A DNA stretch of 64,000 nt, taken from positions 1-64,000 of the forward strand of contig MGUU01000013.1 of NCBI GenBank assembly GCA_001800135.1. The letters run 5' to 3'. Under the pieces are notes generated by a model, which saw only the letters and a list, made by a program, of their open reading frames with translations, was not told the DNA's origin and did no database searches. This document shows, piece by piece, positions 1 through 64,000 of this stretch. A program made the position numbers and the translations under genes. The DNA comes from Elusimicrobia bacterium RIFCSPLOWO2_02_FULL_39_32 (GTDB taxonomy: Bacteria; Elusimicrobiota; Elusimicrobia; 2-02-FULL-39-32). The stretch's first letter is position 1. Each line of letters begins with the position of its first letter.

Positions 1-193
1 ATACTGGACTATGATAAAAAATGTAGTGCCACAACTCCGTCCAAACTATGCCTCCCCGTCGGAGACCGCTAACTCAAGTGTCAAAGTCGGGAATTTAAGC
101 AAAAAATCATGGTTGCAAAAGTATTGAGAGAGTGTTAAAATTCTACCACACAACAATCCTTATTTTAGAAAAAAATTTATATATCGTACAATA

Positions 194-285
194 GGAGGGG
201 TGCTGGAGCGGATGATCAGGCCAGTCTCGAAAACTGGTAGGCCTTTTATCGGGCCTCGTGAGTTCGAATCTCACCCCCTCCGCCA
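194..285 (+). tRNA. tRNA-Ser (anticodon CGA)
   Basis: Acceptor GGAGGGG...CCCCTCC-G-CCA; anticodon arm CCAGT-CTCGAAA-ACTGG; long variable arm; T-loop GTTCGAATC. Confidence 0.95.
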
Positions 286-403
286 ATTTTCAAATAATGA
301 AGCTCCGCACAGCAAGCTGTGCGATATCAAAGGAATGTCCAATGAGCTTGCTGCTCGGACTTATCAAGTTAAAATTTTTCCAAAAGATGTCAAATAAAAA
401 ACT

Positions 404-2563
404 ATGAAAAAATTCTTTAAAATATTAATCAGCGCTCTGGTCATTTTAGCTCTTCTTTTGACGCTAGGACTAATCCTCATCAAACAGATGCTCCCCCCTG
501 AAAAAGTGAAGGAATTTCTTGCGCTGCAAGTGAATCAAAAACTTAAAAGGGAACTGACCTTGGGTGAAATAAAAATCGGAATTTTTAGCGGGATTTCCAT
601 AAAAGATTTTGCGCTTTCTGAATCCCCAAATTTTAAGAACGGCACTTTTGTGGAAAGCAAAAAATTTACTTTAAAATTCCAACTGCTTCCTTTGCTGCAA
701 AAAAAAGTGCTGATTGATGAAATCACTTTAGAATCCCCGAAAGTTAGAATCGTGCAAAATAAAGACGGCAAAACATTTAATTTTTCAGATTTAGTTAGTT
801 CATCCGCTGCGCCTCAAAAAACAGAAAAAACAGTTAAAGAAAGCTCTCCAGACCAACCCATTGCCTTAATGCTTTCCAAAGCGAAAATTTCTAAAGGAAA
901 GATAGAATTCGTTGATAAAAGCCCTAAAAAAATTAAAATTGTAATCAGCCCTTTAGATATAAATATCACTGGAACCGCGCTGGACAAACCCATGCTTGTA
1001 GAATGTTCTTTTACATTGGATAGTTTACTTCTTGGCAAAAATCTTGCGGGAACTTTAACCACTAAAGCAAACCTTGACATCCCTAAACAATCCGTAGAAA
1101 TTGAGAATTTTAAATGGAAAATGAATGCTCTTACTTTGGAATTAAAAGGAAAAATAGAAAATTTCCAAAAACCATTGTTTGAGATTAATAGCCAAATCAA
1201 AGATCTTAATTTAAAAGAACTGTCTCCCTGGGTAATTCTGCCAAAAACAGTTGAACTTAGCGGGTCTCCTCAAATAGGAATTAATTTAAAAGGCAGCCAA
1301 GAGGATTTAGAATCTTCTATCAATTTAGATTTTTCTAATAACAGTTTAAAATTTTCCAATTTATTTACAAAAAAAGAGGGAACCCGGTTTATAGCATCCC
1401 TGCAAGCAAGGCTTAAACAAAACAAAAATCTTGACTTACAATCCTTGAATCTAGAATTAGCAAATTGCCAAACCCAGGTTCAAGGCCAAATTCTGGATTT
1501 CAGTTCTCCTGACCCTCTGCTGCATTTAAAAATTGAAATTAAACCTTTTGAACTTAGCGAATGCGCGGCTTTAATCCCTTTATCCGCTAAAGTTTCCCCT
1601 CAAGGAACCATTGCTTTAAAAGCCCAGGCAGAAGGCCATTTAAAAACTTTGCGAGCAAAAGGGACTTTAAAGTTAGAAAATTTAAAAGCTCAATATGAAA
1701 AAATTTTAGCTGCAAGTTTGAATGGTTCCATTGAATTTACTGAAAACTCTGTTCATATACAGGAACTTAAAGGAAAGTTAGGGTCATCTGAAAACAGTCT
1801 TTCAGAATTCCAAATAAAAAGTAGCGTAGAAAATTTTCTAAAACCAGAACTAACCCTAACCGCGCATCTGGGAGCTTTAGATCTTGCCATGTTTATGACA
1901 GAAAAAAAGAAAGGGACTGAAGATAAAGAAGCCGCGCAAAAAGAAACAACCCCAGCTCCCCCGTATCAAGGACCAGAAATTAAAGCCCAGGGAAAAGTGA
2001 CTATTGGCAAAATTGTTTATACAAAATTTGAGGGACAAAATAATTCCTTTGAATGGAACTTAACTAAAATAACTCCTCTTATGGATAAACTAAGCGGCGC
2101 TTTTAGATTTGAAATGAATCAAGGCAAAATAAAAAATGTTCCTTTATTAAACGCTTTAGCTCCATTTTTAAAAATTGACCCAAATTCACTCTCCTATTCT
2201 CGGATGGGAGGCCATTGGAACGTTCAACAAGGGATCGCTAAAACTGAGGATATGGAAGTGCTCTCCCCATCCATAGACCTCTTTGCCAAAGGCGCTCTCC
2301 ATCTTCCCACGAAAAAACCAGACATGACCCTGACTGCTAAACTACCTAAAGGATCCCTGGGAGGAACTGTGGGGGAATTTTCAAGCGATAAAGAAGGAAG
2401 ACCTACTTTTGTCTTTAAATTAAAAAATGATTGGAAACCTTCCCTAGATGCCTCTCATGTTCAAAAACAAGTTGTGGAGAAAGCCAAAGAGGAGATAAAG
2501 AAAAAGGCTTCGGACCTCTTGGAAAAAGAAGGCAAAAAATTGCTGGAAGGCTTATTTAAATAA
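404..2563 (+). CDS. AsmA-family / DUF748-like envelope protein
   Basis: 719 aa ORF with one N-terminal TM helix and a long repetitive beta-rich region; C-terminal 'KLSGAFRFEMNQGKIKNVPLLNALAPFL...' is typical of AsmA_2. Confidence 0.75.
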   Translation: MKKFFKILISALVILALLLTLGLILIKQMLPPEKVKEFLALQVNQKLKRELTLGEIKIGIFSGISIKDFALSESPNFKNGTFVESKKFTLKFQLLPLLQKKVLIDEITLESPKVRIVQNKDGKTFNFSDLVSSSAAPQKTEKTVKESSPDQPIALMLSKAKISKGKIEFVDKSPKKIKIVISPLDINITGTALDKPMLVECSFTLDSLLLGKNLAGTLTTKANLDIPKQSVEIENFKWKMNALTLELKGKIENFQKPLFEINSQIKDLNLKELSPWVILPKTVELSGSPQIGINLKGSQEDLESSINLDFSNNSLKFSNLFTKKEGTRFIASLQARLKQNKNLDLQSLNLELANCQTQVQGQILDFSSPDPLLHLKIEIKPFELSECAALIPLSAKVSPQGTIALKAQAEGHLKTLRAKGTLKLENLKAQYEKILAASLNGSIEFTENSVHIQELKGKLGSSENSLSEFQIKSSVENFLKPELTLTAHLGALDLAMFMTEKKKGTEDKEAAQKETTPAPPYQGPEIKAQGKVTIGKIVYTKFEGQNNSFEWNLTKITPLMDKLSGAFRFEMNQGKIKNVPLLNALAPFLKIDPNSLSYSRMGGHWNVQQGIAKTEDMEVLSPSIDLFAKGALHLPTKKPDMTLTAKLPKGSLGGTVGEFSSDKEGRPTFVFKLKNDWKPSLDASHVQKQVVEKAKEEIKKKASDLLEKEGKKLLEGLFK

Positions 2564-2567
2564 AAGC

Positions 2568-4403
2568 ATGGACATTCCCAATCAAGATATTAAAGCGTAC
2601 GAAGAATTCTTTATCAGTTTTGGAAAAACACTGAATCGCACTAAACTTTACTCTTTTAACCATCCCATGACAGTAGAATCTATCGCCCATACTTATCAGT
2701 CCCTGATCGGCTGTTTCTCTAAAGAAAAAGAAATGACGATCTCAATCTCTGAAGACAAACTATTAGTCAATGGAACTGGTATTGTGGGATCAGGCTCCAC
2801 AAATTTGACTTTAACTAATCTTTTTGGCAAATACAGCCTGCAAAGCTTAAACTTTCAAAAAGAGATTTCCATCAGTGAGCTTACCGCTTTCTTTAAATTT
2901 CTTATATCCAAAGATGGGGAGTCAAAAGATCCCCTTAACCTTAAAAAATTTCTTGAAAAAGAGAATATAAAAAATGTGCGGATAAATAGCACATTCTATA
3001 CAAAAATTTCTGAAGGAGAGGGAGTTGGGGCTGGAGTAAATCTAGATACTAAAACATCTAAAGAAACAATAAAACAGGCAGATAAAATAGAAGAATGGCA
3101 TGAAAAAATTGAAGAGATGCCTTTAGAATCTAGTCTCTGGGAAATTACCAGCCGTTCCATACAAGACCCTAAAGAACAAAAGAAAATTTATGAAATTATA
3201 TTAAAACAATTAAAAAATGAATTAGAAATATATGTGCAAAAAGCAACTGAAACCATAGAAAAGGATAAGCAGATTTTAACGCATGAGCAGGTAAGAACAA
3301 AATCAGTCATTAATAATGTGGCGGACGGAAGCGTGGTGGTCAATGAAAAAGGTGAAATTGTCATGCTCAACCAGCAAGCCGAACAGATGTTAGGCACGAC
3401 CTTAAGCCTGACAAAGGGAAAACATGTTCAAACTCTTTCTAAACAAGAAGTTGTCATTGCTTTAGCTAAAGAAATAGGACAAAATCTAGCAATAGAAACA
3501 ACTGGCGCAACTGTCATACAAAGCTCAGAAAATACTAAAGAAACCATAAAAAACAGCACCGCAGTGGTGCAGAATCCTGAAGGAAAAATTGTAGGGATTA
3601 TCGCGATGCTCAATGATATTGCAAAGCAAAAAGAGCTGCAAAGAATGCAGGATGACTTTGTGGGACATGTAACCCATGAATTGCGTTCCCCTCTTACCGC
3701 TGTAAAAATAGCCATAGGAACATTGATAGAAGAGCTAAACCCAACGCAACAACAAATCGTAACCATTGCGGACAAAAACATAGACCGCTTGGCAAGGTTA
3801 ATTAATGATTTGTTAGATGTGACTAAAATCGGAAGCGGTAAAATGAAAGTGAACCCAAAGCCAACAGACCCAACTCCACTAATACAGGAAACAGTTAAAA
3901 GTTTAGAATCCTGGGCAAAAAATAAACAAATTACTCTTAGTTTTGATTCTAAAGGCAGCCTTCCTTATGTTTACGCGGATTATGACCGCGTTATCCAAGT
4001 ACTGGTAAATTTTATTTCCAACGCAATCAAATTTACCCCTGCAAATGGGAAAATCACAATTAAAACCGTAGCCATGGGCAGCTCCTATTTAAAAATTTTA
4101 GTTGAAGACTCAGGACCAGGCCTTTCAAAAAAAGATTGCCAGCATTTATTTGAAAAATTTTTCCAAGCAGAGCAACTGACAAAATCTGACTCGCCCGGGA
4201 CAGGACTTGGGCTCTACATTGCTAAAACCATCGTAGAACTCCATAAAGGCCAAATTGGTTTAGAAAGCGAGGAAGACAAAGGATCCACCTTTTATTTTAC
4301 CCTGCCAATAGCTCCAGAACCAGAAAAAAAAGTAATCTCTGCAATTCAAACCTCAAGCTCTGTAAAAAGGAGTTGGCTTTCAAAATTATTCGGAAAAAAG
4401 TAA
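2568..4403 (+). CDS. PAS-containing sensor histidine kinase
   Basis: H-box 'FVGHVTHELRSPLTAVK', N-box 'VLVNFISNAIKFTP', G-boxes 'VEDSGPGL' and 'GTGLGLYIAK'; PAS-like segment 'VINNVADGSVVVNEKGEIVMLNQQAEQMLG'. Confidence 0.93.
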   Translation: MDIPNQDIKAYEEFFISFGKTLNRTKLYSFNHPMTVESIAHTYQSLIGCFSKEKEMTISISEDKLLVNGTGIVGSGSTNLTLTNLFGKYSLQSLNFQKEISISELTAFFKFLISKDGESKDPLNLKKFLEKENIKNVRINSTFYTKISEGEGVGAGVNLDTKTSKETIKQADKIEEWHEKIEEMPLESSLWEITSRSIQDPKEQKKIYEIILKQLKNELEIYVQKATETIEKDKQILTHEQVRTKSVINNVADGSVVVNEKGEIVMLNQQAEQMLGTTLSLTKGKHVQTLSKQEVVIALAKEIGQNLAIETTGATVIQSSENTKETIKNSTAVVQNPEGKIVGIIAMLNDIAKQKELQRMQDDFVGHVTHELRSPLTAVKIAIGTLIEELNPTQQQIVTIADKNIDRLARLINDLLDVTKIGSGKMKVNPKPTDPTPLIQETVKSLESWAKNKQITLSFDSKGSLPYVYADYDRVIQVLVNFISNAIKFTPANGKITIKTVAMGSSYLKILVEDSGPGLSKKDCQHLFEKFFQAEQLTKSDSPGTGLGLYIAKTIVELHKGQIGLESEEDKGSTFYFTLPIAPEPEKKVISAIQTSSSVKRSWLSKLFGKK

Positions 4404-4409
4404 GACTAG

Positions 4410-4499
4410 GGAGGGGTGCGTGAGTGGCTTAAACGGCTCGCCTGGAAAGCGTGTGTACTTGCAAAAGTACCGAGAGTTCGAATCTCTCCCCCTCCGCCA
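4410..4499 (+). tRNA. tRNA-Ser (anticodon GGA)
   Basis: Acceptor GGAGGGG...CCCCTCC-G-CCA; anticodon loop CTGGAAA; long variable arm; GTTCGAATC T-loop. Confidence 0.92.
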
Positions 4500-4638
4500 T
4501 GATTTATGATCAAAATTTTCTGAAAAGAAAAAGAAAGGTTCAAGTTTATCGAAAAGACACCGCAAAGTTTTTGGGTAGATTCCAAATATAAGAAACAGCT
4601 AATTTACAATAAAAAATAAGACAAAAGAAGGATTATTA

Positions 4639-5679
4639 ATGCGCTCATTCAAAGAAGATAATCCAAAACTCCCTTTAGGCTCTGTATGGCTAATGAATTC
4701 TATTTCTGAATTCAAAGGTAAGCAGGACCTTTACACGAAACAATCTCCACAGATTTTGAAATCCTTAGTTGAGATGGCGCTCATTGAAAGCGCGGAATCG
4801 TCCAATCGTATTGAGGGCATAACGGTTGAAAAAAACCGCCTAAAACCGCTCATTCTCGGCAACAGCAAGCCGCGAGATCGTTCGGAAGAGGAAGTAGCCG
4901 GTTATCGCAAGGCGCTGGATTGGGTTCACAAAAAATATGAAAGCTTGCGCATAACACCAGAGGTCATTCAAAAATTGCACCGCCTATGTCATGGTGAATC
5001 TTGGGACGCAGGCAAGTGGAAAGATAAAGACAATGACATTATTAAAAAGCACGCGGATGGACGCATTGAGGTTATCTTTAAGCCGGTTAGCGCAAAAGAA
5101 ACTCCAGAGACAATGAAGCAGTTATGTCTTGCGTATGAAAATAGCGTGACTCAGTTAAAGTACCCAAATCTCTATGCCATTGCTTGTTTTGTTCTTGATT
5201 TTCTTTCCATTCATCCATTCCGTGATGGTAACGGCAGAGTCTCCCGCCTATTGACGCTTTTGGCCCTGTATCAACATAACTATCAGGTAGGTAAATACAT
5301 TAGCCTTGAACGCATTACCGAACAGTCCAAAGAAACATACTATGAGGCGCTCAACAAGAGTTCGCAAAAATGGCATCAAGCCAAACACGATATTTATCCG
5401 TGGTTTAATTATTTTTTAGGGACAGTCCTAGGAGCTTATAAAGAATTTGAACAGAGAGCTGGATCTCTGAGACCGGCGCGAGGGACAAAAACATTAATTG
5501 TGGAACAGGCAATAAAGAACCAAGTGGGTAAATTTACACTTTCAGATATTCTAGGAGATTGCCCGAGCGTTAGCCGGGATATGGTACGCAACGTCTTTAA
5601 AAGATTGGCGAAGCAAAAACGCATTAAATGTCTTGGCAAAGGCCAGTCCGCAAAATGGAAATTAGTTACCAAGGAATAG
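4639..5679 (+). CDS. Fic-domain protein (putative AMPylase) with C-terminal winged-helix-like region
   Basis: Fic core motif 'HPFRDGNGRVSR' and N-terminal inhibitory-helix motif 'SNRIEG' ([S/T]xxxE[G/N]). Confidence 0.93.
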   Translation: MRSFKEDNPKLPLGSVWLMNSISEFKGKQDLYTKQSPQILKSLVEMALIESAESSNRIEGITVEKNRLKPLILGNSKPRDRSEEEVAGYRKALDWVHKKYESLRITPEVIQKLHRLCHGESWDAGKWKDKDNDIIKKHADGRIEVIFKPVSAKETPETMKQLCLAYENSVTQLKYPNLYAIACFVLDFLSIHPFRDGNGRVSRLLTLLALYQHNYQVGKYISLERITEQSKETYYEALNKSSQKWHQAKHDIYPWFNYFLGTVLGAYKEFEQRAGSLRPARGTKTLIVEQAIKNQVGKFTLSDILGDCPSVSRDMVRNVFKRLAKQKRIKCLGKGQSAKWKLVTKE

Positions 5680-5927
5680 GGTAAGAATAAACTAAATAGG
5701 GTAATGAATAGGGTAATAATAATTGTCAAGAATTGACCTTGATAGGTGTTGGTGTAAATTCTAAAACGCATCAAATGCGTTGGCAATCTTTGATTTAGCT
5801 TTAGCCGCAATTGCTTAAGACTTACAAGCTCTTAAAAATATTTTTAAAAAAGGCCAAACTGAAAAAATGAAAAAATGGATTTTAAAAAGTCTTGCGGATA
5901 TGGAGGATTGGGGAGAGTATGTAACTG

Positions 5928-6632
5928 ATGGGGGAAGATCAGATTTATATATTTCTGGATGAGCGTATAGAGAAAACCACTCGAGGTGAACGGTTACTTA
6001 TTCTCTCGTTTTCTGTACTGAAGAATAACTGGTCGTCTTTATGTAATCAAACTTCACATATAGTGTCAGTTGGTTTAGATAAGCGTCTTGAAGAAATCCA
6101 AGTATTACTTGAAAAAGTAAAAGGATTGGCCATAATAACGTATGGTGACATACCCCGGGAGATTTTACCTAAAAGAGAAATTGATGGAACAAATGATATA
6201 CCACGTATGAGTCGTAGAGATCATATTTGGGCAAATGCAATTATCTTTAATCTTGCCTATACTTTTGGTCTACTGAGTAACAAGGCTTCTTCATTCCTTG
6301 AACAAATTGAAATTTATCATGACCCGAAAAACTTAACGATTCCTCTTCGTACCGCACTTCAAAACTTTATTCATGATAAGTTGGCGAATTTTCCTAAACA
6401 AAAAGGATTTCAAAACAAATTTTATGTTTCAAAAATATCAGAAGTATCCAAGGCATCCAATTTCCAATCTGCAGACCTACTGCAACTTGGGACTAGCATC
6501 GCTGATCATCTTGGTCATCAAGCACAAAATTTAATTTTGACCTCAACTTTGCCAAGTCGCATTAAAGTTCTCAATCAATCCAATGATATTTTGAAGAGCT
6601 TAAAGAATTTTCTACATGAATGTATTCTCTAA
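5928..6632 (+). CDS. Uncharacterised protein, weakly DUF3800-like
   Basis: 234 aa ORF; 'IYIFLDE...' start, 'EIYHDPKNL...' and '...NFQSADLLQLGTSIADHL' resemble the DUF3800 layout. Weak, by-eye similarity only. Confidence 0.4.
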   Translation: MGEDQIYIFLDERIEKTTRGERLLILSFSVLKNNWSSLCNQTSHIVSVGLDKRLEEIQVLLEKVKGLAIITYGDIPREILPKREIDGTNDIPRMSRRDHIWANAIIFNLAYTFGLLSNKASSFLEQIEIYHDPKNLTIPLRTALQNFIHDKLANFPKQKGFQNKFYVSKISEVSKASNFQSADLLQLGTSIADHLGHQAQNLILTSTLPSRIKVLNQSNDILKSLKNFLHECIL

Positions 6633-6779
6633 GGTATATTTTCTGCACTCGCCAATAAAAGTTTTTTTAACTTCCTTTTTGCCTTAAGGTGAGCTGAAGG
6701 GAAGTGAACTGGTAGAAAAAAGGGAATGCCGTTTTATTCGCATATTCTTAAAAAAGGTATAACAAATTTGGAAGGCAAA

Positions 6780-7328
6780 ATGACCCATCCTCTTATCTCA
6801 ACTGAAAGCATAGAAAAGAAAATACTTATTGTCAGAGGGCATAAAGTCATGCTCGATACTGATTTAGCAGAACTATATGGCGTTGAGACAAAAATGCTCA
6901 ATCGTGCAGTGAAGCGCAATATAGATCGATTTCCCAGGGATTTCATGTTTCAATTGACTCAGCAAGAATCCGATAATTTGAGGTGCCATTTTGGCACCTC
7001 AAATTCAAGGTCACAAATTGGAACCTCAAAAAACATGCGGGGCGGTCGTCGTTATCTTCCTTATGTTTTCACAGAGCAGGGTGTCGCTATGCTATCCAGT
7101 GTCCTGAATAGCAAAAGAGCAATTCAGGTCAATATTGCCATTATGAGAGCTTTTGTAAAACTTAGAGAAACCTTGCTACTTCATAAAGAACTAGCCAAAA
7201 AACTTGCTGAGTTAGAACGCAAAGTCGAAGGTCATGATCATCACATTCATTCTCTATTTGAAGCAATTCGTCAATTAATGTCTCAACCTGAACCAAGAAG
7301 AAGGCACATCGGTTTTGGTAAAAACTAA
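6780..7328 (+). CDS. ORF6N domain-containing DNA-binding protein
   Basis: 'ILIVRGHKVMLDTDLAELYGVETKMLNRAVKRNIDRFPRDFMFQLT' and 'GGRRYLPYVFTEQGVAMLSSVLNSKRAI' are characteristic. Start moved to the ATG at 6780 (track has 6726) because of the preceding GGAAGG. Confidence 0.92.
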   Translation: MTHPLISTESIEKKILIVRGHKVMLDTDLAELYGVETKMLNRAVKRNIDRFPRDFMFQLTQQESDNLRCHFGTSNSRSQIGTSKNMRGGRRYLPYVFTEQGVAMLSSVLNSKRAIQVNIAIMRAFVKLRETLLLHKELAKKLAELERKVEGHDHHIHSLFEAIRQLMSQPEPRRRHIGFGKN

Positions 7329-7365
7329 AAATATCTCTAAATTTTTAAAATCAGGAGGTGATGAA

Positions 7366-7683
7366 ATGAAAATGGAAGCGTTAAAAGAAGAAGAGATTCA
7401 AGAAAAATTAAGATACTTACCCAACTGGAAGGTGGAGAATAACACTTTAGTAAGGATGCAAACTTTCCCTAACTATTTAGATGCTTTGGAATTTGTGTAT
7501 AAGGTGGGACATGCGGCTGAAACAGCGGACCATCATCCGGATATTTTTATGAATTATAAAAGAGTAACTGTAAAATATTGGACGCACAGGGCAAACGGCA
7601 TTACTGAACTAGATTTTAAAATGGCAGGAATTGTAGAAAAACTGGTCACAGAAAATTACCACGAAAGAGATGCAAAGAACTAA
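7366..7683 (+). CDS. 4a-hydroxytetrahydrobiopterin dehydratase (PCD/DCoH)
   Basis: 'NYLDALEFVYKVGHAAETADHHPDIFMNYKRVTVKYWTHRANGIT' is the PCD signature; start chosen after AGGAGGTGATGAA. Confidence 0.93.
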   Translation: MKMEALKEEEIQEKLRYLPNWKVENNTLVRMQTFPNYLDALEFVYKVGHAAETADHHPDIFMNYKRVTVKYWTHRANGITELDFKMAGIVEKLVTENYHERDAKN

Positions 7684-7716
7684 ACACTCTGAAAAAATAC
7701 CTGATTTAAATTGCTT

Positions 7717-8022
7717 TTATATTGAAACTAACACATCTTCCCCTTCTGTTTTCACTTCATAAATTTTTAACTTTTCGTTAGGATCATGCATATAAGCTCC
7801 GCTACATACGTCAAATTCCCAACCATGCAAAGGACAAGTAACTGTTTTACCAGAAAGCTCTCCTTCTCCTAAAGGACCGCCGCGGTGCGGGCAAGTATTG
7901 TCAACAGCGCAAAATTGACCATCCACATTAAAAACAGCAATCTGGTTGCCATCCATTTCAACCACTTTTCCTTTACCCAATTCTAGTTCTGATTTAGCTA
8001 ATGCTTTTTTAAATTCTGACAT
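7717..8022 (-). CDS. Rieske [2Fe-2S] ferredoxin / NirD-like small subunit
   Basis: 'CPHRGGPLGEGELSGKTVTCPLHGWEFD' Rieske motif; start trimmed to MSEFKKALAK. Confidence 0.93.
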   Translation of the reverse strand: MSEFKKALAKSELELGKGKVVEMDGNQIAVFNVDGQFCAVDNTCPHRGGPLGEGELSGKTVTCPLHGWEFDVCSGAYMHDPNEKLKIYEVKTEGEDVLVSI

Positions 8023-8218
8023 AACAACCTCCAATCTGTATCCATACCACACTAGAACAATGGGAGCAAACCGAATCCCATTTCATAAATGTAATATCGA
8101 GATCCAATAAATTTGGTTAAAATCATACAAAGACCATCCATCCCCAGTCAACACTCAACCTATACTTTCTTATTTGAATTTAAAAGAAAGAAATTAGTAC
8201 ACTAGCTTTTAGAAATTT

Positions 8219-8292
8219 GGGCCCGTAGCTCAGCTGGATAGAGCATCTGCCTTCTAAGCAGAGGGTCAGGCGTTCGAATCGCCTCGGGCCCA
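8219..8292 (+). tRNA. tRNA-Arg (anticodon TCT)
   Basis: GGGCCCG...CGGGCCC acceptor; anticodon arm CTGC-CTTCTAA-GCAG; GTTCGAATC T-loop; CCA not encoded. Confidence 0.95.
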
Positions 8293-8362
8293 AAAATTTA
8301 TTATTTTTAAAAAATATTCGAACGTTATTTGAAATCGAACGCCAATTTATTATAGAAGACCA

Positions 8363-9307
8363 TTGTTTTTTATTAATTTTAAAAGAAAAATCCTCTTTAG
8401 TCTTTTCAGTTTAACCCTTCTTTCCCATCCTCAATTCTCTTTTTCTGAAAAAAAAGAGACAAAGGAAGAAAAAAGAGTAAAATTTGAGCTGGAATTAGAC
8501 GCGTATTATACGAGTATAGGGCTTTATTCCAGTCTTAGCAAAAAACCCATCCCCTACTTTGAAACAAAAAAAGAATGGGAAATTTATAAAGAGCTGCTTA
8601 AAAAATTCTACTTGCCGCGCACGCTCATCCTAGAGGTCAGTATCAATCCCTTGCCTTATGCAAGCACACTTCTTAAAAAAGAAGCGCATGGTTTTTATCA
8701 AAGCGCTAAACTGAACCAAAACCTTAATTTAATTCAAGCTGTGGCTGAAGGTTTTGAAGAGCCTTGGGCCGCATCCCTATTTCTTGGAGATGTGGTTGGG
8801 TATAAATCCGCGAAAAAAGCGTATGTTGGCAAAAGGCACGGTTACATTGGCTATTTAATTAATATCGGAAATTTTCACATCAAAGACAGCGAGCTGATTA
8901 TTGATAAGTGGCTGGAAGCAGAGTGGAAAATTAAAGGAGACCAAATTTTAGAAGATAGAACTCTGCGCTGGAGTTTTAGGGGCGGTGGCAAGTTCCATGA
9001 AAATAAAGAGATTAAAGATATTTTTTATCTTTCTTTTAGACGGTCTAGGACCGACTATAAAACCACAAAAAACTTTTTAAAGAACAATAGCGGTTTTGAA
9101 TATACAGTGGATTTTTCTCAAAAAGATTTAAAACCCACAAGACACTATTTTGCCGTTGACAAAAAGTTCCCTTTAGAAAAACAAAAAATTGCTGCTTCCT
9201 TAATTTTAGGCTTTATCTGGACATCCAACACTAAATATTCTGGAACTTTGAGTAACCCAGATCGAGACCCATTTCAAATTGTTATTCGTCCAAACATTGA
9301 ATTTTAG
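8363..9307 (+). CDS. Hypothetical secreted/outer-membrane protein
   Basis: 314 aa ORF with signal-peptide-like N-terminus and alternating aromatic beta-strand-like C-terminal half. Confidence 0.5.
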   Translation: MFFINFKRKILFSLFSLTLLSHPQFSFSEKKETKEEKRVKFELELDAYYTSIGLYSSLSKKPIPYFETKKEWEIYKELLKKFYLPRTLILEVSINPLPYASTLLKKEAHGFYQSAKLNQNLNLIQAVAEGFEEPWAASLFLGDVVGYKSAKKAYVGKRHGYIGYLINIGNFHIKDSELIIDKWLEAEWKIKGDQILEDRTLRWSFRGGGKFHENKEIKDIFYLSFRRSRTDYKTTKNFLKNNSGFEYTVDFSQKDLKPTRHYFAVDKKFPLEKQKIAASLILGFIWTSNTKYSGTLSNPDRDPFQIVIRPNIEF

Positions 9308-9322
9308 ATTTAACCCAGATAT

Positions 9323-9404
9323 CTAGTGTAGTGTAACAGTAACGGCTTTACAATGATTGCCACCGAGTAAAGATTGTAAAGCCATTGCTTGGACACTACA
9401 CTAG
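9323..9404. repeat. 82-bp imperfect inverted repeat (possible bidirectional terminator or MITE-like element)
   Basis: Outer arms CTAGTGTAGTGT / ACACTACACTAG (12 bp perfect), inner arms GGCTTTACAAT / ATTGTAAAGCC (11 bp perfect), 18-nt loop; between convergent genes. Confidence 0.75.
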
Positions 9405-9405
9405 G

Positions 9406-10578
9406 TTAAAAGAAATATTGCGCTTGAAGATAAGGAATAGAGTATAAACGACCGAATTCACTCTTATCTTTGCCATCAAAAAAATGCAAGCCGGCCAAAA
9501 TATGCAGATTCTCCAACGCATTCCAGTCTAAAGATGGAGCCACAAAATAACTGTTATCTGTTAAATTAAGAATTGCAGTGCCTTCTAGTTTTAGTAAAGG
9601 GTGCAGCTCTTTTGTAAAACTAAAACCCAAATAATCTTTAGCTAAAGAGACCTCTTTCCCTTGTAAAAGAGAAAGTAAATTATATTGAGAGGGGTCAGAT
9701 TTTCCTAATCCATTATGGTAATATTCAAATAGGACCCATGCCTCTCTTAAAAAAAATAAAGGATGGCTGGATAAAAAATTGTACTCATAGCCAAACAAAT
9801 ATTTTAAAAACTGATCTTTAATTTTAGGATCATCGAAAATAAACTCAAGGTGGAACGAACAATCCGCAATATCCCTGGCAAGATCAGCCCCAGCCATCCA
9901 ACTTCCTTCCTCAGAAGGGACCTTTCCGCCTATTAAAGAAATATCTGTTAACTTAAAATGGGTTCTAACCCTACCCAAGAACGATCTCTCCTTCCAACTC
10001 CTATTCATGCTAGAAACAACTTCAAGCTGACTTAAATGACCTAAAGATTGCCTTAAGTATAAAGAGTCTATTCCCTCCCGTTCATTGCGCTCTAAAACAA
10101 AGGGAAGATAGGGGTTTAACAAATCCGTTGGGTTCCAAATTTTTCCAGTTCCCCAGGCAAAGCGCTGCCGCCCCATTCTAACCACCCATTTCTCGGTTTC
10201 GATTCCTCCCCACCCTCTATAAACACGGTGGCGCCAAAAATGGCGACTATCTTGAGAAATGGTTTGGGTTAACTCCCAAGATTTTTCTTTTTCTCCAAAT
10301 CCAAAGGATTTAAAATCCTGAGTTTGAAAATAGGTTCCTGTTCGAATCTCTTGATCGTATTCCACATATCCCCTGAAAATAGAGTAAGAACTGTCCATGG
10401 TTAACCGAACACGATTCAAATTCTGCCAGTACTCTTTCTGATCTGTAAAAGATCTTCCATGCAAGTAAAGTTCCTTTGCATAACCGGAAAAATTTAAAGA
10501 AGGTTTTGCTGCAATAAAAGATGGGATAGCGCAAAAAACAATAAAAAAGATTAAACCAAACCTAGACAAGCATGCCAT
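9406..10578 (-). CDS. Porin-like outer membrane beta-barrel protein
   Basis: Signal peptide; 'FSGYAKELYLHGRSFTDQKEYWQNLNRVRLTMDSSY' beta-barrel style; operonic with ABC transporter genes. Confidence 0.6.
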   Translation of the reverse strand: MACLSRFGLIFFIVFCAIPSFIAAKPSLNFSGYAKELYLHGRSFTDQKEYWQNLNRVRLTMDSSYSIFRGYVEYDQEIRTGTYFQTQDFKSFGFGEKEKSWELTQTISQDSRHFWRHRVYRGWGGIETEKWVVRMGRQRFAWGTGKIWNPTDLLNPYLPFVLERNEREGIDSLYLRQSLGHLSQLEVVSSMNRSWKERSFLGRVRTHFKLTDISLIGGKVPSEEGSWMAGADLARDIADCSFHLEFIFDDPKIKDQFLKYLFGYEYNFLSSHPLFFLREAWVLFEYYHNGLGKSDPSQYNLLSLLQGKEVSLAKDYLGFSFTKELHPLLKLEGTAILNLTDNSYFVAPSLDWNALENLHILAGLHFFDGKDKSEFGRLYSIPYLQAQYFF

Positions 10579-11326
10579 CGCGAATTTGGATCACTCGTTT
10601 TGCTCTGGAAAGGATTAAAGCATCATGACTTGAAAAAATAAAGGTCATGCCTGAGTTCTTGTTTAAATCCTGCATTAAATTCAGCAAACTTTCAGACGTT
10701 TTAGAGTCCAAATTAGCAGTAGGCTCATCTGCTAAAACAACTTTAGGATCATGCACGATAGCTCTGGCAATCGCTACCCTTTGCTGCTGGCCTCCGGAAA
10801 GTTGTGAAGGAACTCTGTGGGCTTCATGCTTTAAGCCCACAAGCTCCAAAGCTTGCAAAGATTTTTCTCTTCTTTTTTTCCTGGGGAGACCCTGTAAAGT
10901 TAAAACATATTCCACATTCTCTAAGGCTGTAAGCACAGGAATTAAATTAAAGGATTGAAAAATAAAACCAAGTGAAAGCAATCTAAAGTCAGCAAGTTCA
11001 TTGGCTGATAAACTAGAGAGTTCCCTGCCTTCAAAAAACAGTTTTCCTTTGCTAGGGAAATCCAAAGCGCCAATAATATTTAGAAGCGTGGATTTACCAG
11101 AGCCGGAAGGTCCGGCTATTGCGGTAAATTCCCCTGGAAAAAATTCAAGGGTTAATTCTTTCAAAGCAATAACGTCTAATAACGCTGCGTTATTCATAAA
11201 ATCAAACTTTTGAAAACTTTTTAATTTTTTGATGACATTGCCTGTAAAATAGCCGTACTCAAACATCTGCTCAGATCCTTCATAAATCTTAGTCACATTC
11301 TCTAAAGAAATAAGAGGTTTAGACAT
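10562..11326 (-). CDS. ABC transporter ATP-binding protein (LolD/MacB type)
   Basis: Walker A 'GPSGSGKST', signature 'LSGGQQQRVAIARAI', Walker B 'VVLADEPTANLD'. Confidence 0.95.
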   Translation of the reverse strand: MSKPLISLENVTKIYEGSEQMFEYGYFTGNVIKKLKSFQKFDFMNNAALLDVIALKELTLEFFPGEFTAIAGPSGSGKSTLLNIIGALDFPSKGKLFFEGRELSSLSANELADFRLLSLGFIFQSFNLIPVLTALENVEYVLTLQGLPRKKRREKSLQALELVGLKHEAHRVPSQLSGGQQQRVAIARAIVHDPKVVLADEPTANLDSKTSESLLNLMQDLNKNSGMTFIFSSHDALILSRAKRVIQIRDGMLV

Positions 11327-12536
11327 GTCTCAATGCCTTAGCTACAATCAGCCTGGAAGCTCTTAAGGCAGGGATAGCTCCAGAAATAAAGCTGGTTAAA
11401 AAAACCCCTACAATCGCGACCCAATGCCTGCTCCAAGAAAACCTTAAATAAATCACACTGTCAAAAGGAATAAAATAAGACAATGCCTCTCCAATAGGCA
11501 AGGGTAATCCGTACCTGCCAAAATAAGCGATTAATAAAGAGCCTAAACTTAAACCAAACATTAATCCCATAATGCCTAGTAGAGTGGATTCTAAAAGTAT
11601 TAGTCTTAAAATAATTTTAGGCTTAGCGCCTATTGCCATAAGCACGCCAAATTCCCGTATCCGCTCAAAAAGAGACATTAAAAGCGTATTCACAATTCCT
11701 AAAGTTACAATTCCAAAAATAATTACCAAAACAACTAACAAAATTCCATTTTGAAACTTTTGTATCCCTACCAGTTCCCGATCCACATCTTTCCATGTAT
11801 AGGTTTTCACTTCCGAATAGGGCTCTAAAACACGGGAAATCTCCTGTCTCACCCTTTCAATTTGTTCCAAACCTTTTACCCGAATTACAAAATCATTGAC
11901 TTTTCCCTGCATGGATAGCATCTCCTGACAAGGAACTAAAGGAACATAGATAATTTGGCCGTCAAAAGATGTGCTGCCAGTATGGTAAATTCCGCTCAAG
12001 CGAAAAGCTTCTGCTGCCATGCTCCCATCTCTGCCTTGAGAAAGCAGCACCACTTTTTCTCCTAAACGAATTTCTAATTCCTCTGCTAATTTATCTCCTA
12101 AAACAATCTCCCTGCCGCTCCCAGAGAAAAAACGGCCTTGAGTGATATATTGTGGAATTTTTATAATCTTACTTTCCTTTTCTGGTTGAACTGCGCAAAC
12201 CAAAACTCCTTTGGAAGTGATTGGGGAAGAGATGAGCCCTGTAAAAAGAATGCGCTGACCAAAGACCTGAATCCCGGGGATTCCTTCAAGAGCTTTTTCT
12301 ATAGGTTGGGGATTTTCAATATCTTCATCCGGAATTTTTAAATCCTTACAATTTTTATTCATGACCCGAATATGTCCTGTAATGATCCCAGTAGATTTTT
12401 CCACCAATTGGATCTGAACGCTATGGATCATGCTTTGGCCAAACATAATAGCGCTAAAACCGCAGCCAATGGAGAGGATGGTAATTAAACTGCGTCTTTG
12501 GTTTCGCCAGATATTGCGCCAAGCAAGCCTGATCAT
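11319..12536 (-). CDS. ABC transporter permease (FtsX/LolE/MacB type)
   Basis: 'MIRLAWRNIWRNQRRSLITILSIGCGFSAIMFG' and C-terminal FtsX-like TM region. Start trimmed from 12665. Confidence 0.9.
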   Translation of the reverse strand: MIRLAWRNIWRNQRRSLITILSIGCGFSAIMFGQSMIHSVQIQLVEKSTGIITGHIRVMNKNCKDLKIPDEDIENPQPIEKALEGIPGIQVFGQRILFTGLISSPITSKGVLVCAVQPEKESKIIKIPQYITQGRFFSGSGREIVLGDKLAEELEIRLGEKVVLLSQGRDGSMAAEAFRLSGIYHTGSTSFDGQIIYVPLVPCQEMLSMQGKVNDFVIRVKGLEQIERVRQEISRVLEPYSEVKTYTWKDVDRELVGIQKFQNGILLVVLVIIFGIVTLGIVNTLLMSLFERIREFGVLMAIGAKPKIILRLILLESTLLGIMGLMFGLSLGSLLIAYFGRYGLPLPIGEALSYFIPFDSVIYLRFSWSRHWVAIVGVFLTSFISGAIPALRASRLIVAKALRHV

Positions 12537-12543
12537 AAATTTC

Positions 12544-13311
12544 TTATTTTCCTTTTTGCAAACGAGAAAGACTAAAAAAGTTCTCTGGATAAGAAATATC
12601 AAAATCCATTTTTTTATAATGGATCTCAGTCTTTTGTTCTTTTTTTCTATGAGGCAGGCAAACAATTTTGGTGGGAACTCTTTTATTTTTAATCATTTTC
12701 ACTTCAGAAAATTCTAATGTTCGAATGAGCTCTCCGCGTTCACTGTAATCTTCTTCTTTTAAAGGAACCACCTGACCGTCTGGATAACGCAAAACCAAAA
12801 GAACTACTTTTCCCCAAACTACAGGAGCATCTTGATTAGGCAAAGCCTCAATTGTAAAAATCTCTTTTCCTTCAAGCTCTTGGTGTTTTAAAATTTTGTG
12901 CGTGTATTCCTTAACAATCGAATCTGCCTTAACAATATCCTCATAAGTAAAATCAGACCCCATCCAGGAAGACTGCATCATGGTGGCTGGAATCTTAATG
13001 ACTCTTTCCACTGAAGGTTTCCATAACCACATCTCCTGCTTCAAGCGCAGTGTGGTAGTCCCCTTTTCTTTAGGAGGCGCATGAATTAAAATAAAAGCAT
13101 CCTCCCGATCTCTATTCCACCCCTCTATTTCCATGGTTCTGCTCCAGCGGTGGGTGGTAATGGTCATATTTAAAAGAGCGTGGCTGGAATTTCCCCTAAG
13201 AACTTTATTGGCTTCATCCACTAATTCTCTGGCTGTAAACTCTTGAGAAAATAGAACTGGATTTAAAAATAAAATAACATTAAATATATGAATTAATTTT
13301 ATTTTTTTCAT
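12544..13311 (-). CDS. LolA-like outer membrane lipoprotein-sorting family protein
   Basis: Signal peptide; 'TTHRWSRTMEIEGWNRDREDAFILIHAPPKEKGTTTLRLKQEMWLWKPSVERVIKIPATMM' pattern of the family. Confidence 0.85.
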   Translation of the reverse strand: MKKIKLIHIFNVILFLNPVLFSQEFTARELVDEANKVLRGNSSHALLNMTITTHRWSRTMEIEGWNRDREDAFILIHAPPKEKGTTTLRLKQEMWLWKPSVERVIKIPATMMQSSWMGSDFTYEDIVKADSIVKEYTHKILKHQELEGKEIFTIEALPNQDAPVVWGKVVLLVLRYPDGQVVPLKEEDYSERGELIRTLEFSEVKMIKNKRVPTKIVCLPHRKKEQKTEIHYKKMDFDISYPENFFSLSRLQKGK

Positions 13312-13449
13312 TCTCTAAGAATTATCCTATTTATAAAACTTTAAAGTCAAACCTATAAGTCCCCTGCTGACTTTTTTTTAGAGAAGAGAAACATACGATT
13401 TTTCAACTATTTGCTTTATATTAAAATTTGCAAATAATATAATTAGAAA

Positions 13450-14766
13450 ATGGTTTTCTGGAAAAAAAAGTTTATTCACTCTCTGTTGCTTTTTTTACTA
13501 TTTTCTTCCTTTGGTACCCATGTGTGGGGTATAGAAGAAAGCCCTATTTTAGAAAAAGCTGAAACTCTAAATTTAAGCCAGTGCTATCTTCTGGCATTAA
13601 GAAATAGTGAAACGATTTTAATCCAAACCCAAAAAATCATTCAAACAGATGAAAATTATAAACAAACCCTCTCCTCTATATTTCCCCACCTTAACTTTAT
13701 CTTTACCCAATTTTACCAAGACACGAGTGGAGTTGATACTGGATCTAGCGGCGTAGGCGGCACCTTTACCCGCAAGGATCGGCCAGAAGGAAAATTAACT
13801 TTAAGACAGCCCATTTTTGCTGGATTAAAAGAATTTTACGGCATGTCTGCCTTAAAACATGAATCTAAAAAAGAGACATTTTTACTGCAGCATCTAGCTA
13901 AATTGCTCTTCCGGGAAGTTGCCAACTCTTTTTATAAAATCCTTGAATTAGAAAAAGAGCTGAAAAATGTGCAAACTGCGCTTAATCTTACGCAAAGTAG
14001 AGTTAAAGAGCTGAGAGAAAGAGTTAGATTAGGCAAATCTAGGCATAGCGAACTCTTAAGTCTGGAATCTGAAGAAGCTACCTTGCAATCTACAGTAGAG
14101 CAACTTAAAGGAGAGATTTCAACTGCTAAGGAAGAATTTTCTTTTCTCTTAGGCCTGCCCTTAGAAACTACAGGGTTATTGGATGAACTTAAATTGGAAG
14201 AAGTAAAACCTTTACCAGAACTTTTAAAAAAAGCTTCTTCAAAAACAGAAATTAAAGCTTTAGAGGAAGAACTGAAATCTAAAAAATCCCAAATGAAGTT
14301 AGCGCAAGGAAACTTTTATCCAACACTAAACTTACTAGGTAACTATTACACAAAAAGGGTAGGATTTCAGGAACAAATTGATTGGGATCTATTGTTTACT
14401 TTAGATTTCCCAATCTTTCAAGGAGGAACAAACCTTGCATCTTTAAAGCTGGCTGTATCTCAAGCTCAACAGATTGAACTGGAATTAAAAAAACTCTATA
14501 GGAAACAAGAATCAGAAATAAAAAAAGCTTATACTTTTTTTCATACCTCCCTAGCGCAGTCTAACGTCTTGGAAGAGGCTCTTAAAAAAGCAAATGAAAG
14601 TTATGAGCTGCATGTAAAAGAGTACCGTCTGGGTTTGGTCAATAACATGGAAGTTCTGCAAGCGATCCATTCGCTGCAGGATGCCCAGCATCGTCTGGAT
14701 AAAACCATGATTCAAACAAAACTAAATTATCTACAATTAAAAATAGCTTTAGAGGAGTTGCCTTAA
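13450..14766 (+). CDS. TolC-family outer membrane efflux protein
   Basis: Signal peptide, paired coiled-coil OEP repeats, 'YRLGLVNNMEVLQAIHSLQDAQHRLD'. Confidence 0.9.
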   Translation: MVFWKKKFIHSLLLFLLFSSFGTHVWGIEESPILEKAETLNLSQCYLLALRNSETILIQTQKIIQTDENYKQTLSSIFPHLNFIFTQFYQDTSGVDTGSSGVGGTFTRKDRPEGKLTLRQPIFAGLKEFYGMSALKHESKKETFLLQHLAKLLFREVANSFYKILELEKELKNVQTALNLTQSRVKELRERVRLGKSRHSELLSLESEEATLQSTVEQLKGEISTAKEEFSFLLGLPLETTGLLDELKLEEVKPLPELLKKASSKTEIKALEEELKSKKSQMKLAQGNFYPTLNLLGNYYTKRVGFQEQIDWDLLFTLDFPIFQGGTNLASLKLAVSQAQQIELELKKLYRKQESEIKKAYTFFHTSLAQSNVLEEALKKANESYELHVKEYRLGLVNNMEVLQAIHSLQDAQHRLDKTMIQTKLNYLQLKIALEELP

Positions 14767-14789
14767 AAGGAAACTCTCCACTAAATTAA

Positions 14790-17700
14790 ATGACACTTTC
14801 AGATATTGCGATTAAAAAACCTGTTTTTGCCTGGATGCTGATGGCAGGGTTAATTCTGTTTGGTTGGATTTCATTTCAACGCATGGGAGTTAGCCAGCTG
14901 CCAGATGTGGACTTTCCAATGGTTACTGTATCTTTGTCTTTGGAAGGGGCTGCGCCGGAAGTAATGGAAACAGAAGTAGCGGATGTGATTGAAGATGCTT
15001 TAATGAGCGTGGAAGGCGTAAAAGAAATTTCTTCTACCTCCAGGCATGGTCAAGCCACCATCTCTATAGAATTTGAGCTGAATCGGGATATTGACGCTGC
15101 TCTACAGGAAGTTCAAACAAAAATTGCCCAAGCGCAAAGAAATTTGCCTAAAGAAATTGATCCGCCAGTAATGACTAAAACCAATCCTGAAGATCAGCCC
15201 ATTATGTGGATTTCTCTGTCGGGAAACAAACCTTTAAGAGAACTAATGGAATATACCAGAGACCATCTAAAAGATGAATTTACAACTGTCTCTGGAGTAG
15301 GAGATGTATTTTTAGGCGGCTTTGTAGAGCCTAATTTAAGAGTATGGCTGGATTTAGAAGAGATGGAGAAACGAGAGCTGGTGGTGGACGATGTTATTGC
15401 CGCGATTCAGAGTGAACATGCGGAAGTTCCTGCAGGCAGAATTGAAACAGGGAAACAGGAGCTGAATGTGCGGGTGATGGGAGAAGCCAGCAGTGTAGAA
15501 GAATTTGGCAATATCATTATTCCAGGACGTAAAGGCGCGCCAATCTGGAAAACCTTTCGCATTAAAGATGTGGCTAAAGTGGAAGACGGGCTTGCGGATA
15601 TTCGCAGAATATCCAGAGTACTGGGCAAACCTGCTGTAGGGTTAGGCGTAAAAAAACAACGAGGCGCGAACGCAGTAGAAGTTGCTAAAAATATAAAAAA
15701 GCGTATAAAAGAGGTTCAAAAAAACCTGCCGGAAGGGTTTGAACTGGGAATTAACTTTGATGCCACCCGCTTTATTGAGGAATCTGCCAGAGAATTAAAT
15801 TTTACCCTTCTTCTTTCTTCGCTTTTAACCGCTTTTGTTTGTTGGCTATTTCTTGGTTCATGGAGCTCTACCGTAAATATTATTTTTGCCATTCCCACCT
15901 CTATTGTTGGCAGTTTTATTATTCTTTACTTTTTAGGATTTACTCTTAACACCTTTACTCTTCTTGGTCTAACCCTGGCGATTGGAATTGTAGTGGATGA
16001 TGCCATTATGGTCTTAGAAAACATTGTGCGCTATCATGAACAGGGGATGTCCAAAGTTAAAGCAGCTCTGGTTGGAGCCAGAGAAATTACATTTGCCGCC
16101 ATGGCTGCTTCCATTTCTATTTTAGCTATTTTTATTCCTGTAGTTTTTATGAAAGGCATTATGGGAAAATTCTTTTTCCAGTTTGGAGTAACCATGTCCG
16201 TAGCTGTGATGCTTTCACTTCTGGAAGCCTTAACCCTTGCGCCCATGCGCTGTTCACAATTTTTGCAGGCTGGCCGCACTACAAGCTTAGGAAGATGGAT
16301 GGACAATGGAATGAAAAAAATTACAGAACTTTATAAAGTTCTATTGACCAAATCTTTGCGCCACCGCTGGTCAGTGATCCTAATCGCTTTTTTTATTTTC
16401 TTTGCTTCTTTATCTTTGACAAAAAAAATTAAAAAAGAATTTGTTCCGGCGCAAGAACAAAGCAGGTTCTTAGTGCGCTTGCAAGCCCCAGTAGGCTCGT
16501 CTTTAGAAACAACAGACGCGGCTTTTAAAAAAGCTGAATCCTTTATCATGTCTCGTCCAGAAACAGACCGATATTTTGGCGCCATTGGCGGCTTTGGCGG
16601 AGGAGAAGTAAATACAGGCATTATGTTCATAACCCTAAAACCGCCAAAAGCCAGGCCCATAGTTCCTCCGGCAAACCATCCTTTAAGCCAAAAAGATTTA
16701 ATGTCTTTAGTGCGCAAAGAATTTACAAAAATTCCGGGTATCAATAAAGCGATCGTTCAAGATCTTTCCTTATCTGGTTTTACTTCTCAAAGAGGCTTCC
16801 CTGTGGAGTTTACCTTGCGCGGCAAAGAATGGGATAAGTTAGAACAGCTCAGCGAAGAAATTCAAAAACAGATGGAAGGTTCCGGCATAGTTGTGGACGT
16901 AGATTCAGATTATCGCTTAGGCATGCCAGAAGTTAAAGTGATTCCAGATAGAAAAAAAGCAGCTGCCAGAGGCGTAAGTATCTCCTCTATTGGCAATGCG
17001 ATCAATGCCATGATTGGAGGAGTGAGGGTTGGCAAATACACGCGCGGAGGCAGAAGATACGATATTCGTTTAAGACTAGTGGCAAAAGATAGAACCCAAG
17101 TGGAAGATATTTCCAAAATCTGGGTGAGAAACAATCATGGTGAAGTGATCCGACTTTCAGAAGTGGTTCAAATTATACAGAAACCCACTCTTCTTTCTAT
17201 CTCTAGAAAAAACAGGGAAAGAGCTATTAGCATTTTTGCAAATGTGGCCCCGGGAAAATCTCAAGCCGAGGCTTTAAAAGAGGTAGAAAAAATCAGCAAA
17301 CGGATTTTGCCGGATGGCTATAGAAATGTGCTTTCAGGAAGCGCTCAAACTTTTAAGGAATCCTCTCAGAGTTTAATCTTTGCCTTGATTTTTGGCATCT
17401 TTGTAGCTTATATGGTGCTTGGCTCTCAATTTAACAGTTTTATTCATCCTTTTACCGTACTCTTAGCCCTGCCTTTTAGCATTACCGGCGCTTTAATCGC
17501 TCTCATGCTTAGCGGTAAAACTTTAAATATTTACAGCATGATTGGAATTATTTTACTCATGGGAATTGTAAAGAAAAATTCTATTTTGTTGGTGGACTTT
17601 ACAAATGAAAGAAGAAAGGAAGGAATGGAAACTTATGAAGCGCTGCTCACAGCCTGCCCAATTCGGTTACGACCCATCTTAATGACTTCCTTCTCAACCA

Positions 17701-17909
17701 TAGCTGCTGCCATTCCCCCTGCTCTTGCCTTAGGACCAGGATCTGAAACAAGAATTCCCATGGCTGTGGTTGTAATTGGCGGGGTTTTAGTCTCTACTTT
17801 TCTAACTCTCTTTGTTGTTCCTTGCGCTTACAGTCTCCTTTCCAGATTAGAAAGCCATAAACATGACCAAGAACTTAAAGAAGCAACCAAAGAACTATCC
17901 TCTCTCTAA
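14790..17909 (+). CDS. RND efflux transporter permease (AcrB/HAE1-like)
   Basis: 1039 aa; 'KPVFAWMLMAGLILFGWISFQRMGVSQLPDVDFPMVTVSLSLEGAAPEVMETEV', 'GIVVDDAIMVLENIVRY', 'GIVKKNSILLVDFTNE'. Confidence 0.96.
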   Translation: MTLSDIAIKKPVFAWMLMAGLILFGWISFQRMGVSQLPDVDFPMVTVSLSLEGAAPEVMETEVADVIEDALMSVEGVKEISSTSRHGQATISIEFELNRDIDAALQEVQTKIAQAQRNLPKEIDPPVMTKTNPEDQPIMWISLSGNKPLRELMEYTRDHLKDEFTTVSGVGDVFLGGFVEPNLRVWLDLEEMEKRELVVDDVIAAIQSEHAEVPAGRIETGKQELNVRVMGEASSVEEFGNIIIPGRKGAPIWKTFRIKDVAKVEDGLADIRRISRVLGKPAVGLGVKKQRGANAVEVAKNIKKRIKEVQKNLPEGFELGINFDATRFIEESARELNFTLLLSSLLTAFVCWLFLGSWSSTVNIIFAIPTSIVGSFIILYFLGFTLNTFTLLGLTLAIGIVVDDAIMVLENIVRYHEQGMSKVKAALVGAREITFAAMAASISILAIFIPVVFMKGIMGKFFFQFGVTMSVAVMLSLLEALTLAPMRCSQFLQAGRTTSLGRWMDNGMKKITELYKVLLTKSLRHRWSVILIAFFIFFASLSLTKKIKKEFVPAQEQSRFLVRLQAPVGSSLETTDAAFKKAESFIMSRPETDRYFGAIGGFGGGEVNTGIMFITLKPPKARPIVPPANHPLSQKDLMSLVRKEFTKIPGINKAIVQDLSLSGFTSQRGFPVEFTLRGKEWDKLEQLSEEIQKQMEGSGIVVDVDSDYRLGMPEVKVIPDRKKAAARGVSISSIGNAINAMIGGVRVGKYTRGGRRYDIRLRLVAKDRTQVEDISKIWVRNNHGEVIRLSEVVQIIQKPTLLSISRKNRERAISIFANVAPGKSQAEALKEVEKISKRILPDGYRNVLSGSAQTFKESSQSLIFALIFGIFVAYMVLGSQFNSFIHPFTVLLALPFSITGALIALMLSGKTLNIYSMIGIILLMGIVKKNSILLVDFTNERRKEGMETYEALLTACPIRLRPILMTSFSTIAAAIPPALALGPGSETRIPMAVVVIGGVLVSTFLTLFVVPCAYSLLSRLESHKHDQELKEATKELSSL

Positions 17910-17985
17910 AGAGTTAAATGGTTCCTAAAAACCAAAACGAATCCCATCCTCTAAATCAAACCAACTCCTTCACCCCAAAAATATA

Positions 17986-18513
17986 ATGGATACTTTATCT
18001 CACGGACTTTGGGGAGCAGCGCTATTTGGCAAAGAAAAACCATTTAACTCTAAATATACTAAAAAAAAATTTTGGTTCGCTTTTTTGCTGGGAGCTGGAC
18101 CTGACCTAATAAGTTTTTCTCCATCTTTTATTTATTGGGCGCTTTCTGGTTTTCCTACCTATCAAAGAAAAATTGGAGAGCCTCCGCCTTTATCCATCAT
18201 TCCCAGTTATGTTTTTCAGCTTTACAATATCACTCACAGCTTGATAATATGGACTGCGCTTTTTTTGTTGTTCTGGGTAGTTTTAAAAAAGCCTTTATGG
18301 ATTTTTTGCGCTTGGGCGCTGCATATAGTCTACGATATTCCTACTCACACCACCCGCTACTTCCCCACCCCTTTTCTTTGGCCTTTTCCAACACCCTTTG
18401 TCAATGGTTTTCGCTGGGCCACTCCCCTATTTTTGCTCTCTAACTACTTTTTGCTAATCTCATTTTTTGTTTTTCTTAAGATAAAAAATAGAAAAAAACC
18501 TAAGAGGGATTAG
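17986..18513 (+). CDS. Membrane protein, DUF457/YdjM-like
   Basis: 'MDTLSHGLWGAALFG...' with multiple hydrophobic segments and 'WALHIVYDIPTH'. Confidence 0.6.
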   Translation: MDTLSHGLWGAALFGKEKPFNSKYTKKKFWFAFLLGAGPDLISFSPSFIYWALSGFPTYQRKIGEPPPLSIIPSYVFQLYNITHSLIIWTALFLLFWVVLKKPLWIFCAWALHIVYDIPTHTTRYFPTPFLWPFPTPFVNGFRWATPLFLLSNYFLLISFFVFLKIKNRKKPKRD

Positions 18514-18980
18514 GCTTTATACTTTCTTCGTATCTCCCTTTCCACTTCTCTTTTTTTAATCTCTTCGCGCCTGTCTTCTCTTTTCTTTCCTTGGGCAAGG
18601 CCAATGGAAAGCTTTACTTTCCCATTTTTAAAATAAACTTCTAAAGGCACTAAAGTAAGTTCTTTTAATTGCACTTTATTAAAAAGACGATTGATTTCTG
18701 TTTTGTGTAAAAGAAGTTTTCTAGTGCGCGTGGGGTTATAGTCCGCATGGGCTAAATGCGCGTAAGGAGCAATATGAGCATTCATTAAAAAAATTTCTCC
18801 ATTTTGAATGCGCACCAAGCCATCTTCTATTTGAGCTTTTCCCTCTCTTAAAGATTTGACCTCATAGCCGTGCAAAACAATGCCTGCTTCCAAAGATTCT
18901 AAAATTGTAAATCTCAGATGCACTCTTCTGTTACGCGAAATCGTTTTTATGCTATTTTCTTTTTTATTTGATGGAGACAT
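18510..18980 (-). CDS. smpB: SsrA-binding protein
   Basis: 'ESLEAGIVLHGYEVKSLREGKAQIEDGLVRIQNGEIFLMNAHI' and 'KREDRREEIKKREVEREIRRKYKA'. Confidence 0.95.
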   Translation of the reverse strand: MSPSNKKENSIKTISRNRRVHLRFTILESLEAGIVLHGYEVKSLREGKAQIEDGLVRIQNGEIFLMNAHIAPYAHLAHADYNPTRTRKLLLHKTEINRLFNKVQLKELTLVPLEVYFKNGKVKLSIGLAQGKKREDRREEIKKREVEREIRRKYKA

Positions 18981-19089
18981 GGTTTATACTTATACAAGTA
19001 CTAGATTAACCCGAAACATTCACAGAGAAAATATTTATGTTTACAGCGTACTCAAGAATTATTAAAATAAAAATCCATCTGCTTTTAAA

Positions 19090-19174
19090 GGACAGGTGGC
19101 GGAATTGGCATACGCGCACCGTTCAGGGCGGTGTGGCTGTTGAAGCCGTGCGGGTTCAAGTCCCGCCCTGTCCA
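19090..19174 (+). tRNA. tRNA-Leu (anticodon CAG)
   Basis: GGACAGG...CCTGTCC acceptor; anticodon arm CACCG-TTCAGGG-CGGTG; long variable arm; GGTTCAAGTCC T-arm. Confidence 0.93.
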
Positions 19175-19205
19175 AAATATTTTATACCCATTAACCCTCG
19201 AAGTT

Positions 19206-20111
19206 TTAAGCTCTAGGGTGCGCCTTCAGGTAAGTCTGTTTTAAATTTTCAATAGAGGTGTGAGTATAAAGCTGGGTGGTTGTTAAACTTTTATGGCCTA
19301 AAAGTTCCTGAACAATCCTAAGATCACACCCTTTATTTAAAAGATGGGTTGCAAAAGAATGGCGCATCATGTGCGGTGTTAAATTTTTGTGCAAGGTACT
19401 CTTTTTTAACAAACGCAAGATAATTTTCCTTATTCCTCGGGTGCTTAATCGTTTGCCAAACCCATTTAAAAAAAGAGCTCCCTTATAAGTATCGGTTCTT
19501 TTACTCTCTCTTAAATAATCTTCAATCGCATGGGTCGCGATCTGCCCCATAGGCACTAGCCGTTCTTTGTTCCCCTTGCCAAAAGCTCTGACCATGCCGT
19601 TCCAAAGATCCAAATCTTCTACATTCAAATTCACAAGCTCCTGCACGCGCAAGCCGGAAGAATAAAGAAGCTCCATTAAAGACTTATCCCTTAATTTAAA
19701 TCTATGGGATGAGGTGTCGAATACAGAAAGAAAAGAGCCCATCTCATTTTCAGTTAAAAAATGCGGCAGATGTTTGTCTTTTTTAGGAAAAACCAAATAA
19801 TTAAAAGGATTATTAGCCAAAAGTTCTTCTTTAACTAAAAATTTAAAAAAAGAGCGCAAGGTTGCGAGTTTTCTTAAAACAGTGGAAATTTGACTATGCT
19901 TTTTAGAAAGCTTTACCCAATATTCTCGCACCAACAATCGCAGTTCCCTAAAATTGGCTAAACTTAAACTTGGTTTTTTAACAAATTGAATAAATTCTTT
20001 TAAATCATTTTGGTAGGCTAAAATCGTATGGCTAGAGGCTGCTCTTTCAGCGCGCATGAAAAGAATAAATCGCCTGATCCACAAATCCAGAACAATCTCT
20101 TCTTTAAGCAT
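19206..20111 (-). CDS. xerC: Tyrosine recombinase XerC/XerD
   Basis: 'HMMRHSFATHLLNKGCDLRIVQELLGHKSLTTTQLYTH'; adjacent to topA-dprA. XerC versus XerD not resolved. Confidence 0.88.
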   Translation of the reverse strand: MLKEEIVLDLWIRRFILFMRAERAASSHTILAYQNDLKEFIQFVKKPSLSLANFRELRLLVREYWVKLSKKHSQISTVLRKLATLRSFFKFLVKEELLANNPFNYLVFPKKDKHLPHFLTENEMGSFLSVFDTSSHRFKLRDKSLMELLYSSGLRVQELVNLNVEDLDLWNGMVRAFGKGNKERLVPMGQIATHAIEDYLRESKRTDTYKGALFLNGFGKRLSTRGIRKIILRLLKKSTLHKNLTPHMMRHSFATHLLNKGCDLRIVQELLGHKSLTTTQLYTHTSIENLKQTYLKAHPRA

Positions 20112-22323
20112 CGCTTGCAGAAGCTTTTTTAATATTTCTACATTTAGGAAATCCGGAACAGGCTAAAAAAGGTCCGCGTTTTCCTACTCTTAAAAGCATG
20201 GGCTTGCCGCATTTTTCACACTTTTTATCCGTCATCTTTGGCTGGGCGCGGATGATTTTATTTCCTTCCCTGTCCAACCCAATAATATTTTTACAATTAG
20301 GGTAAGCGGTGCAGGCCAAAAATTGGCCGCGCCATCCCTGCTTCACAGCCATGGGGCTGCCGCATTTTTCACATTTTTCATCCAATACTTTAGGAACAAT
20401 TTTTTTACCATCAGCATCCAAAGAAATCTTAAATCTGCATTTGGGAAAATTCTCGCAGCAAAGATATTTTCCAAACCTGCTTTCCCGAATCAGCATCTTT
20501 CCCTTGCACAGCTCGCAAACTTCGCCGGAATCCTTTGGCTCTACGCTAATCTTTTGCATTTGGGTTTCTGCTGACTTTAAATCTTTTTCAAAAGGATCGT
20601 AAAACTCTTTTACCACCAAATTCCAGGCAATTTCTCCCTCTGCAATTTGGTCTAATTTTTCTTCAATCTTGGCTGTAAACTGAGTATCCACAATTTCCGG
20701 AAAATGAGAAAGTAGTTGCTGGTTTACAATTTTTCCTAATTCCGTAGGATGAAATCTTCTTTCCTGCAGCCGAACATAACCTCTGGAAAGGATGGTATCT
20801 ATAATAGGCGCGTAAGTGGAAGGTCGCCCTATGCCATTTTGTTCTAAAATTTTAATTAAACTCGCTTCATTATACCGGGGAGGGGGTTCTGTAAAATGCT
20901 GCTCTGCAAGAACCTTAATAAATTTAAGACTTTCGTTTTCTTTAAATTTAGGCAACTTTTTATTTTGAGACGCCTCATTTTTGTCCTGATTTTCTTCTGT
21001 TTCTGGCTCTTCTCCATAAACAATTAGAAAACCAGATTCCTTTAAAGTAGAGCCTGTGGTGCGCAATAATCCTTTTTTATCCTTTGCAATCGCTTCAATT
21101 TCTACGGTCACTGTATCATAAACCGCATCCGCCATTTGGCTGGCCAAAAAGCGTTTCCAAATTAAATCGTAAAGTTTTAATTGATCCAAAGTAAGGTATT
21201 TTTTTATGCCTTCAGGCTCTCTAAAAACCGAGGTTGGATGAATCGCTTCATGCGCTTCCTGGGCTGCTTTTGCTTTGGTTTTATAAAATCTGGGTTTTGG
21301 GGGAAGACTTTTTTCTCCGAATTTCTGCTCAATAAATTTTTTTGTCTCTTTTTGCGCATCCGCGCTGACATTTAATGAATCTGTGCGCATGTAAGTGATG
21401 AGACCTACAGTCTCCTGATTAATTTCCACGCCTTCGTACAAAGATTGGGCTACACTCATTGTTTTCTTAGCGGAAAATCCTATTTTTCTGGAAGCGTCTT
21501 GCGCCAAAGTAGAAGTCATATAGGGAGGATACGGGGATCTTCGTTTTTCTTTGTAAGTAATGGTCTGTATCTTGTAATCTGCCCGCTCCAGCTCTGTTTG
21601 AAGTTCTTGAGCCATCAGGTTTGAACTAACATCTAATTTTTGGATTTTCTTTTCCTGCCATTCCACTAACTGAGCTAAAAATGGAATTTTCTCCTGATCC
21701 GCTGTATTTTCCAACTCTACTGCAATGGTCCAATATTCCTGGCTCTTAAAATTCTCTATTTCCGTTTCCCGATCGCAAATGAAGCGTACGGCAATGGATT
21801 GAACACGGCCCGCAGAAAGCCCTCTTTTAACCTTTTCCCAAAGTAAAGGTGAAAGACGGTAACCCACAATTCTATCCAGTACCCGCCTTGCCACTTGAGA
21901 GTCCACCAATCTTTGGTCAATCTTGCGTGGGGATTCTAAAGCAGCTTGAATCGCAGAGGGCGTGATCTCATGAAAAGTAATTCTTTGAACTTTTTTTTGA
22001 GGTAAGTCTAAAACAGCGGACAAATGCCAGGCAATCGCCTCTCCTTCACGGTCATAGTCTGTGGCTAAATAGACTAAGGAAGAAGCTTGCGCTGCTTTCT
22101 TTAAATCTGGAATTATTTTTTTACCGCGAGGTAAAACTTCATAAGTCGGATTAAACCCATCCTCAATATCAATGCCAAATTTCTTTTTAGGAAGATCCCT
22201 TAAATGGCCAAAAGAGCTTTTTACAACAAATTTTTTCCCTAAAAACTTACTTAAAGTTTTTTCCTTGGTGGGAGATTCCACAATCACTAAATTTAAATCT
22301 TTTGTTTTTTTAGACCCTGACAT
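20104..22323 (-). CDS. topA: DNA topoisomerase I
   Basis: 'VIVESPTKEKTLSKFLGKKFVVKSSFGHLRDLP', 'ITYMRTDSLNVS', three C-terminal Cys4 zinc ribbons. Confidence 0.97.
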   Translation of the reverse strand: MSGSKKTKDLNLVIVESPTKEKTLSKFLGKKFVVKSSFGHLRDLPKKKFGIDIEDGFNPTYEVLPRGKKIIPDLKKAAQASSLVYLATDYDREGEAIAWHLSAVLDLPQKKVQRITFHEITPSAIQAALESPRKIDQRLVDSQVARRVLDRIVGYRLSPLLWEKVKRGLSAGRVQSIAVRFICDRETEIENFKSQEYWTIAVELENTADQEKIPFLAQLVEWQEKKIQKLDVSSNLMAQELQTELERADYKIQTITYKEKRRSPYPPYMTSTLAQDASRKIGFSAKKTMSVAQSLYEGVEINQETVGLITYMRTDSLNVSADAQKETKKFIEQKFGEKSLPPKPRFYKTKAKAAQEAHEAIHPTSVFREPEGIKKYLTLDQLKLYDLIWKRFLASQMADAVYDTVTVEIEAIAKDKKGLLRTTGSTLKESGFLIVYGEEPETEENQDKNEASQNKKLPKFKENESLKFIKVLAEQHFTEPPPRYNEASLIKILEQNGIGRPSTYAPIIDTILSRGYVRLQERRFHPTELGKIVNQQLLSHFPEIVDTQFTAKIEEKLDQIAEGEIAWNLVVKEFYDPFEKDLKSAETQMQKISVEPKDSGEVCELCKGKMLIRESRFGKYLCCENFPKCRFKISLDADGKKIVPKVLDEKCEKCGSPMAVKQGWRGQFLACTAYPNCKNIIGLDREGNKIIRAQPKMTDKKCEKCGKPMLLRVGKRGPFLACSGFPKCRNIKKASASDA

Positions 22324-23428
22324 ATCTTTTCCCCGGCAAAGATTTTACAATGCCTTTTATTTCAAGATTCAATAAACTTTGCGCAAAATCTCCTTGCGAG
22401 AGAGTAGATCGTTCGCTAAGAAGATCAATGCTCGCAGGCTCAAAGTCAATGAGTCCAGCTAAATTTTTTTCTTTTACTGAAAGTTTAGATTCTTCATTCT
22501 CTATATTTATGCCTTCTTTCCTGCTTTCTTTAAAACAATTAAACTTTTCTTTTAATGAACCAATTTCTTCTAAAATATCTTCTATTTTTTCCACAAGTTT
22601 TGCCCCTTGCTTAATCAACTGATTTGGGCCAATACTCATTTTAGAAGTTATGGCTCCTGGAACTGCAAAAACATCTTTTCCCTGTTCCAAAGCTAAACGC
22701 GCAGTAATTAAAGCGCCGGAAATTTGACCGGCTTCAATCACAACTGTGCCTAAAGAAATTCCGGAAATAATCCTATTCCTTCTTGGGAAGTGTCCTGGTT
22801 CTGGTGAAGCTTTTAAAGGAAATTCACTGACTAAAGCTCCATTTTCCGCAACAGTTTCCGCTAATTTTCTATTTTCAGGCGGATAAAGTTTAAGAAGACC
22901 AGAACCTAAAACCGCAATAGTTTTTCCTTTGTTGCCTAAGGTAGCTCTATGCACAATCGTATCTATGCCTCTAGCTAAGCCGCTCACTGAAATAAGCCCA
23001 AACTCCACTAAATCCCTAACCAGCCCGGCTGTGACTTTCTCTCCATAGGGTGTAGGGGTTCTGGTCCCAACCAGAGCCAATGAATCAGATTCTAATAGAG
23101 AAAAATCCCCTTTTACATAAAGAATCGGAGGGGGATTATAAATCGTTTTTAAATTTTTTGGATAATTTGAATCGCTCAAACTTAAGATTTTGATCCCTTG
23201 CTGGTCAGCTAACTCCATTTCTTCTTTTGCTAAATAGGAGCGATCCACACAAGATAAAATAGAGCTGATGATCTTTTCTGAAAGCCCCTCTACGCGCAGC
23301 AACTCTTTCTCGGAAACTTGGAAAACAGTTCCCAAGGATCCAAAAGAATCTTTCAAATTTTGGAATCGGACCGCTCCAATACCCGGAACCATATTTAATA
23401 AAAGTGCTGCTTCTAATTCATTCATCAT
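22310..23428 (-). CDS. dprA: DNA processing protein DprA
   Basis: 'LALVGTRTPTPYGEKVT', 'SGLARGIDTIVHRATL', 'GLLKLYPPENRKLAE', 'SEFPLKASPEPGHFPRRNRIISGIS'. Confidence 0.96.
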   Translation of the reverse strand: MMNELEAALLLNMVPGIGAVRFQNLKDSFGSLGTVFQVSEKELLRVEGLSEKIISSILSCVDRSYLAKEEMELADQQGIKILSLSDSNYPKNLKTIYNPPPILYVKGDFSLLESDSLALVGTRTPTPYGEKVTAGLVRDLVEFGLISVSGLARGIDTIVHRATLGNKGKTIAVLGSGLLKLYPPENRKLAETVAENGALVSEFPLKASPEPGHFPRRNRIISGISLGTVVIEAGQISGALITARLALEQGKDVFAVPGAITSKMSIGPNQLIKQGAKLVEKIEDILEEIGSLKEKFNCFKESRKEGINIENEESKLSVKEKNLAGLIDFEPASIDLLSERSTLSQGDFAQSLLNLEIKGIVKSLPGKRYVRV

Positions 23429-23482
23429 TTTAGGTAATTTTTTCCAAAAGGCTCTTTTTCATTTCCTAATGCAAAAGTCGGG

Positions 23483-23860
23483 TTAAAGTAAATCTTCAGA
23501 CAATTCTTGAGATTTTATTCTTAACTGCCTAACTTCTTTTTCTATTGGAATTTCAAACTCAGGCGCTTTAAAGACAAGATGAGGAAAACGTTTCTCAACC
23601 ATTTTTAAAAATTCCGAGCTTTCCATAAAAGAGCGCAATTCCTCTGGGATTCTTCCTGTGGAGATAATAAGCTCTAAAGGATCGAGTCCTAAAAACAAAG
23701 CTAATTTTTTAAGCACTTTTTCATCCCCTGGAGGAGTGCGTTTACCGCTTAAAACTTTAGAAAAGAAAGAGGGGTCCACCTCAATTTCTTTAGCGACTTT
23801 TCGCAATGAGATTCCCTTTTCTTTCATTTTTTCTTCAATAAGTTGAACGAATTTTTTCAT
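23483..23860 (-). CDS. XRE-family helix-turn-helix regulator
   Basis: 'ISLRKVAKEIEVDPSFFSKVLSGKRTPPGDEKVLKKLALFLGLDP' HTH. Start trimmed to MKKFVQLIEEK. Confidence 0.85.
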   Translation of the reverse strand: MKKFVQLIEEKMKEKGISLRKVAKEIEVDPSFFSKVLSGKRTPPGDEKVLKKLALFLGLDPLELIISTGRIPEELRSFMESSEFLKMVEKRFPHLVFKAPEFEIPIEKEVRQLRIKSQELSEDLL

Positions 23861-23944
23861 GAATTTTAAAAAATAGTTCTTTTTTAACCCGAATGTTAGA
23901 AAGTGAAAAACGAACATTCCATCTTCTAAACTAAAATTTTTAAG

Positions 23945-24325
23945 TTAAAAACGCATCTGGTTATAACGGTTTAAGGCTAACTGACCCTCCTGGGTTTTAC
24001 TATAAGAGGTGATCAATACCATATACTGTTCTAGCGCAAGATGTTTGTTCTTAGTCTCTTCATAGTTTCTGCCTAAATTCCAGCGAACCCTGGCAATATC
24101 TTTTTCATCAGGATACTCATCCACGATCCAACGATAATAATAACTGGAACGCTCTGGTTCCTGAAAAATATTATAGACTTCAGCGATACCGCGTAAAACT
24201 TTTGGCGTAAACCGCTGATTTTTATGCTCTGCGATAGCGCGGTCCATGCCGCCGGTTTTCACCCAGCCAGAAAACCAATGAAAAAACCAAATGACGCTTA
24301 AAAGAAAAAAAATTATTTTTTTCAA
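23945..24325 (-). CDS. TPR-like small exported/membrane protein
   Basis: N-terminal hydrophobic segment, TPR-like 'RVRWNLGRNYEETKNKHLALEQYMVLI'; overlaps glyS stop. Confidence 0.55.
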   Translation of the reverse strand: MKKIIFFLLSVIWFFHWFSGWVKTGGMDRAIAEHKNQRFTPKVLRGIAEVYNIFQEPERSSYYYRWIVDEYPDEKDIARVRWNLGRNYEETKNKHLALEQYMVLITSYSKTQEGQLALNRYNQMRF

Positions 24326-26460
24326 TTTTTTAAAGGTTGTAAGTAGGAAAAATCAGCGATCTCTTTAAAGAGAGATTCTAAAAGAGACAATAAAGACAAA
24401 CGATTTTTGCAAAGCGCTGGGTCTGGATCCATGACCATCACTTTCTCGAAAAAATTGTCTAAAAATTCGCGTACGCTCATCATTTCAAAAAGCGCCTCTT
24501 CAAATTTTTTCTCCTGAGTTAAACCAACTATTTTTTTTGAACTGCTATCCAGCCAAGATTTTAAAGCCTGTTCCTCTAGGATTTTTAACAGTTCTGGGTT
24601 TAAAGACTCTTTAGAATAAAAAATTCCTTTTCCTTTGGCTTGTCTTAAAATATTACTTAACCGCTTATAGGAGATGGTAACAGCTTCAAAATTTGGTTGG
24701 GTGCGGGTGACGTGTAAGGCAGATATTTTTTTCTTTAAGCTTAAAACCTGAATGCCGTTAGCGTCTTTCTCTAGAAAATTTTTGGTTACAGCTAAAATTT
24801 CATCCTGAAAATAACCCTGATCCTGCATTAAAAGCTGAAAACGTTCTCTTAAAAAATCTAATATCTGTTGTTCATCATTTTCCTTAAAATTAAGATTAAA
24901 CTGCTTTATAGAGTCTTGAACTAATTCTTTAAGCTCTAACTCCCAATTTCTTTCTAAAATTATTCTTAAAATTCCTGCGCAAGCGCGGCGCAGCCCGTAC
25001 GCATCAGAACTGCCGGAAGAGACTCTGCCCACTAAAAAATTCCCTACTAGATGATCTAACTTATCCAAAAAAGCGAGCATGCTACCTAAAAGGCTGGCTG
25101 GCAGTTCCCCTTGAGCTGTAAGAGGGTAATAATGTTCCTGGATCGCTTGGGCTACCATCTTATTTTCACCATAATGGCTGGCATAAATAGCGCCCACAAT
25201 CCCTTGGAGTTCAGGAAATTCGTAAACCATATGGGTGGAAAGGTCAAATTTAGATCGTTCAATGGCTCTTTCCAAAAGAGTTAAATCCAATTCATTGTTC
25301 TTTGCTCCTGATGGAAGCGCATTTAGAAAAATTTTAGAAAGATTTTTAATTCTCTCTATTTTATTCGCAATGGAACCTAGCTGCTCTTGTATAAGAATAG
25401 AAGAGGCTTTATTTATATGGGTTTCCAAAGGAAGCTTCAAGTCTTCCTTTAAAAAGAACTCCGCATCCGTTAAGCGGGCAGTTAGAACTTTTTCATAACC
25501 TTTGCGCACAATCTCCTGATGTTCGGAAATGCCGTTTCGTATCCCAATAAAATGAGGCATGAGTTTACCAGATTCATCTAGGATAGAAAAAAATTTTTGA
25601 TGTTTTTTCATGCAGGTGATAAGAACTGCTTGAGGTAAAGCTAAAAATTTTGGATCAAAATTGCAAAGCAGGCTTACTGGGTGCTCTACCAGCCATAAAA
25701 CTTCATTCAGCAGATCTTCAAAATTTTGAAACTGGCCTTTAACCTTATTGGCCAAATGATTGCTGGTATTCAAGATAGATTCCCTGCGGACTTTTGGATC
25801 CACAAGGATGCAATTATTTTTAAGCGTATTTAAATAAGCCATTGGAGAAGAAATGGCGATGTGCTTAGAATATCCTCTTAAACCAAAAGTTTTGTTAGAG
25901 GACCTGACGCCTGCAATATTGAGACGTAAAACCTCATGATCATAAAGAGCCATTAAATTACGAATAGGACGGGCAAATTTAAAACGGGAACTATTCCAAA
26001 CCATTTTTTTGGGAAAAGGTATCTCTGGAATAAGAGCTAAAAAAAGATCTTTTAAAATTTTTTGCGCTTTTTCACCTGGAAAGCGTTTTAAAAAACATAG
26101 GAACTCTTCCCCTTTTTTCACGCGTATTTGTAAAGATTCAATAGAAAGTTCTTGAGACCGGGAAAAGCCAAGGGCTGCTTTAGACCATTCGCCTTCTGAA
26201 TTCTTTGCGGCTTTTAATGAAGGTCCCCATATTTCCTGTGAGCTGGTTTCAGTTTTAGCAGAAATTCCTGTAATTAAAAGAGCAAGCCTCCTGGGGCTGC
26301 CCAAAACTGTTACGTTTTCAAATCCAAGTTTTTTAGAACGCAAAAAATTTTCAGAAAATGCGCGCATGCTTTCCAAAGCCGGCTCCATATACGAAGCTGG
26401 AATCTCTTCAACGCCTATTTCTAATAAAGCTTGTTTTGTAAGAATGGTCTCTTTAACCAT
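24322..26460 (-). CDS. glyS: Glycyl-tRNA synthetase beta subunit
   Basis: '[18 protein letters not shown]', '[11 protein letters not shown]', '[16 protein letters not shown]'-like '[19 protein letters not shown]'. Confidence 0.96.
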
Positions 26461-27310
26461 GATTTGGTTTGGAGATGGATTCTAAATATTTTTTAGCCAC
26501 TGCGCTTGCCTGAACGCGCACCCTGCCGATCATATGAGTTCTTTCCCCTTGGGATAGAACTCCCCTGGCATCCAAAAGGTTAAAAATATGTGAAGCTTTC
26601 ATCACTGAATCATAAGCCGGCAAAATACAATTTTCTTTAAGCAGCCTAAAGCACTCCACTTCCTCTTCCGCAAATCTCTGTTGAAGAAGTTTTGGGTCGC
26701 TTAGTTCAAAATGATACCTTGAAAATTCTTTTTCCAACTGAAAATGAATTTCCCCATAGGTCTGTTTGTTGTCCCAGAGGATTTCAAAAATATTTGATTT
26801 TTTTTGAGAAAACATGGCCAAACGTTCCAACCCATAAGTAATTTCCACAGAAATTGGATCTAAATCAATGCCGCCTACTTGCTGAAAATAGGTAAATTGA
26901 GTTATTTCCATGCCGTCCAGCCACACTTCCCAGCCAAGACCCCAAGCTCCTAAAGTAGGGGATTCCCAATCGTCTTCCACAAAACGAATATCATGTTCTT
27001 TTCTCTTAATGCCAACAGCTTCTAAAGATTTAAGATAGGTTTCCTGAATATCTGTTGGAGAAGGTTTAATCAAAACCTGATATTGGTAGTAATGGGTAAG
27101 ACGATTAGGATTTTCTCCATAACGACCGTCTGTAGGTCTCCTGCAGGGTTCAACATAAGCCACAGCCCATGGTTCAGGGCCTAAAGCTTTAAGAAAGGTG
27201 GCTGGGTTAAAAGTGCCAGCTCCTTTTTCCAGATCATAAGGCTGCCAAATCAAGCACCCTTCCTTAGACCAAAATTTTTGCAAAGCCATAATAATCTCTT
27301 GTAAGTTCAT
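26453..27310 (-). CDS. glyQ: Glycyl-tRNA synthetase alpha subunit
   Basis: '[36 protein letters not shown]', '[31 protein letters not shown]'. Confidence 0.97.
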
Positions 27311-27315
27311 AAAAA

Positions 27316-27984
27316 TTAAACTCCGGACAAGGAAATCTTTTTCTGAAAAATCTCTGTTTTTAAAGGTTTAGATAAATACAAAGAAAGATAATTTTCCGTT
27401 AGATATTCTATGCGGCATATCTCATCTTTAGAAAGAAGTTCTGCCTTTGAATCCCACGCTCTTAATTTTTTAAACAGCTCCTTTTCATCTGAAGAATAGG
27501 CTCTCCACACAGGGTGATGGCCTAAACTATAACCCAAAATTTTTAACAAGAGCAATGTGAAACGGCAGCGCACTAAAGTAGGAAATTGAGTTTCTGCCAG
27601 ATGGCTTAGAGTAGAAATAAAAAGTTCATATTCTTTAAGATTAGGGTAAAAGGGTTGAGTCAGCATTTCTAAAATCTCACATACCTTGTAGGCATCAACC
27701 ACCTTTTCCCAATGATCTTGTAAAAAAGGAAACTCTTTTAAAATTTCACCGGTAACAACTCTACCTGGGTCGCGCACCCCGGCTCTGGGGGTTCCATGAA
27801 GATAAATCTGAAAACGGCATTCTACAAAAGGAAGCGTTAAACCTCTTAGTTTGGAAGCGCTTTTTTTAACTCCAACCAGCTTTGCTTTAAATTTGCCAAA
27901 TTCTTTTGTGTAAAGCGTTAAGCGTTTATCAAATTCATTGCACTCTTCAGACCGCAGCACAACGCCTTGCACCATTTCAATCAT
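27316..27984 (-). CDS. recO: DNA repair protein RecO
   Basis: '[42 protein letters not shown]' RecO N-terminal OB fold. Confidence 0.88.
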
Positions 27985-28143
27985 GTCTGATGATTTTTCT
28001 TAAATCTATTTACTGTTTTGATTTTTTCAATATGGCTGGATTTTATGTTCTGTCTCATCAGAGCAGGCCTTTAGCATAAATAATTCCATGTAAGCTTGTC
28101 AATAGAACAAGATTGCGCAACGAATCATGACATGGATACATCC

Positions 28144-28599
28144 TTATGCAAGAACATCTGGAGGAGCCAAATTTGGAGCGATTTTTAAAAATATCTTTTT
28201 CTGCAAGGCAAACATTTTATCTCGTTCCTTTAAAGTTTTATCTTCAACCCCAACCAAATGCAGTAAACCATGAAGGATGAGCAAAGCGCATTCCTTAAGA
28301 ACTGAATGCCCTCTAAGTTTAGCTTGGCGTGTAGCTGTATCCAAAGAAATAACAATATCTCCAAAAGGCGCCTCTTTCTTTGATAAAAATTCTTCATAAT
28401 TAAAAGCGATTACATCTGTAATTTTATTGGAATTTAGAAAACGTTTGTTGATCTCTTGAATTTTTTTATCTGAAACAAACAGTATGCAGATTTCCCCATC
28501 TTTTCTTAAAATAGGCAACTCTCTCAATACAGCATGGCTAAAACGTAAAAGTAAATTCTTTTTAGGGATTTTTTTGTTTGAAAAAAAAGCGACCTTCAT
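28144..28599 (-). CDS. ybeY: Endoribonuclease YbeY
   Basis: 'NKITDVIAFNYEE...GDIVISLDTA...LLILHGLLHLVGVE', equivalent to the HGxLHLxGxD zinc motif. Confidence 0.92.
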   Translation of the reverse strand: MKVAFFSNKKIPKKNLLLRFSHAVLRELPILRKDGEICILFVSDKKIQEINKRFLNSNKITDVIAFNYEEFLSKKEAPFGDIVISLDTATRQAKLRGHSVLKECALLILHGLLHLVGVEDKTLKERDKMFALQKKIFLKIAPNLAPPDVLA

Positions 28600-28691
28600 C
28601 AGTTTATCTGATTTTTAGGTTAAACCCGTATTTTGCAATTATGAAAATTGAACTCTTTCCCGCCTCAGCTCTCATTTAAATAGTTTCCGGT

Positions 28692-29678
28692 TTATTCTTT
28701 AGAAGATTCATTTTCAGAATAAGAATCATACGCGTTGATGATTTTTTTCACCAAAGGATGTCGGATAATATCTTCTTCGCTAAATTCTACCACATGGATT
28801 TCAGGAATATTTTTAAGCACTTTAAGACTGTGCACAAAACCAGACCTTGCCTTAAAATCTAAATCAATCTGAGTCACATCCCCTGTAACCACCATTTTAG
28901 ATCGTGAACCCATGCGGGTTAAAAACATTTTCATCTGTTCTGGGCTCGTATTTTGCGCTTCATCTAAAATAGCAAAAGCATTCTCTATGGTTCTACCGCG
29001 CATGTAAGCTAAAGGCACAATTTCAATGGTTTCATCTTCTCTATAAATCCTAAAACGCTCTGGCCCCAGTAAAAGGAAAAAAGCATCGTATAAAGGTTTT
29101 AAATAAGGGTTAATTTTTTCATATAGATCCCCGGGCAAAAACCCAAGTTTTTCGCCTGCTTCTACCACAGGCCTGGATAAAACAATTTTTCTTACCCTGC
29201 CAAACTGCAAAGCTCTTAATGCGGCAACCACAGCTAAAAATGTTTTGCCGGTGCCTGCAGGGCCTACACCCATCACTAAATCGTACTTATCCATAGCCTC
29301 TACATATTTTCTTTGCTGCAAAGATTGCGGATAAATTGGTTTTCCATTTGCTCCAATAAAAATTTCATCTTTTGCCGCGCCTACTTTTGGATAAAGAGTC
29401 TTAATACTTTTAGATTGCAAATCCAATTCCCGTTCACCCCCTAAAATTTTAGAGCTTTTTAATTCTGTTCTTTCAGAACGGATTCTGCCTTTAAGTTCTT
29501 CTAAAGAAGCGATCGCCTCATCCACCTTTTTTGTGCTTCCCCGCACCGCTAAAGTAGAAGAACGCGCAAAAATCTGCACCCCAAATTTTCTTTCCAACTC
29601 TTTTAAATTAGTGTCGTGCTCCCCGCACAAAAGCAGGGTTTCTTCAATATCTCCTAAAAAAACTCTTTTGGTTACCAT
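28692..29678 (-). CDS. phoH: PhoH family ATPase
   Basis: 'MGVGPAGTGKTFLAVVAALRAL', 'VLSRPVVEAGEKLGFLPGDLYEKINPYLKPLYDA', 'AILDEAQNTSPEQMKMFLTRMG'. Confidence 0.96.
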   Translation of the reverse strand: MVTKRVFLGDIEETLLLCGEHDTNLKELERKFGVQIFARSSTLAVRGSTKKVDEAIASLEELKGRIRSERTELKSSKILGGERELDLQSKSIKTLYPKVGAAKDEIFIGANGKPIYPQSLQQRKYVEAMDKYDLVMGVGPAGTGKTFLAVVAALRALQFGRVRKIVLSRPVVEAGEKLGFLPGDLYEKINPYLKPLYDAFFLLLGPERFRIYREDETIEIVPLAYMRGRTIENAFAILDEAQNTSPEQMKMFLTRMGSRSKMVVTGDVTQIDLDFKARSGFVHSLKVLKNIPEIHVVEFSEEDIIRHPLVKKIINAYDSYSENESSKE

Positions 29679-29727
29679 TTTTAAAACCTTTTTCTAGAAT
29701 TGAACCTGAATCATGCTTTCTCCGGGT

Positions 29728-30564
29728 TTAACCGCAATTTTTTTCCCACAGTTTAATAATACCCTCTAAAGTAAGGTCAGGAAAAATCATCTCTTTTTTA
29801 ATAGTTTTTGAATCTTGGCTTATTAAGGAGGCAAGCCCGCCTGTGGCTATAATTTTTGTATTTTCCCCTAACTCTTTTTTTAATCTCTCTACCACCCCAT
29901 CCACAAGAGCGATATATCCAAAATAAAGCCCGGACTGAATCGCCTCAACAGTATTTCTTCCAATAACCTTAGCGGGTTTTTGAATGGCAACCTTAGGCAA
30001 TTTCGCAGTGTGAAGACTGAGACTCTCAGAAGAGAGGTTTGGGCCAGGCACAATCACCCCGCCAACATATTCACCCTTTTTTGTAACACAATCAAAAGTA
30101 GTGGCTGTGCCAAAGTCCACCACGAGACACGGAGCGCCAAATTTTAAATAAGCGGAAACAGCATTTACAATGCGATCTGCACCCACTTCTTTAGGATTTT
30201 CATAAAGATTTTGAATAGGAATTTTTGTTTTCTCATCAATAAAATAAGCTTTAAGATTAAAATAAGAAGATGCAACCTCCATAAAAACTTGGCTTAAAAC
30301 TGGGACCACGCTGGCAATAGCTAAAGCATTTATTTTGCCGCGCTCAATAGCTTTATAGTGGAGTAGATCCAGGATCTTTGTGCCAATCTCATCTGCTGTG
30401 GCGGTTAAAGAGGTGGAAAGTCTCCAAGAAAATAAAGGAGATGAATAGCCAAGGTTCACAGAATCTAATTTTGAACGCAAAAGTTTAGAATTTTCTTTTG
30501 AGCCATGAACCCGAAACAACCCTATTGTAATATTTGTATTGCCAATATCTATTGCAAGAAGCAT
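29728..30564 (-). CDS. coaX: Type III pantothenate kinase
   Basis: 'MLLAIDIGNTNITIGLF', 'GADRIVNAVSAY', 'LVVDFGTATTFD', 'GGVIVPGPNLSSESL'. Confidence 0.95.
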   Translation of the reverse strand: MLLAIDIGNTNITIGLFRVHGSKENSKLLRSKLDSVNLGYSSPLFSWRLSTSLTATADEIGTKILDLLHYKAIERGKINALAIASVVPVLSQVFMEVASSYFNLKAYFIDEKTKIPIQNLYENPKEVGADRIVNAVSAYLKFGAPCLVVDFGTATTFDCVTKKGEYVGGVIVPGPNLSSESLSLHTAKLPKVAIQKPAKVIGRNTVEAIQSGLYFGYIALVDGVVERLKKELGENTKIIATGGLASLISQDSKTIKKEMIFPDLTLEGIIKLWEKNCG

Positions 30565-30567
30565 GGA

Positions 30568-31143
30568 TTAGTTTTTTACTATGCCTGCTGACATGATTAA
30601 TTTTAAAGCCTTTTCCGGCGGCATGTCTAAAAATTCCACTTGAGTTTTAGGCACGATCAACATATTGCCAGAAATTTGAAAAGAATGGGGCAAATAAACC
30701 ACAATTTGTTCTTCCCCATTGTGCATAAATGAAGCTGTCTCCTGTGTAATAAAGCCAACTCTTTTAAAGCCCAGATTAGGAAAATTCACAAGAACTGCTC
30801 GAGAAAAAAATTTTTCTTTTCCAAAAAAAGAATTAAGTATCTCCCGAATGCTGCCATAAATACCTTTAATTAAAGGGCTGCGAAAAAACTGTTTTTCAAT
30901 CCAATGTAGAAAAGCAGCTCCAATCCAAACAGAAGAAAAATAACCTGCGCAAGTAATTAAAAAAATAGTTAAAAGAAAGCCAATGCCAGTCAACAAATTC
31001 CCCTGACCTATCCAAGGCTCTAAGATCTTATTTCCTAATTGATCTATTTTGGCAAAAACAGCGTAAAAAAGATAAAGGGTTAAAACTAAAGGCGTGAGAA
31101 AAAGAATGCCTCTAAAAAAATATTTTGTTAAAGATTTAATCAC
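30568..31143 (-). CDS. DUF502 family membrane protein
   Basis: 'FFRGILFLTPLVLTLYLFYAVFAKID', 'PLIKGIYGSIREILNSFFGKEKFFSRAVLVNFPNLGFKRVGFIT'. Confidence 0.92.
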   Translation of the reverse strand: MIKSLTKYFFRGILFLTPLVLTLYLFYAVFAKIDQLGNKILEPWIGQGNLLTGIGFLLTIFLITCAGYFSSVWIGAAFLHWIEKQFFRSPLIKGIYGSIREILNSFFGKEKFFSRAVLVNFPNLGFKRVGFITQETASFMHNGEEQIVVYLPHSFQISGNMLIVPKTQVEFLDMPPEKALKLIMSAGIVKN

Positions 31144-31149
31144 TTCTTT

Positions 31150-32550
31150 TTAAGGCAATCCTGGCTCTGTGAGAGCTCTTGGATCTAACACTTTTTTAAT
31201 TTCTTCTTCGCTCAATAGTTTTTCTTCTCTAACCACTTGAGGGATGGTCTTTTTTTCTTTTAAAGCTTTTTTAACCACTTCTGCGGCGCTCGCGTATCCT
31301 ATATAAGAATTAAGCGCGGTTGCCAAAGAAGGACTAATTTCCGCATAATGCTGACAAGTTCCTTGATTTGCAACAATTCCCTTTACGCAGCGATTCGTAA
31401 ACTCTCGAACGCTATTCTTTAAAATTTCTATGGAAAAATTAATATTAAAAGTCATAACAGGCATCATCACATTTAGTTCCAGCTGGCCTGCTTGCGCTGC
31501 CATGGAAACAGTTAATTCATTGCCAATAACTTGAAAACAAACCATGTTCAACATTTCTGCCATGGAAGGATTCACTTTCCCAGGCATAATGCTTGAACCG
31601 GGCTGGACAGCAGGCAGCACAATCTCTGCAAAACCTGTCAAGGGACCAGAACAAAGCAAACGAAAATCATTGGCAATCCGGCTAAGCTCTACTGCAACTA
31701 GTTTAAGAACAGCCGCTACAGTAGCCACTGGAAAATTCGACTGCATCGCTTCCCTAAGATCCTCTGCGCAATGGAAATTAATCTTTGTCCAATCTTTTAA
31801 ATAACCTGCCACCTTAAGACGATAATCTGGATGGGTATTAAGCCCAGTGCCCACAGCGCTGCCGCCAATGCCTAACTCTTCTACTAAAGCTGCCACTGCC
31901 TGAACTCTTTCTCTGCATTTTTTAATAGTTAGAGAATAAGCTGTAAACTCCTGGCCAAGACGTATAGGAACAGCATCCTGCAAATGGGTGCGGCCAGATT
32001 TTAAAATTTTGTCAAACTCTTTTCCTTTATCTCCTAAAGAAATTTCCAAATCTTTTAAAACAGGAATTAATTCTTCTAAAAGCAAGCGAGCGCAAACCCG
32101 CATGGAAGTAGGAAAAACATCGTTTGTGGATTGAGCCATATTCACATGATCATTAGGATTGCAGAGTTTATAGTCCCCGCGTTGACCTCCTAAAATTTCT
32201 ATGGCGCGGTTAGCTAGAACCTCATTCACATTCATATTGAAAGAGGTGCCAGCTCCCATTTGAAAAACATCCACTACAAACTGATCCCGCCAAAGACCTT
32301 TAAGAACTTCATCCGCGGCTTGCACTAAAGCCTCTGCAATTTCTTTTTTAAGCAGCCCCAGCTCTTTATTAGCAAGAGCGCAGGCTTTTTTCACCATTAC
32401 AAAAGAATCAATAAATTTTGGATGAGCTCTTAATCCTGAAATAGGAAAATTTTCAATAGCTCTTTGAGTTTGAATGCCCCAAAAAGCTTCTTGCGGAACA
32501 TCTTTTTCGCCTAAAGAATCTTTTTCAGTTCTAACCATGACCTTTTTCAT
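31150..32550 (-). CDS. Aspartate ammonia-lyase / class II fumarase family
   Basis: 'MGAGTSFNMNVNEVLANRA', 'NDHVNMAQSTNDVFPTSMRV', 'GSSIMPGKVNPSMAEMLNMVCFQVIGNE'. Aspartase versus fumarase not decided by eye. Confidence 0.93.
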   Translation of the reverse strand: MKKVMVRTEKDSLGEKDVPQEAFWGIQTQRAIENFPISGLRAHPKFIDSFVMVKKACALANKELGLLKKEIAEALVQAADEVLKGLWRDQFVVDVFQMGAGTSFNMNVNEVLANRAIEILGGQRGDYKLCNPNDHVNMAQSTNDVFPTSMRVCARLLLEELIPVLKDLEISLGDKGKEFDKILKSGRTHLQDAVPIRLGQEFTAYSLTIKKCRERVQAVAALVEELGIGGSAVGTGLNTHPDYRLKVAGYLKDWTKINFHCAEDLREAMQSNFPVATVAAVLKLVAVELSRIANDFRLLCSGPLTGFAEIVLPAVQPGSSIMPGKVNPSMAEMLNMVCFQVIGNELTVSMAAQAGQLELNVMMPVMTFNINFSIEILKNSVREFTNRCVKGIVANQGTCQHYAEISPSLATALNSYIGYASAAEVVKKALKEKKTIPQVVREEKLLSEEEIKKVLDPRALTEPGLP

Positions 32551-32627
32551 TTTTCTATAAACTCCCTAACCAATTTCACAAGGATATTTTTTAGTTTCCA
32601 AACTGATAAGTAAACAAACTATTTAGA

Positions 32628-33578
32628 TTAAGAAACCACCTGTTGCCGACGTAGGATTTCTGTAAGTTCTTTTACGGAATCAGCTGATTTTTGCAGAGCA
32701 ATCCGCTCTTCAACAGTAAGGTTAAGCTGTATGATCTGTTCTATTCCACGTTCTCCCAACTTGACTGGAACTCCAACAAAGAGATCTTTAATACCATATT
32801 CTCCTTGCAGGAAAACTGCGCAAGGAAGAATTCTTTTTTTATCTTTTAAGATCGCTTCAACCATGGCGCCAACCGAAGCGGAAGGAGCATAAAATGCGGA
32901 GCCTGTTTTTAAAAGTTTAACTATCTCAGCGCCGCCCTCCGCTGTTCTTTTGACAATAGCATCCATCTGTTCTTTTTTCAATATCTCAGCTATTGGAACT
33001 CCGGCAATGGTGCAATAGCGTATGATAGGGACCATCGTATCTCCATGCCCGCCTAAAACCATGGTTTGCACATCTTCTACAGAAACTTGAGCAGCTTCTG
33101 CAATAAAAGTAGCCATGCGCGCGGAATCTAAAACCCCAGCCATGCCAATCACCCGATGTTTTGGAAATCCAGAAACTTTTAAAGCTACATAACACATGGC
33201 ATCTAAAGGGTTAGATACTACAATTAAAATCGCATTGGGTGAAGTGCGCGCTACCTGTTCTGTAACCGCTTTAACAATGGCTGCATTGGTATTTAAAAGA
33301 TCGTCACGGCTCATGCCTGGTTTTCTTGGAATGCCAGCAGTAATTACTACTACGTCAGAATTAGCAGTATCACTATAATCAATAGTCCCCTTTACCTGAC
33401 TATCATATCCATAAATAGGGCCAGATTGTAAAATATCTAATCCTTTTCCAGCCGGCATGCCTTCTGTAATAGGAATATCCAGCACAACCACATTGCCCAG
33501 CTCTTTTTCCGCTAACCTTTGCGCCAAGGTTGCTCCCACATTCCCAGCGCCAATCACACTAATTTTTTTCCTTGCCAT
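32628..33578 (-). CDS. mdh: Malate dehydrogenase (LDH-like)
   Basis: '[31 protein letters not shown]', '[25 protein letters not shown]', '[15 protein letters not shown]'. Confidence 0.95.
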
Positions 33579-33685
33579 TGCCTTCGCTCCTTTTTCTTTC
33601 TCTCTTTCTCATTTATAAAATCTATATGCTTTTTGAAAAAGTAACCAGTTCTTTCTAAAGCTATTCTAATAAATAATTAGAATCT

Positions 33686-33775
33686 TGGCGGAGGCGGAAG
33701 GATTCGAACCTTCGAGTAGCTTGCACCACTACTGGTTTTCAAGACCAGCGCCATCGTCCGCTCGGCCACGCCTCC
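33686..33775 (-). tRNA. tRNA-Ser (anticodon TGA)
   Basis: Reverse complement GGAGGCG...CGCCTCC-G-CCA; anticodon arm CTGGT-CTTGAAA-ACCAG; long variable arm. Confidence 0.95.
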
Positions 33776-34094
33776 ATTAAAAAATCTCTTAAGATTAAGT
33801 GGTCTGCGCTTTTTCCTTACTTTAAAGGAATAAGAAAAAAGTGCAGCCACGGCTCCTAAAACTTAAACTAAAAGCTATTTTAGCAAAGTTTTTTGTCAAT
33901 GTCCTTTTTTTGAATGTCTTTAATGACTTTAACTAAAATAATTAGAAAATGGAATTCCACTTCTAAAATGCGATATTCAGGTTAAACTAGCTTTAATGAC
34001 AAAGTATATTATAAAATCGTAAAATATTAGTTTTAAATATCATCTGAATTATGAAACTTTACAGCCTGACTGATATTTAAACTAAAAAAATAAG

Positions 34095-36839
34095 ATGATT
34101 TTAGAACGGAAAATATTAGGTCTTTCCAAATATGAATGGCAGCGTTCAGCCCCGCTCATTCTTTATTTTTTCTTTACCACAGTAGGGTTTACGTTAGGAA
34201 AATCCGTAAGAGACTCTCTATTTTTACTCCATCCTGCCCTAGGCCCTAAACTTCTCCCTTACACCTACCTTTGGAATTCTCTTTTTGGACTAGTTCCCGC
34301 GGTTTTATTAAGTTACTTAAGTTCCCGTTTAAGTTTAAGACTTATAACAAAAGTTTCCTATTTAGGATTTCTCTTGGTTGCGCTCCTCTGCAGGTTTCTG
34401 GCCATTGGTGGAAAAGCATGGGAGATTATCACTCTTTATCTTTTGCTGCAGGCTTTATTAAACATTACTCTTGTCCAATCCTGGACCCTTGCTTCAGAAC
34501 TCTTTGATACCCGTGAATCTAAACGAGTTTTTCCCCTGCTTTCTGCCGGCGCCACATTGGGTTCTATTGCCGGAGGCTTTAGCTGCAAAGGATTTATTCA
34601 TCTTTTTAATAACATAGAAATTTTTTCCGTTTGGATTTTCTTTTCCATCATTGCCGGACTTCTTCTTTATCAAAAGATTATCCCGTCTCTGCCAGTGATG
34701 AGCTCAAAAAAAATTAGAGGATCCTCTAAAAAATTTCAATTAAAAGAAGATCTTAAGGAAACCATTAAAAGACCTCTGCCAAAAACTCTATTAATTTATC
34801 TTTTGTTCTTAGGACCCGTATTTAGTGTGATCAATTACCAATTTAGCGTGGCATCCACACTGCGCTATAGTGAAGGCGGTCAACTAACTTCCTTTTTTGG
34901 CTTTTTTAATGGCATGATTGGCCTGATCTCCATTATTTTTCAATTTTTACTTACCCCTGTTCTCTTGCGTCATTTTGGAGTCAGTAGAACCATTATTATT
35001 CATCCTGCATTCTTAATTTTTTCCACCTTTGTCATGACAATCTCTTTTGGTTTTTATCCTTCCTGCCTTGCCAATGGAGGAAACCTGGTGCTTTTAAACG
35101 CCATTCACGATTCTACCTTTGGATTACTTCTAAATGCCCTACCTCCTTTAACTCGCTCTAAGGCGCGCAATTGGGCTGTGAACATGATTCGTCCCATAAC
35201 TAGCGGATTAGCTTTCCTTATTCTTACCATCTTTATTCCCCTGCTAAATAACCAAGCATTAGCAGGCATATTAATCATACCTTCTTTTATCGGTTTAGTT
35301 ATTGCCCTAAAAATTAAAAATCTATATGTAACGACTCTGTTGGATACCTTAATGGAAGGCTCTAGAGACGATTTAGAAACTCTGGATGCTTTAAAAACCA
35401 AAGAAAGTTTAGAAGCGATGCGCATTGCGATTAATAGCGAGGACAAAGCCAGAGCCTCTAGCGCTATCATGATTGCCGCGGAATTAAAGTTAATCTCTCT
35501 TTTACCTGAAATCCGCAAATCTCTCAGTTCTAACTCTGCTTTAGTGCTGGCAAGTTCTCTGGAAGCTCTTGGGCTTTTAGGAAACAAAACAGATATTCCT
35601 TCCATATTAATTCTAGCAAAAGATCCAGACCCATCTGTTAGAAAAGCAGCTATTGAAAGCGCTGGCCTCTTAAAATCAGAATTCCAAAATTTCTTACCCT
35701 TCTTGAATGACCCAGATCAGGAGGTAAAAAAAGCAACTATCATATCTCTCCTTAAGACTAGCGATAAAGATGGGATACAAATTGCATATAAGACTCTGGA
35801 TAAGATGATCTTATCAGAAGAACCAAAAGTGCGAGCCATGGCTGCAAAAATTTTAGGAGAAACTCGTTTAGCGGATTTTACGCCATCGCTCCTCTGGCTG
35901 CTCAATGATTCAGATTTAATTGTAAAACGCAGAGCATGCAGGGCTCTGGGAAAAATTGGCAAACCTGTAGGTTCCGGAAAATTAGTGCAGCTCTTAGCGG
36001 ATCCTTATTTAGAGCAAAACGCTCGCTATAATTTAGTATATGGAATAGGAGAAAAAGCCATTCCAGCTTTAACAGACGGTTTAGAAAGCAGCACAAAGGA
36101 GATTCGAAGAGGTTCTGCAAAAACTTTAGCTAAAATCGCCAATAAAGAATGTGAACAAATTTTTATACGTTTGCTGGATGACGATGATCCTCATATTTTA
36201 GATGCTTGTTTAGAAGGACTGGCTGCTTATCGCTCTAAAATTGCAAACAAAGAAAACAATGATAAGAAAGAAGAATGGTCCCCATTTAGTGAAGATGTTA
36301 AAAAACAACTTGAGAAAATTGCGATTCTCCAAACAAAAAATTCATATCGCAGCCATAAAGGCGCTGCGCTGCTCCAAAACCGTTTTCATGGGATCGTTGG
36401 AAAATTTTTAGTAGAAATAGTTAAAGAAGATGGGTTTTCCTCCTTAAAAAGAGCTGTCTTATCCTTAAGCCTTTTAACCCGTCCAGAAACTGCTTTAGAA
36501 ATTTGGAACCATTTAGAAAAAGCAAAAAATAAAGAGTTATCTCTTGCCTTAGAAGCCTTTGAAAATTTAGGAGCGCATGAGCTGATTCAGCCTCTTCTTC
36601 CCTTTTTTGATCCACAAGAAAAAGATCAATTTGAAAAATGGGCACTAGAAATCCTTAAAAAAGAACGGATTGACATCCATTATTTTCTGGAATACCTATC
36701 CACTCACCCCTCTGGCGTTGTCCGGGCAGCATGCGCCTTTGCTCTACTAAAGGATGCTCCTGAGGAAAGTTCCTTATTAAAATCATTCAAAAAGGACAAA
36801 AATCCAATGGTACTTGAAGTTCTCGCAACAGCTCAATAA
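34095..36839 (+). CDS. NTT/AAA-type ATP:ADP antiporter-like transporter with C-terminal HEAT repeats
   Basis: N-terminal ~400 aa multi-TM domain 'GFTLGKSVRDSLFLLHPALGPKLLPYTYLWNSLFGLVP', 'DTRESKRVFPLLSAGATLGSIAGG'; C-terminal ~480 aa of HEAT/armadillo-like repeats ('DPDPSVRKAAIESAG', 'DSDLIVKRRACRALGKIG'). Confidence 0.85.
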   Translation: MILERKILGLSKYEWQRSAPLILYFFFTTVGFTLGKSVRDSLFLLHPALGPKLLPYTYLWNSLFGLVPAVLLSYLSSRLSLRLITKVSYLGFLLVALLCRFLAIGGKAWEIITLYLLLQALLNITLVQSWTLASELFDTRESKRVFPLLSAGATLGSIAGGFSCKGFIHLFNNIEIFSVWIFFSIIAGLLLYQKIIPSLPVMSSKKIRGSSKKFQLKEDLKETIKRPLPKTLLIYLLFLGPVFSVINYQFSVASTLRYSEGGQLTSFFGFFNGMIGLISIIFQFLLTPVLLRHFGVSRTIIIHPAFLIFSTFVMTISFGFYPSCLANGGNLVLLNAIHDSTFGLLLNALPPLTRSKARNWAVNMIRPITSGLAFLILTIFIPLLNNQALAGILIIPSFIGLVIALKIKNLYVTTLLDTLMEGSRDDLETLDALKTKESLEAMRIAINSEDKARASSAIMIAAELKLISLLPEIRKSLSSNSALVLASSLEALGLLGNKTDIPSILILAKDPDPSVRKAAIESAGLLKSEFQNFLPFLNDPDQEVKKATIISLLKTSDKDGIQIAYKTLDKMILSEEPKVRAMAAKILGETRLADFTPSLLWLLNDSDLIVKRRACRALGKIGKPVGSGKLVQLLADPYLEQNARYNLVYGIGEKAIPALTDGLESSTKEIRRGSAKTLAKIANKECEQIFIRLLDDDDPHILDACLEGLAAYRSKIANKENNDKKEEWSPFSEDVKKQLEKIAILQTKNSYRSHKGAALLQNRFHGIVGKFLVEIVKEDGFSSLKRAVLSLSLLTRPETALEIWNHLEKAKNKELSLALEAFENLGAHELIQPLLPFFDPQEKDQFEKWALEILKKERIDIHYFLEYLSTHPSGVVRAACAFALLKDAPEESSLLKSFKKDKNPMVLEVLATAQ

Positions 36840-36958
36840 TAAATCAGAATTTTAACTAAGCTTAAATAATCCCAAGAGAGGTTATCTCAAAAGTGAGAGA
36901 ATTAGAAATATTGAAGCGCAATTGAACTGCCAAAAGCAGAGTGTTATAATGAAATTTA

Positions 36959-37417
36959 ATGATCACATCCATTGAAAAAATTATTTTTTTAAGACAAGTG
37001 CAATTCTTCCAACATATTCTTAGAGATGAATTAAGTCACATTGCTTCGATCAGTGAAGAAATCCAAATTCAACAAGGCACAACCATTTTTAAGGCAGGGG
37101 ATGAGGGAGATGCTCTTTACCTAATTATGCAAGGAGAGGTTAGGGTGGTGGCGCCGGATGGCCGAACCATTGCAGTGCTTATAGCCCCAGAATGTTTTGG
37201 AGAAATGGCTATTTTAGATGAAGATAAACGTTCTGCCACAATCATTGCAGAGACAAATTGCGCTTTTCTTAAAATTACCAGAGATGATTTTAGAGAATTA
37301 ATCCTAGAACAGCCTGCGATTGCCTTTGAACTATTTCAAGTGCTTACCACAAGGCTGCGTCAGGCAATTGGCCAACCTGTTGTCCCTACCTTAACAGAAT
37401 CCCATGAGCCACGGTAA
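36959..37417 (+). CDS. Cyclic nucleotide-binding domain protein without an obvious HTH
   Basis: 'GTTIFKAGDEGDALYLIMQGEVRVVAPDGRTIAVLIAPECFGEMAILDEDKRSATIIAETNCAFLKI' cNMP-binding cassette. Confidence 0.93.
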   Translation: MITSIEKIIFLRQVQFFQHILRDELSHIASISEEIQIQQGTTIFKAGDEGDALYLIMQGEVRVVAPDGRTIAVLIAPECFGEMAILDEDKRSATIIAETNCAFLKITRDDFRELILEQPAIAFELFQVLTTRLRQAIGQPVVPTLTESHEPR

Positions 37418-37455
37418 GTTTGACAGAATAAAACAAATTTTAGTATATTTATTAG

Positions 37456-37914
37456 ATGGTTTTACAAACAGTTACAAGTTCAAAAAGCACTTTCTGCAAA
37501 ACAAATCCCCATGCTCGAAGCTGGTATGTAGTGGATGGCAAGGATCAGGTATTGGGCAGACTATCCACATCTATTGCCATGCTGCTCATGGGTAAAAATA
37601 AACCAACCTATACCTCTTCTCAGGATCTGGGAAATTTTGTAATAGTGGTCAATGTGGATAAACTTCGCCTAACAGGGAACAAAGTAGGACAAAAACATTT
37701 TTTTCATCACACACAATATCCTGGCGGAGCGCGGTTAACATCCTATCAAGAATTAATAAAAGAAAAACCAGAGAGAATGCTCTATTTATCAGTAAAAAGA
37801 ATGCTCCCTAAAAACAAAATGTCTTCCAGACAAATATTAAGATTAAAAATGTACAAAGGCTCTACGCATCCTCACGCAGTGCAAAATCCGGTTAAATTGG
37901 AAGTAATCTCATAA
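37456..37914 (+). CDS. rplM: 50S ribosomal protein L13
   Basis: 'RSWYVVDGKDQVLGRLSTSIAMLLMGKNKPTYTSSQDLGNFVIVVN', 'AVKRMLPKN'-like 'SVKRMLPKNKMSSRQILRLKMYKGSTHPHAVQNP'. Confidence 0.96.
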   Translation: MVLQTVTSSKSTFCKTNPHARSWYVVDGKDQVLGRLSTSIAMLLMGKNKPTYTSSQDLGNFVIVVNVDKLRLTGNKVGQKHFFHHTQYPGGARLTSYQELIKEKPERMLYLSVKRMLPKNKMSSRQILRLKMYKGSTHPHAVQNPVKLEVIS

Positions 37915-38369
37915 TGGAACCTGAAACAAACATAGAACAACCTAAAGCCGTTATAAAAGGATCGTCATCCAATAAAAAGATGATTTGGGCAACTGGCAGA
38001 AGAAAATCTGCCATAGCTCAAATACAAATGGTTCCTAGCAATAATGGTGGAAAAATAAAAATTAATGGTCAGTCTGTAGAGGGATATTTTAAAGGCAATC
38101 AAAAACAGGCTTTAGTCGCCACCCAATCTTACCAACTGGTTAAAAATGCATCTAATTTTGATTTTAACGTAAAAGTAACTGGCGGAGGCATTACTGGCCA
38201 GTCAGAAGCTATCCGCTACGGCATTGCCCGAGCCTTAGTTCAATTTGACCCAAAAATTAAAATAATTTTAAGAAAAGAAGGTTATCTTACCCGGGATCCA
38301 CGCGCAGTGGAAAGAAAGAAATCTGGTCAGCCAAAAGCAAGAAAAAGATTCCAATACTCCAAACGATAA
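37914..38369 (+). CDS. rpsI: 30S ribosomal protein S9
   Basis: 'WATGRRKSAIAQIQM', 'VTGGGITGQSEAIRYGIARALVQF', 'LTRDPRAVERKKSGQPKARKRFQYSKR'. Confidence 0.97.
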   Translation: MEPETNIEQPKAVIKGSSSNKKMIWATGRRKSAIAQIQMVPSNNGGKIKINGQSVEGYFKGNQKQALVATQSYQLVKNASNFDFNVKVTGGGITGQSEAIRYGIARALVQFDPKIKIILRKEGYLTRDPRAVERKKSGQPKARKRFQYSKR

Positions 38370-38389
38370 TCAGCAACTACTTGCTGATT
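38368..38389 (+). terminator. Stem-loop after rpsI (possible terminator/attenuator)
   Basis: AATCAGCAA-CTAC-TTGCTGATT, 9-bp perfect stem overlapping the rpsI stop, followed only by CACTTTTA, so the T-tract is weak. Confidence 0.5.
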
Positions 38390-38396
38390 CACTTTT

Positions 38397-38681
38397 ATGC
38401 CTAGTGCTACAGCAATTAAAAAATCCAGCCAACCCATAGATACAACCCACAAAGGATTTCTCTCTAAAACTATTCTTTTTAACTGCAATTGCCATTCCTT
38501 TGATGAAGTAGAAAGGCAACTGCTAAAAGCAATCCATTGCTCGCTTGCCCATGCAAGAGAATTCTCTTGGACAGTTCACACTAAAGGAAGCGCTGTAGTT
38601 TATACTGGACCAAGGGAACGCTGCGAAGCTGTTGCTGGCGTTTTAGAAGATATAGGATTAATCGTAAAGGTAAGCGAATAG
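38397..38681 (+). CDS. ClpS-like adaptor protein
   Basis: 'ILFNCNCHSFDEVERQLLKAIHCSLAHAREFSWTVHTKGSAVVYTGPRERCEAVAGVLEDIGLIVKV' matches ClpS core organisation. Confidence 0.72.
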   Translation: MPSATAIKKSSQPIDTTHKGFLSKTILFNCNCHSFDEVERQLLKAIHCSLAHAREFSWTVHTKGSAVVYTGPRERCEAVAGVLEDIGLIVKVSE

Positions 38682-38696
38682 ACTTTTAAAAGGCTC

Positions 38697-39086
38697 TTAA
38701 AGTAAAGAACAATAGATATTCCCTTTTTCTATCTTTAAAGATAACCGTTCCAAGGAGTCTCCAGCGCAAGGTCCTGCCACACAAGTCCCAGTCTTAGGGT
38801 CGTAAAGGGCTCCATGATTTTTACAAAGCAAAAATTTTTTATCCTCACTAAAAAAATCATTGTCCCCCCAATCTAGGGCTAAAGAGATATGAGAACAGCG
38901 ATTTACATATCCAAAAAATTTACCTTTAACATTTATAATAAACCCTTCCAGATTAACTGCGCCTTTTTTAAGAACAATTTTTTTAGACTGAAAAGGTAAA
39001 ATCTCATCTTCTCTGCCAACAAAAATAGGTTTCATCATAATTTTAAAGCGATTATTAAGTGACACTAATGGAATTCCCCTAATCAT
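38697..39086 (-). CDS. Rieske-type [2Fe-2S] protein (true start probably ~39041, MMKPIFVG)
   Basis: 'CSHISLALDWGDNDFFSEDKKFLLCKNHGALYDPKTGTCVAGPC': CxH...CxxH. Confidence 0.88.
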   Translation of the reverse strand: MIRGIPLVSLNNRFKIMMKPIFVGREDEILPFQSKKIVLKKGAVNLEGFIINVKGKFFGYVNRCSHISLALDWGDNDFFSEDKKFLLCKNHGALYDPKTGTCVAGPCAGDSLERLSLKIEKGNIYCSLL

Positions 39087-39125
39087 TTATGAAAATGCAA
39101 CTTTTCATAAATGATTAGGGGAATT
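39072..39125. repeat. 24-bp perfect inverted repeat with 6-nt loop
   Basis: AATTCCCCTAATCATTTATGAAAA-TGCAAC-TTTTCATAAATGATTAGGGGAATT. Confidence 0.95.
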
Positions 39126-39164
39126 TATAAACTGCTAGTCAACTAAAAACTTCAAGTATTGGCT

Positions 39165-39863
39165 TTAATACCACCGAATTAAAGGTAAGTGGGTTGAACC
39201 AGCCATAAAAAATAACATGGGGATTGAAAGCCAAGTATTCGCTCTAGAAGCAAGAAATGCTCTTCTGGCTAATTTTGTCTTATCCACTCCTTCTTGAACC
39301 TGCACCAAACCTAATAATCTTTTCTGCGCAGGCCAAATAATGCCCCAAACATTTAAAAGCATAATAACCCCGAGTCCGCCCCCAATCCCAATCGCATAAG
39401 CAGGATTAGTTATTACGCCTTGACGGCGATAAAGAAAAAATAATACAACTGCCATTACAATAACGATAACTGAAATAATTGCAGCTAAAATCCTTCCATT
39501 ATTTAATATCCCTTCAGGCCGTATTAGATTGTAAATAATTGCGTAAGTAACCCCTATGACAAGAATCCATGTCATTAAAGGAGTCCATGCTCCGGAGTCT
39601 GGCTCACCATGCAAGATACTAACATAATAAAGAAAACCAGAAACCACTGTTACCACCGCTCCCCATCGAAAGAACCAAAGAGTAGGAAGAATAAGTTTTG
39701 GATTTACTTTAGGTTTTACATCCGCTTCTAAAGTTTTTTGAAAATTCACATTGACCAGATTAAACCAATACAAAAACCCAATCCAGGTAATGCCGGCTAA
39801 AAAATGTGTAACGCGCAGAACAAACTCAAACACTACTTTTGGCGTTAAAATTGAAAAATCCAT
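39165..39863 (-). CDS. PuuD-like (urate hydroxylase N-terminal type) multi-TM protein
   Basis: 'FEFVLRVTHFLAGITWIGFLYWFNLVNVNFQKTLEADVKPKVNPKLILPTLWFFRWGAVVTVVSGFLYY' is typical; no cytochrome c CxxCH. Confidence 0.8.
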   Translation of the reverse strand: MDFSILTPKVVFEFVLRVTHFLAGITWIGFLYWFNLVNVNFQKTLEADVKPKVNPKLILPTLWFFRWGAVVTVVSGFLYYVSILHGEPDSGAWTPLMTWILVIGVTYAIIYNLIRPEGILNNGRILAAIISVIVIVMAVVLFFLYRRQGVITNPAYAIGIGGGLGVIMLLNVWGIIWPAQKRLLGLVQVQEGVDKTKLARRAFLASRANTWLSIPMLFFMAGSTHLPLIRWY

Positions 39864-39915
39864 AAACCCTCCTTAAAATCTAAAATTAAAACTATTTAAG
39901 AATATTATAAATATC

Positions 39916-40734
39916 CTACTTTTTTGTCAACTTAAGTATGGGTCTAAAAGCAGTTACAATCTGTGAATGCACTTTTCCATTAGAGGCAAGGATTTGAAAA
40001 GGTGAATCTAAGATAGCGTTCAGACCTTTGAAATCAGAAATCTTTCCGCCTGCTTCCTCCACAATTAAAATACCGGCAGCCACATCCCAGGGCTTAAGAT
40101 TAAATTCCCAGAACGCGTCAAAACGTCCGCAAGCCACATAAGCCAAATCAATTGCGGCAGCGCCCAGCCTGCGCACCCCTTGACAGCGAACCATCATCCC
40201 TTTAAAAAATTTAAGATAGAATTCAGCTTTTTCTAACCTATCATAAGGGAACCCTGTAACCATTAAACTTTCTTGAAGCTTCGTTGTTTTAGAAATTTGA
40301 ATGCGTTTTCCATTTAAAAAAGCGCCTTTTCCCTTTTCAGCAAAAAATAATTCGTTTTGTAAAGGATTGTAAATTCCGCCAAGCATAAGTTCCCCATTAA
40401 ACTCTAAAGCAATGGAAACGCAACACAAAGGAATTTGGTGGGCGTAATTTGTGGTGCCATCCAAAGGATCAATAATCCAACGAAATTTGGAGGGGGATTC
40501 ATAAGGATTAGACTCTTCCGTTAAAATCCTATGGTCAGGGAATTTCTCCTTAATAATGGAAACTATTTTTCTCTCGCTCGCTATGTCAATATCTGTCACT
40601 AAATTTACAGGACCTTTTTTACTGACTTTTAAAACTGTGCCAAAACCTTGGCGCAGAATTTTTCCGCTTTCCTTTAAACACAAAAACAAAACCTCTCGCA
40701 GCAATTTTTTATTGACTAATGGATGAATGTTCAT
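39916..40734 (-). CDS. suhB: Inositol-1-monophosphatase family protein
   Basis: 'NLVTDIDIASERKIVSIIKEKFPDHRILTEES', 'WIIDPLDGTTNYAHQIP', 'WDVAAGILIVEEAGGKISD'. Confidence 0.92.
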   Translation of the reverse strand: MNIHPLVNKKLLREVLFLCLKESGKILRQGFGTVLKVSKKGPVNLVTDIDIASERKIVSIIKEKFPDHRILTEESNPYESPSKFRWIIDPLDGTTNYAHQIPLCCVSIALEFNGELMLGGIYNPLQNELFFAEKGKGAFLNGKRIQISKTTKLQESLMVTGFPYDRLEKAEFYLKFFKGMMVRCQGVRRLGAAAIDLAYVACGRFDAFWEFNLKPWDVAAGILIVEEAGGKISDFKGLNAILDSPFQILASNGKVHSQIVTAFRPILKLTKK

Positions 40735-41518
40735 TTTTATAAAATTTTACAATGGCTCTGGCTAAATGTTTTGTGGTTGGTTTTTCAGCAATAATTTTTG
40801 GTTCCCAACCAACCTCTTTTAAAGTTTCCGTGGTAACGGGCCCAATGGAAGCTGAAAAAATATTTTTATTGCCTAATATTTTATTTTTTTGCTGCCTATT
40901 TAAAAGAGAGAAAAAATTCTTTACTGTGGAAGAAGAAGTAAAAGTTATGCAATCAATCATATTCTTTCCTAGCCATTTAAGCAACTCCGAAAAATTCGAT
41001 CTATCTAGTATCGTTCTATAGGCTTCCACCACATCCACAAACGCTCCTTTTTTTTTCAACTCTTTAGGTAAAATATCTCTGGCGCTTTGCGCTCGAGGGA
41101 TAAGGATTCTCTTATCTTTTACTTCAGGCAATGCTTCTAAAATAGACTCGGCCACATAGTCCTTTGAGACCAGCGTCACTGGAAATCCAAAGGAAATCAT
41201 CTTTTCTTTTGTCAGAGGTCCAATAGCGCAAGTCTTTAAGGAATTTGGACAAATAAAATCTTTATAAATTTTATTAGTCCTTTCCATAAACTTTTCTACC
41301 CCGTTCACACTTGTAAAAATAAGCCAATCATAAATAGGCAATGTTTTAATCGCTTTGTCTAAAGGCTTAAAATCTAATGGAGGCAAAATTTTAATAGTTG
41401 GACACAAAAGCACATTTGCTCCATGGGACTTAAGAATTTTTGCAAAATCCGAAGCCTGATGTTTGGCGCGAGTCACTACAATATTTTTCCCAAAAAGCGT
41501 TTTATTTTGAATTTTCAT
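40709..41518 (-). CDS. hemD: Uroporphyrinogen-III synthase
   Basis: 'LFGKNIVVTRAKHQASDFAKILKSHGANVLLCPTIKI', 'YDWLIFTSVNGVEKFM', 'DCITFTSSSTVKNF'. Confidence 0.88.
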   Translation of the reverse strand: MKIQNKTLFGKNIVVTRAKHQASDFAKILKSHGANVLLCPTIKILPPLDFKPLDKAIKTLPIYDWLIFTSVNGVEKFMERTNKIYKDFICPNSLKTCAIGPLTKEKMISFGFPVTLVSKDYVAESILEALPEVKDKRILIPRAQSARDILPKELKKKGAFVDVVEAYRTILDRSNFSELLKWLGKNMIDCITFTSSSTVKNFFSLLNRQQKNKILGNKNIFSASIGPVTTETLKEVGWEPKIIAEKPTTKHLARAIVKFYKNEHSSISQ

Positions 41519-42308
41519 AATGAAGTGTTGATTGTAAAATCAGAGACAAATTCTTAAATTCTTCCAAAGACAAAGTTTCAGCCCTGCGTTCATAAAAAAT
41601 TTGAGCTTGAGCCAAAGCAGATTTAAGAATCTCTGAAGAACAGTTGAGAGAAAATATTAATGAGTTCAGGATTGTTTTTCTTCTGTGCATAAAAGCAGCG
41701 CGCACCACTTTAAAAAAATGTTCCTCATCTTTTTTTTCGAGCAAAGGATGTTTTAAAGGAAAAAAACGTAGCATGCTAGATTCCACCTGAGGCACGGGCT
41801 TAAAACAGTTTTTTGAAACGCTAAAGAGTTTCTCTGCATGGGCTTTAGTCTGCACGCTAATGGAAAGAATACCATATTTTTTTGATCCGCTCTGAGAGAG
41901 TATGCGTTCTCCTACTTCTTTCTGCACCATCACCACGAGAGCGGTCCAATGATCCCATGCTAAAATTTTCTGCAAAATTGGGGAAACAACGGCATAGGGA
42001 AGATTTCCTATAATTTTAACTTTTGACTGATTGGAAACTATTTTATTCCAGGGAAGTTCTAAGAAATCCCCTTGTAAAAGAGTAAAATTTTTATATGATT
42101 TTAATTCGTGCTGTAAAAAACAATATAAGTTTGGATCTATTTCTACAGCAATCACCTCTTTTGCTTGTTCCAATAAAAGCCGAGTTAAAATTCCTTTGCC
42201 CGGACCAATCTCCAAAACAAGTTCATTTTTTGTAAGTCCAAGGCTCTCAACGCACTGTACTGCTACAGCTCTATCCTTTAAAAAATTTTGACTTAATTTA
42301 ACTCTCAT
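41502..42308 (-). CDS. rsmA: 16S rRNA dimethyladenosine transferase
   Basis: 'SQNFLKDRAVAVQCVESLGLTKNELVLEIGPGKGILTRLLLEQAKEVIAVEID', 'IIGNLPYAVVSPIL', 'AFMHRRKTILNSL'. Confidence 0.95.
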   Translation of the reverse strand: MRVKLSQNFLKDRAVAVQCVESLGLTKNELVLEIGPGKGILTRLLLEQAKEVIAVEIDPNLYCFLQHELKSYKNFTLLQGDFLELPWNKIVSNQSKVKIIGNLPYAVVSPILQKILAWDHWTALVVMVQKEVGERILSQSGSKKYGILSISVQTKAHAEKLFSVSKNCFKPVPQVESSMLRFFPLKHPLLEKKDEEHFFKVVRAAFMHRRKTILNSLIFSLNCSSEILKSALAQAQIFYERRAETLSLEEFKNLSLILQSTLHYENSK

Positions 42309-42549
42309 TTTTTTAATCTAAACTAAAGATTGCTTAAACCGAGATTATGCATTGGAAAATGGAATATTCAGGTTAAAAAATAAAAACTAATAGAAAAAAA
42401 TAGTAGGGGAATACTTAAATAGTATTCATCCTTTTTTTTCAAATAAAAAAACACTAGATTTTTCTTCTTGATTTTCAAAACTAATTGAACTTTGAGCTAA
42501 TTTTTAAATAAAGCACACTCTTTAAAAAATTAGCGCTGGGGAAGGATTT

Positions 42550-45051
42550 TTATTCTTTTTCTTTTTTTTCTTCTTCGTTTTCGTCTTCTTTTACAACTGA
42601 GGCTACATTGGCAATTTTATCGCCTTCTTCTAAACGAACCAGTCTTACTCCTTGAGTATTGCGGCTAATCAAGCGAATATCCTTGCAAGGCAGCCGTATG
42701 GCAATGCCTTGAACTGTCATGATCATCACATCATTTTCATTGGTCACTAACTTAATTCCAAGCACTGAACCGTTACGATCAGAAGTTTTTATGGTGATGA
42801 CCCCTTTTCCTCCGCGCGACTGGTCTCGATACTCTGTTAAATCTGTTCTTTTACCATAACCATTTTCACAGACAGTTAAAAGTGAGGCTTTGGAAGTGGA
42901 TGGGGCTACTTCCATGCCAATCACTTGGTCGTCCGAATCTAATCGAATTCCACGCACCCCTTTTCCTGACCTGCCTATCACTCTAATTTCAGACTCATCA
43001 AATCGAATCGCTTTGCCAAGTTTTGTCCCGATCAGCACCTGCTGTTTGCCATCTGTATGTTTTACGTCCACTAACACATTGCCCTCATCTAAGCCAATGG
43101 CAAATACTCCGCTTGTACGAATATTGTCATATTCTGAAAGAGGAGTTCTTTTTATGGTCCCATTCCTGGTACACATCAAAAGATAAGTTTCTTCCCCCTT
43201 CTTTTCTTCAAAAGTGTCTATGGGAATGGAAGAGGTAATTTTTTCCTCAGGTCCTAACTGCACAAAATTCACAATCGCTTTGCCCCTGGCTGTGCGGCTG
43301 GCATCTGGAATTTCATAAACTCTTAGCCAATAAAGGCGGCCTCGATTAGTAAACAAAAGAAGATATGCGTGCGTATTGGTTACAAAAAGCTGCTCAACGA
43401 AATCATCTTCTTTTGTAGCCATGGCGGTCACGCCTTTTCCCCCTCTTTTTTGGGATCTATAAGTATCTAAAGGAATCCTTTTAACATAACCCGCGTGGGA
43501 AAAAGTAACCACCACATTTTCATCTTCAATGAGATCTTCAATCTCAAATTGACCTGTCTGAGCTGTAATTTTAGTTCTTCGTTCATCCCCATATTTTTCT
43601 TTTAATTCCTTAAGGTCTGCTTTAATAATCTCTAAAATCTTTTTTGGATCAGCTAAAATTCCTTTTAAACGGGCAATGGTTTTAATCAGTTCCAAATACT
43701 CATCTTCAATCTTCTTTCTTTCTAACCCGGTTAACTGATGCAGCCTCATGTCTAAAATAGCCTGAGACTGAATTTTGGAAAGAGCAAATTCTTCCATCAA
43801 TCTTGCGCGAGCCTCATCCACGTCTTTAGATTCTCGAATGATTTTTACGATTTTATTTAGGTTGTCTATTGCGATCTTTAAACCTTCTAAAATATGCGCC
43901 CGGTCTTCAGCTTTTTTTAATTCAAATTTGGTCTTTCTAACAATCACAATTTCCCGATGGCGCACATATTGACGCAGCACTTCTTTAAATGGAAGTACTC
44001 TTGGCCGTCCATCTACAATCGCCAGCATAATCACGCCAAACGAAACTTCCATTTGGGTCAGTTTAAATAATTGATTAAGAACTATGTTGGCATTGCCGTC
44101 TCTTTTTATTTCAATCACCACGCGAATCCCTTCTCTGGAAGATTCATCCCGAATGTCAGAAATATCAGTTATTTTTTTATCCCGGACTAAAGCGGCAATT
44201 GTTTCCTGAAGAGTGGCTTTATTAACCTGGTAAGGGAGTTCATGAATAATAATAGCCTGCCGTCCACTTTTAATGTCTTCAATTTCCGCTTGAGCGCGAA
44301 TTTTGATAGAACCTCTGCCAGTCTCAAAATAATCTTTAATCCCATTCTTGCCCATAATAATTCCCGCGGTTGGAAAATCTGGACCTTTAACTAATTTTAA
44401 AATGTCTGTTGTGGTAATTTCAGGATTATCAATATAGGCAATCAGCGCATCACAAACCTCGCTTAAATTGTGCGGCGGGATATTGGTAGCCATGCCCACT
44501 GCAATTCCAGAAGAGCCGTTGACTAATAAATTGGGAAGTTTAGCTGGCAAGACCACTGGTTCTTGCAAAGAACCGTCATAGTTAGGAGTAAAATCTACCG
44601 TCTCTTTTTCAATATCTCCCAAAACTTCCTGGGCAACTGTTTGCAAACGAACTTCCGTATAACGCATGGCAGCGGGAGGATCTCCATCAATAGAACCAAA
44701 ATTCCCCTGGCCATCTACTAAAGGAATGCGCAAGGAGAAATCCTGCACCATGCGCACTAACGCATCATAGACTGCCGTATCTCCGTGAGGATGATATTTT
44801 CCTAAAACATCTCCGACCACTCTAGCGGATTTTCTATAAGGTTTACTATGGGCTAATCCCATTTCATCCATGGTGTAAAGAATTCTTCTATGCACAGGTT
44901 TTAAGCCATCCCGAACATCCGGCAGCGCCCTTCCGACAATGACCGACATGGAGTAATCAATATAAGAATTTTTCATTTCATCCTCGATATTACGAGGAAG
45001 AATGCGTTCAAATTCCATGTTTACCTGTCCTTCTTTTTTAGCCATAACCAT
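42550..45051 (-). CDS. gyrA: DNA gyrase subunit A
   Basis: '[69 protein letters not shown]', GyrA C-terminal beta-pinwheel 'RGGKGV' box. Confidence 0.97.
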
Positions 45052-45067
45052 CCTTCATAAAATTTTT

Positions 45068-45141
45068 TGGCGCCAACGGGATTTGAACCCGTGGTCTCTG
45101 CCTTGAGAGGGCAGCGTCCTTGGCCGCTAGACGATGGCGCC
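45068..45141 (-). tRNA. tRNA-Glu (anticodon CTC)
   Basis: Reverse complement GGCGCCA...TGGCGCC-A; anticodon arm CTGCC-CTCTCAA-GGCAG; GGGTTCAAATCCC T-arm. Confidence 0.95.
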
Positions 45142-45167
45142 CTCTATTTTCCAAAACTTTTGAACCA

Positions 45168-45203
45168 CTAGCTTGAATAATTCAATTGAATTATTCGAGC
45201 TAG
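45168..45203. repeat. 36-bp near-perfect palindrome
   Basis: CTAGCTTGAATAATTCAA|TTGAATTATTCGAGCTAG, one mismatched pair. Confidence 0.92.
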
Positions 45204-45329
45204 AATAACAATTTTTATAAATTAAATCAAACGAGGTTTTAATTTAAACCCGTATTTTGCGATCTTGGCTTTAGGATCCAATGCCCTATTACAAAATAAG
45301 GATTTAAAGAGAAGGATTTAAAAATTCGA

Positions 45330-46493
45330 TTATTTTTTTAAATGGCCGCATTGAGCAAAATTGCGCAAAGCATGATCTGCCAAAACTAAAGCCACCATGG
45401 CTTCAACCGTAGCGATCGCTCTGGGCAATACGCAAGGATCATGACGGCCAGCGCCTTTTAAAAAGCTCTTTTCCCCTTTTATGTTTACTGTTTCTTGCTC
45501 TTTACGAATTGTTGCGGTTGGTTTAAAAGCAACTTTCAGCAAAAGATTTTCACCTGTACTAATGCCTCCTAATACCCCGCCCGCTTTATTGCTGGCAGGT
45601 TTTACTTTTCCAGAAGCATCCGTGGTAAAGGGATCATTATGCTGGGAACCTTTTAGCTCTGCCACCTCTCCCCCTAACCCAATCTCTACTGACTTTGTTG
45701 CATGAATAGATTTTAAAGCTTTAAATAAATCCGCGTCCAACTTATCAAAAACAGGTTCCCCTAAACCAACAGGCATGTTGCGAACCACCACGCCAACAAC
45801 ACCTCCCAGAGAATCCCCCTCTTTCATCGCCTCTTTAATTAGAGTCTCCATCTTGTTTGCAGCAACCCTATCTGGACAACGAGTGCTATGGGATTCCACT
45901 TCTTTTAAAGTGACTTTTTCTGAGTTTACATTTGCGCTGATCTTGCCAATTTGTAAAACATAAGCGATGATCTCTAACCCATAAAATTCTCTTAAAATCT
46001 TCTTTGCAATTGCGCCGGCAGCAACACGCCCCCAGGTTTCCCTATAAGAAGAGCGGCCTCCTCCTCTATAATCATAAATTCCATACTTAGCCCTATAGGC
46101 AAAACCCGCATGTCCTGGCCGGTCTATCTCCTTTAAAAAATCATAATCTTGGGAACGCACATCCCTATTCCAGGACACTATCGTTATCGGAGCGCCAGTG
46201 GTTTTACCCTCAAAAACTCCAGAGAGAATCCAGGCAATATCTTGTTCTTTACGTGGAGTGGTGATTCCTGTTTGTCCTGGCTTTCTTCGATCTAACTCTT
46301 TCTGAATTTCATCACAAGTAAATAGTTGGGAACCCGTTTCCTTACCAGATTCAGTTCTTAAAACAATTTTTTCTTCTTTACATTTTAAAGCGACTAAAGG
46401 CGGGCAGCCTTCAATCACCACACCCATTGCAGGCCCATGAGATTCTCCCCAAGTTGTAATTTTGAACAATTTTCCAAAACTATCGCCAGCCAT
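45330..46493 (-). CDS. aroC: Chorismate synthase
   Basis: '[27 protein letters not shown]', '[37 protein letters not shown]', '[11 protein letters not shown]'. Confidence 0.97.
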
Positions 46494-46507
46494 ATTTTTA
46501 AACCTCT

Positions 46508-46669
46508 TTAAGCTTCTTCCACCAACATGATTGGTATTCCTTCTTTAATCGGATAACTCCTCTTGCAAACCGTGCAGATCAATCTTTGATTTTGTTCATC
46601 CAGTTGAACCGGCGGTCTAGTCTCACATGCCGGACAAGCAAGTATTTTTAATAATTCTTTGTCTATCAT
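46508..46669 (-). CDS. Trm112-family small zinc-binding protein (absent from ORF track)
   Basis: My translation: [53 protein letters not shown]; CPxC...CxxC with [10 protein letters not shown]. Confidence 0.88.
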
Positions 46670-46670
46670 T

Positions 46671-47510
46671 TTATTTCCCCTCCAAAGCTTTTTTCATAAG
46701 TGATACTGGCGGTTTTTCGCCTGTCCAAAGAGAAAAAGAAAGAGCTCCCTGATGGATCAGCATGCCTAGCCCTCCTAAACAGGTTGCTCCAGAATTTTTA
46801 GCAGAAATCAATAAAGATGTTGCTTTCGCATACTGTGCGTCAAAAACAAATAAGCTAGGTGAAATTAAATTTGAGTTTAATTCTACACTACTAGGAGTAG
46901 CATTCAAAAATAAATCACACTCTCTGATAGCATGATTTAAACTGTCAGAACTAAACTTTTCGCACGTCAAATCAGAATTTGGATACCATTTTTTAAGATG
47001 CGCTATTAAATCTTGGGCTCTTTCCAAAGTTCTATTCAAAACTACTATTTTCTTAATCCCAGAGTCCAACAAAGCTACGGCTATTGAATGAGCAGTGCCT
47101 CCGCCTCCTAAAATAACAGCTTTTTTGCCTAAAGGATCAAATTGTCCATCCTCTTTTAATGAAGATAAAAAACCAGGGGCATCTGTATTATCTCCAATTA
47201 ATCTGCCATGACGGTTAATAATGGTATTAACCGCTCCTATTTTTTTTGCAAGCGGAGAACATTCATCCAAATAAGGGATAATGCTTTGTTTATGCGGAAT
47301 CGTCACATTGACTCCAACTAAATTTAAGCTCTTTAAAGCCTCTACCGCTCCTTTTAATTTTTCTTCCTTGACTAAAAATGGGAGATAGACAAAATCTAAA
47401 TTTAATTCTGAAAAAGCATAGTTATGCATCTGTGGAGATAGTGTAAAGTTAATTGGATCTCCAAAAATTCCAACGATTTTTGTTGTTCCTTTAATTGTAA
47501 ATGAATTCAT
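46671..47510 (-). CDS. aroE: Shikimate dehydrogenase
   Basis: 'IFGDPINFTLSPQMHNYAFSELNLDFVYLPF', 'GVNVTIPHKQSIIPYLDE', 'LIGDNTDAPGFLSSL'. Confidence 0.95.
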   Translation of the reverse strand: MNSFTIKGTTKIVGIFGDPINFTLSPQMHNYAFSELNLDFVYLPFLVKEEKLKGAVEALKSLNLVGVNVTIPHKQSIIPYLDECSPLAKKIGAVNTIINRHGRLIGDNTDAPGFLSSLKEDGQFDPLGKKAVILGGGGTAHSIAVALLDSGIKKIVVLNRTLERAQDLIAHLKKWYPNSDLTCEKFSSDSLNHAIRECDLFLNATPSSVELNSNLISPSLFVFDAQYAKATSLLISAKNSGATCLGGLGMLIHQGALSFSLWTGEKPPVSLMKKALEGK

Positions 47511-48880
47511 GCGCCACTGATGACCATTTCTTGAACTCTAAAAGTTGGACTTCCCGTAGAACCAAAAAAAGTTAAATCTTCACAAACCCTGTCAATATTT
47601 TTTAAAAGATGGATTAAGTTACCCGCTAAGGTAATCCCTCTAACTCCATATTTAAATTCCCCATTTTCTAACCAAGCTCCGATGGCTCCTACGGAAAAGT
47701 CTCCAGAAATAGGATCGGCCATATGAAGACCCATGACATCATAAAGATATAAACCTTTTGTCTCCTTAAGCGCCGCTTCCCGCAAACTTGGGCCAGGTTC
47801 TAAATAAAAATTTGAGGTTCCAGAAGATGGAGAACTTTTAAAACCCGCTCTGGAAGCATTGCCCGTAGATCGTGTCCCATCCTTTAAAGCCGTGTAAGTA
47901 TCGTAAAGGAAATGTTTTAATGTTCCATCTTCCACTACTACGGTCCTTTGGGTTGGGAACCCTTCATCATCATAAGGAGCTGTTGCAAGTCCATGAGTCA
48001 AAGTTCCATCATCTACTAACTTAACCATTTTAGAAGCAACATTTTCCCCCATCTTATTCAAAAAAAATGATTTTCCTTTTTGAATGGAATCCGCTAATAC
48101 CGCGCTGGAAATTAAAGAAAGAAACTCCGCAGCGACTGAAGGGTCAAAAATCACAGGAATTTTTCCTGAAGGAATAGGTCTGCCTCCCAACAATGCCAAA
48201 GTTCTTTCAGCAGCGCGTTTAAAAATAAAATCCCAATCTAAATCTTTCTGAAATATTTTTGTTTGGCCAAAACCGCCTTCTTGACGTTCTCCCTCTTTTT
48301 CCGCAAGACAGGATACCCCTAAACCGCTATAAGTTCCGGAAAAAGCCCGTTCAATTCCATTGGAATTGATGATCGCCACATCGCTTAAACCCTCGCTAAA
48401 ACCGGCCCTTAAGATTGATTTAAGAAATGGAACCTGTTTTAAAAGATACGCTTCGCCGTGCTTTAAACGATCCTTGAGATTAGAAATATTACAGCTAAAA
48501 ATAGTTGTGTCTAGGGAGGGTTCTTCTCTGCTAGTTCCTTCAGTTATATCAGGTAATCTTCTAAACCGATCTGGAGGAAGTGATTTTGCAATCTCTAAAG
48601 CGCGTTGAGTAGTTTTTTCTATGCTTTCTTTGGAATCAGCAGTGGTGTAAGCATACCCTTGCTGCCCAGATAAAAATTCCGGTTCTTTCTTACTCAAAAA
48701 AATGACTCGAATCCCTACCCCCCCGCCTTCAGCTTGGCTTAGTTCTTCCAGCTTTTCCTCAGACCAAATCACAGATCTTGATCTTCCTTGACTTAAATAT
48801 ATTTCAAGTTCACAATTGTTTGGGATTTCTTTTTTTGCCCATAAAAAAATATTTTGAGCTTTCTTAAATGAGGAATTCAT
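47507..48880 (-). CDS. TldD/PmbA-family metalloprotease (PmbA/TldE-like)
   Basis: 'GGRPIPSGKIPVIFDPSVAAEFLSLISSAVLADSIQKGKSFFLNKMGENVAS...DDEGFPTQRTVVVEDGTLKHFLYDTYTALKDG'. Confidence 0.92.
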   Translation of the reverse strand: MNSSFKKAQNIFLWAKKEIPNNCELEIYLSQGRSRSVIWSEEKLEELSQAEGGGVGIRVIFLSKKEPEFLSGQQGYAYTTADSKESIEKTTQRALEIAKSLPPDRFRRLPDITEGTSREEPSLDTTIFSCNISNLKDRLKHGEAYLLKQVPFLKSILRAGFSEGLSDVAIINSNGIERAFSGTYSGLGVSCLAEKEGERQEGGFGQTKIFQKDLDWDFIFKRAAERTLALLGGRPIPSGKIPVIFDPSVAAEFLSLISSAVLADSIQKGKSFFLNKMGENVASKMVKLVDDGTLTHGLATAPYDDEGFPTQRTVVVEDGTLKHFLYDTYTALKDGTRSTGNASRAGFKSSPSSGTSNFYLEPGPSLREAALKETKGLYLYDVMGLHMADPISGDFSVGAIGAWLENGEFKYGVRGITLAGNLIHLLKNIDRVCEDLTFFGSTGSPTFRVQEMVISGA

Positions 48881-48885
48881 CAGAA

Positions 48886-49404
48886 TTATCTTAAAAAAGA
48901 AACAGAATCCCTTTTAAGGCTGGATACTAATTTTCGCAAATTTTCTGCTTCAGGAGAGTTGGGGTCTAATTCTAAAGCTCTTTGCCAATATTTTTCCCCT
49001 TCTTGGGGCATATTCATCAGAACGTAAGTGACTCCTAATTGATAAAGAGCCTGCGGATTATTGGGATCTTTAGATAGTACTCTCTCACATAATTTTTTAG
49101 ACCACCAATAACGCTGAGAATGAAGATTTACCAACGATTGATAGAGGAGCCTGTCATTGGATAAGAGCCGATAACTTAAACGCGAGGGACGATAATGCTC
49201 CAAAAAATATCCCATATAAAAAAAGAGAACGGAAATAAGTAAAAACAAAACCCCTTTTTTTCTGCGTTCCAAAAGAAGGATGCTGTCGTTGAACAGCCGG
49301 TCCCTAATAAACTTATTGAAACGGGCAATCCATGCAGGCCTATAAAAAAATGTAAACCCCAGCAATAAGAAGAAAACAGCTAAGATAAAAATAAGGTAAG
49401 TCAC
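48886..49404 (-). CDS. TPR-containing membrane protein
   Basis: N-terminal hydrophobic segments; 'DPNNPQALYQLGVTYVLMNMPQEGEKYWQRALELDPNSPEAENL'. Confidence 0.75.
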   Translation of the reverse strand: MTYLIFILAVFFLLLGFTFFYRPAWIARFNKFIRDRLFNDSILLLERRKKGVLFLLISVLFFYMGYFLEHYRPSRLSYRLLSNDRLLYQSLVNLHSQRYWWSKKLCERVLSKDPNNPQALYQLGVTYVLMNMPQEGEKYWQRALELDPNSPEAENLRKLVSSLKRDSVSFLR

Positions 49405-49433
49405 GTTAAAATCGGAATATACTAAATCCTGTT

Positions 49434-50501
49434 TTAGAGAGCAAGCGCTTTCTTAAGAATCGAAGAGCTTGCGATCTTTTTTAAATCTTTATTTGCAACC
49501 CATTGAGTAGGGCCAAACCCTTGTAAACTACCGTCTAAAGAACTCTTGACTACATGAATTTTCAAGCGGTGATGCGTGATGGAATGAAAAAAATTTCCCA
49601 TATAAGCGCATTCTTTAATCTTACATTTTGTCTGCTGACTAAAAATCTTAAAAAATTCTTCTAAAAGAGCCTGTTTATTTCTTACTTTCAAATCTTTTTT
49701 CAATTGGATCATTGGAAATTCCCATAACTCTTTTAACCACTGCTCATTTTTAGACCGTTTTCGCACTAAAAATTTAATAGAGCCGTCTATTTTTTTTACA
49801 GCCATTAAAAGCGCAAAAAAACGATATTGTGTCTGATTCTTCTTAGTTAATTGCGGATAAAATGACTGCAGATTCTTTTTAAAAGCGCCGCAGCCCTTTT
49901 GCAACGGACAACTTAAACAGGTTGGGTTTTGAGGATTACAAACTAAAGCTCCCAATTCCATTAAAGATTGATTAAATGAAGATGGGTCATTTTTTAATTG
50001 ATAGGATTGGTCGATCAGATGTTTGGCAATCTCTTCTAATTTCTGATTAGATTTCTCTAAAAAAAATCGGCTAAACACCCTTTTTACATTTCCGTCTAAC
50101 ACTGGATAAGGTAGATGGTAGGCAATGGAAAGAATGGCGCCAGCTGTATAAGGGCCGATCCCTGGAAGTTTTAAAAGCTCCTCAAAGGTACTGGGCAGAT
50201 TCCCCTTAAACTTTTCTGTAACGATTCTCGCTGTTTTTAAAAGATTTCGCGCTCGGGTATAGTAACCCAAACCAGACCAAAGAGGGAGAACATCTTCTTC
50301 CTCTGCTTGGGCAAGCGCCTTTATGGTTGGAAATTTTTTTAAAAATCTTTGATAATAAGGAATAACATTATTTACTTGGGTTTGTTGGAGCATGATCTCT
50401 GATACCCACACATGGTAAGCATCCTGAAATTTTCTCCAAGGCAGATCTCTTTTAAATTGCTGATACCAAAATTCTAACTCGTGAAAAGGGAAAGTAATCA
50501 A
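49434..50501 (-). CDS. mutY: A/G-specific adenine glycosylase
   Basis: 'LPWRKFQDAYHVWVSEIMLQQTQVNNVIPYYQRF', 'LPGIGPYTAGAILSIAY', C-x6-C-x2-C-x5-C iron-sulfur motif 'CNPQNPTCLSCPLQKGC'. Confidence 0.95.
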   Translation of the reverse strand: MITFPFHELEFWYQQFKRDLPWRKFQDAYHVWVSEIMLQQTQVNNVIPYYQRFLKKFPTIKALAQAEEEDVLPLWSGLGYYTRARNLLKTARIVTEKFKGNLPSTFEELLKLPGIGPYTAGAILSIAYHLPYPVLDGNVKRVFSRFFLEKSNQKLEEIAKHLIDQSYQLKNDPSSFNQSLMELGALVCNPQNPTCLSCPLQKGCGAFKKNLQSFYPQLTKKNQTQYRFFALLMAVKKIDGSIKFLVRKRSKNEQWLKELWEFPMIQLKKDLKVRNKQALLEEFFKIFSQQTKCKIKECAYMGNFFHSITHHRLKIHVVKSSLDGSLQGFGPTQWVANKDLKKIASSSILKKALAL

Positions 50502-50511
50502 ATTACGGGGT

Positions 50512-51132
50512 TTAAGCTGGAATTAGAATGGATCTTTGTTTGAGATCGGAATTAAACTGATTCCATTCTTTAAAAAGAACCGCTTCCATCCCTAAAGATT
50601 GAGCAGCAACCACATTTTCTTTTAAATCATCCACAAAAAAAGTTTCTTTTGCCTTCACTGAATAATTTTTTAAAACCAATTTAAAAAGTTCAGGGTCTGG
50701 TTTTAAAAGATGAACATCGCAGGAGGCGATAAAACCATTCAACTCATTTAACCAGAAACAATGTTCCCTTAAATAAGAAGCGTGCCAGGGATTTGTATTG
50801 GATAAAACTACAATCGGATATTTTTTATGCAAGCTAGTGACGATCTCAATCATTTCCTTTTTTTCAGTAAAAATATTGTTCCAGATAGGGATGAATTCAT
50901 CCATTTGAATTTTAAGCTCTAGTTCTTTTCTCAAGATTTCAAAAAATTTTTCTGGCTCTAATAAACCCTTGTCCCATCCTTGAGACAGCTTAGAATCTCT
51001 AAACAAGCTAAAAACCTTTAAAGGATTTAAAACCCCGAATTTTTCTAAATTCCTAATGGCAATGGAAAAATCAAAATCAACCAAAACCTTGCCAAGATCA
51101 AAAATAAGTAATTTTAAGAAGGACTGATTCAT
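50512..51132 (-). CDS. HAD-superfamily hydrolase (HAD-IA)
   Basis: 'LLIFDLGKVLVDFDF', 'VVLSNTNPWHASYLRE', 'KPDPELFKLVLKNYSVKAKETFFVDDLKENV'. Confidence 0.9.
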   Translation of the reverse strand: MNQSFLKLLIFDLGKVLVDFDFSIAIRNLEKFGVLNPLKVFSLFRDSKLSQGWDKGLLEPEKFFEILRKELELKIQMDEFIPIWNNIFTEKKEMIEIVTSLHKKYPIVVLSNTNPWHASYLREHCFWLNELNGFIASCDVHLLKPDPELFKLVLKNYSVKAKETFFVDDLKENVVAAQSLGMEAVLFKEWNQFNSDLKQRSILIPA

Positions 51133-51181
51133 AAACGTTTATAAAAATACTATTTTTGACTTATGATTTCAATCTTGCCCC

Positions 51182-51211
51182 TTGACAATCTCTCTACAAG
51201 AAATATATAAT
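51182..51211 (+). promoter_or_regulatory. Predicted sigma-70-type promoter of fur
   Basis: TTGACA (51182-51187), 18-bp spacer, TATAAT (51206-51211). Confidence 0.75.
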
Positions 51212-51226
51212 TGAGACTGATTCTCA
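51212..51226 (+). promoter_or_regulatory. Predicted Fur box 1
   Basis: TGAGACTGATTCTCA resembles the 7-1-7 TGATAATNATTATCA consensus; directly after the -10 box; extends to ATTGAGA...TCTCAAT. Confidence 0.75.
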
Positions 51227-51312
51227 ATATCATTTGTAATTTAAACTGGAAAATAAAAAGATGCTCCACACTCATATAAAAAGGGTGTGGGTACTGACAA
51301 AGGAAAACTCTA

Positions 51313-51750
51313 ATGAAAAGCGAGCCGCATAAAGTTTTTGAACAACTCCTAAATTCAAAAGGGCTTAAAGTTACAAAACAAAGGAATGATATTTTGGATT
51401 ACCTGCTCAAAGCAAAGAAACATGTGACCCCTGAAGATATTTATCGGGACCTGAATAAGAAAGATGCAAACATTGGCAGAGCCACAGTCTTTCGCACCCT
51501 GCATCTCTTAGAAAACGCTGGGTTCGCGGACAAAATCCAATTTGCGGATGGCAGGCTTGCCTACGAGCATAAATTTGCAAGACCGCACCATGATCACATG
51601 ATTTGCGTGGAATGCAGCAGCGTGCTTGAGTTCTCCAATGCCACGATTGAAAAAATACAGGAAGAAATATCTAAAAAATTCATGTTTAAACCTCTTTGGC
51701 ATCGGCATGAGATCTTTGGACGCTGCAAAAAATGCAACAAGATGGATTAA
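51313..51750 (+). CDS. fur: Fur-family ferric uptake regulator
   Basis: 'SKGLKVTKQRNDILDYLLKAKKHVTPEDIYRDLNKKDANIGRATVFRTLHLLENAGFADKI', 'FARPHHDHMICVECSSVLEF', 'FGRCKKC'. Confidence 0.93.
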   Translation: MKSEPHKVFEQLLNSKGLKVTKQRNDILDYLLKAKKHVTPEDIYRDLNKKDANIGRATVFRTLHLLENAGFADKIQFADGRLAYEHKFARPHHDHMICVECSSVLEFSNATIEKIQEEISKKFMFKPLWHRHEIFGRCKKCNKMD

Positions 51751-51751
51751 G

Positions 51752-51766
51752 TGAGATTTAGTCTCA
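51752..51766 (+). promoter_or_regulatory. Predicted Fur box 2
   Basis: TGAGATTTAGTCTCA, very similar to box 1, between the fur stop and the porin-like gene; both boxes are followed by ATAT. Confidence 0.68.
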
Positions 51767-51919
51767 ATATAAAACAAATGAAGGGCTTGAAACAATATGT
51801 TTCACAGATTTGATAAATTTTTTTAAGAGCAAAGGACTTTTAAGTCCAGACTCATCTTGGGCCAGGGCTGGTGAAAAATGCACAACCCAAAGCCAATAAA
51901 TAAGGAAGGAAGAAATAAA

Positions 51920-53110
51920 ATGAAAAAAATAACATCATTGGTTCTCTTAGCTTGGATGGGTTTTTTAATTCCACCAGCTATTTTTGCAGAGGAAAGAAAC
52001 ACGGACAAAAGAGGTGAGATTACAGGACCTATTAGCCAAGGGCTCTACAGCAAACCTGTCTGGAGAAAAATGGGACATGGCACTTATGTTGGAGGATATG
52101 CGGATTTTGAATACCGTTCTAAACAAGACGGGAAACAGAAATTTGAGGTCCTTCGTATGGTTCCATTTATTTACGGGGATATTGCTCCTGGACTACGTTT
52201 TGCAACAGAAATAGAGTTTGAGCATGGCGGAGCCACTACTAAAGATGAGGGAGACGCTAAATTAGAATTTGCTGTATTAGATTATGAACTGGCAGGGGAA
52301 GCGCTTGCGTTTAGAGGCGGTTTGGTACTCATTCCTCTAGGAAAATTTAATCTCATCCATGACTCTCCAATCAATGATCTAAATGATCGCCCACAAGTTA
52401 GCCGGATGATCCTGCCCTCCACTTTTTTTGAGCCTGGAGCCGGATTTTTTGGAACTGTTTACCCAATGGATCCCTTAAAATTGGATTATCAATTTTACCT
52501 TACTCAAGGATTTAATGGCGGATCAAACAAAAACGCGAATATTTCAAGCGCCAATGGATTAAGAAATGCCCGCAGTAAAGTTAATGGAACAGGGGATAAC
52601 AATGAAAATATCGCAATGACGGGCAGAGTGGCATTCTCTCCATTCCTTGGAACTGAAATTGGAGTTTCCGCGCATTCAGGCAAATGGGATGATGCTGGAC
52701 AAGAAAGTCTCAATGTCTATGCTCTAGATTGGGGATTTCAATGGAAAGCGATAGAATTTTTAGGTGAATATGGAAATGCGGACATAGCAAGAACTACCAC
52801 TACCCATACCACTATTCCAGGCAGAATGGATGGCTATTACGCTCAACTAAATGTTCACTTTTTAGATGACGCTGTGCGTAAAGGATCTGTATTTACAGGA
52901 GTAGTGCGATGGGACCATATTGATTTAGATCTTCTTAACCAAACTTCTACTCAAATAAATAACAGCTCTCAAAGACTTACTTTTGGGCTTAATTTTAGGC
53001 CGGTAGAACAAACTGTCTTTAAAATAGATTACCAAATCAACTATGAAGATCTATTGCGCACCAAAAAAGATAATGATGCGGTCGTTGCAGGATTTGCAAC
53101 ATACTTCTAA
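51920..53110 (+). CDS. Porin-like outer membrane beta-barrel protein
   Basis: Signal peptide 'MKKITSLVLLAWMGFLIPPAIFAEE'; 'GGYADFEYRSKQDGKQKFEVLRMVPFIYGDIAPGLRFATEIEFEHGG'; C-terminal 'YF'. Start trimmed from 51878. Confidence 0.75.
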   Translation: MKKITSLVLLAWMGFLIPPAIFAEERNTDKRGEITGPISQGLYSKPVWRKMGHGTYVGGYADFEYRSKQDGKQKFEVLRMVPFIYGDIAPGLRFATEIEFEHGGATTKDEGDAKLEFAVLDYELAGEALAFRGGLVLIPLGKFNLIHDSPINDLNDRPQVSRMILPSTFFEPGAGFFGTVYPMDPLKLDYQFYLTQGFNGGSNKNANISSANGLRNARSKVNGTGDNNENIAMTGRVAFSPFLGTEIGVSAHSGKWDDAGQESLNVYALDWGFQWKAIEFLGEYGNADIARTTTTHTTIPGRMDGYYAQLNVHFLDDAVRKGSVFTGVVRWDHIDLDLLNQTSTQINNSSQRLTFGLNFRPVEQTVFKIDYQINYEDLLRTKKDNDAVVAGFATYF

Positions 53111-53154
53111 CGGATCATGAAAAGCAAGCAAAATCCCTCCTTGGATTGCTTGCA

Positions 53155-53204
53155 TGGTAAGAGCCGTTCCAAGCAAGGCGCCTTGCTTGGAACGGCTCTT
53201 ACCA
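53155..53204. repeat. 50-bp perfect palindrome
   Basis: TGGTAAGAGCCGTTCCAAGCAAGGC|GCCTTGCTTGGAACGGCTCTTACCA, no spacer; a smaller hairpin precedes it at 53124-53153. Confidence 0.97.
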
Positions 53205-53206
53205 AA

Positions 53207-53794
53207 TTGAAAAAAATTTTCTTTTTCTTTAATATTGGATACTTATTTTTATTTGGAGCCCTTAATTTAAGAGCAAAAAGTTTACAAGATCAAGACTATC
53301 CGGATTTCGTAGAACAAGTCTATCTTACAGAACAAACAGCTCTTAAAAGCGTGTTTCCCCAAGATCAAGAGATTGTAAAAGAGATTCATACCTTTAAAAC
53401 AAGCGAAAAAAATAGAATCGAAGCGCGTTTAGGATGGATTCTTCAGGAACCTGACATCACTGTTTATAAAGGCTTAGAAAATGGAAACATCAAAGGTTAT
53501 GCTGTTATTACAGAAGAGATCGGCAAATTTAAACCTATTACTTTTATTGTTAAGGTATCGGATAAAGGTCAAATTGAAAGAGTGGAGGTGATGATCTATA
53601 GAGAACCTGTGGGCACGGAAGTCAGGAGACAAAGGTTCTTAAGACAATTCCGTAAAAAATCAGCAAAAGATTCTCTGCGGATTAATAGAGATATTCTTAA
53701 TATAACCGGAGCAACCATGTCTGTGCAAGCCATGACCGCAGGCATTAAAAAAGTATTAGTTATTCTGGATGAACTCTATATTAAAAAATTTTAA
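53207..53794 (+). CDS. FMN-binding domain protein, exported, putatively flavinylated (track start 53117)
   Basis: 'GNIKGYAVITEEIGKFKPITFIVKVSDKGQIERVEVMIYREPVG' and flavinylation-type motif 'ITGATMS'. TTG at 53207 gives a signal-peptide-like N-terminus (KKIFFFFNIGYLFLFGALNLRAKS). Start uncertain. Confidence 0.85.
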   Translation: MKKIFFFFNIGYLFLFGALNLRAKSLQDQDYPDFVEQVYLTEQTALKSVFPQDQEIVKEIHTFKTSEKNRIEARLGWILQEPDITVYKGLENGNIKGYAVITEEIGKFKPITFIVKVSDKGQIERVEVMIYREPVGTEVRRQRFLRQFRKKSAKDSLRINRDILNITGATMSVQAMTAGIKKVLVILDELYIKKF

Positions 53795-53806
53795 AAGGTA
53801 TAAAAG

Positions 53807-54469
53807 ATGAATAAAATCTGGTGGAAAAAAATTCATAATGTCTTTGGAATTTCTAGCGCTCTATTCCTAGTTATTCTCCTAATCACAGGAATGCTATTAA
53901 ATCATCCTAAAAAAATTCAAGGGAACATTATTGAGACCATAGCCTTAGATCCAAAAAAAAGTGAAAGAATCTATTGTGGAAAAAAAGAGGGGCTTTATTT
54001 TTCCAAAGACGCTGGAAAAAATTGGAATGAGGTGCCCATGCTTTATCCTCCACAGGAAGTAGTAGATATTGTTTTTTCCCCGCAAGACTCTAAAAAAATC
54101 TATGTTTTGGAAAAATGGGGAAGAATTATTTTTTCACTGGACGGAGGCAAAATCTGGGATAGAATTGAACTTCCTTTTGACGCGCAATCTGAAGGGATAG
54201 AATTAAAAAAGATTTCAATTGGCAGGAAAGAAGAAATAGCTCTCCTCACCTCCCATGGCTGGATTTTCTCTAAAGATCAGGGAAAAAAATGGGACCAAAC
54301 TTATTTTGATAAAACTAAAACGCCTTTAATGCGCCTAGTATTAACTTTACATAACGGCTACTTCTTTGGACCAGCTTTTGTCTGGGTTTACGATTTTTCC
54401 GCGCTTGCTCTTTTGATCTTAATTATTAGCGGGCTCATTTTATGGTATATCGGCAGAAAAGTTGGATAA
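53807..54469 (+). CDS. PepSY-TM-like membrane protein with Asp-box (BNR/YCF48-like) insert
   Basis: N-terminal 'KKIHNVFGISSALFLVILLITGMLLNHP' and C-terminal 'LTLHNGYFFGPAFVWVYDFSALALLILIISGLILWYIGRK' TM segments; three Asp-box units 'FSKDAGKNWNEV', 'FSLDGGKIWDRI', 'FSKDQGKKWDQT'. Confidence 0.75.
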   Translation: MNKIWWKKIHNVFGISSALFLVILLITGMLLNHPKKIQGNIIETIALDPKKSERIYCGKKEGLYFSKDAGKNWNEVPMLYPPQEVVDIVFSPQDSKKIYVLEKWGRIIFSLDGGKIWDRIELPFDAQSEGIELKKISIGRKEEIALLTSHGWIFSKDQGKKWDQTYFDKTKTPLMRLVLTLHNGYFFGPAFVWVYDFSALALLILIISGLILWYIGRKVG

Positions 54470-54476
54470 TCTTCTT

Positions 54477-55571
54477 ATGACGTTTAGAAAAAAAACTACT
54501 TTTAAAATCTCTCAAAAATGGTTAATAAAAAACTTTAAATTTATTGCCCTTGAGGCCCTATTTTTCTTTAACGTCCCCTGCTTTCTCTTATCATCTGAAT
54601 TGTCAAAAATGAGTTATGTAATGGGAACTTTGTTACAAATTGAACTGGAAACAGATTCGAAAAGAGATGGAGAGAGAGCCATGGAATCCGCGCTTACTCA
54701 AACTGAAGAACTGGATGATCTTCTTTCAAACTATAAGGATAGTTCTGAAATTTCAAAAATTAACAGGGAGGCTGGTACGCAGAGCGTTCCAGTTCATGAA
54801 GAAGTGATTGATTTACTCGCTCAAACCATGCCGCTCATGGATAAGACAAATGGGGCTTTTGACATAACCATTGAACCTCTAACTAAAATCTGGAAACTAA
54901 GAGAAAGAGAGCTAAAAGTTCTGCCTGATCCAGAACTTGTGGCAGGAGAAAAAGAAAAAGTGAATTATAAGAATATAGAATTTTCAACCGCAGCTAAAAC
55001 CTTTCGCTTTCTTAAAGTTGGCATGGGACTAGACACAGGCGGTGTGGGTAAAGGCTATGCTTTGGATAAAGCTTTGAAAAAAATAATGAATCTTGAAATT
55101 AATTCCGCAACTTTAAACTTTGGCGGGGAAATTTTATACTGGTGCAGAACCCCTTGCGAAAAAAATTTTTCCATTAAGGATCCCTTAAATCCTAAAGAAA
55201 GTTGGAAAACTTTTAAGATTAAAAAAAAATCAAAATCTTACGCAATTTCCACCACTGCTAATTATGAAAAATTTATCACTGCTTTCTCCCATGATGGAAA
55301 AAAAATAAAGTATTCTCATATTTTAAATCCTCAAACAGGCTGGCCTGTAAAAAATGAGATTGAAAGCGTCACTGTCCTAGGCAAGAATGCCTTAGATGCC
55401 GACATACTTTCAACAGCGATCTTTGTTATGGGTTTAAAAAAAGGAAAAAAATTTAGCGAGTCGCTTAAACAAGAGGCGGTCTATATTTTATACCGTAATA
55501 AAGAATCTGATAAAAAACTTAAAATTTTTGAATCACGGCTTTGGAAAAAAATATGCATGAAACAACCTTAG
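54477..55571 (+). CDS. apbE: FAD:protein FMN transferase
   Basis: 'MGTLLQIELETDS', 'LDDLLSNYKDSSEISKINREAG', 'GLDTGGVGKGYALDKAL', 'NFGGEILYW', 'SHILNPQTGWPV', 'DADILSTAIFVMG'. Confidence 0.93.
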   Translation: MTFRKKTTFKISQKWLIKNFKFIALEALFFFNVPCFLLSSELSKMSYVMGTLLQIELETDSKRDGERAMESALTQTEELDDLLSNYKDSSEISKINREAGTQSVPVHEEVIDLLAQTMPLMDKTNGAFDITIEPLTKIWKLRERELKVLPDPELVAGEKEKVNYKNIEFSTAAKTFRFLKVGMGLDTGGVGKGYALDKALKKIMNLEINSATLNFGGEILYWCRTPCEKNFSIKDPLNPKESWKTFKIKKKSKSYAISTTANYEKFITAFSHDGKKIKYSHILNPQTGWPVKNEIESVTVLGKNALDADILSTAIFVMGLKKGKKFSESLKQEAVYILYRNKESDKKLKIFESRLWKKICMKQP

Positions 55572-57526
55572 ATAAAGTCGTTGCTAGTCAATCCATTGTT
55601 TTGGTTGGAAACCCGAATGTGGGTAAATCTGTGCTTTTTGGCAAATTAACCGGACGGTATGTCACGGTCTCAAATTATCCGGGAACAACCGTGGATGTTT
55701 CTAGAGGAAGCGGATGGTTTATGGGGCAGCAGCACCAAATAATAGATACCCCTGGGATTCTCTCCCTTTACCCAAAGTCAGAAGATGAAAAAGTCACTAG
55801 AGATCTCCTCATAGAAGAAAGACCCCAAATCATCTTACAAGTAGCTGATGCAAAAAATCTGAACAGAACTCTTCTTCTTACCTTAGAACTTGCTCTCTTA
55901 AAAATCCCCATGGTTTTAGCTTTAAATATCAGCGATGAGGCTAGGGAAAGGGGCATTGAAATCGAAACCGAACTTCTTTCCAAAATTTTAGGAATCCCAG
56001 TGATAGAAACTGTGGGCATTACAGGGGAAGGGATGAGTGACCTAAGGCGCGCAATTCCTAAAGCGCAGGTTCCAACCGTAACAGTCAATCTCCTTTCTGA
56101 AATTAAACAGGCAATAGAGTCTCTTACTTTGCTTTTACCCCCACACCCTGCAAAAGAATTTATCGCTGAAACATTCCTCTATGGGGACTCTTCTATTACA
56201 ATCCCCCTCAGTCATTTTTTAGGAAACTCTCTTTTGTCGTGCCTTAAACAATGTTCGGATCGCTCTCAAATGGTTCGCAAGCGTTTTCTACGACCCATAA
56301 GCCTCCTGACTCTAGATTCAAGGCACCAAAAAGCAGGAGAAATCAGAGCGCAAGTCACTCAATTAACCGGCCAAATCCATTCTTCCTGGATACAAAAAAT
56401 TGGAAAATGGGCCATGCAGCCATGGCCAGGATATTTATTTGTAGCGCTAGCGCTTTTTTTTATGTATGAATTTGTCGGAGTATTTGGAGCCCAATATTTA
56501 GTAGGGCTCATGGAGGAAGGTCTTTTTAACAAAATTTTAAACCCAGCTGTGACTAAAATTGTGGAAATTTCAATTCCAATAAAATTTATTCAGGAGATGA
56601 TCATTGGCCCTTATGGCTTGTTCACCATGGCAATCACATATGCCTTAGCCTTAATTTTTCCGATTGTAACCTGTTTTTTTCTTTTCTTTGGATTCTTAGA
56701 AGACTCTGGATACCTTCCTCGCCTTGCGATCATGCTGGATAGAATTTTCCGCATCATGGGTTTAAACGGTAAAGCTGTGTTGCCCATGATTTTAGGGCTT
56801 GGCTGCGATACCATGGCAACTTTAACTACCCGAGTTCTAGACACGAAAAAAGAAAAAATTATTGTTTGTCTTCTTCTCACTTTAAGTGTGCCCTGTTCCG
56901 CGCAATTAGGAGCGATGCTAGGAATGGTTGCCGGGCTTTCATGGAAAGTATTTGCGATTTGGCTTGGAATTGTGATTGGATCCATGATCCTAGTTGGGTG
57001 GGGAGCTTCTAAACTCCTGCCCGGCATTCGATCTCCATTTTTAATGGAAATTCCCCCAATTCGTAAACCACAATTTTACAATCTTTTTAAAAAAGTGCGG
57101 GCGCGCCTCATCTGGTATGTGCGGGAAGCAGTGCCCATGTTTATGCTGGGAACCTTTATACTTTTTGTTTCGGATAAAATCGGTTTGCTTCGGATTATTA
57201 AAAAATTAGGAAACCCCATTGTTGTCAACTTTCTAGGCCTTCCAGAAAAAGCAACCGAATCTTTTATTATTGGATTTTTAAGGAGGGATTACGGGGCCGC
57301 GGGATTTTTTATGCTTGCGCAAAATGGTTTAATGAATGCGGCTCAAATTACAGTTGCCTTGGTAGTGATTACCCTTTTTATGCCTTGTATCGCACAATTT
57401 TTTGTAACGATCAAAGAGAGAGGATTGAAAACAACCCTTTTGATTGCAGCATTTGTTTTAAGCTTTTCTTTAGGTATCGGCGGTTTAGTCAATTGGATTT
57501 TTAAAGCTGGCTGGATCCAACTTTAA
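55553..57526 (+). CDS. feoB: Ferrous iron transport protein B
   Basis: 'LVGNPNVGKSVLFGKLTGRYVTVSNYPGTTVDVSRG', 'DTPGILSLYP', Gate motifs 'GFLEDSGYLPRLAIMLDRIFRIMGLNGKAVLPMILGLGCDTMAT'. Confidence 0.96.
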   Translation: MHETTLDKVVASQSIVLVGNPNVGKSVLFGKLTGRYVTVSNYPGTTVDVSRGSGWFMGQQHQIIDTPGILSLYPKSEDEKVTRDLLIEERPQIILQVADAKNLNRTLLLTLELALLKIPMVLALNISDEARERGIEIETELLSKILGIPVIETVGITGEGMSDLRRAIPKAQVPTVTVNLLSEIKQAIESLTLLLPPHPAKEFIAETFLYGDSSITIPLSHFLGNSLLSCLKQCSDRSQMVRKRFLRPISLLTLDSRHQKAGEIRAQVTQLTGQIHSSWIQKIGKWAMQPWPGYLFVALALFFMYEFVGVFGAQYLVGLMEEGLFNKILNPAVTKIVEISIPIKFIQEMIIGPYGLFTMAITYALALIFPIVTCFFLFFGFLEDSGYLPRLAIMLDRIFRIMGLNGKAVLPMILGLGCDTMATLTTRVLDTKKEKIIVCLLLTLSVPCSAQLGAMLGMVAGLSWKVFAIWLGIVIGSMILVGWGASKLLPGIRSPFLMEIPPIRKPQFYNLFKKVRARLIWYVREAVPMFMLGTFILFVSDKIGLLRIIKKLGNPIVVNFLGLPEKATESFIIGFLRRDYGAAGFFMLAQNGLMNAAQITVALVVITLFMPCIAQFFVTIKERGLKTTLLIAAFVLSFSLGIGGLVNWIFKAGWIQL

Positions 57527-57575
57527 AATTAGCGTGCCCTTAAAAAAATAGATTAAATTTATAGAGGTCTATAAA

Positions 57576-58253
57576 ATGACAACAGAAAAAAAATATCCGC
57601 TTCCCACAAGTGAGCAAGAAAATATTGAAGAAGCCTTAGGAGTACTTTGGCACCAATCTGAACTAATGGAAAATAGGTTAGAAGTTATTCTTCCTCTCTT
57701 AGAAGAAACTGTTAATAAAGAGATATATAAAACCCTTATTTCAAAAGAACTGCTCAAAGAAGAAAATAATAAAATTTTACTTACAGAAAAAGGAGAAAAC
57801 TTAGCAAAAGACATTACCCGTCGTCATCGTCTTGCAGAACGGCTGCTTTCAGATGTACTTGCTTTAAGTTCTCAAGCGATTGATCCCAATGCCTGTAAAT
57901 TGGAACATATTATTTCCACGGAGGTGGCAGAGTCCATATGCACTTTACTAGGCCACCCTACGCAATGCCCCCATGGTTCCCTAATCCCAAAAGGGGATTG
58001 CTGTGAAAAAGCAACTGAAACCATTGAGCCGATTATCACATCCTTGGATAAATGTACGCCAGGTTCAAAAGGAAAAATTGCCTATCTGATCCTGCAAAAC
58101 CATCCAGACCTGCATAAACTCCTTTCTCTTGGGCTGATTCCGGGAACTCCTTTTAACCTTCATCAGACCTTTCCCACTTATGTAATTGAAGCGGGTGAAA
58201 CTACCCTTGCCTTAGAAAAAGAAATTGCGGAAAAAATTTTTGTCCGCCAGTAA
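57576..58253 (+). CDS. DtxR/MntR-family metal-dependent regulator with C-terminal FeoA-like SH3 domain
   Basis: 'RRHRLAERLLSDVL', 'CKLEHIISTEVAESICTLLGHPTQCPHGSLIP', C-terminal 'LLSLGLIPGTPFNLHQTFPTYVIEAGETTLALEKEIAEKIFVR'. Confidence 0.92.
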   Translation: MTTEKKYPLPTSEQENIEEALGVLWHQSELMENRLEVILPLLEETVNKEIYKTLISKELLKEENNKILLTEKGENLAKDITRRHRLAERLLSDVLALSSQAIDPNACKLEHIISTEVAESICTLLGHPTQCPHGSLIPKGDCCEKATETIEPIITSLDKCTPGSKGKIAYLILQNHPDLHKLLSLGLIPGTPFNLHQTFPTYVIEAGETTLALEKEIAEKIFVRQ

Positions 58254-58331
58254 AGGAAAAAAATTATTCATTTCAGAAGAATTACTCAATCAAGCAGTTT
58301 GAACTGAGTATGCTATAATTACTATCACAAT

Positions 58332-58406
58332 GGGCGATTAGCTCAGCGGAAGAGCACTGCCCTTACAAGGCAGGGGTCGCAGGTTCGAGCCCTGCATCGC
58401 CCACCA
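58332..58406 (+). tRNA. tRNA-Val (anticodon TAC)
   Basis: GGGCGAT...ATCGCCC-A-CCA; anticodon arm CTGCC-CTTACAA-GGCAG; GGTTCGAGCCC T-arm. Confidence 0.96.
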
Positions 58407-58414
58407 ATCTTTAG

Positions 58415-58462
58415 ACCCGAATAATTTAGTTGGATTGAAGAATTCAACTAAATTATTCGGGT
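58415..58462. terminator. 18-bp perfect stem with 12-nt loop just after tRNA-Val
   Basis: ACCCGAATAATTTAGTTG-GATTGAAGAATT-CAACTAAATTATTCGGGT, 9 bp after the tRNA; no strong T-tract, so terminator function is a guess. Confidence 0.55.
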
Positions 58463-58540
58463 TAGTATATAAATTCCACACTCACTGTAAAAATTACTCA
58501 CAAAATATAAAAATCCACTAAAATAGTATGTTTTTTACTT

Positions 58541-58556
58541 TGGCATATTTATTGCT
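58541..58556 (+). promoter_or_regulatory. Candidate sigma-54 (-24/-12) promoter
   Basis: TGGCATATTTATTGCT: GG-N10-GC spacing, close to TGGCAC-N5-TTGC. Confidence 0.5.
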
Positions 58557-58651
58557 ATATTTATATATATACAACTTAATTAAAGCAAAAGATGGGATGG
58601 GTGTGACAAAAATCACATTGACAAATATGGGAGAGGGGGTTATACTTCAAT

Positions 58652-58795
58652 CAGGAACGATAATAGCAAATCCGTTGAAAGACGGAGACGCAAAGCCACG
58701 GAGCTAAAGGGAATTGAATGTTGGATTTACCACTCTAACATTCTTCCTCAGTTTCTACTCCCCAAGCCCGCCGAGCTTCCGAACTTCTTAAAGAA
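58652..58795 (+). ncRNA. Probable GEMM-I riboswitch (c-di-GMP-I or cGAMP class); boundaries approximate
   Basis: 'GCAAATCCGTTGAAAGACGGAGACGCAAAGCCACGGAGCTAAAGG': hairpin TCCGTT-GAAA-GACGGA with GAAA tetraloop followed by ACGCAAAGCCACGG and CTAA; later GCCGAGCTTCCG resembles the 3' GCCGGGTTGCCG element. Confidence 0.68.
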
Positions 58796-58823
58796 AAAAT
58801 TTAAGTTCGGAGACTAGGCGCGG

Positions 58824-61694
58824 ATGAAAAAATTAAATTCAATTCTTTTTTATTTTTTGGTAGGGATGACTCTACTTGCCCTACCCTCTAATCAGAAACT
58901 CTATGCTGAGCCTGTAGATAATCTTCGACATACTCTAATTAGTTCAGATACCCTTACTCTGCAATGGCAAAATCAAGGTGGAAAATCATATGTGGTAGTT
59001 CTTTCTTCAGTTCCTGGATTTTCAACTGTTATTTCTTCCAAAACAAGCGGTAAAAATCAGCACACGACCTCATTTTACGAACTGCAGCCCAATACTTCTT
59101 ATACTACGTTTGTTAAAGTTTCAGTGGACCCGGATTCAAATTACGTTGCTTTATCTACTTACACCTATCCAGTCTCTCCAGGTTTAACTGAATTTCAAAT
59201 CTTTACTACTTCAGCTTCATTTAATCTTCACAGCGGTTTAAATAACCTCTTAGGCATCTCTGGATCAGCCACCTCTTTAACTCTAGATATCTCTACAGGA
59301 AACAGTGAAGACTTTAATATCTCATTGTCCTCAAGCGGGAAAGCGATCGCCACAAATACCACATTGGTTCTTTCTGAATTGATCCCGAACACTAACTATG
59401 CCTTTCAAGCTAGAGCAACTGGCTTCACAAATTTTTCTAGTTCCGCAACGACCGTTATTACATCTACCACCACTTTGGCGCAACCTCCAACTTTAACAGG
59501 GTTCAAAGTCTTCTCAACTTCCATTTCTATTATCTTAGGCAATAACAGCAATCCCATTGGCACAACTCTTATGGTTTCTACTGGCTCTGATGGAAATTAT
59601 AATGTCAATCACTCTTTAATTAGCAGCGTTTCAGGAGAAAATACGACCCTTACAATTTCTGATCTAAGTCCACAAACCGCTTACAGCTTTCAAGCCGCAG
59701 TCTTGGGCAGCGCAGAAAATGCATCTACTCAGACGATTAGTGTAACTGATTCTACAACCACTTACGCTGCAGTTCCTGGCACGAATTTTTTTAATAATGT
59801 ATATAGCACCTCCTTTACTGTAAGCTGGGGTACTAACGGTAACCCTCTCATCCCTCCAACAACCTATGAACTTTATATTTCAACAGCAAATGATTTTTCC
59901 TCATTTTTAACCCACCTAACTACTTCAACACAAAATACATTTATCGGCCTCATTCCAAACACTGCTTACTTCTTCAAAACAGCTGCATTCAGCAAAAATG
60001 GGGAGTTAAGTGGTTTCAATCCAGAAATTTCTACTATCACATCACCATCTAACTTAACGCCTGCTGGACCTGGGAATTTTAAAGTAACAGCTATTGGGAT
60101 TTCAAGCATTACTTTTTCCTGGAGCGATAACTCTGAAAATGAAGAACAATTTAGAATTTTAAATTCTACAAACGGTTTTTATGCGACCCTGCCAGCAAAT
60201 ACCACATCATTCTCTCTCACAGGCCTTTCTCCAAACCAATTTATTCAAGCAAGAATTTCTGCCTTTAACAGTATGGGAAGTTCTACAAATACTGTTGCCA
60301 TCAGCAGCCATACGCTCGCTGCTCCTCCTGACAATTTAATTCTAATAAATGTCAGAAGAAAAAAAATCACGCTTTCTTGGAACTCGAATTCTAATCCATC
60401 TACGGTCATCTATGAAATAAGCCAGTCTAAAGATAATTTCAGTTCCCAAATTTCAACCCCAATTTCATTTTCCTTATTGTCATCCACTTCTTCCGCTTCT
60501 GTTTCAAACTTAACTCCAGGAGGAACCTACTATTTTAGAGTGCGCGCGCAAAATAACGATGGAACAGCTACTTCTTTCAGTAATATCATAAGCACTCAAA
60601 CTCTTCTAACAGAAACCATCATCACATCCAATGAGAGTGACGATTCCGGAGATATATCTCTCACAGCAGACCCTGGGATCACTATTACCAACAACACTCT
60701 TGCGGATGGAAGAACAGAACAGATTTTTGTTGCCACACAATCCGCTAGAGTTTCTTATTCAAATGGGATTCAACTCCAACTGCCCATGGGCTCAAAAACA
60801 ACTATAATCGCATCCAAAAATTCTTTACAAATCACAAGCACCCAAACCATTCCAATGGAACATGATGGAATCAATATGGATTTGCCTTCAGGAAGCCACA
60901 TTTTTCAAATCTCTCTAAACTCCTTTACTCTTGACTTGGATCCCTCAATTCCTCAAATTACCAAAGCCACACTTTCCACTGAAAGAACTAAAACGCTTTT
61001 GATCGGACTAGAGCTGCCTCAAGGCAAACTTAAAACTTCAATTCCACCTAATATCATGAAAGAAAATGTAGAGATGGAAATAAAAGCTCTAGATCAATTT
61101 CCTCCGATTACTTCTTTTGCCTCTCCTTTGTTTGGTCAAAGCCTTTTAAAAGCTCCATCTACATTAAAAGCTTTAGGAATAGGTCTTGAATTAAATACCA
61201 ACAAAAACATTCAACCCTCTCAACCAATTGAAATCACTTTCCAATATCGCAGTCAAGATATCACAGGCACTGACCCAGAAACTTTGGTGATTACCCGCTA
61301 TGAAGATTCAGTTCAAAGATGGCTTACTATTCCCAGTGTTATAAATCATTCCTCACAAACAGTTACAGGGACTGCAAAACACTTAAGCAAATTCCAATTA
61401 ATGGCTTTAGCTCCGTCCACAGATATTGATCACCCGCAAGTCTATCCTAACCCTTTGCGTTTGCATAAAGGCCAAACAGAAATGACCTTTACAAATTTAA
61501 CTGCTCATTCCACCATCAAAATTTATACCTACGCGGGAGAGCTGGTTCGGGAATTAAAAACAGATTCTACCGGAACCATTCGCTGGGACGCTAAAAATTC
61601 TTATGGCGAAAAAGTAGGAAGCGACATTTATATTGTCTTGATTGAAGGCATTGGTAATGCAAGAAAGAAAATGAAAATAGCAGTAGAGAAATAA
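58824..61694 (+). CDS. Secreted multi-fibronectin-III protein with C-terminal FlgD-like/T9SS-CTD-like domain
   Basis: Signal peptide; repeated FN3 motifs such as 'LTLQWQNQGGKSYVVVLSS...LQPNTSYTTFVKV', 'ITFSWSDNSENEEQFRI', 'LTPGGTYYFRVRAQNNDG'; C-terminal 'VYPNPLRLHKGQTEMTFTNLTAHSTIKIYTYAGELVRELKTDSTGTIRWDAKNSYGEKVGSDIYIVLIEG'. Confidence 0.85.
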   Translation: MKKLNSILFYFLVGMTLLALPSNQKLYAEPVDNLRHTLISSDTLTLQWQNQGGKSYVVVLSSVPGFSTVISSKTSGKNQHTTSFYELQPNTSYTTFVKVSVDPDSNYVALSTYTYPVSPGLTEFQIFTTSASFNLHSGLNNLLGISGSATSLTLDISTGNSEDFNISLSSSGKAIATNTTLVLSELIPNTNYAFQARATGFTNFSSSATTVITSTTTLAQPPTLTGFKVFSTSISIILGNNSNPIGTTLMVSTGSDGNYNVNHSLISSVSGENTTLTISDLSPQTAYSFQAAVLGSAENASTQTISVTDSTTTYAAVPGTNFFNNVYSTSFTVSWGTNGNPLIPPTTYELYISTANDFSSFLTHLTTSTQNTFIGLIPNTAYFFKTAAFSKNGELSGFNPEISTITSPSNLTPAGPGNFKVTAIGISSITFSWSDNSENEEQFRILNSTNGFYATLPANTTSFSLTGLSPNQFIQARISAFNSMGSSTNTVAISSHTLAAPPDNLILINVRRKKITLSWNSNSNPSTVIYEISQSKDNFSSQISTPISFSLLSSTSSASVSNLTPGGTYYFRVRAQNNDGTATSFSNIISTQTLLTETIITSNESDDSGDISLTADPGITITNNTLADGRTEQIFVATQSARVSYSNGIQLQLPMGSKTTIIASKNSLQITSTQTIPMEHDGINMDLPSGSHIFQISLNSFTLDLDPSIPQITKATLSTERTKTLLIGLELPQGKLKTSIPPNIMKENVEMEIKALDQFPPITSFASPLFGQSLLKAPSTLKALGIGLELNTNKNIQPSQPIEITFQYRSQDITGTDPETLVITRYEDSVQRWLTIPSVINHSSQTVTGTAKHLSKFQLMALAPSTDIDHPQVYPNPLRLHKGQTEMTFTNLTAHSTIKIYTYAGELVRELKTDSTGTIRWDAKNSYGEKVGSDIYIVLIEGIGNARKKMKIAVEK

Positions 61695-61695
61695 A

Positions 61696-62643
61696 ATGAA
61701 AAAATTATTAATCTTAATCTTGTTTCCAATTTTAGGATTTAATCCTGAGATTCTTCATGCCTTTGGCAGAAGATTTGTAGGGACTACCAGCGCTCAATTC
61801 TTAAAATTAGGAGTGAATGCCCGAGCCATTGCAATGGGTGAGGCATATTCTGCTGTCAGCGATGGTTCTGACTCCATCTATTGGAATCCCGCAGGATTAG
61901 ATAAAGTTGAAAAACATTCTCTCTCGCTCATGCACGCGGTTTACCTGCAAGAAATTTTTTATGATTTTGCTTCCTATGCAAAACGCTTTGGAAAAATTGG
62001 AACCCTTGGATTGGGGATTCAATACCTGAACGCGGGTTCAATTGACCAAACAGATGAGTTTGGAACCAATGTGGGGACATTCCAACCCTCGCATACCGCC
62101 TTAAGCATCGGCTGGGCAATGAAACTTCTGGAAATGGAATTCCTGGAAGAAAAAAATGAATTTAGTCTAGGAGTTTCTGCTAAACTGATCCAATCAAGAA
62201 TCATTGAAACTGCCTATGCAGGAGCCTTAGATTTAGGAATTCTTTGGAGCCCGGTTGAGAAATGCTGGGTAGGAATCGCTGCTCAAAATATTGGACCGTC
62301 TTTTAAATTTAAAAACGAACTGGATCACCTGCCCTTAAACTTTAAGATTGGATCTTCCTATCAAGTGAGTGATCCTTTTATCCTGGCTCTAGATATTAAT
62401 TTTCCACGAGACAATGATCCCAACATGGGTCTTGGAATAGAATATAAAAAAAAGATTACTCAAGACTTTTCCATGGCGGGCAGAACTGGATTTAACTCTA
62501 GAAACACCCCGGATATAAGCGGCCTTTCTTCCATTAGCGCCGGGGTAGGATTCAACTTAAAAAATAATGAGATTGATTTTGCCTGGGTTCCTTTTGGCGA
62601 CTTAGGTCACACCTACCGCGTCAGTTACTCTAAAAAATTCTGA
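61696..62643 (+). CDS. PorV/PorQ (UPF0164)-family outer membrane protein
   Basis: 'GTTSAQFLKLGVNARAIAMGEAYSAVSDGSDSIYWNPAGLDKVEKHSLSLMHAVYLQEIFYDFASYA'. Confidence 0.9.
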   Translation: MKKLLILILFPILGFNPEILHAFGRRFVGTTSAQFLKLGVNARAIAMGEAYSAVSDGSDSIYWNPAGLDKVEKHSLSLMHAVYLQEIFYDFASYAKRFGKIGTLGLGIQYLNAGSIDQTDEFGTNVGTFQPSHTALSIGWAMKLLEMEFLEEKNEFSLGVSAKLIQSRIIETAYAGALDLGILWSPVEKCWVGIAAQNIGPSFKFKNELDHLPLNFKIGSSYQVSDPFILALDINFPRDNDPNMGLGIEYKKKITQDFSMAGRTGFNSRNTPDISGLSSISAGVGFNLKNNEIDFAWVPFGDLGHTYRVSYSKKF

Positions 62644-62693
62644 TCCTTAAAGGTCAAACCCGAAACTTGGCTATGAAAATGGAATACGCGGTT

Positions 62694-63734
62694 TTAACTT
62701 CCTTTGCTTGTTTTAACTTCGTATTTTTTTCCATCTGTAATAATTTGGATTGTTCCATCCTGGTCTGTTCTATAAATTTTTACTCCTAAATCATTAAAAC
62801 GATTAAGGATGAGAGCATGCGGGTGTCCAAATGGATTCTTAACTCCGCAAGAAAGTAGCGCCACTTCCGGGTCAACGCGCATTAAAAAAACCATGGTGGA
62901 AGAAGTCTTAGATCCATGATGCGCAACTTTTAAAATTTTGGACTTTAATTTTCTTTTTAATTTTTTTGCCAGAACTTCTTCCGTTTCCTTTTCAATATCC
63001 CCTGTAAAAAGAAAAGAGACGCTCTTATAAGTTAACTTTAAAACAATGGAACGATTGTTAACATTATTCTTCTCTTCAATATTCGGGGCAAGTTCTTTAG
63101 TCGGCGCAAGGATTTCTATTTTTAAAGAACGCTCCCAATTTAATTTGTCTTTTTCCTTCACTATCTTATACTCTACCCCATTCTTTTCTAACTGAGATAG
63201 AAGTTTTATGTATGGTGGAGCTCGGGTTTTAATCCCAGAATCCATGAATTGTTTGACCTTAAAATTCTCCAATACTGTAAAAGTTCCACCGTAATGGTCT
63301 AAATGCGGATGCGTAATTAAAATTCCATCTAAAAATGCGATCTTATTAAATTTAAGGAAAGGAACAACCGCTTCTTTCCCAGCATCAAAAGATCCGCCAA
63401 AAAGCGTTTCATTGGGACCCGTATCAATCAGATAGGTTTTGCCTTTTGGGGTTTGAATAACTATTGAATCTCCTTGACCTGCAGCCAGCAGTGTGACAAT
63501 CAGATTTTTATTTTTTGAGGATTGAGCTAGGCAGGGATTCTCCTGAATGAAAATCCCAATAAGAAGAATGGAAAAAATAAAAAACTTTAAATATTTTTTT
63601 ATGATTTGCAAGAATACACTTGTTGGATAATAGTTACTTTTGATTTGTTTGATAAAGACTAGCCCAAACAATTTTAGATGGTTGTGGGGGTCGGTTTCAT
63701 TTGAGATAAAGCCAAAATAAATGCTCCCACACAA
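62694..63734 (-). CDS. ComEC/Rec2-like metallo-beta-lactamase-fold hydrolase, exported (true start probably near 63610)
   Basis: '[22 protein letters not shown]', '[17 protein letters not shown]', '[15 protein letters not shown]', '[13 protein letters not shown]'. Confidence 0.88.
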
Positions 63735-64000
63735 ATAGATGAATCAGCGACATTAAAACTAGGCCAATGATAAGATCCAACAAAAAAATCAAGAAAATCA
63801 ATTACGCTGCCATATGAAACCCGATCAAAAAGGTTACCAAGAGCGCCGCCTAAAATAAGACTAAGCGCAATTTTTTCTTTTAAAACCCCTATTTTTGTCC
63901 GATCCCAATAAGCTAAAAGAGCAAAAAGCAACAGCAATAAGATTGAAGAAAGAAAGATAAAAAATAAATTGTTATTCTGCCCTAAACCAAAAGCAACCCC
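63674..64000 (-). CDS. lspA: Lipoprotein signal peptidase (SPase II), 5' end cut by window
   Basis: '[50 protein letters not shown]'; reading upstream to the window edge gives [19 protein letters not shown]. Confidence 0.93.

Follow-up and report, generated by a model that had tools for sequence, protein, structure and literature searches.

The window analysed here, a stretch of 64 kb, contains a gene for a 220-residue protein in which two transmembrane (TM) segments of the PepSY_TM kind enclose three blades of an Asp-box β-propeller. We consider it likely that this protein belongs to the PepSY_TM cytochrome superfamily in a half-length form and acts in reductive iron uptake as a homodimeric b-type cytochrome. 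The strongest clue to its function is the gene cluster in which it lies, which is absent from the first-pass annotation of this DNA. The layout of the protein is as follows.

53807..54469, + strand: PepSY_TM-like protein with two TM segments around three Asp-box blades, 220 residues, ATG start (ORF, Pfam, predicted model, blade model)
53828..53908, + strand: TM helix 1, residues 8–34, with His10 and a TG motif (hydropathy, motif check)
53927..54052, + strand: blade 1, residues 41–82, Asp-box at 66–73 (SKDAGKNW)
54056..54181, + strand: blade 2, residues 84–125, Asp-box at 110–117 (SLDGGKIW)
54197..54313, + strand: blade 3, residues 131–169, Asp-box at 155–162 (SKDQGKKW)
54350..54352, + strand: codon of His182 (LHNG), invariant candidate ligand of a periplasmic-side haem
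54362..54454, + strand: TM helix 2, residues 186–216, with an SG motif (hydropathy, motif check)

The two TM segments found by hydropathy (about 8–34 and about 186–216) have Lys or Arg at both ends, so that the N and C termini are probably cytoplasmic; the same charge pattern places the hydrophilic insert, probably, in the periplasm. That both segments are PepSY-associated helices, as the first-pass annotation had it, is supported by Pfam, where PepSY_TM matches residues 3–214 to profile positions 174–293 at 60.2 bits (cut-off 28.8). In PepSY_TM proteins, a His precedes each TM helix and an (S/T)G lies close to the C-terminus of the helix (PMC10866019). Both segments carry this signature, H10...TG and H182...SG. 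A canonical relative encoded in genome G239 (L026) has four His...TG segments and a PepSY motif; FoxB-type proteins have at least four TM helices per chain, and the 220-residue protein has two by hydropathy.

The insert is of another kind. The PepSY motif hDhxxG is absent from the protein, and the same motif check finds it in two canonical PepSY proteins, L026 and L025. Further Pfam matches, all above curated cut-offs, are to Sortilin-Vps10 (46.8 bits), PepSY_TM_like_2 (40.9) and PSII_BNR (30.1). The domain search and the AlphaFold monomer, both proposed in the first-pass annotation, agree with it: Pfam places the TM part in PepSY_TM and the insert in Sortilin/PSII_BNR, and the model displays a propeller-like domain in place of the PepSY domain. 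The three Asp-box units reported earlier are where they were expected, between the TM segments; when residues 41–170 were shuffled 200,000 times, no shuffle contained even two. The model was built on two sequences and has a mean pLDDT of 68. It consists of two long helices and three antiparallel four-stranded blades with pLDDT near 80 (strands 44–66, 85–121 and 133–166), and its confidence is poor at the TM junctions, residues 28–42 and 166–197. Foldseek matches the model best to parts of Asp-box propellers in the PDB, namely GH74, Ycf48, sortilin and DAIP. A closed Asp-box β-propeller has a complete ring of blades in one chain. Three blades do not make such a ring, in keeping with the earlier remark that three units are too few.

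Close homologues occur in seven genomes of one family among the 341 genomes of the phylum searched, with 52–91% identity to the 220-residue protein where measured. Three more distant genomes of the same set (G218, G210 and G281) have two-TM relatives at about 25% identity. A pattern search of GTDB contigs gave only one very near relative, on the near-identical JACPBF010000004.1 of an Elusimicrobia MAG. A blade model was built from five family members, with a sixth, L081, kept out of the building; it finds exactly three blades in each of the six. It further detects one clear Asp-box unit in L008 (17.6 bits) and in L011 (17.7 bits), shuffles reaching at most 0.6, and a weak unit in L012 (3.3 bits); L011 also matches Beta-prop_HVO_0234 in Pfam just above the cut-off. 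The number of blades per half may differ between lineages, three here and perhaps four in L008, L011 and L012.

Several candidates were set aside. The long BNR/GH74-like proteins of other genomes cover the insert and not both TM segments, and the multi-blade protein of G213, in its full sequence, has no TM frame. Against a plain sialidase/BNR enzyme speak the blade count of three and the absence of any BNR_2 match that passes the Pfam cut-off. The protein is not a Ycf48 orthologue, with 23.3 bits to NF010237 (NCBIfam) against an equivalog cut-off of 326.

Alignment of 13 halves shows which His residues are kept. His182 is invariant, even where the blades have diverged, and His10 is found in all except the truncated L081. 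The claim of conserved His residues therefore holds for His10 and His182, kept in all full-length relatives, and fails for His33 ("NHP"), which is not invariant. A fourth residue, His150 in the third blade, is not conserved. The earlier reading is refined in two points: His10 and His182, not His33, are the candidates for haem ligation, and the protein resembles one half of a PepSY_TM protein of the usual four-helix type, its outer domain swapped for three propeller blades.

Outside Elusimicrobiota, where relatives were drawn from plasmid records only and sampling is sparse, two Bacteroidota proteins have two TM-insert-TM halves in one chain:

L077:5950-7512: four-TM PepSY_TM protein of 520 residues, Persicobacter sp. 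JZB09 plasmid
L082:4983-6428: four-TM PepSY_TM protein of 481 residues, Prevotella sp. oral taxon 299

Both have a clear PepSY_TM match and no PepSY domain recognisable by Pfam. Their inserts are likewise unrecognised by Pfam, and an Asp-box-like unit is seen only in the first half of L077, so that a propeller nature of these inserts is only suggested. The Persicobacter gene adjoins genes for an Rrf2-type regulator and a Ric/YtfE-like protein, and the Prevotella gene adjoins a TonB receptor gene.

The two-TM gene is the fourth in a cluster with the order fur, porin-like gene, FMN_bind gene, two-TM propeller gene, apbE, feoB and dtxR-feoA, all on one strand with short gaps. The cluster and its control sites are as follows.

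51182..51211, + strand: sigma-70-type promoter upstream of fur, TTGACA-18-TATAAT, 12/12 consensus positions
51212..51226, + strand: Fur-box-like palindrome TGAGACTGATTCTCA, directly 3′ of the -10 hexamer
51313..51750, + strand: fur, Fur-family regulator (Pfam FUR, 124 bits)
51752..51766, + strand: second Fur-box-like palindrome TGAGATTTAGTCTCA, 3′ of fur and 5′ of the porin-like gene
51878..53110, + strand: putative porin-like protein with a signal peptide
53117..53794, + strand: periplasmic FMN_bind (RnfG-like) protein (Pfam FMN_bind, 33.6 bits)
54477..55571, + strand: apbE, FAD:protein FMN transferase; ORF open from TTG 54462 (Pfam ApbE, 219.5 bits)
55553..57526, + strand: feoB, ferrous iron transporter; ORF open from TTG 55541 (TIGR00437, 381 bits, above cut-off)
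57576..58253, + strand: DtxR/MntR-type iron repressor with a C-terminal FeoA domain (Pfam Fe_dep_repr_C and FeoA)

Seven related genomes show the cluster, with protein identities as low as 52%. Its order is kept in G053, G239 and G271, and in G280, G296 and G298 as far as the contigs reach; the FMN_bind gene and apbE immediately flank the two-TM gene in the close family wherever the contig shows them. The TGAT flavinylation motif is invariant in the FMN_bind protein (6/6). In G271 the apbE homologue (L042:8776-9752) is split into two ORFs of 188 and 98 residues, perhaps by a frameshift or an assembly error. The porin-like gene more likely starts at 51920, where Met15 is conserved and is preceded by AAGGAAGG. 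Its product has no match in Pfam, NCBIfam or the PDB, a search of the PDB with the family profile included, and a model predicted from one sequence has a pLDDT of 33. The porin-like family extends from the window to G218 (27%) and is linked to the FMN_bind gene and apbE wherever the contig shows them.

The promoter and the two palindromes suggest that the cluster is under iron control. At no more than one mismatch, the two Fur-box-like palindromes are the only ones in the 64 kb, against 0.23 expected, and similar palindromes are seen by eye at the fur promoter of G053, G239 and G271.

Distant relatives of the two-TM gene adjoin TonB receptors or dtxR/feoB genes. In G218 (L043, 10130–19020) the relative follows a TonB receptor gene, and the FMN_bind, porin-like and apbE homologues are grouped about 5 kb away; this separate grouping indicates that the two-TM and flavin/porin modules can come apart. 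G239 holds, besides the two-TM propeller form, its canonical four-TM PepSY gene (L026:1309-2607) next to a TonB-receptor-like gene. In the genome of the window, no PF00593 TonB receptor is found by a search that was positive in the controls E. coli, Caulobacter and Bacteroides. Genes for ferrochelatase and for haem-copper oxidase (COX1) are present.

We propose the following scheme. Two copies of the protein would each contribute two helices to a four-helix bundle like that of FoxB. The two His10 residues would hold one haem b on the cytoplasmic side, and the two His182 residues another on the periplasmic side. In FoxB there are two haems, each held between two conserved His residues (PMC11334425, PMC13038864). 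CrpH depends for its function on its two periplasmic-side His residues, H200 and H444 (PMC13038864), whose positions suggest that they correspond to the LHxG His in either half, here His182. With only one LHxG His per chain, a haem held by two of them requires a dimer of the two-TM protein. With two conserved His per chain, two bis-His haems can form only in a dimer. In FezC, haem sites do arise through homodimerisation (PMC11334425), which sets a precedent. The role of His10 as a haem ligand is assigned by analogy. We also count in favour of this explanation the Bacteroidota relatives, in which two such halves are joined in one chain, and the lack of a PF00593 receptor in a genome that has ferrochelatase and COX1.

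Electrons would enter from the membrane, probably from quinol, cross it through the haems, and pass to the FMN that ApbE would attach to the FMN_bind protein. The flavin would reduce Fe(III) admitted through the porin-like protein, and FeoB would import the resulting Fe(II). The first and the last of these steps are suggested by the neighbouring genes and by knowledge of the families. Iron reduction and assimilation have been argued for flavinylation clusters with PepSY-like proteins (Meheust et al. 2021, PMC8238504). Within this scheme, the Asp-box blades would take over from PepSY domains as the periplasmic platform for docking or for the substrate, and the 2 x 3 blades of the dimer could close into one six-bladed propeller. 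We put forward only tentatively, and hold somewhat less probable than its contrary, the full arrangement in which one homodimer combines a di-haem four-helix cytochrome with a closed six-bladed propeller, the cavity above the periplasmic haem being a docking or reduction chamber.

The two-TM protein could instead itself reduce Fe(III) chelates, in the manner of FoxB. The chelate would then be bound on the blades, and the FMN_bind protein would not be the acceptor but a carrier working in parallel or upstream. For PepSY_TM proteins of the FoxB and FhuB types, ferrisiderophore reduction takes place in a periplasmic cavity (PMC10866019), XusB β-propellers bind ferric siderophores in Bacteroides (PMC13142918), and distant two-TM relatives lie beside TonB receptors with no adjacent FMN_bind gene. 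However, the immediate neighbours in the close family are the FMN_bind gene and apbE, and siderophore import is unlikely in a genome with no PF00593 TonB receptor, so that we regard direct reduction as unlikely here. Less probable by a good measure is an assembly or anchoring factor that carries no electrons, with blades that, like Ycf48, hold the FMN_bind protein (or ApbE in flavin transfer) at the membrane. The blades are closest in sequence and fold to those of Ycf48/HCF136, GH74 and sortilin, a group in which several members act in binding or assembly. The PepSY_TM signature of His and (S/T)G, however, is present in both TM segments, and His182 is invariant over diverged blades; a mere anchor would need neither. 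By analogy with CrpH, a PepSY_TM protein linked to copper (PMC13038864), the protein could be a periplasmic reductase of a metal other than iron, such as copper, but feoB, fur, dtxR-feoA and the Fur-box-like sites of the same cluster point to iron and make this very improbable.

The proposed half-length cytochrome can be compared with known systems. It shares with the FoxB/FhuB/HiuB-type ferrisiderophore reductases (PF03929) the TM signature, a periplasmic domain between paired helices and an iron-acquisition setting, and the Fur-box-like sites recall the Fur control of hiuABC. It differs from them in having two TM helices where they have four and Asp-box blades where they have PepSY domains, in its FMN_bind and ApbE partners, and in the lack of a TonB receptor. 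The PepSY-like flavinylation systems (PMC8238504) are closer in setting, with a PF03929/PF16357 protein clustered with apbE and a flavinylated protein and a link to iron assimilation and Fur. The association by which they are recognised, a PF03929/PF16357 gene with apbE or a flavinylated protein, is found here, with the FMN_bind gene and apbE adjacent and conserved. Their frequent but not obligatory partners DUF2271 and DUF4198 are not found by Pfam among the seven cluster genes; here the partner is RnfG-like FMN_bind, and feoB stands in place of VIT1. Those systems have three TM helices, whereas the present protein has two and a propeller insert. FezC and MsrQ (PMC11334425) are also small membrane proteins of flavin- or iron-related systems with haem sites made through homodimerisation (haem and dimer being predicted here), but they belong to other TM families and have no propeller insert. 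The Ycf48/HCF136, GH74 and sortilin propellers resemble the insert in blade sequence and fold; theirs are complete propellers in one chain, in contrast to three blades between two TM helices. The Bacteroidota proteins L077 and L082 share the TM signature and the lack of a recognised PepSY domain, but have both halves in one chain.

Flavin-linked PepSY iron systems have already been described, and the role of the two-TM protein is thus of a known kind. A search of the literature, which took in few subscription journals, did not turn up the half-size PepSY_TM form with three propeller blades; papers that name PepSY, propeller and reductase together, where examined, concern separate proteins. Automatic annotation in databases probably lists both the PepSY_TM and the propeller domains. 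If the proposal is correct, PepSY_TM reductases can keep their haem-bearing membrane part and replace the periplasmic module by one of unrelated fold, and the minimal PepSY_TM unit is a two-helix half. The dimer prediction bears on how half-length and full-length PepSY_TM proteins are related. The proposal would also mean that a poorly studied phylum has a TonB-independent route of iron uptake made up of porin, flavin, cytochrome and FeoB.

Downstream of the cluster, a near-perfect promoter-like site, TTGACA-17-TATACT at 58618–58646, lies ahead of an ORF (58824–61694) for a 956-residue secreted-type protein, in which fibronectin-III-like repeats and a C-terminal FlgD-like segment are seen by eye.
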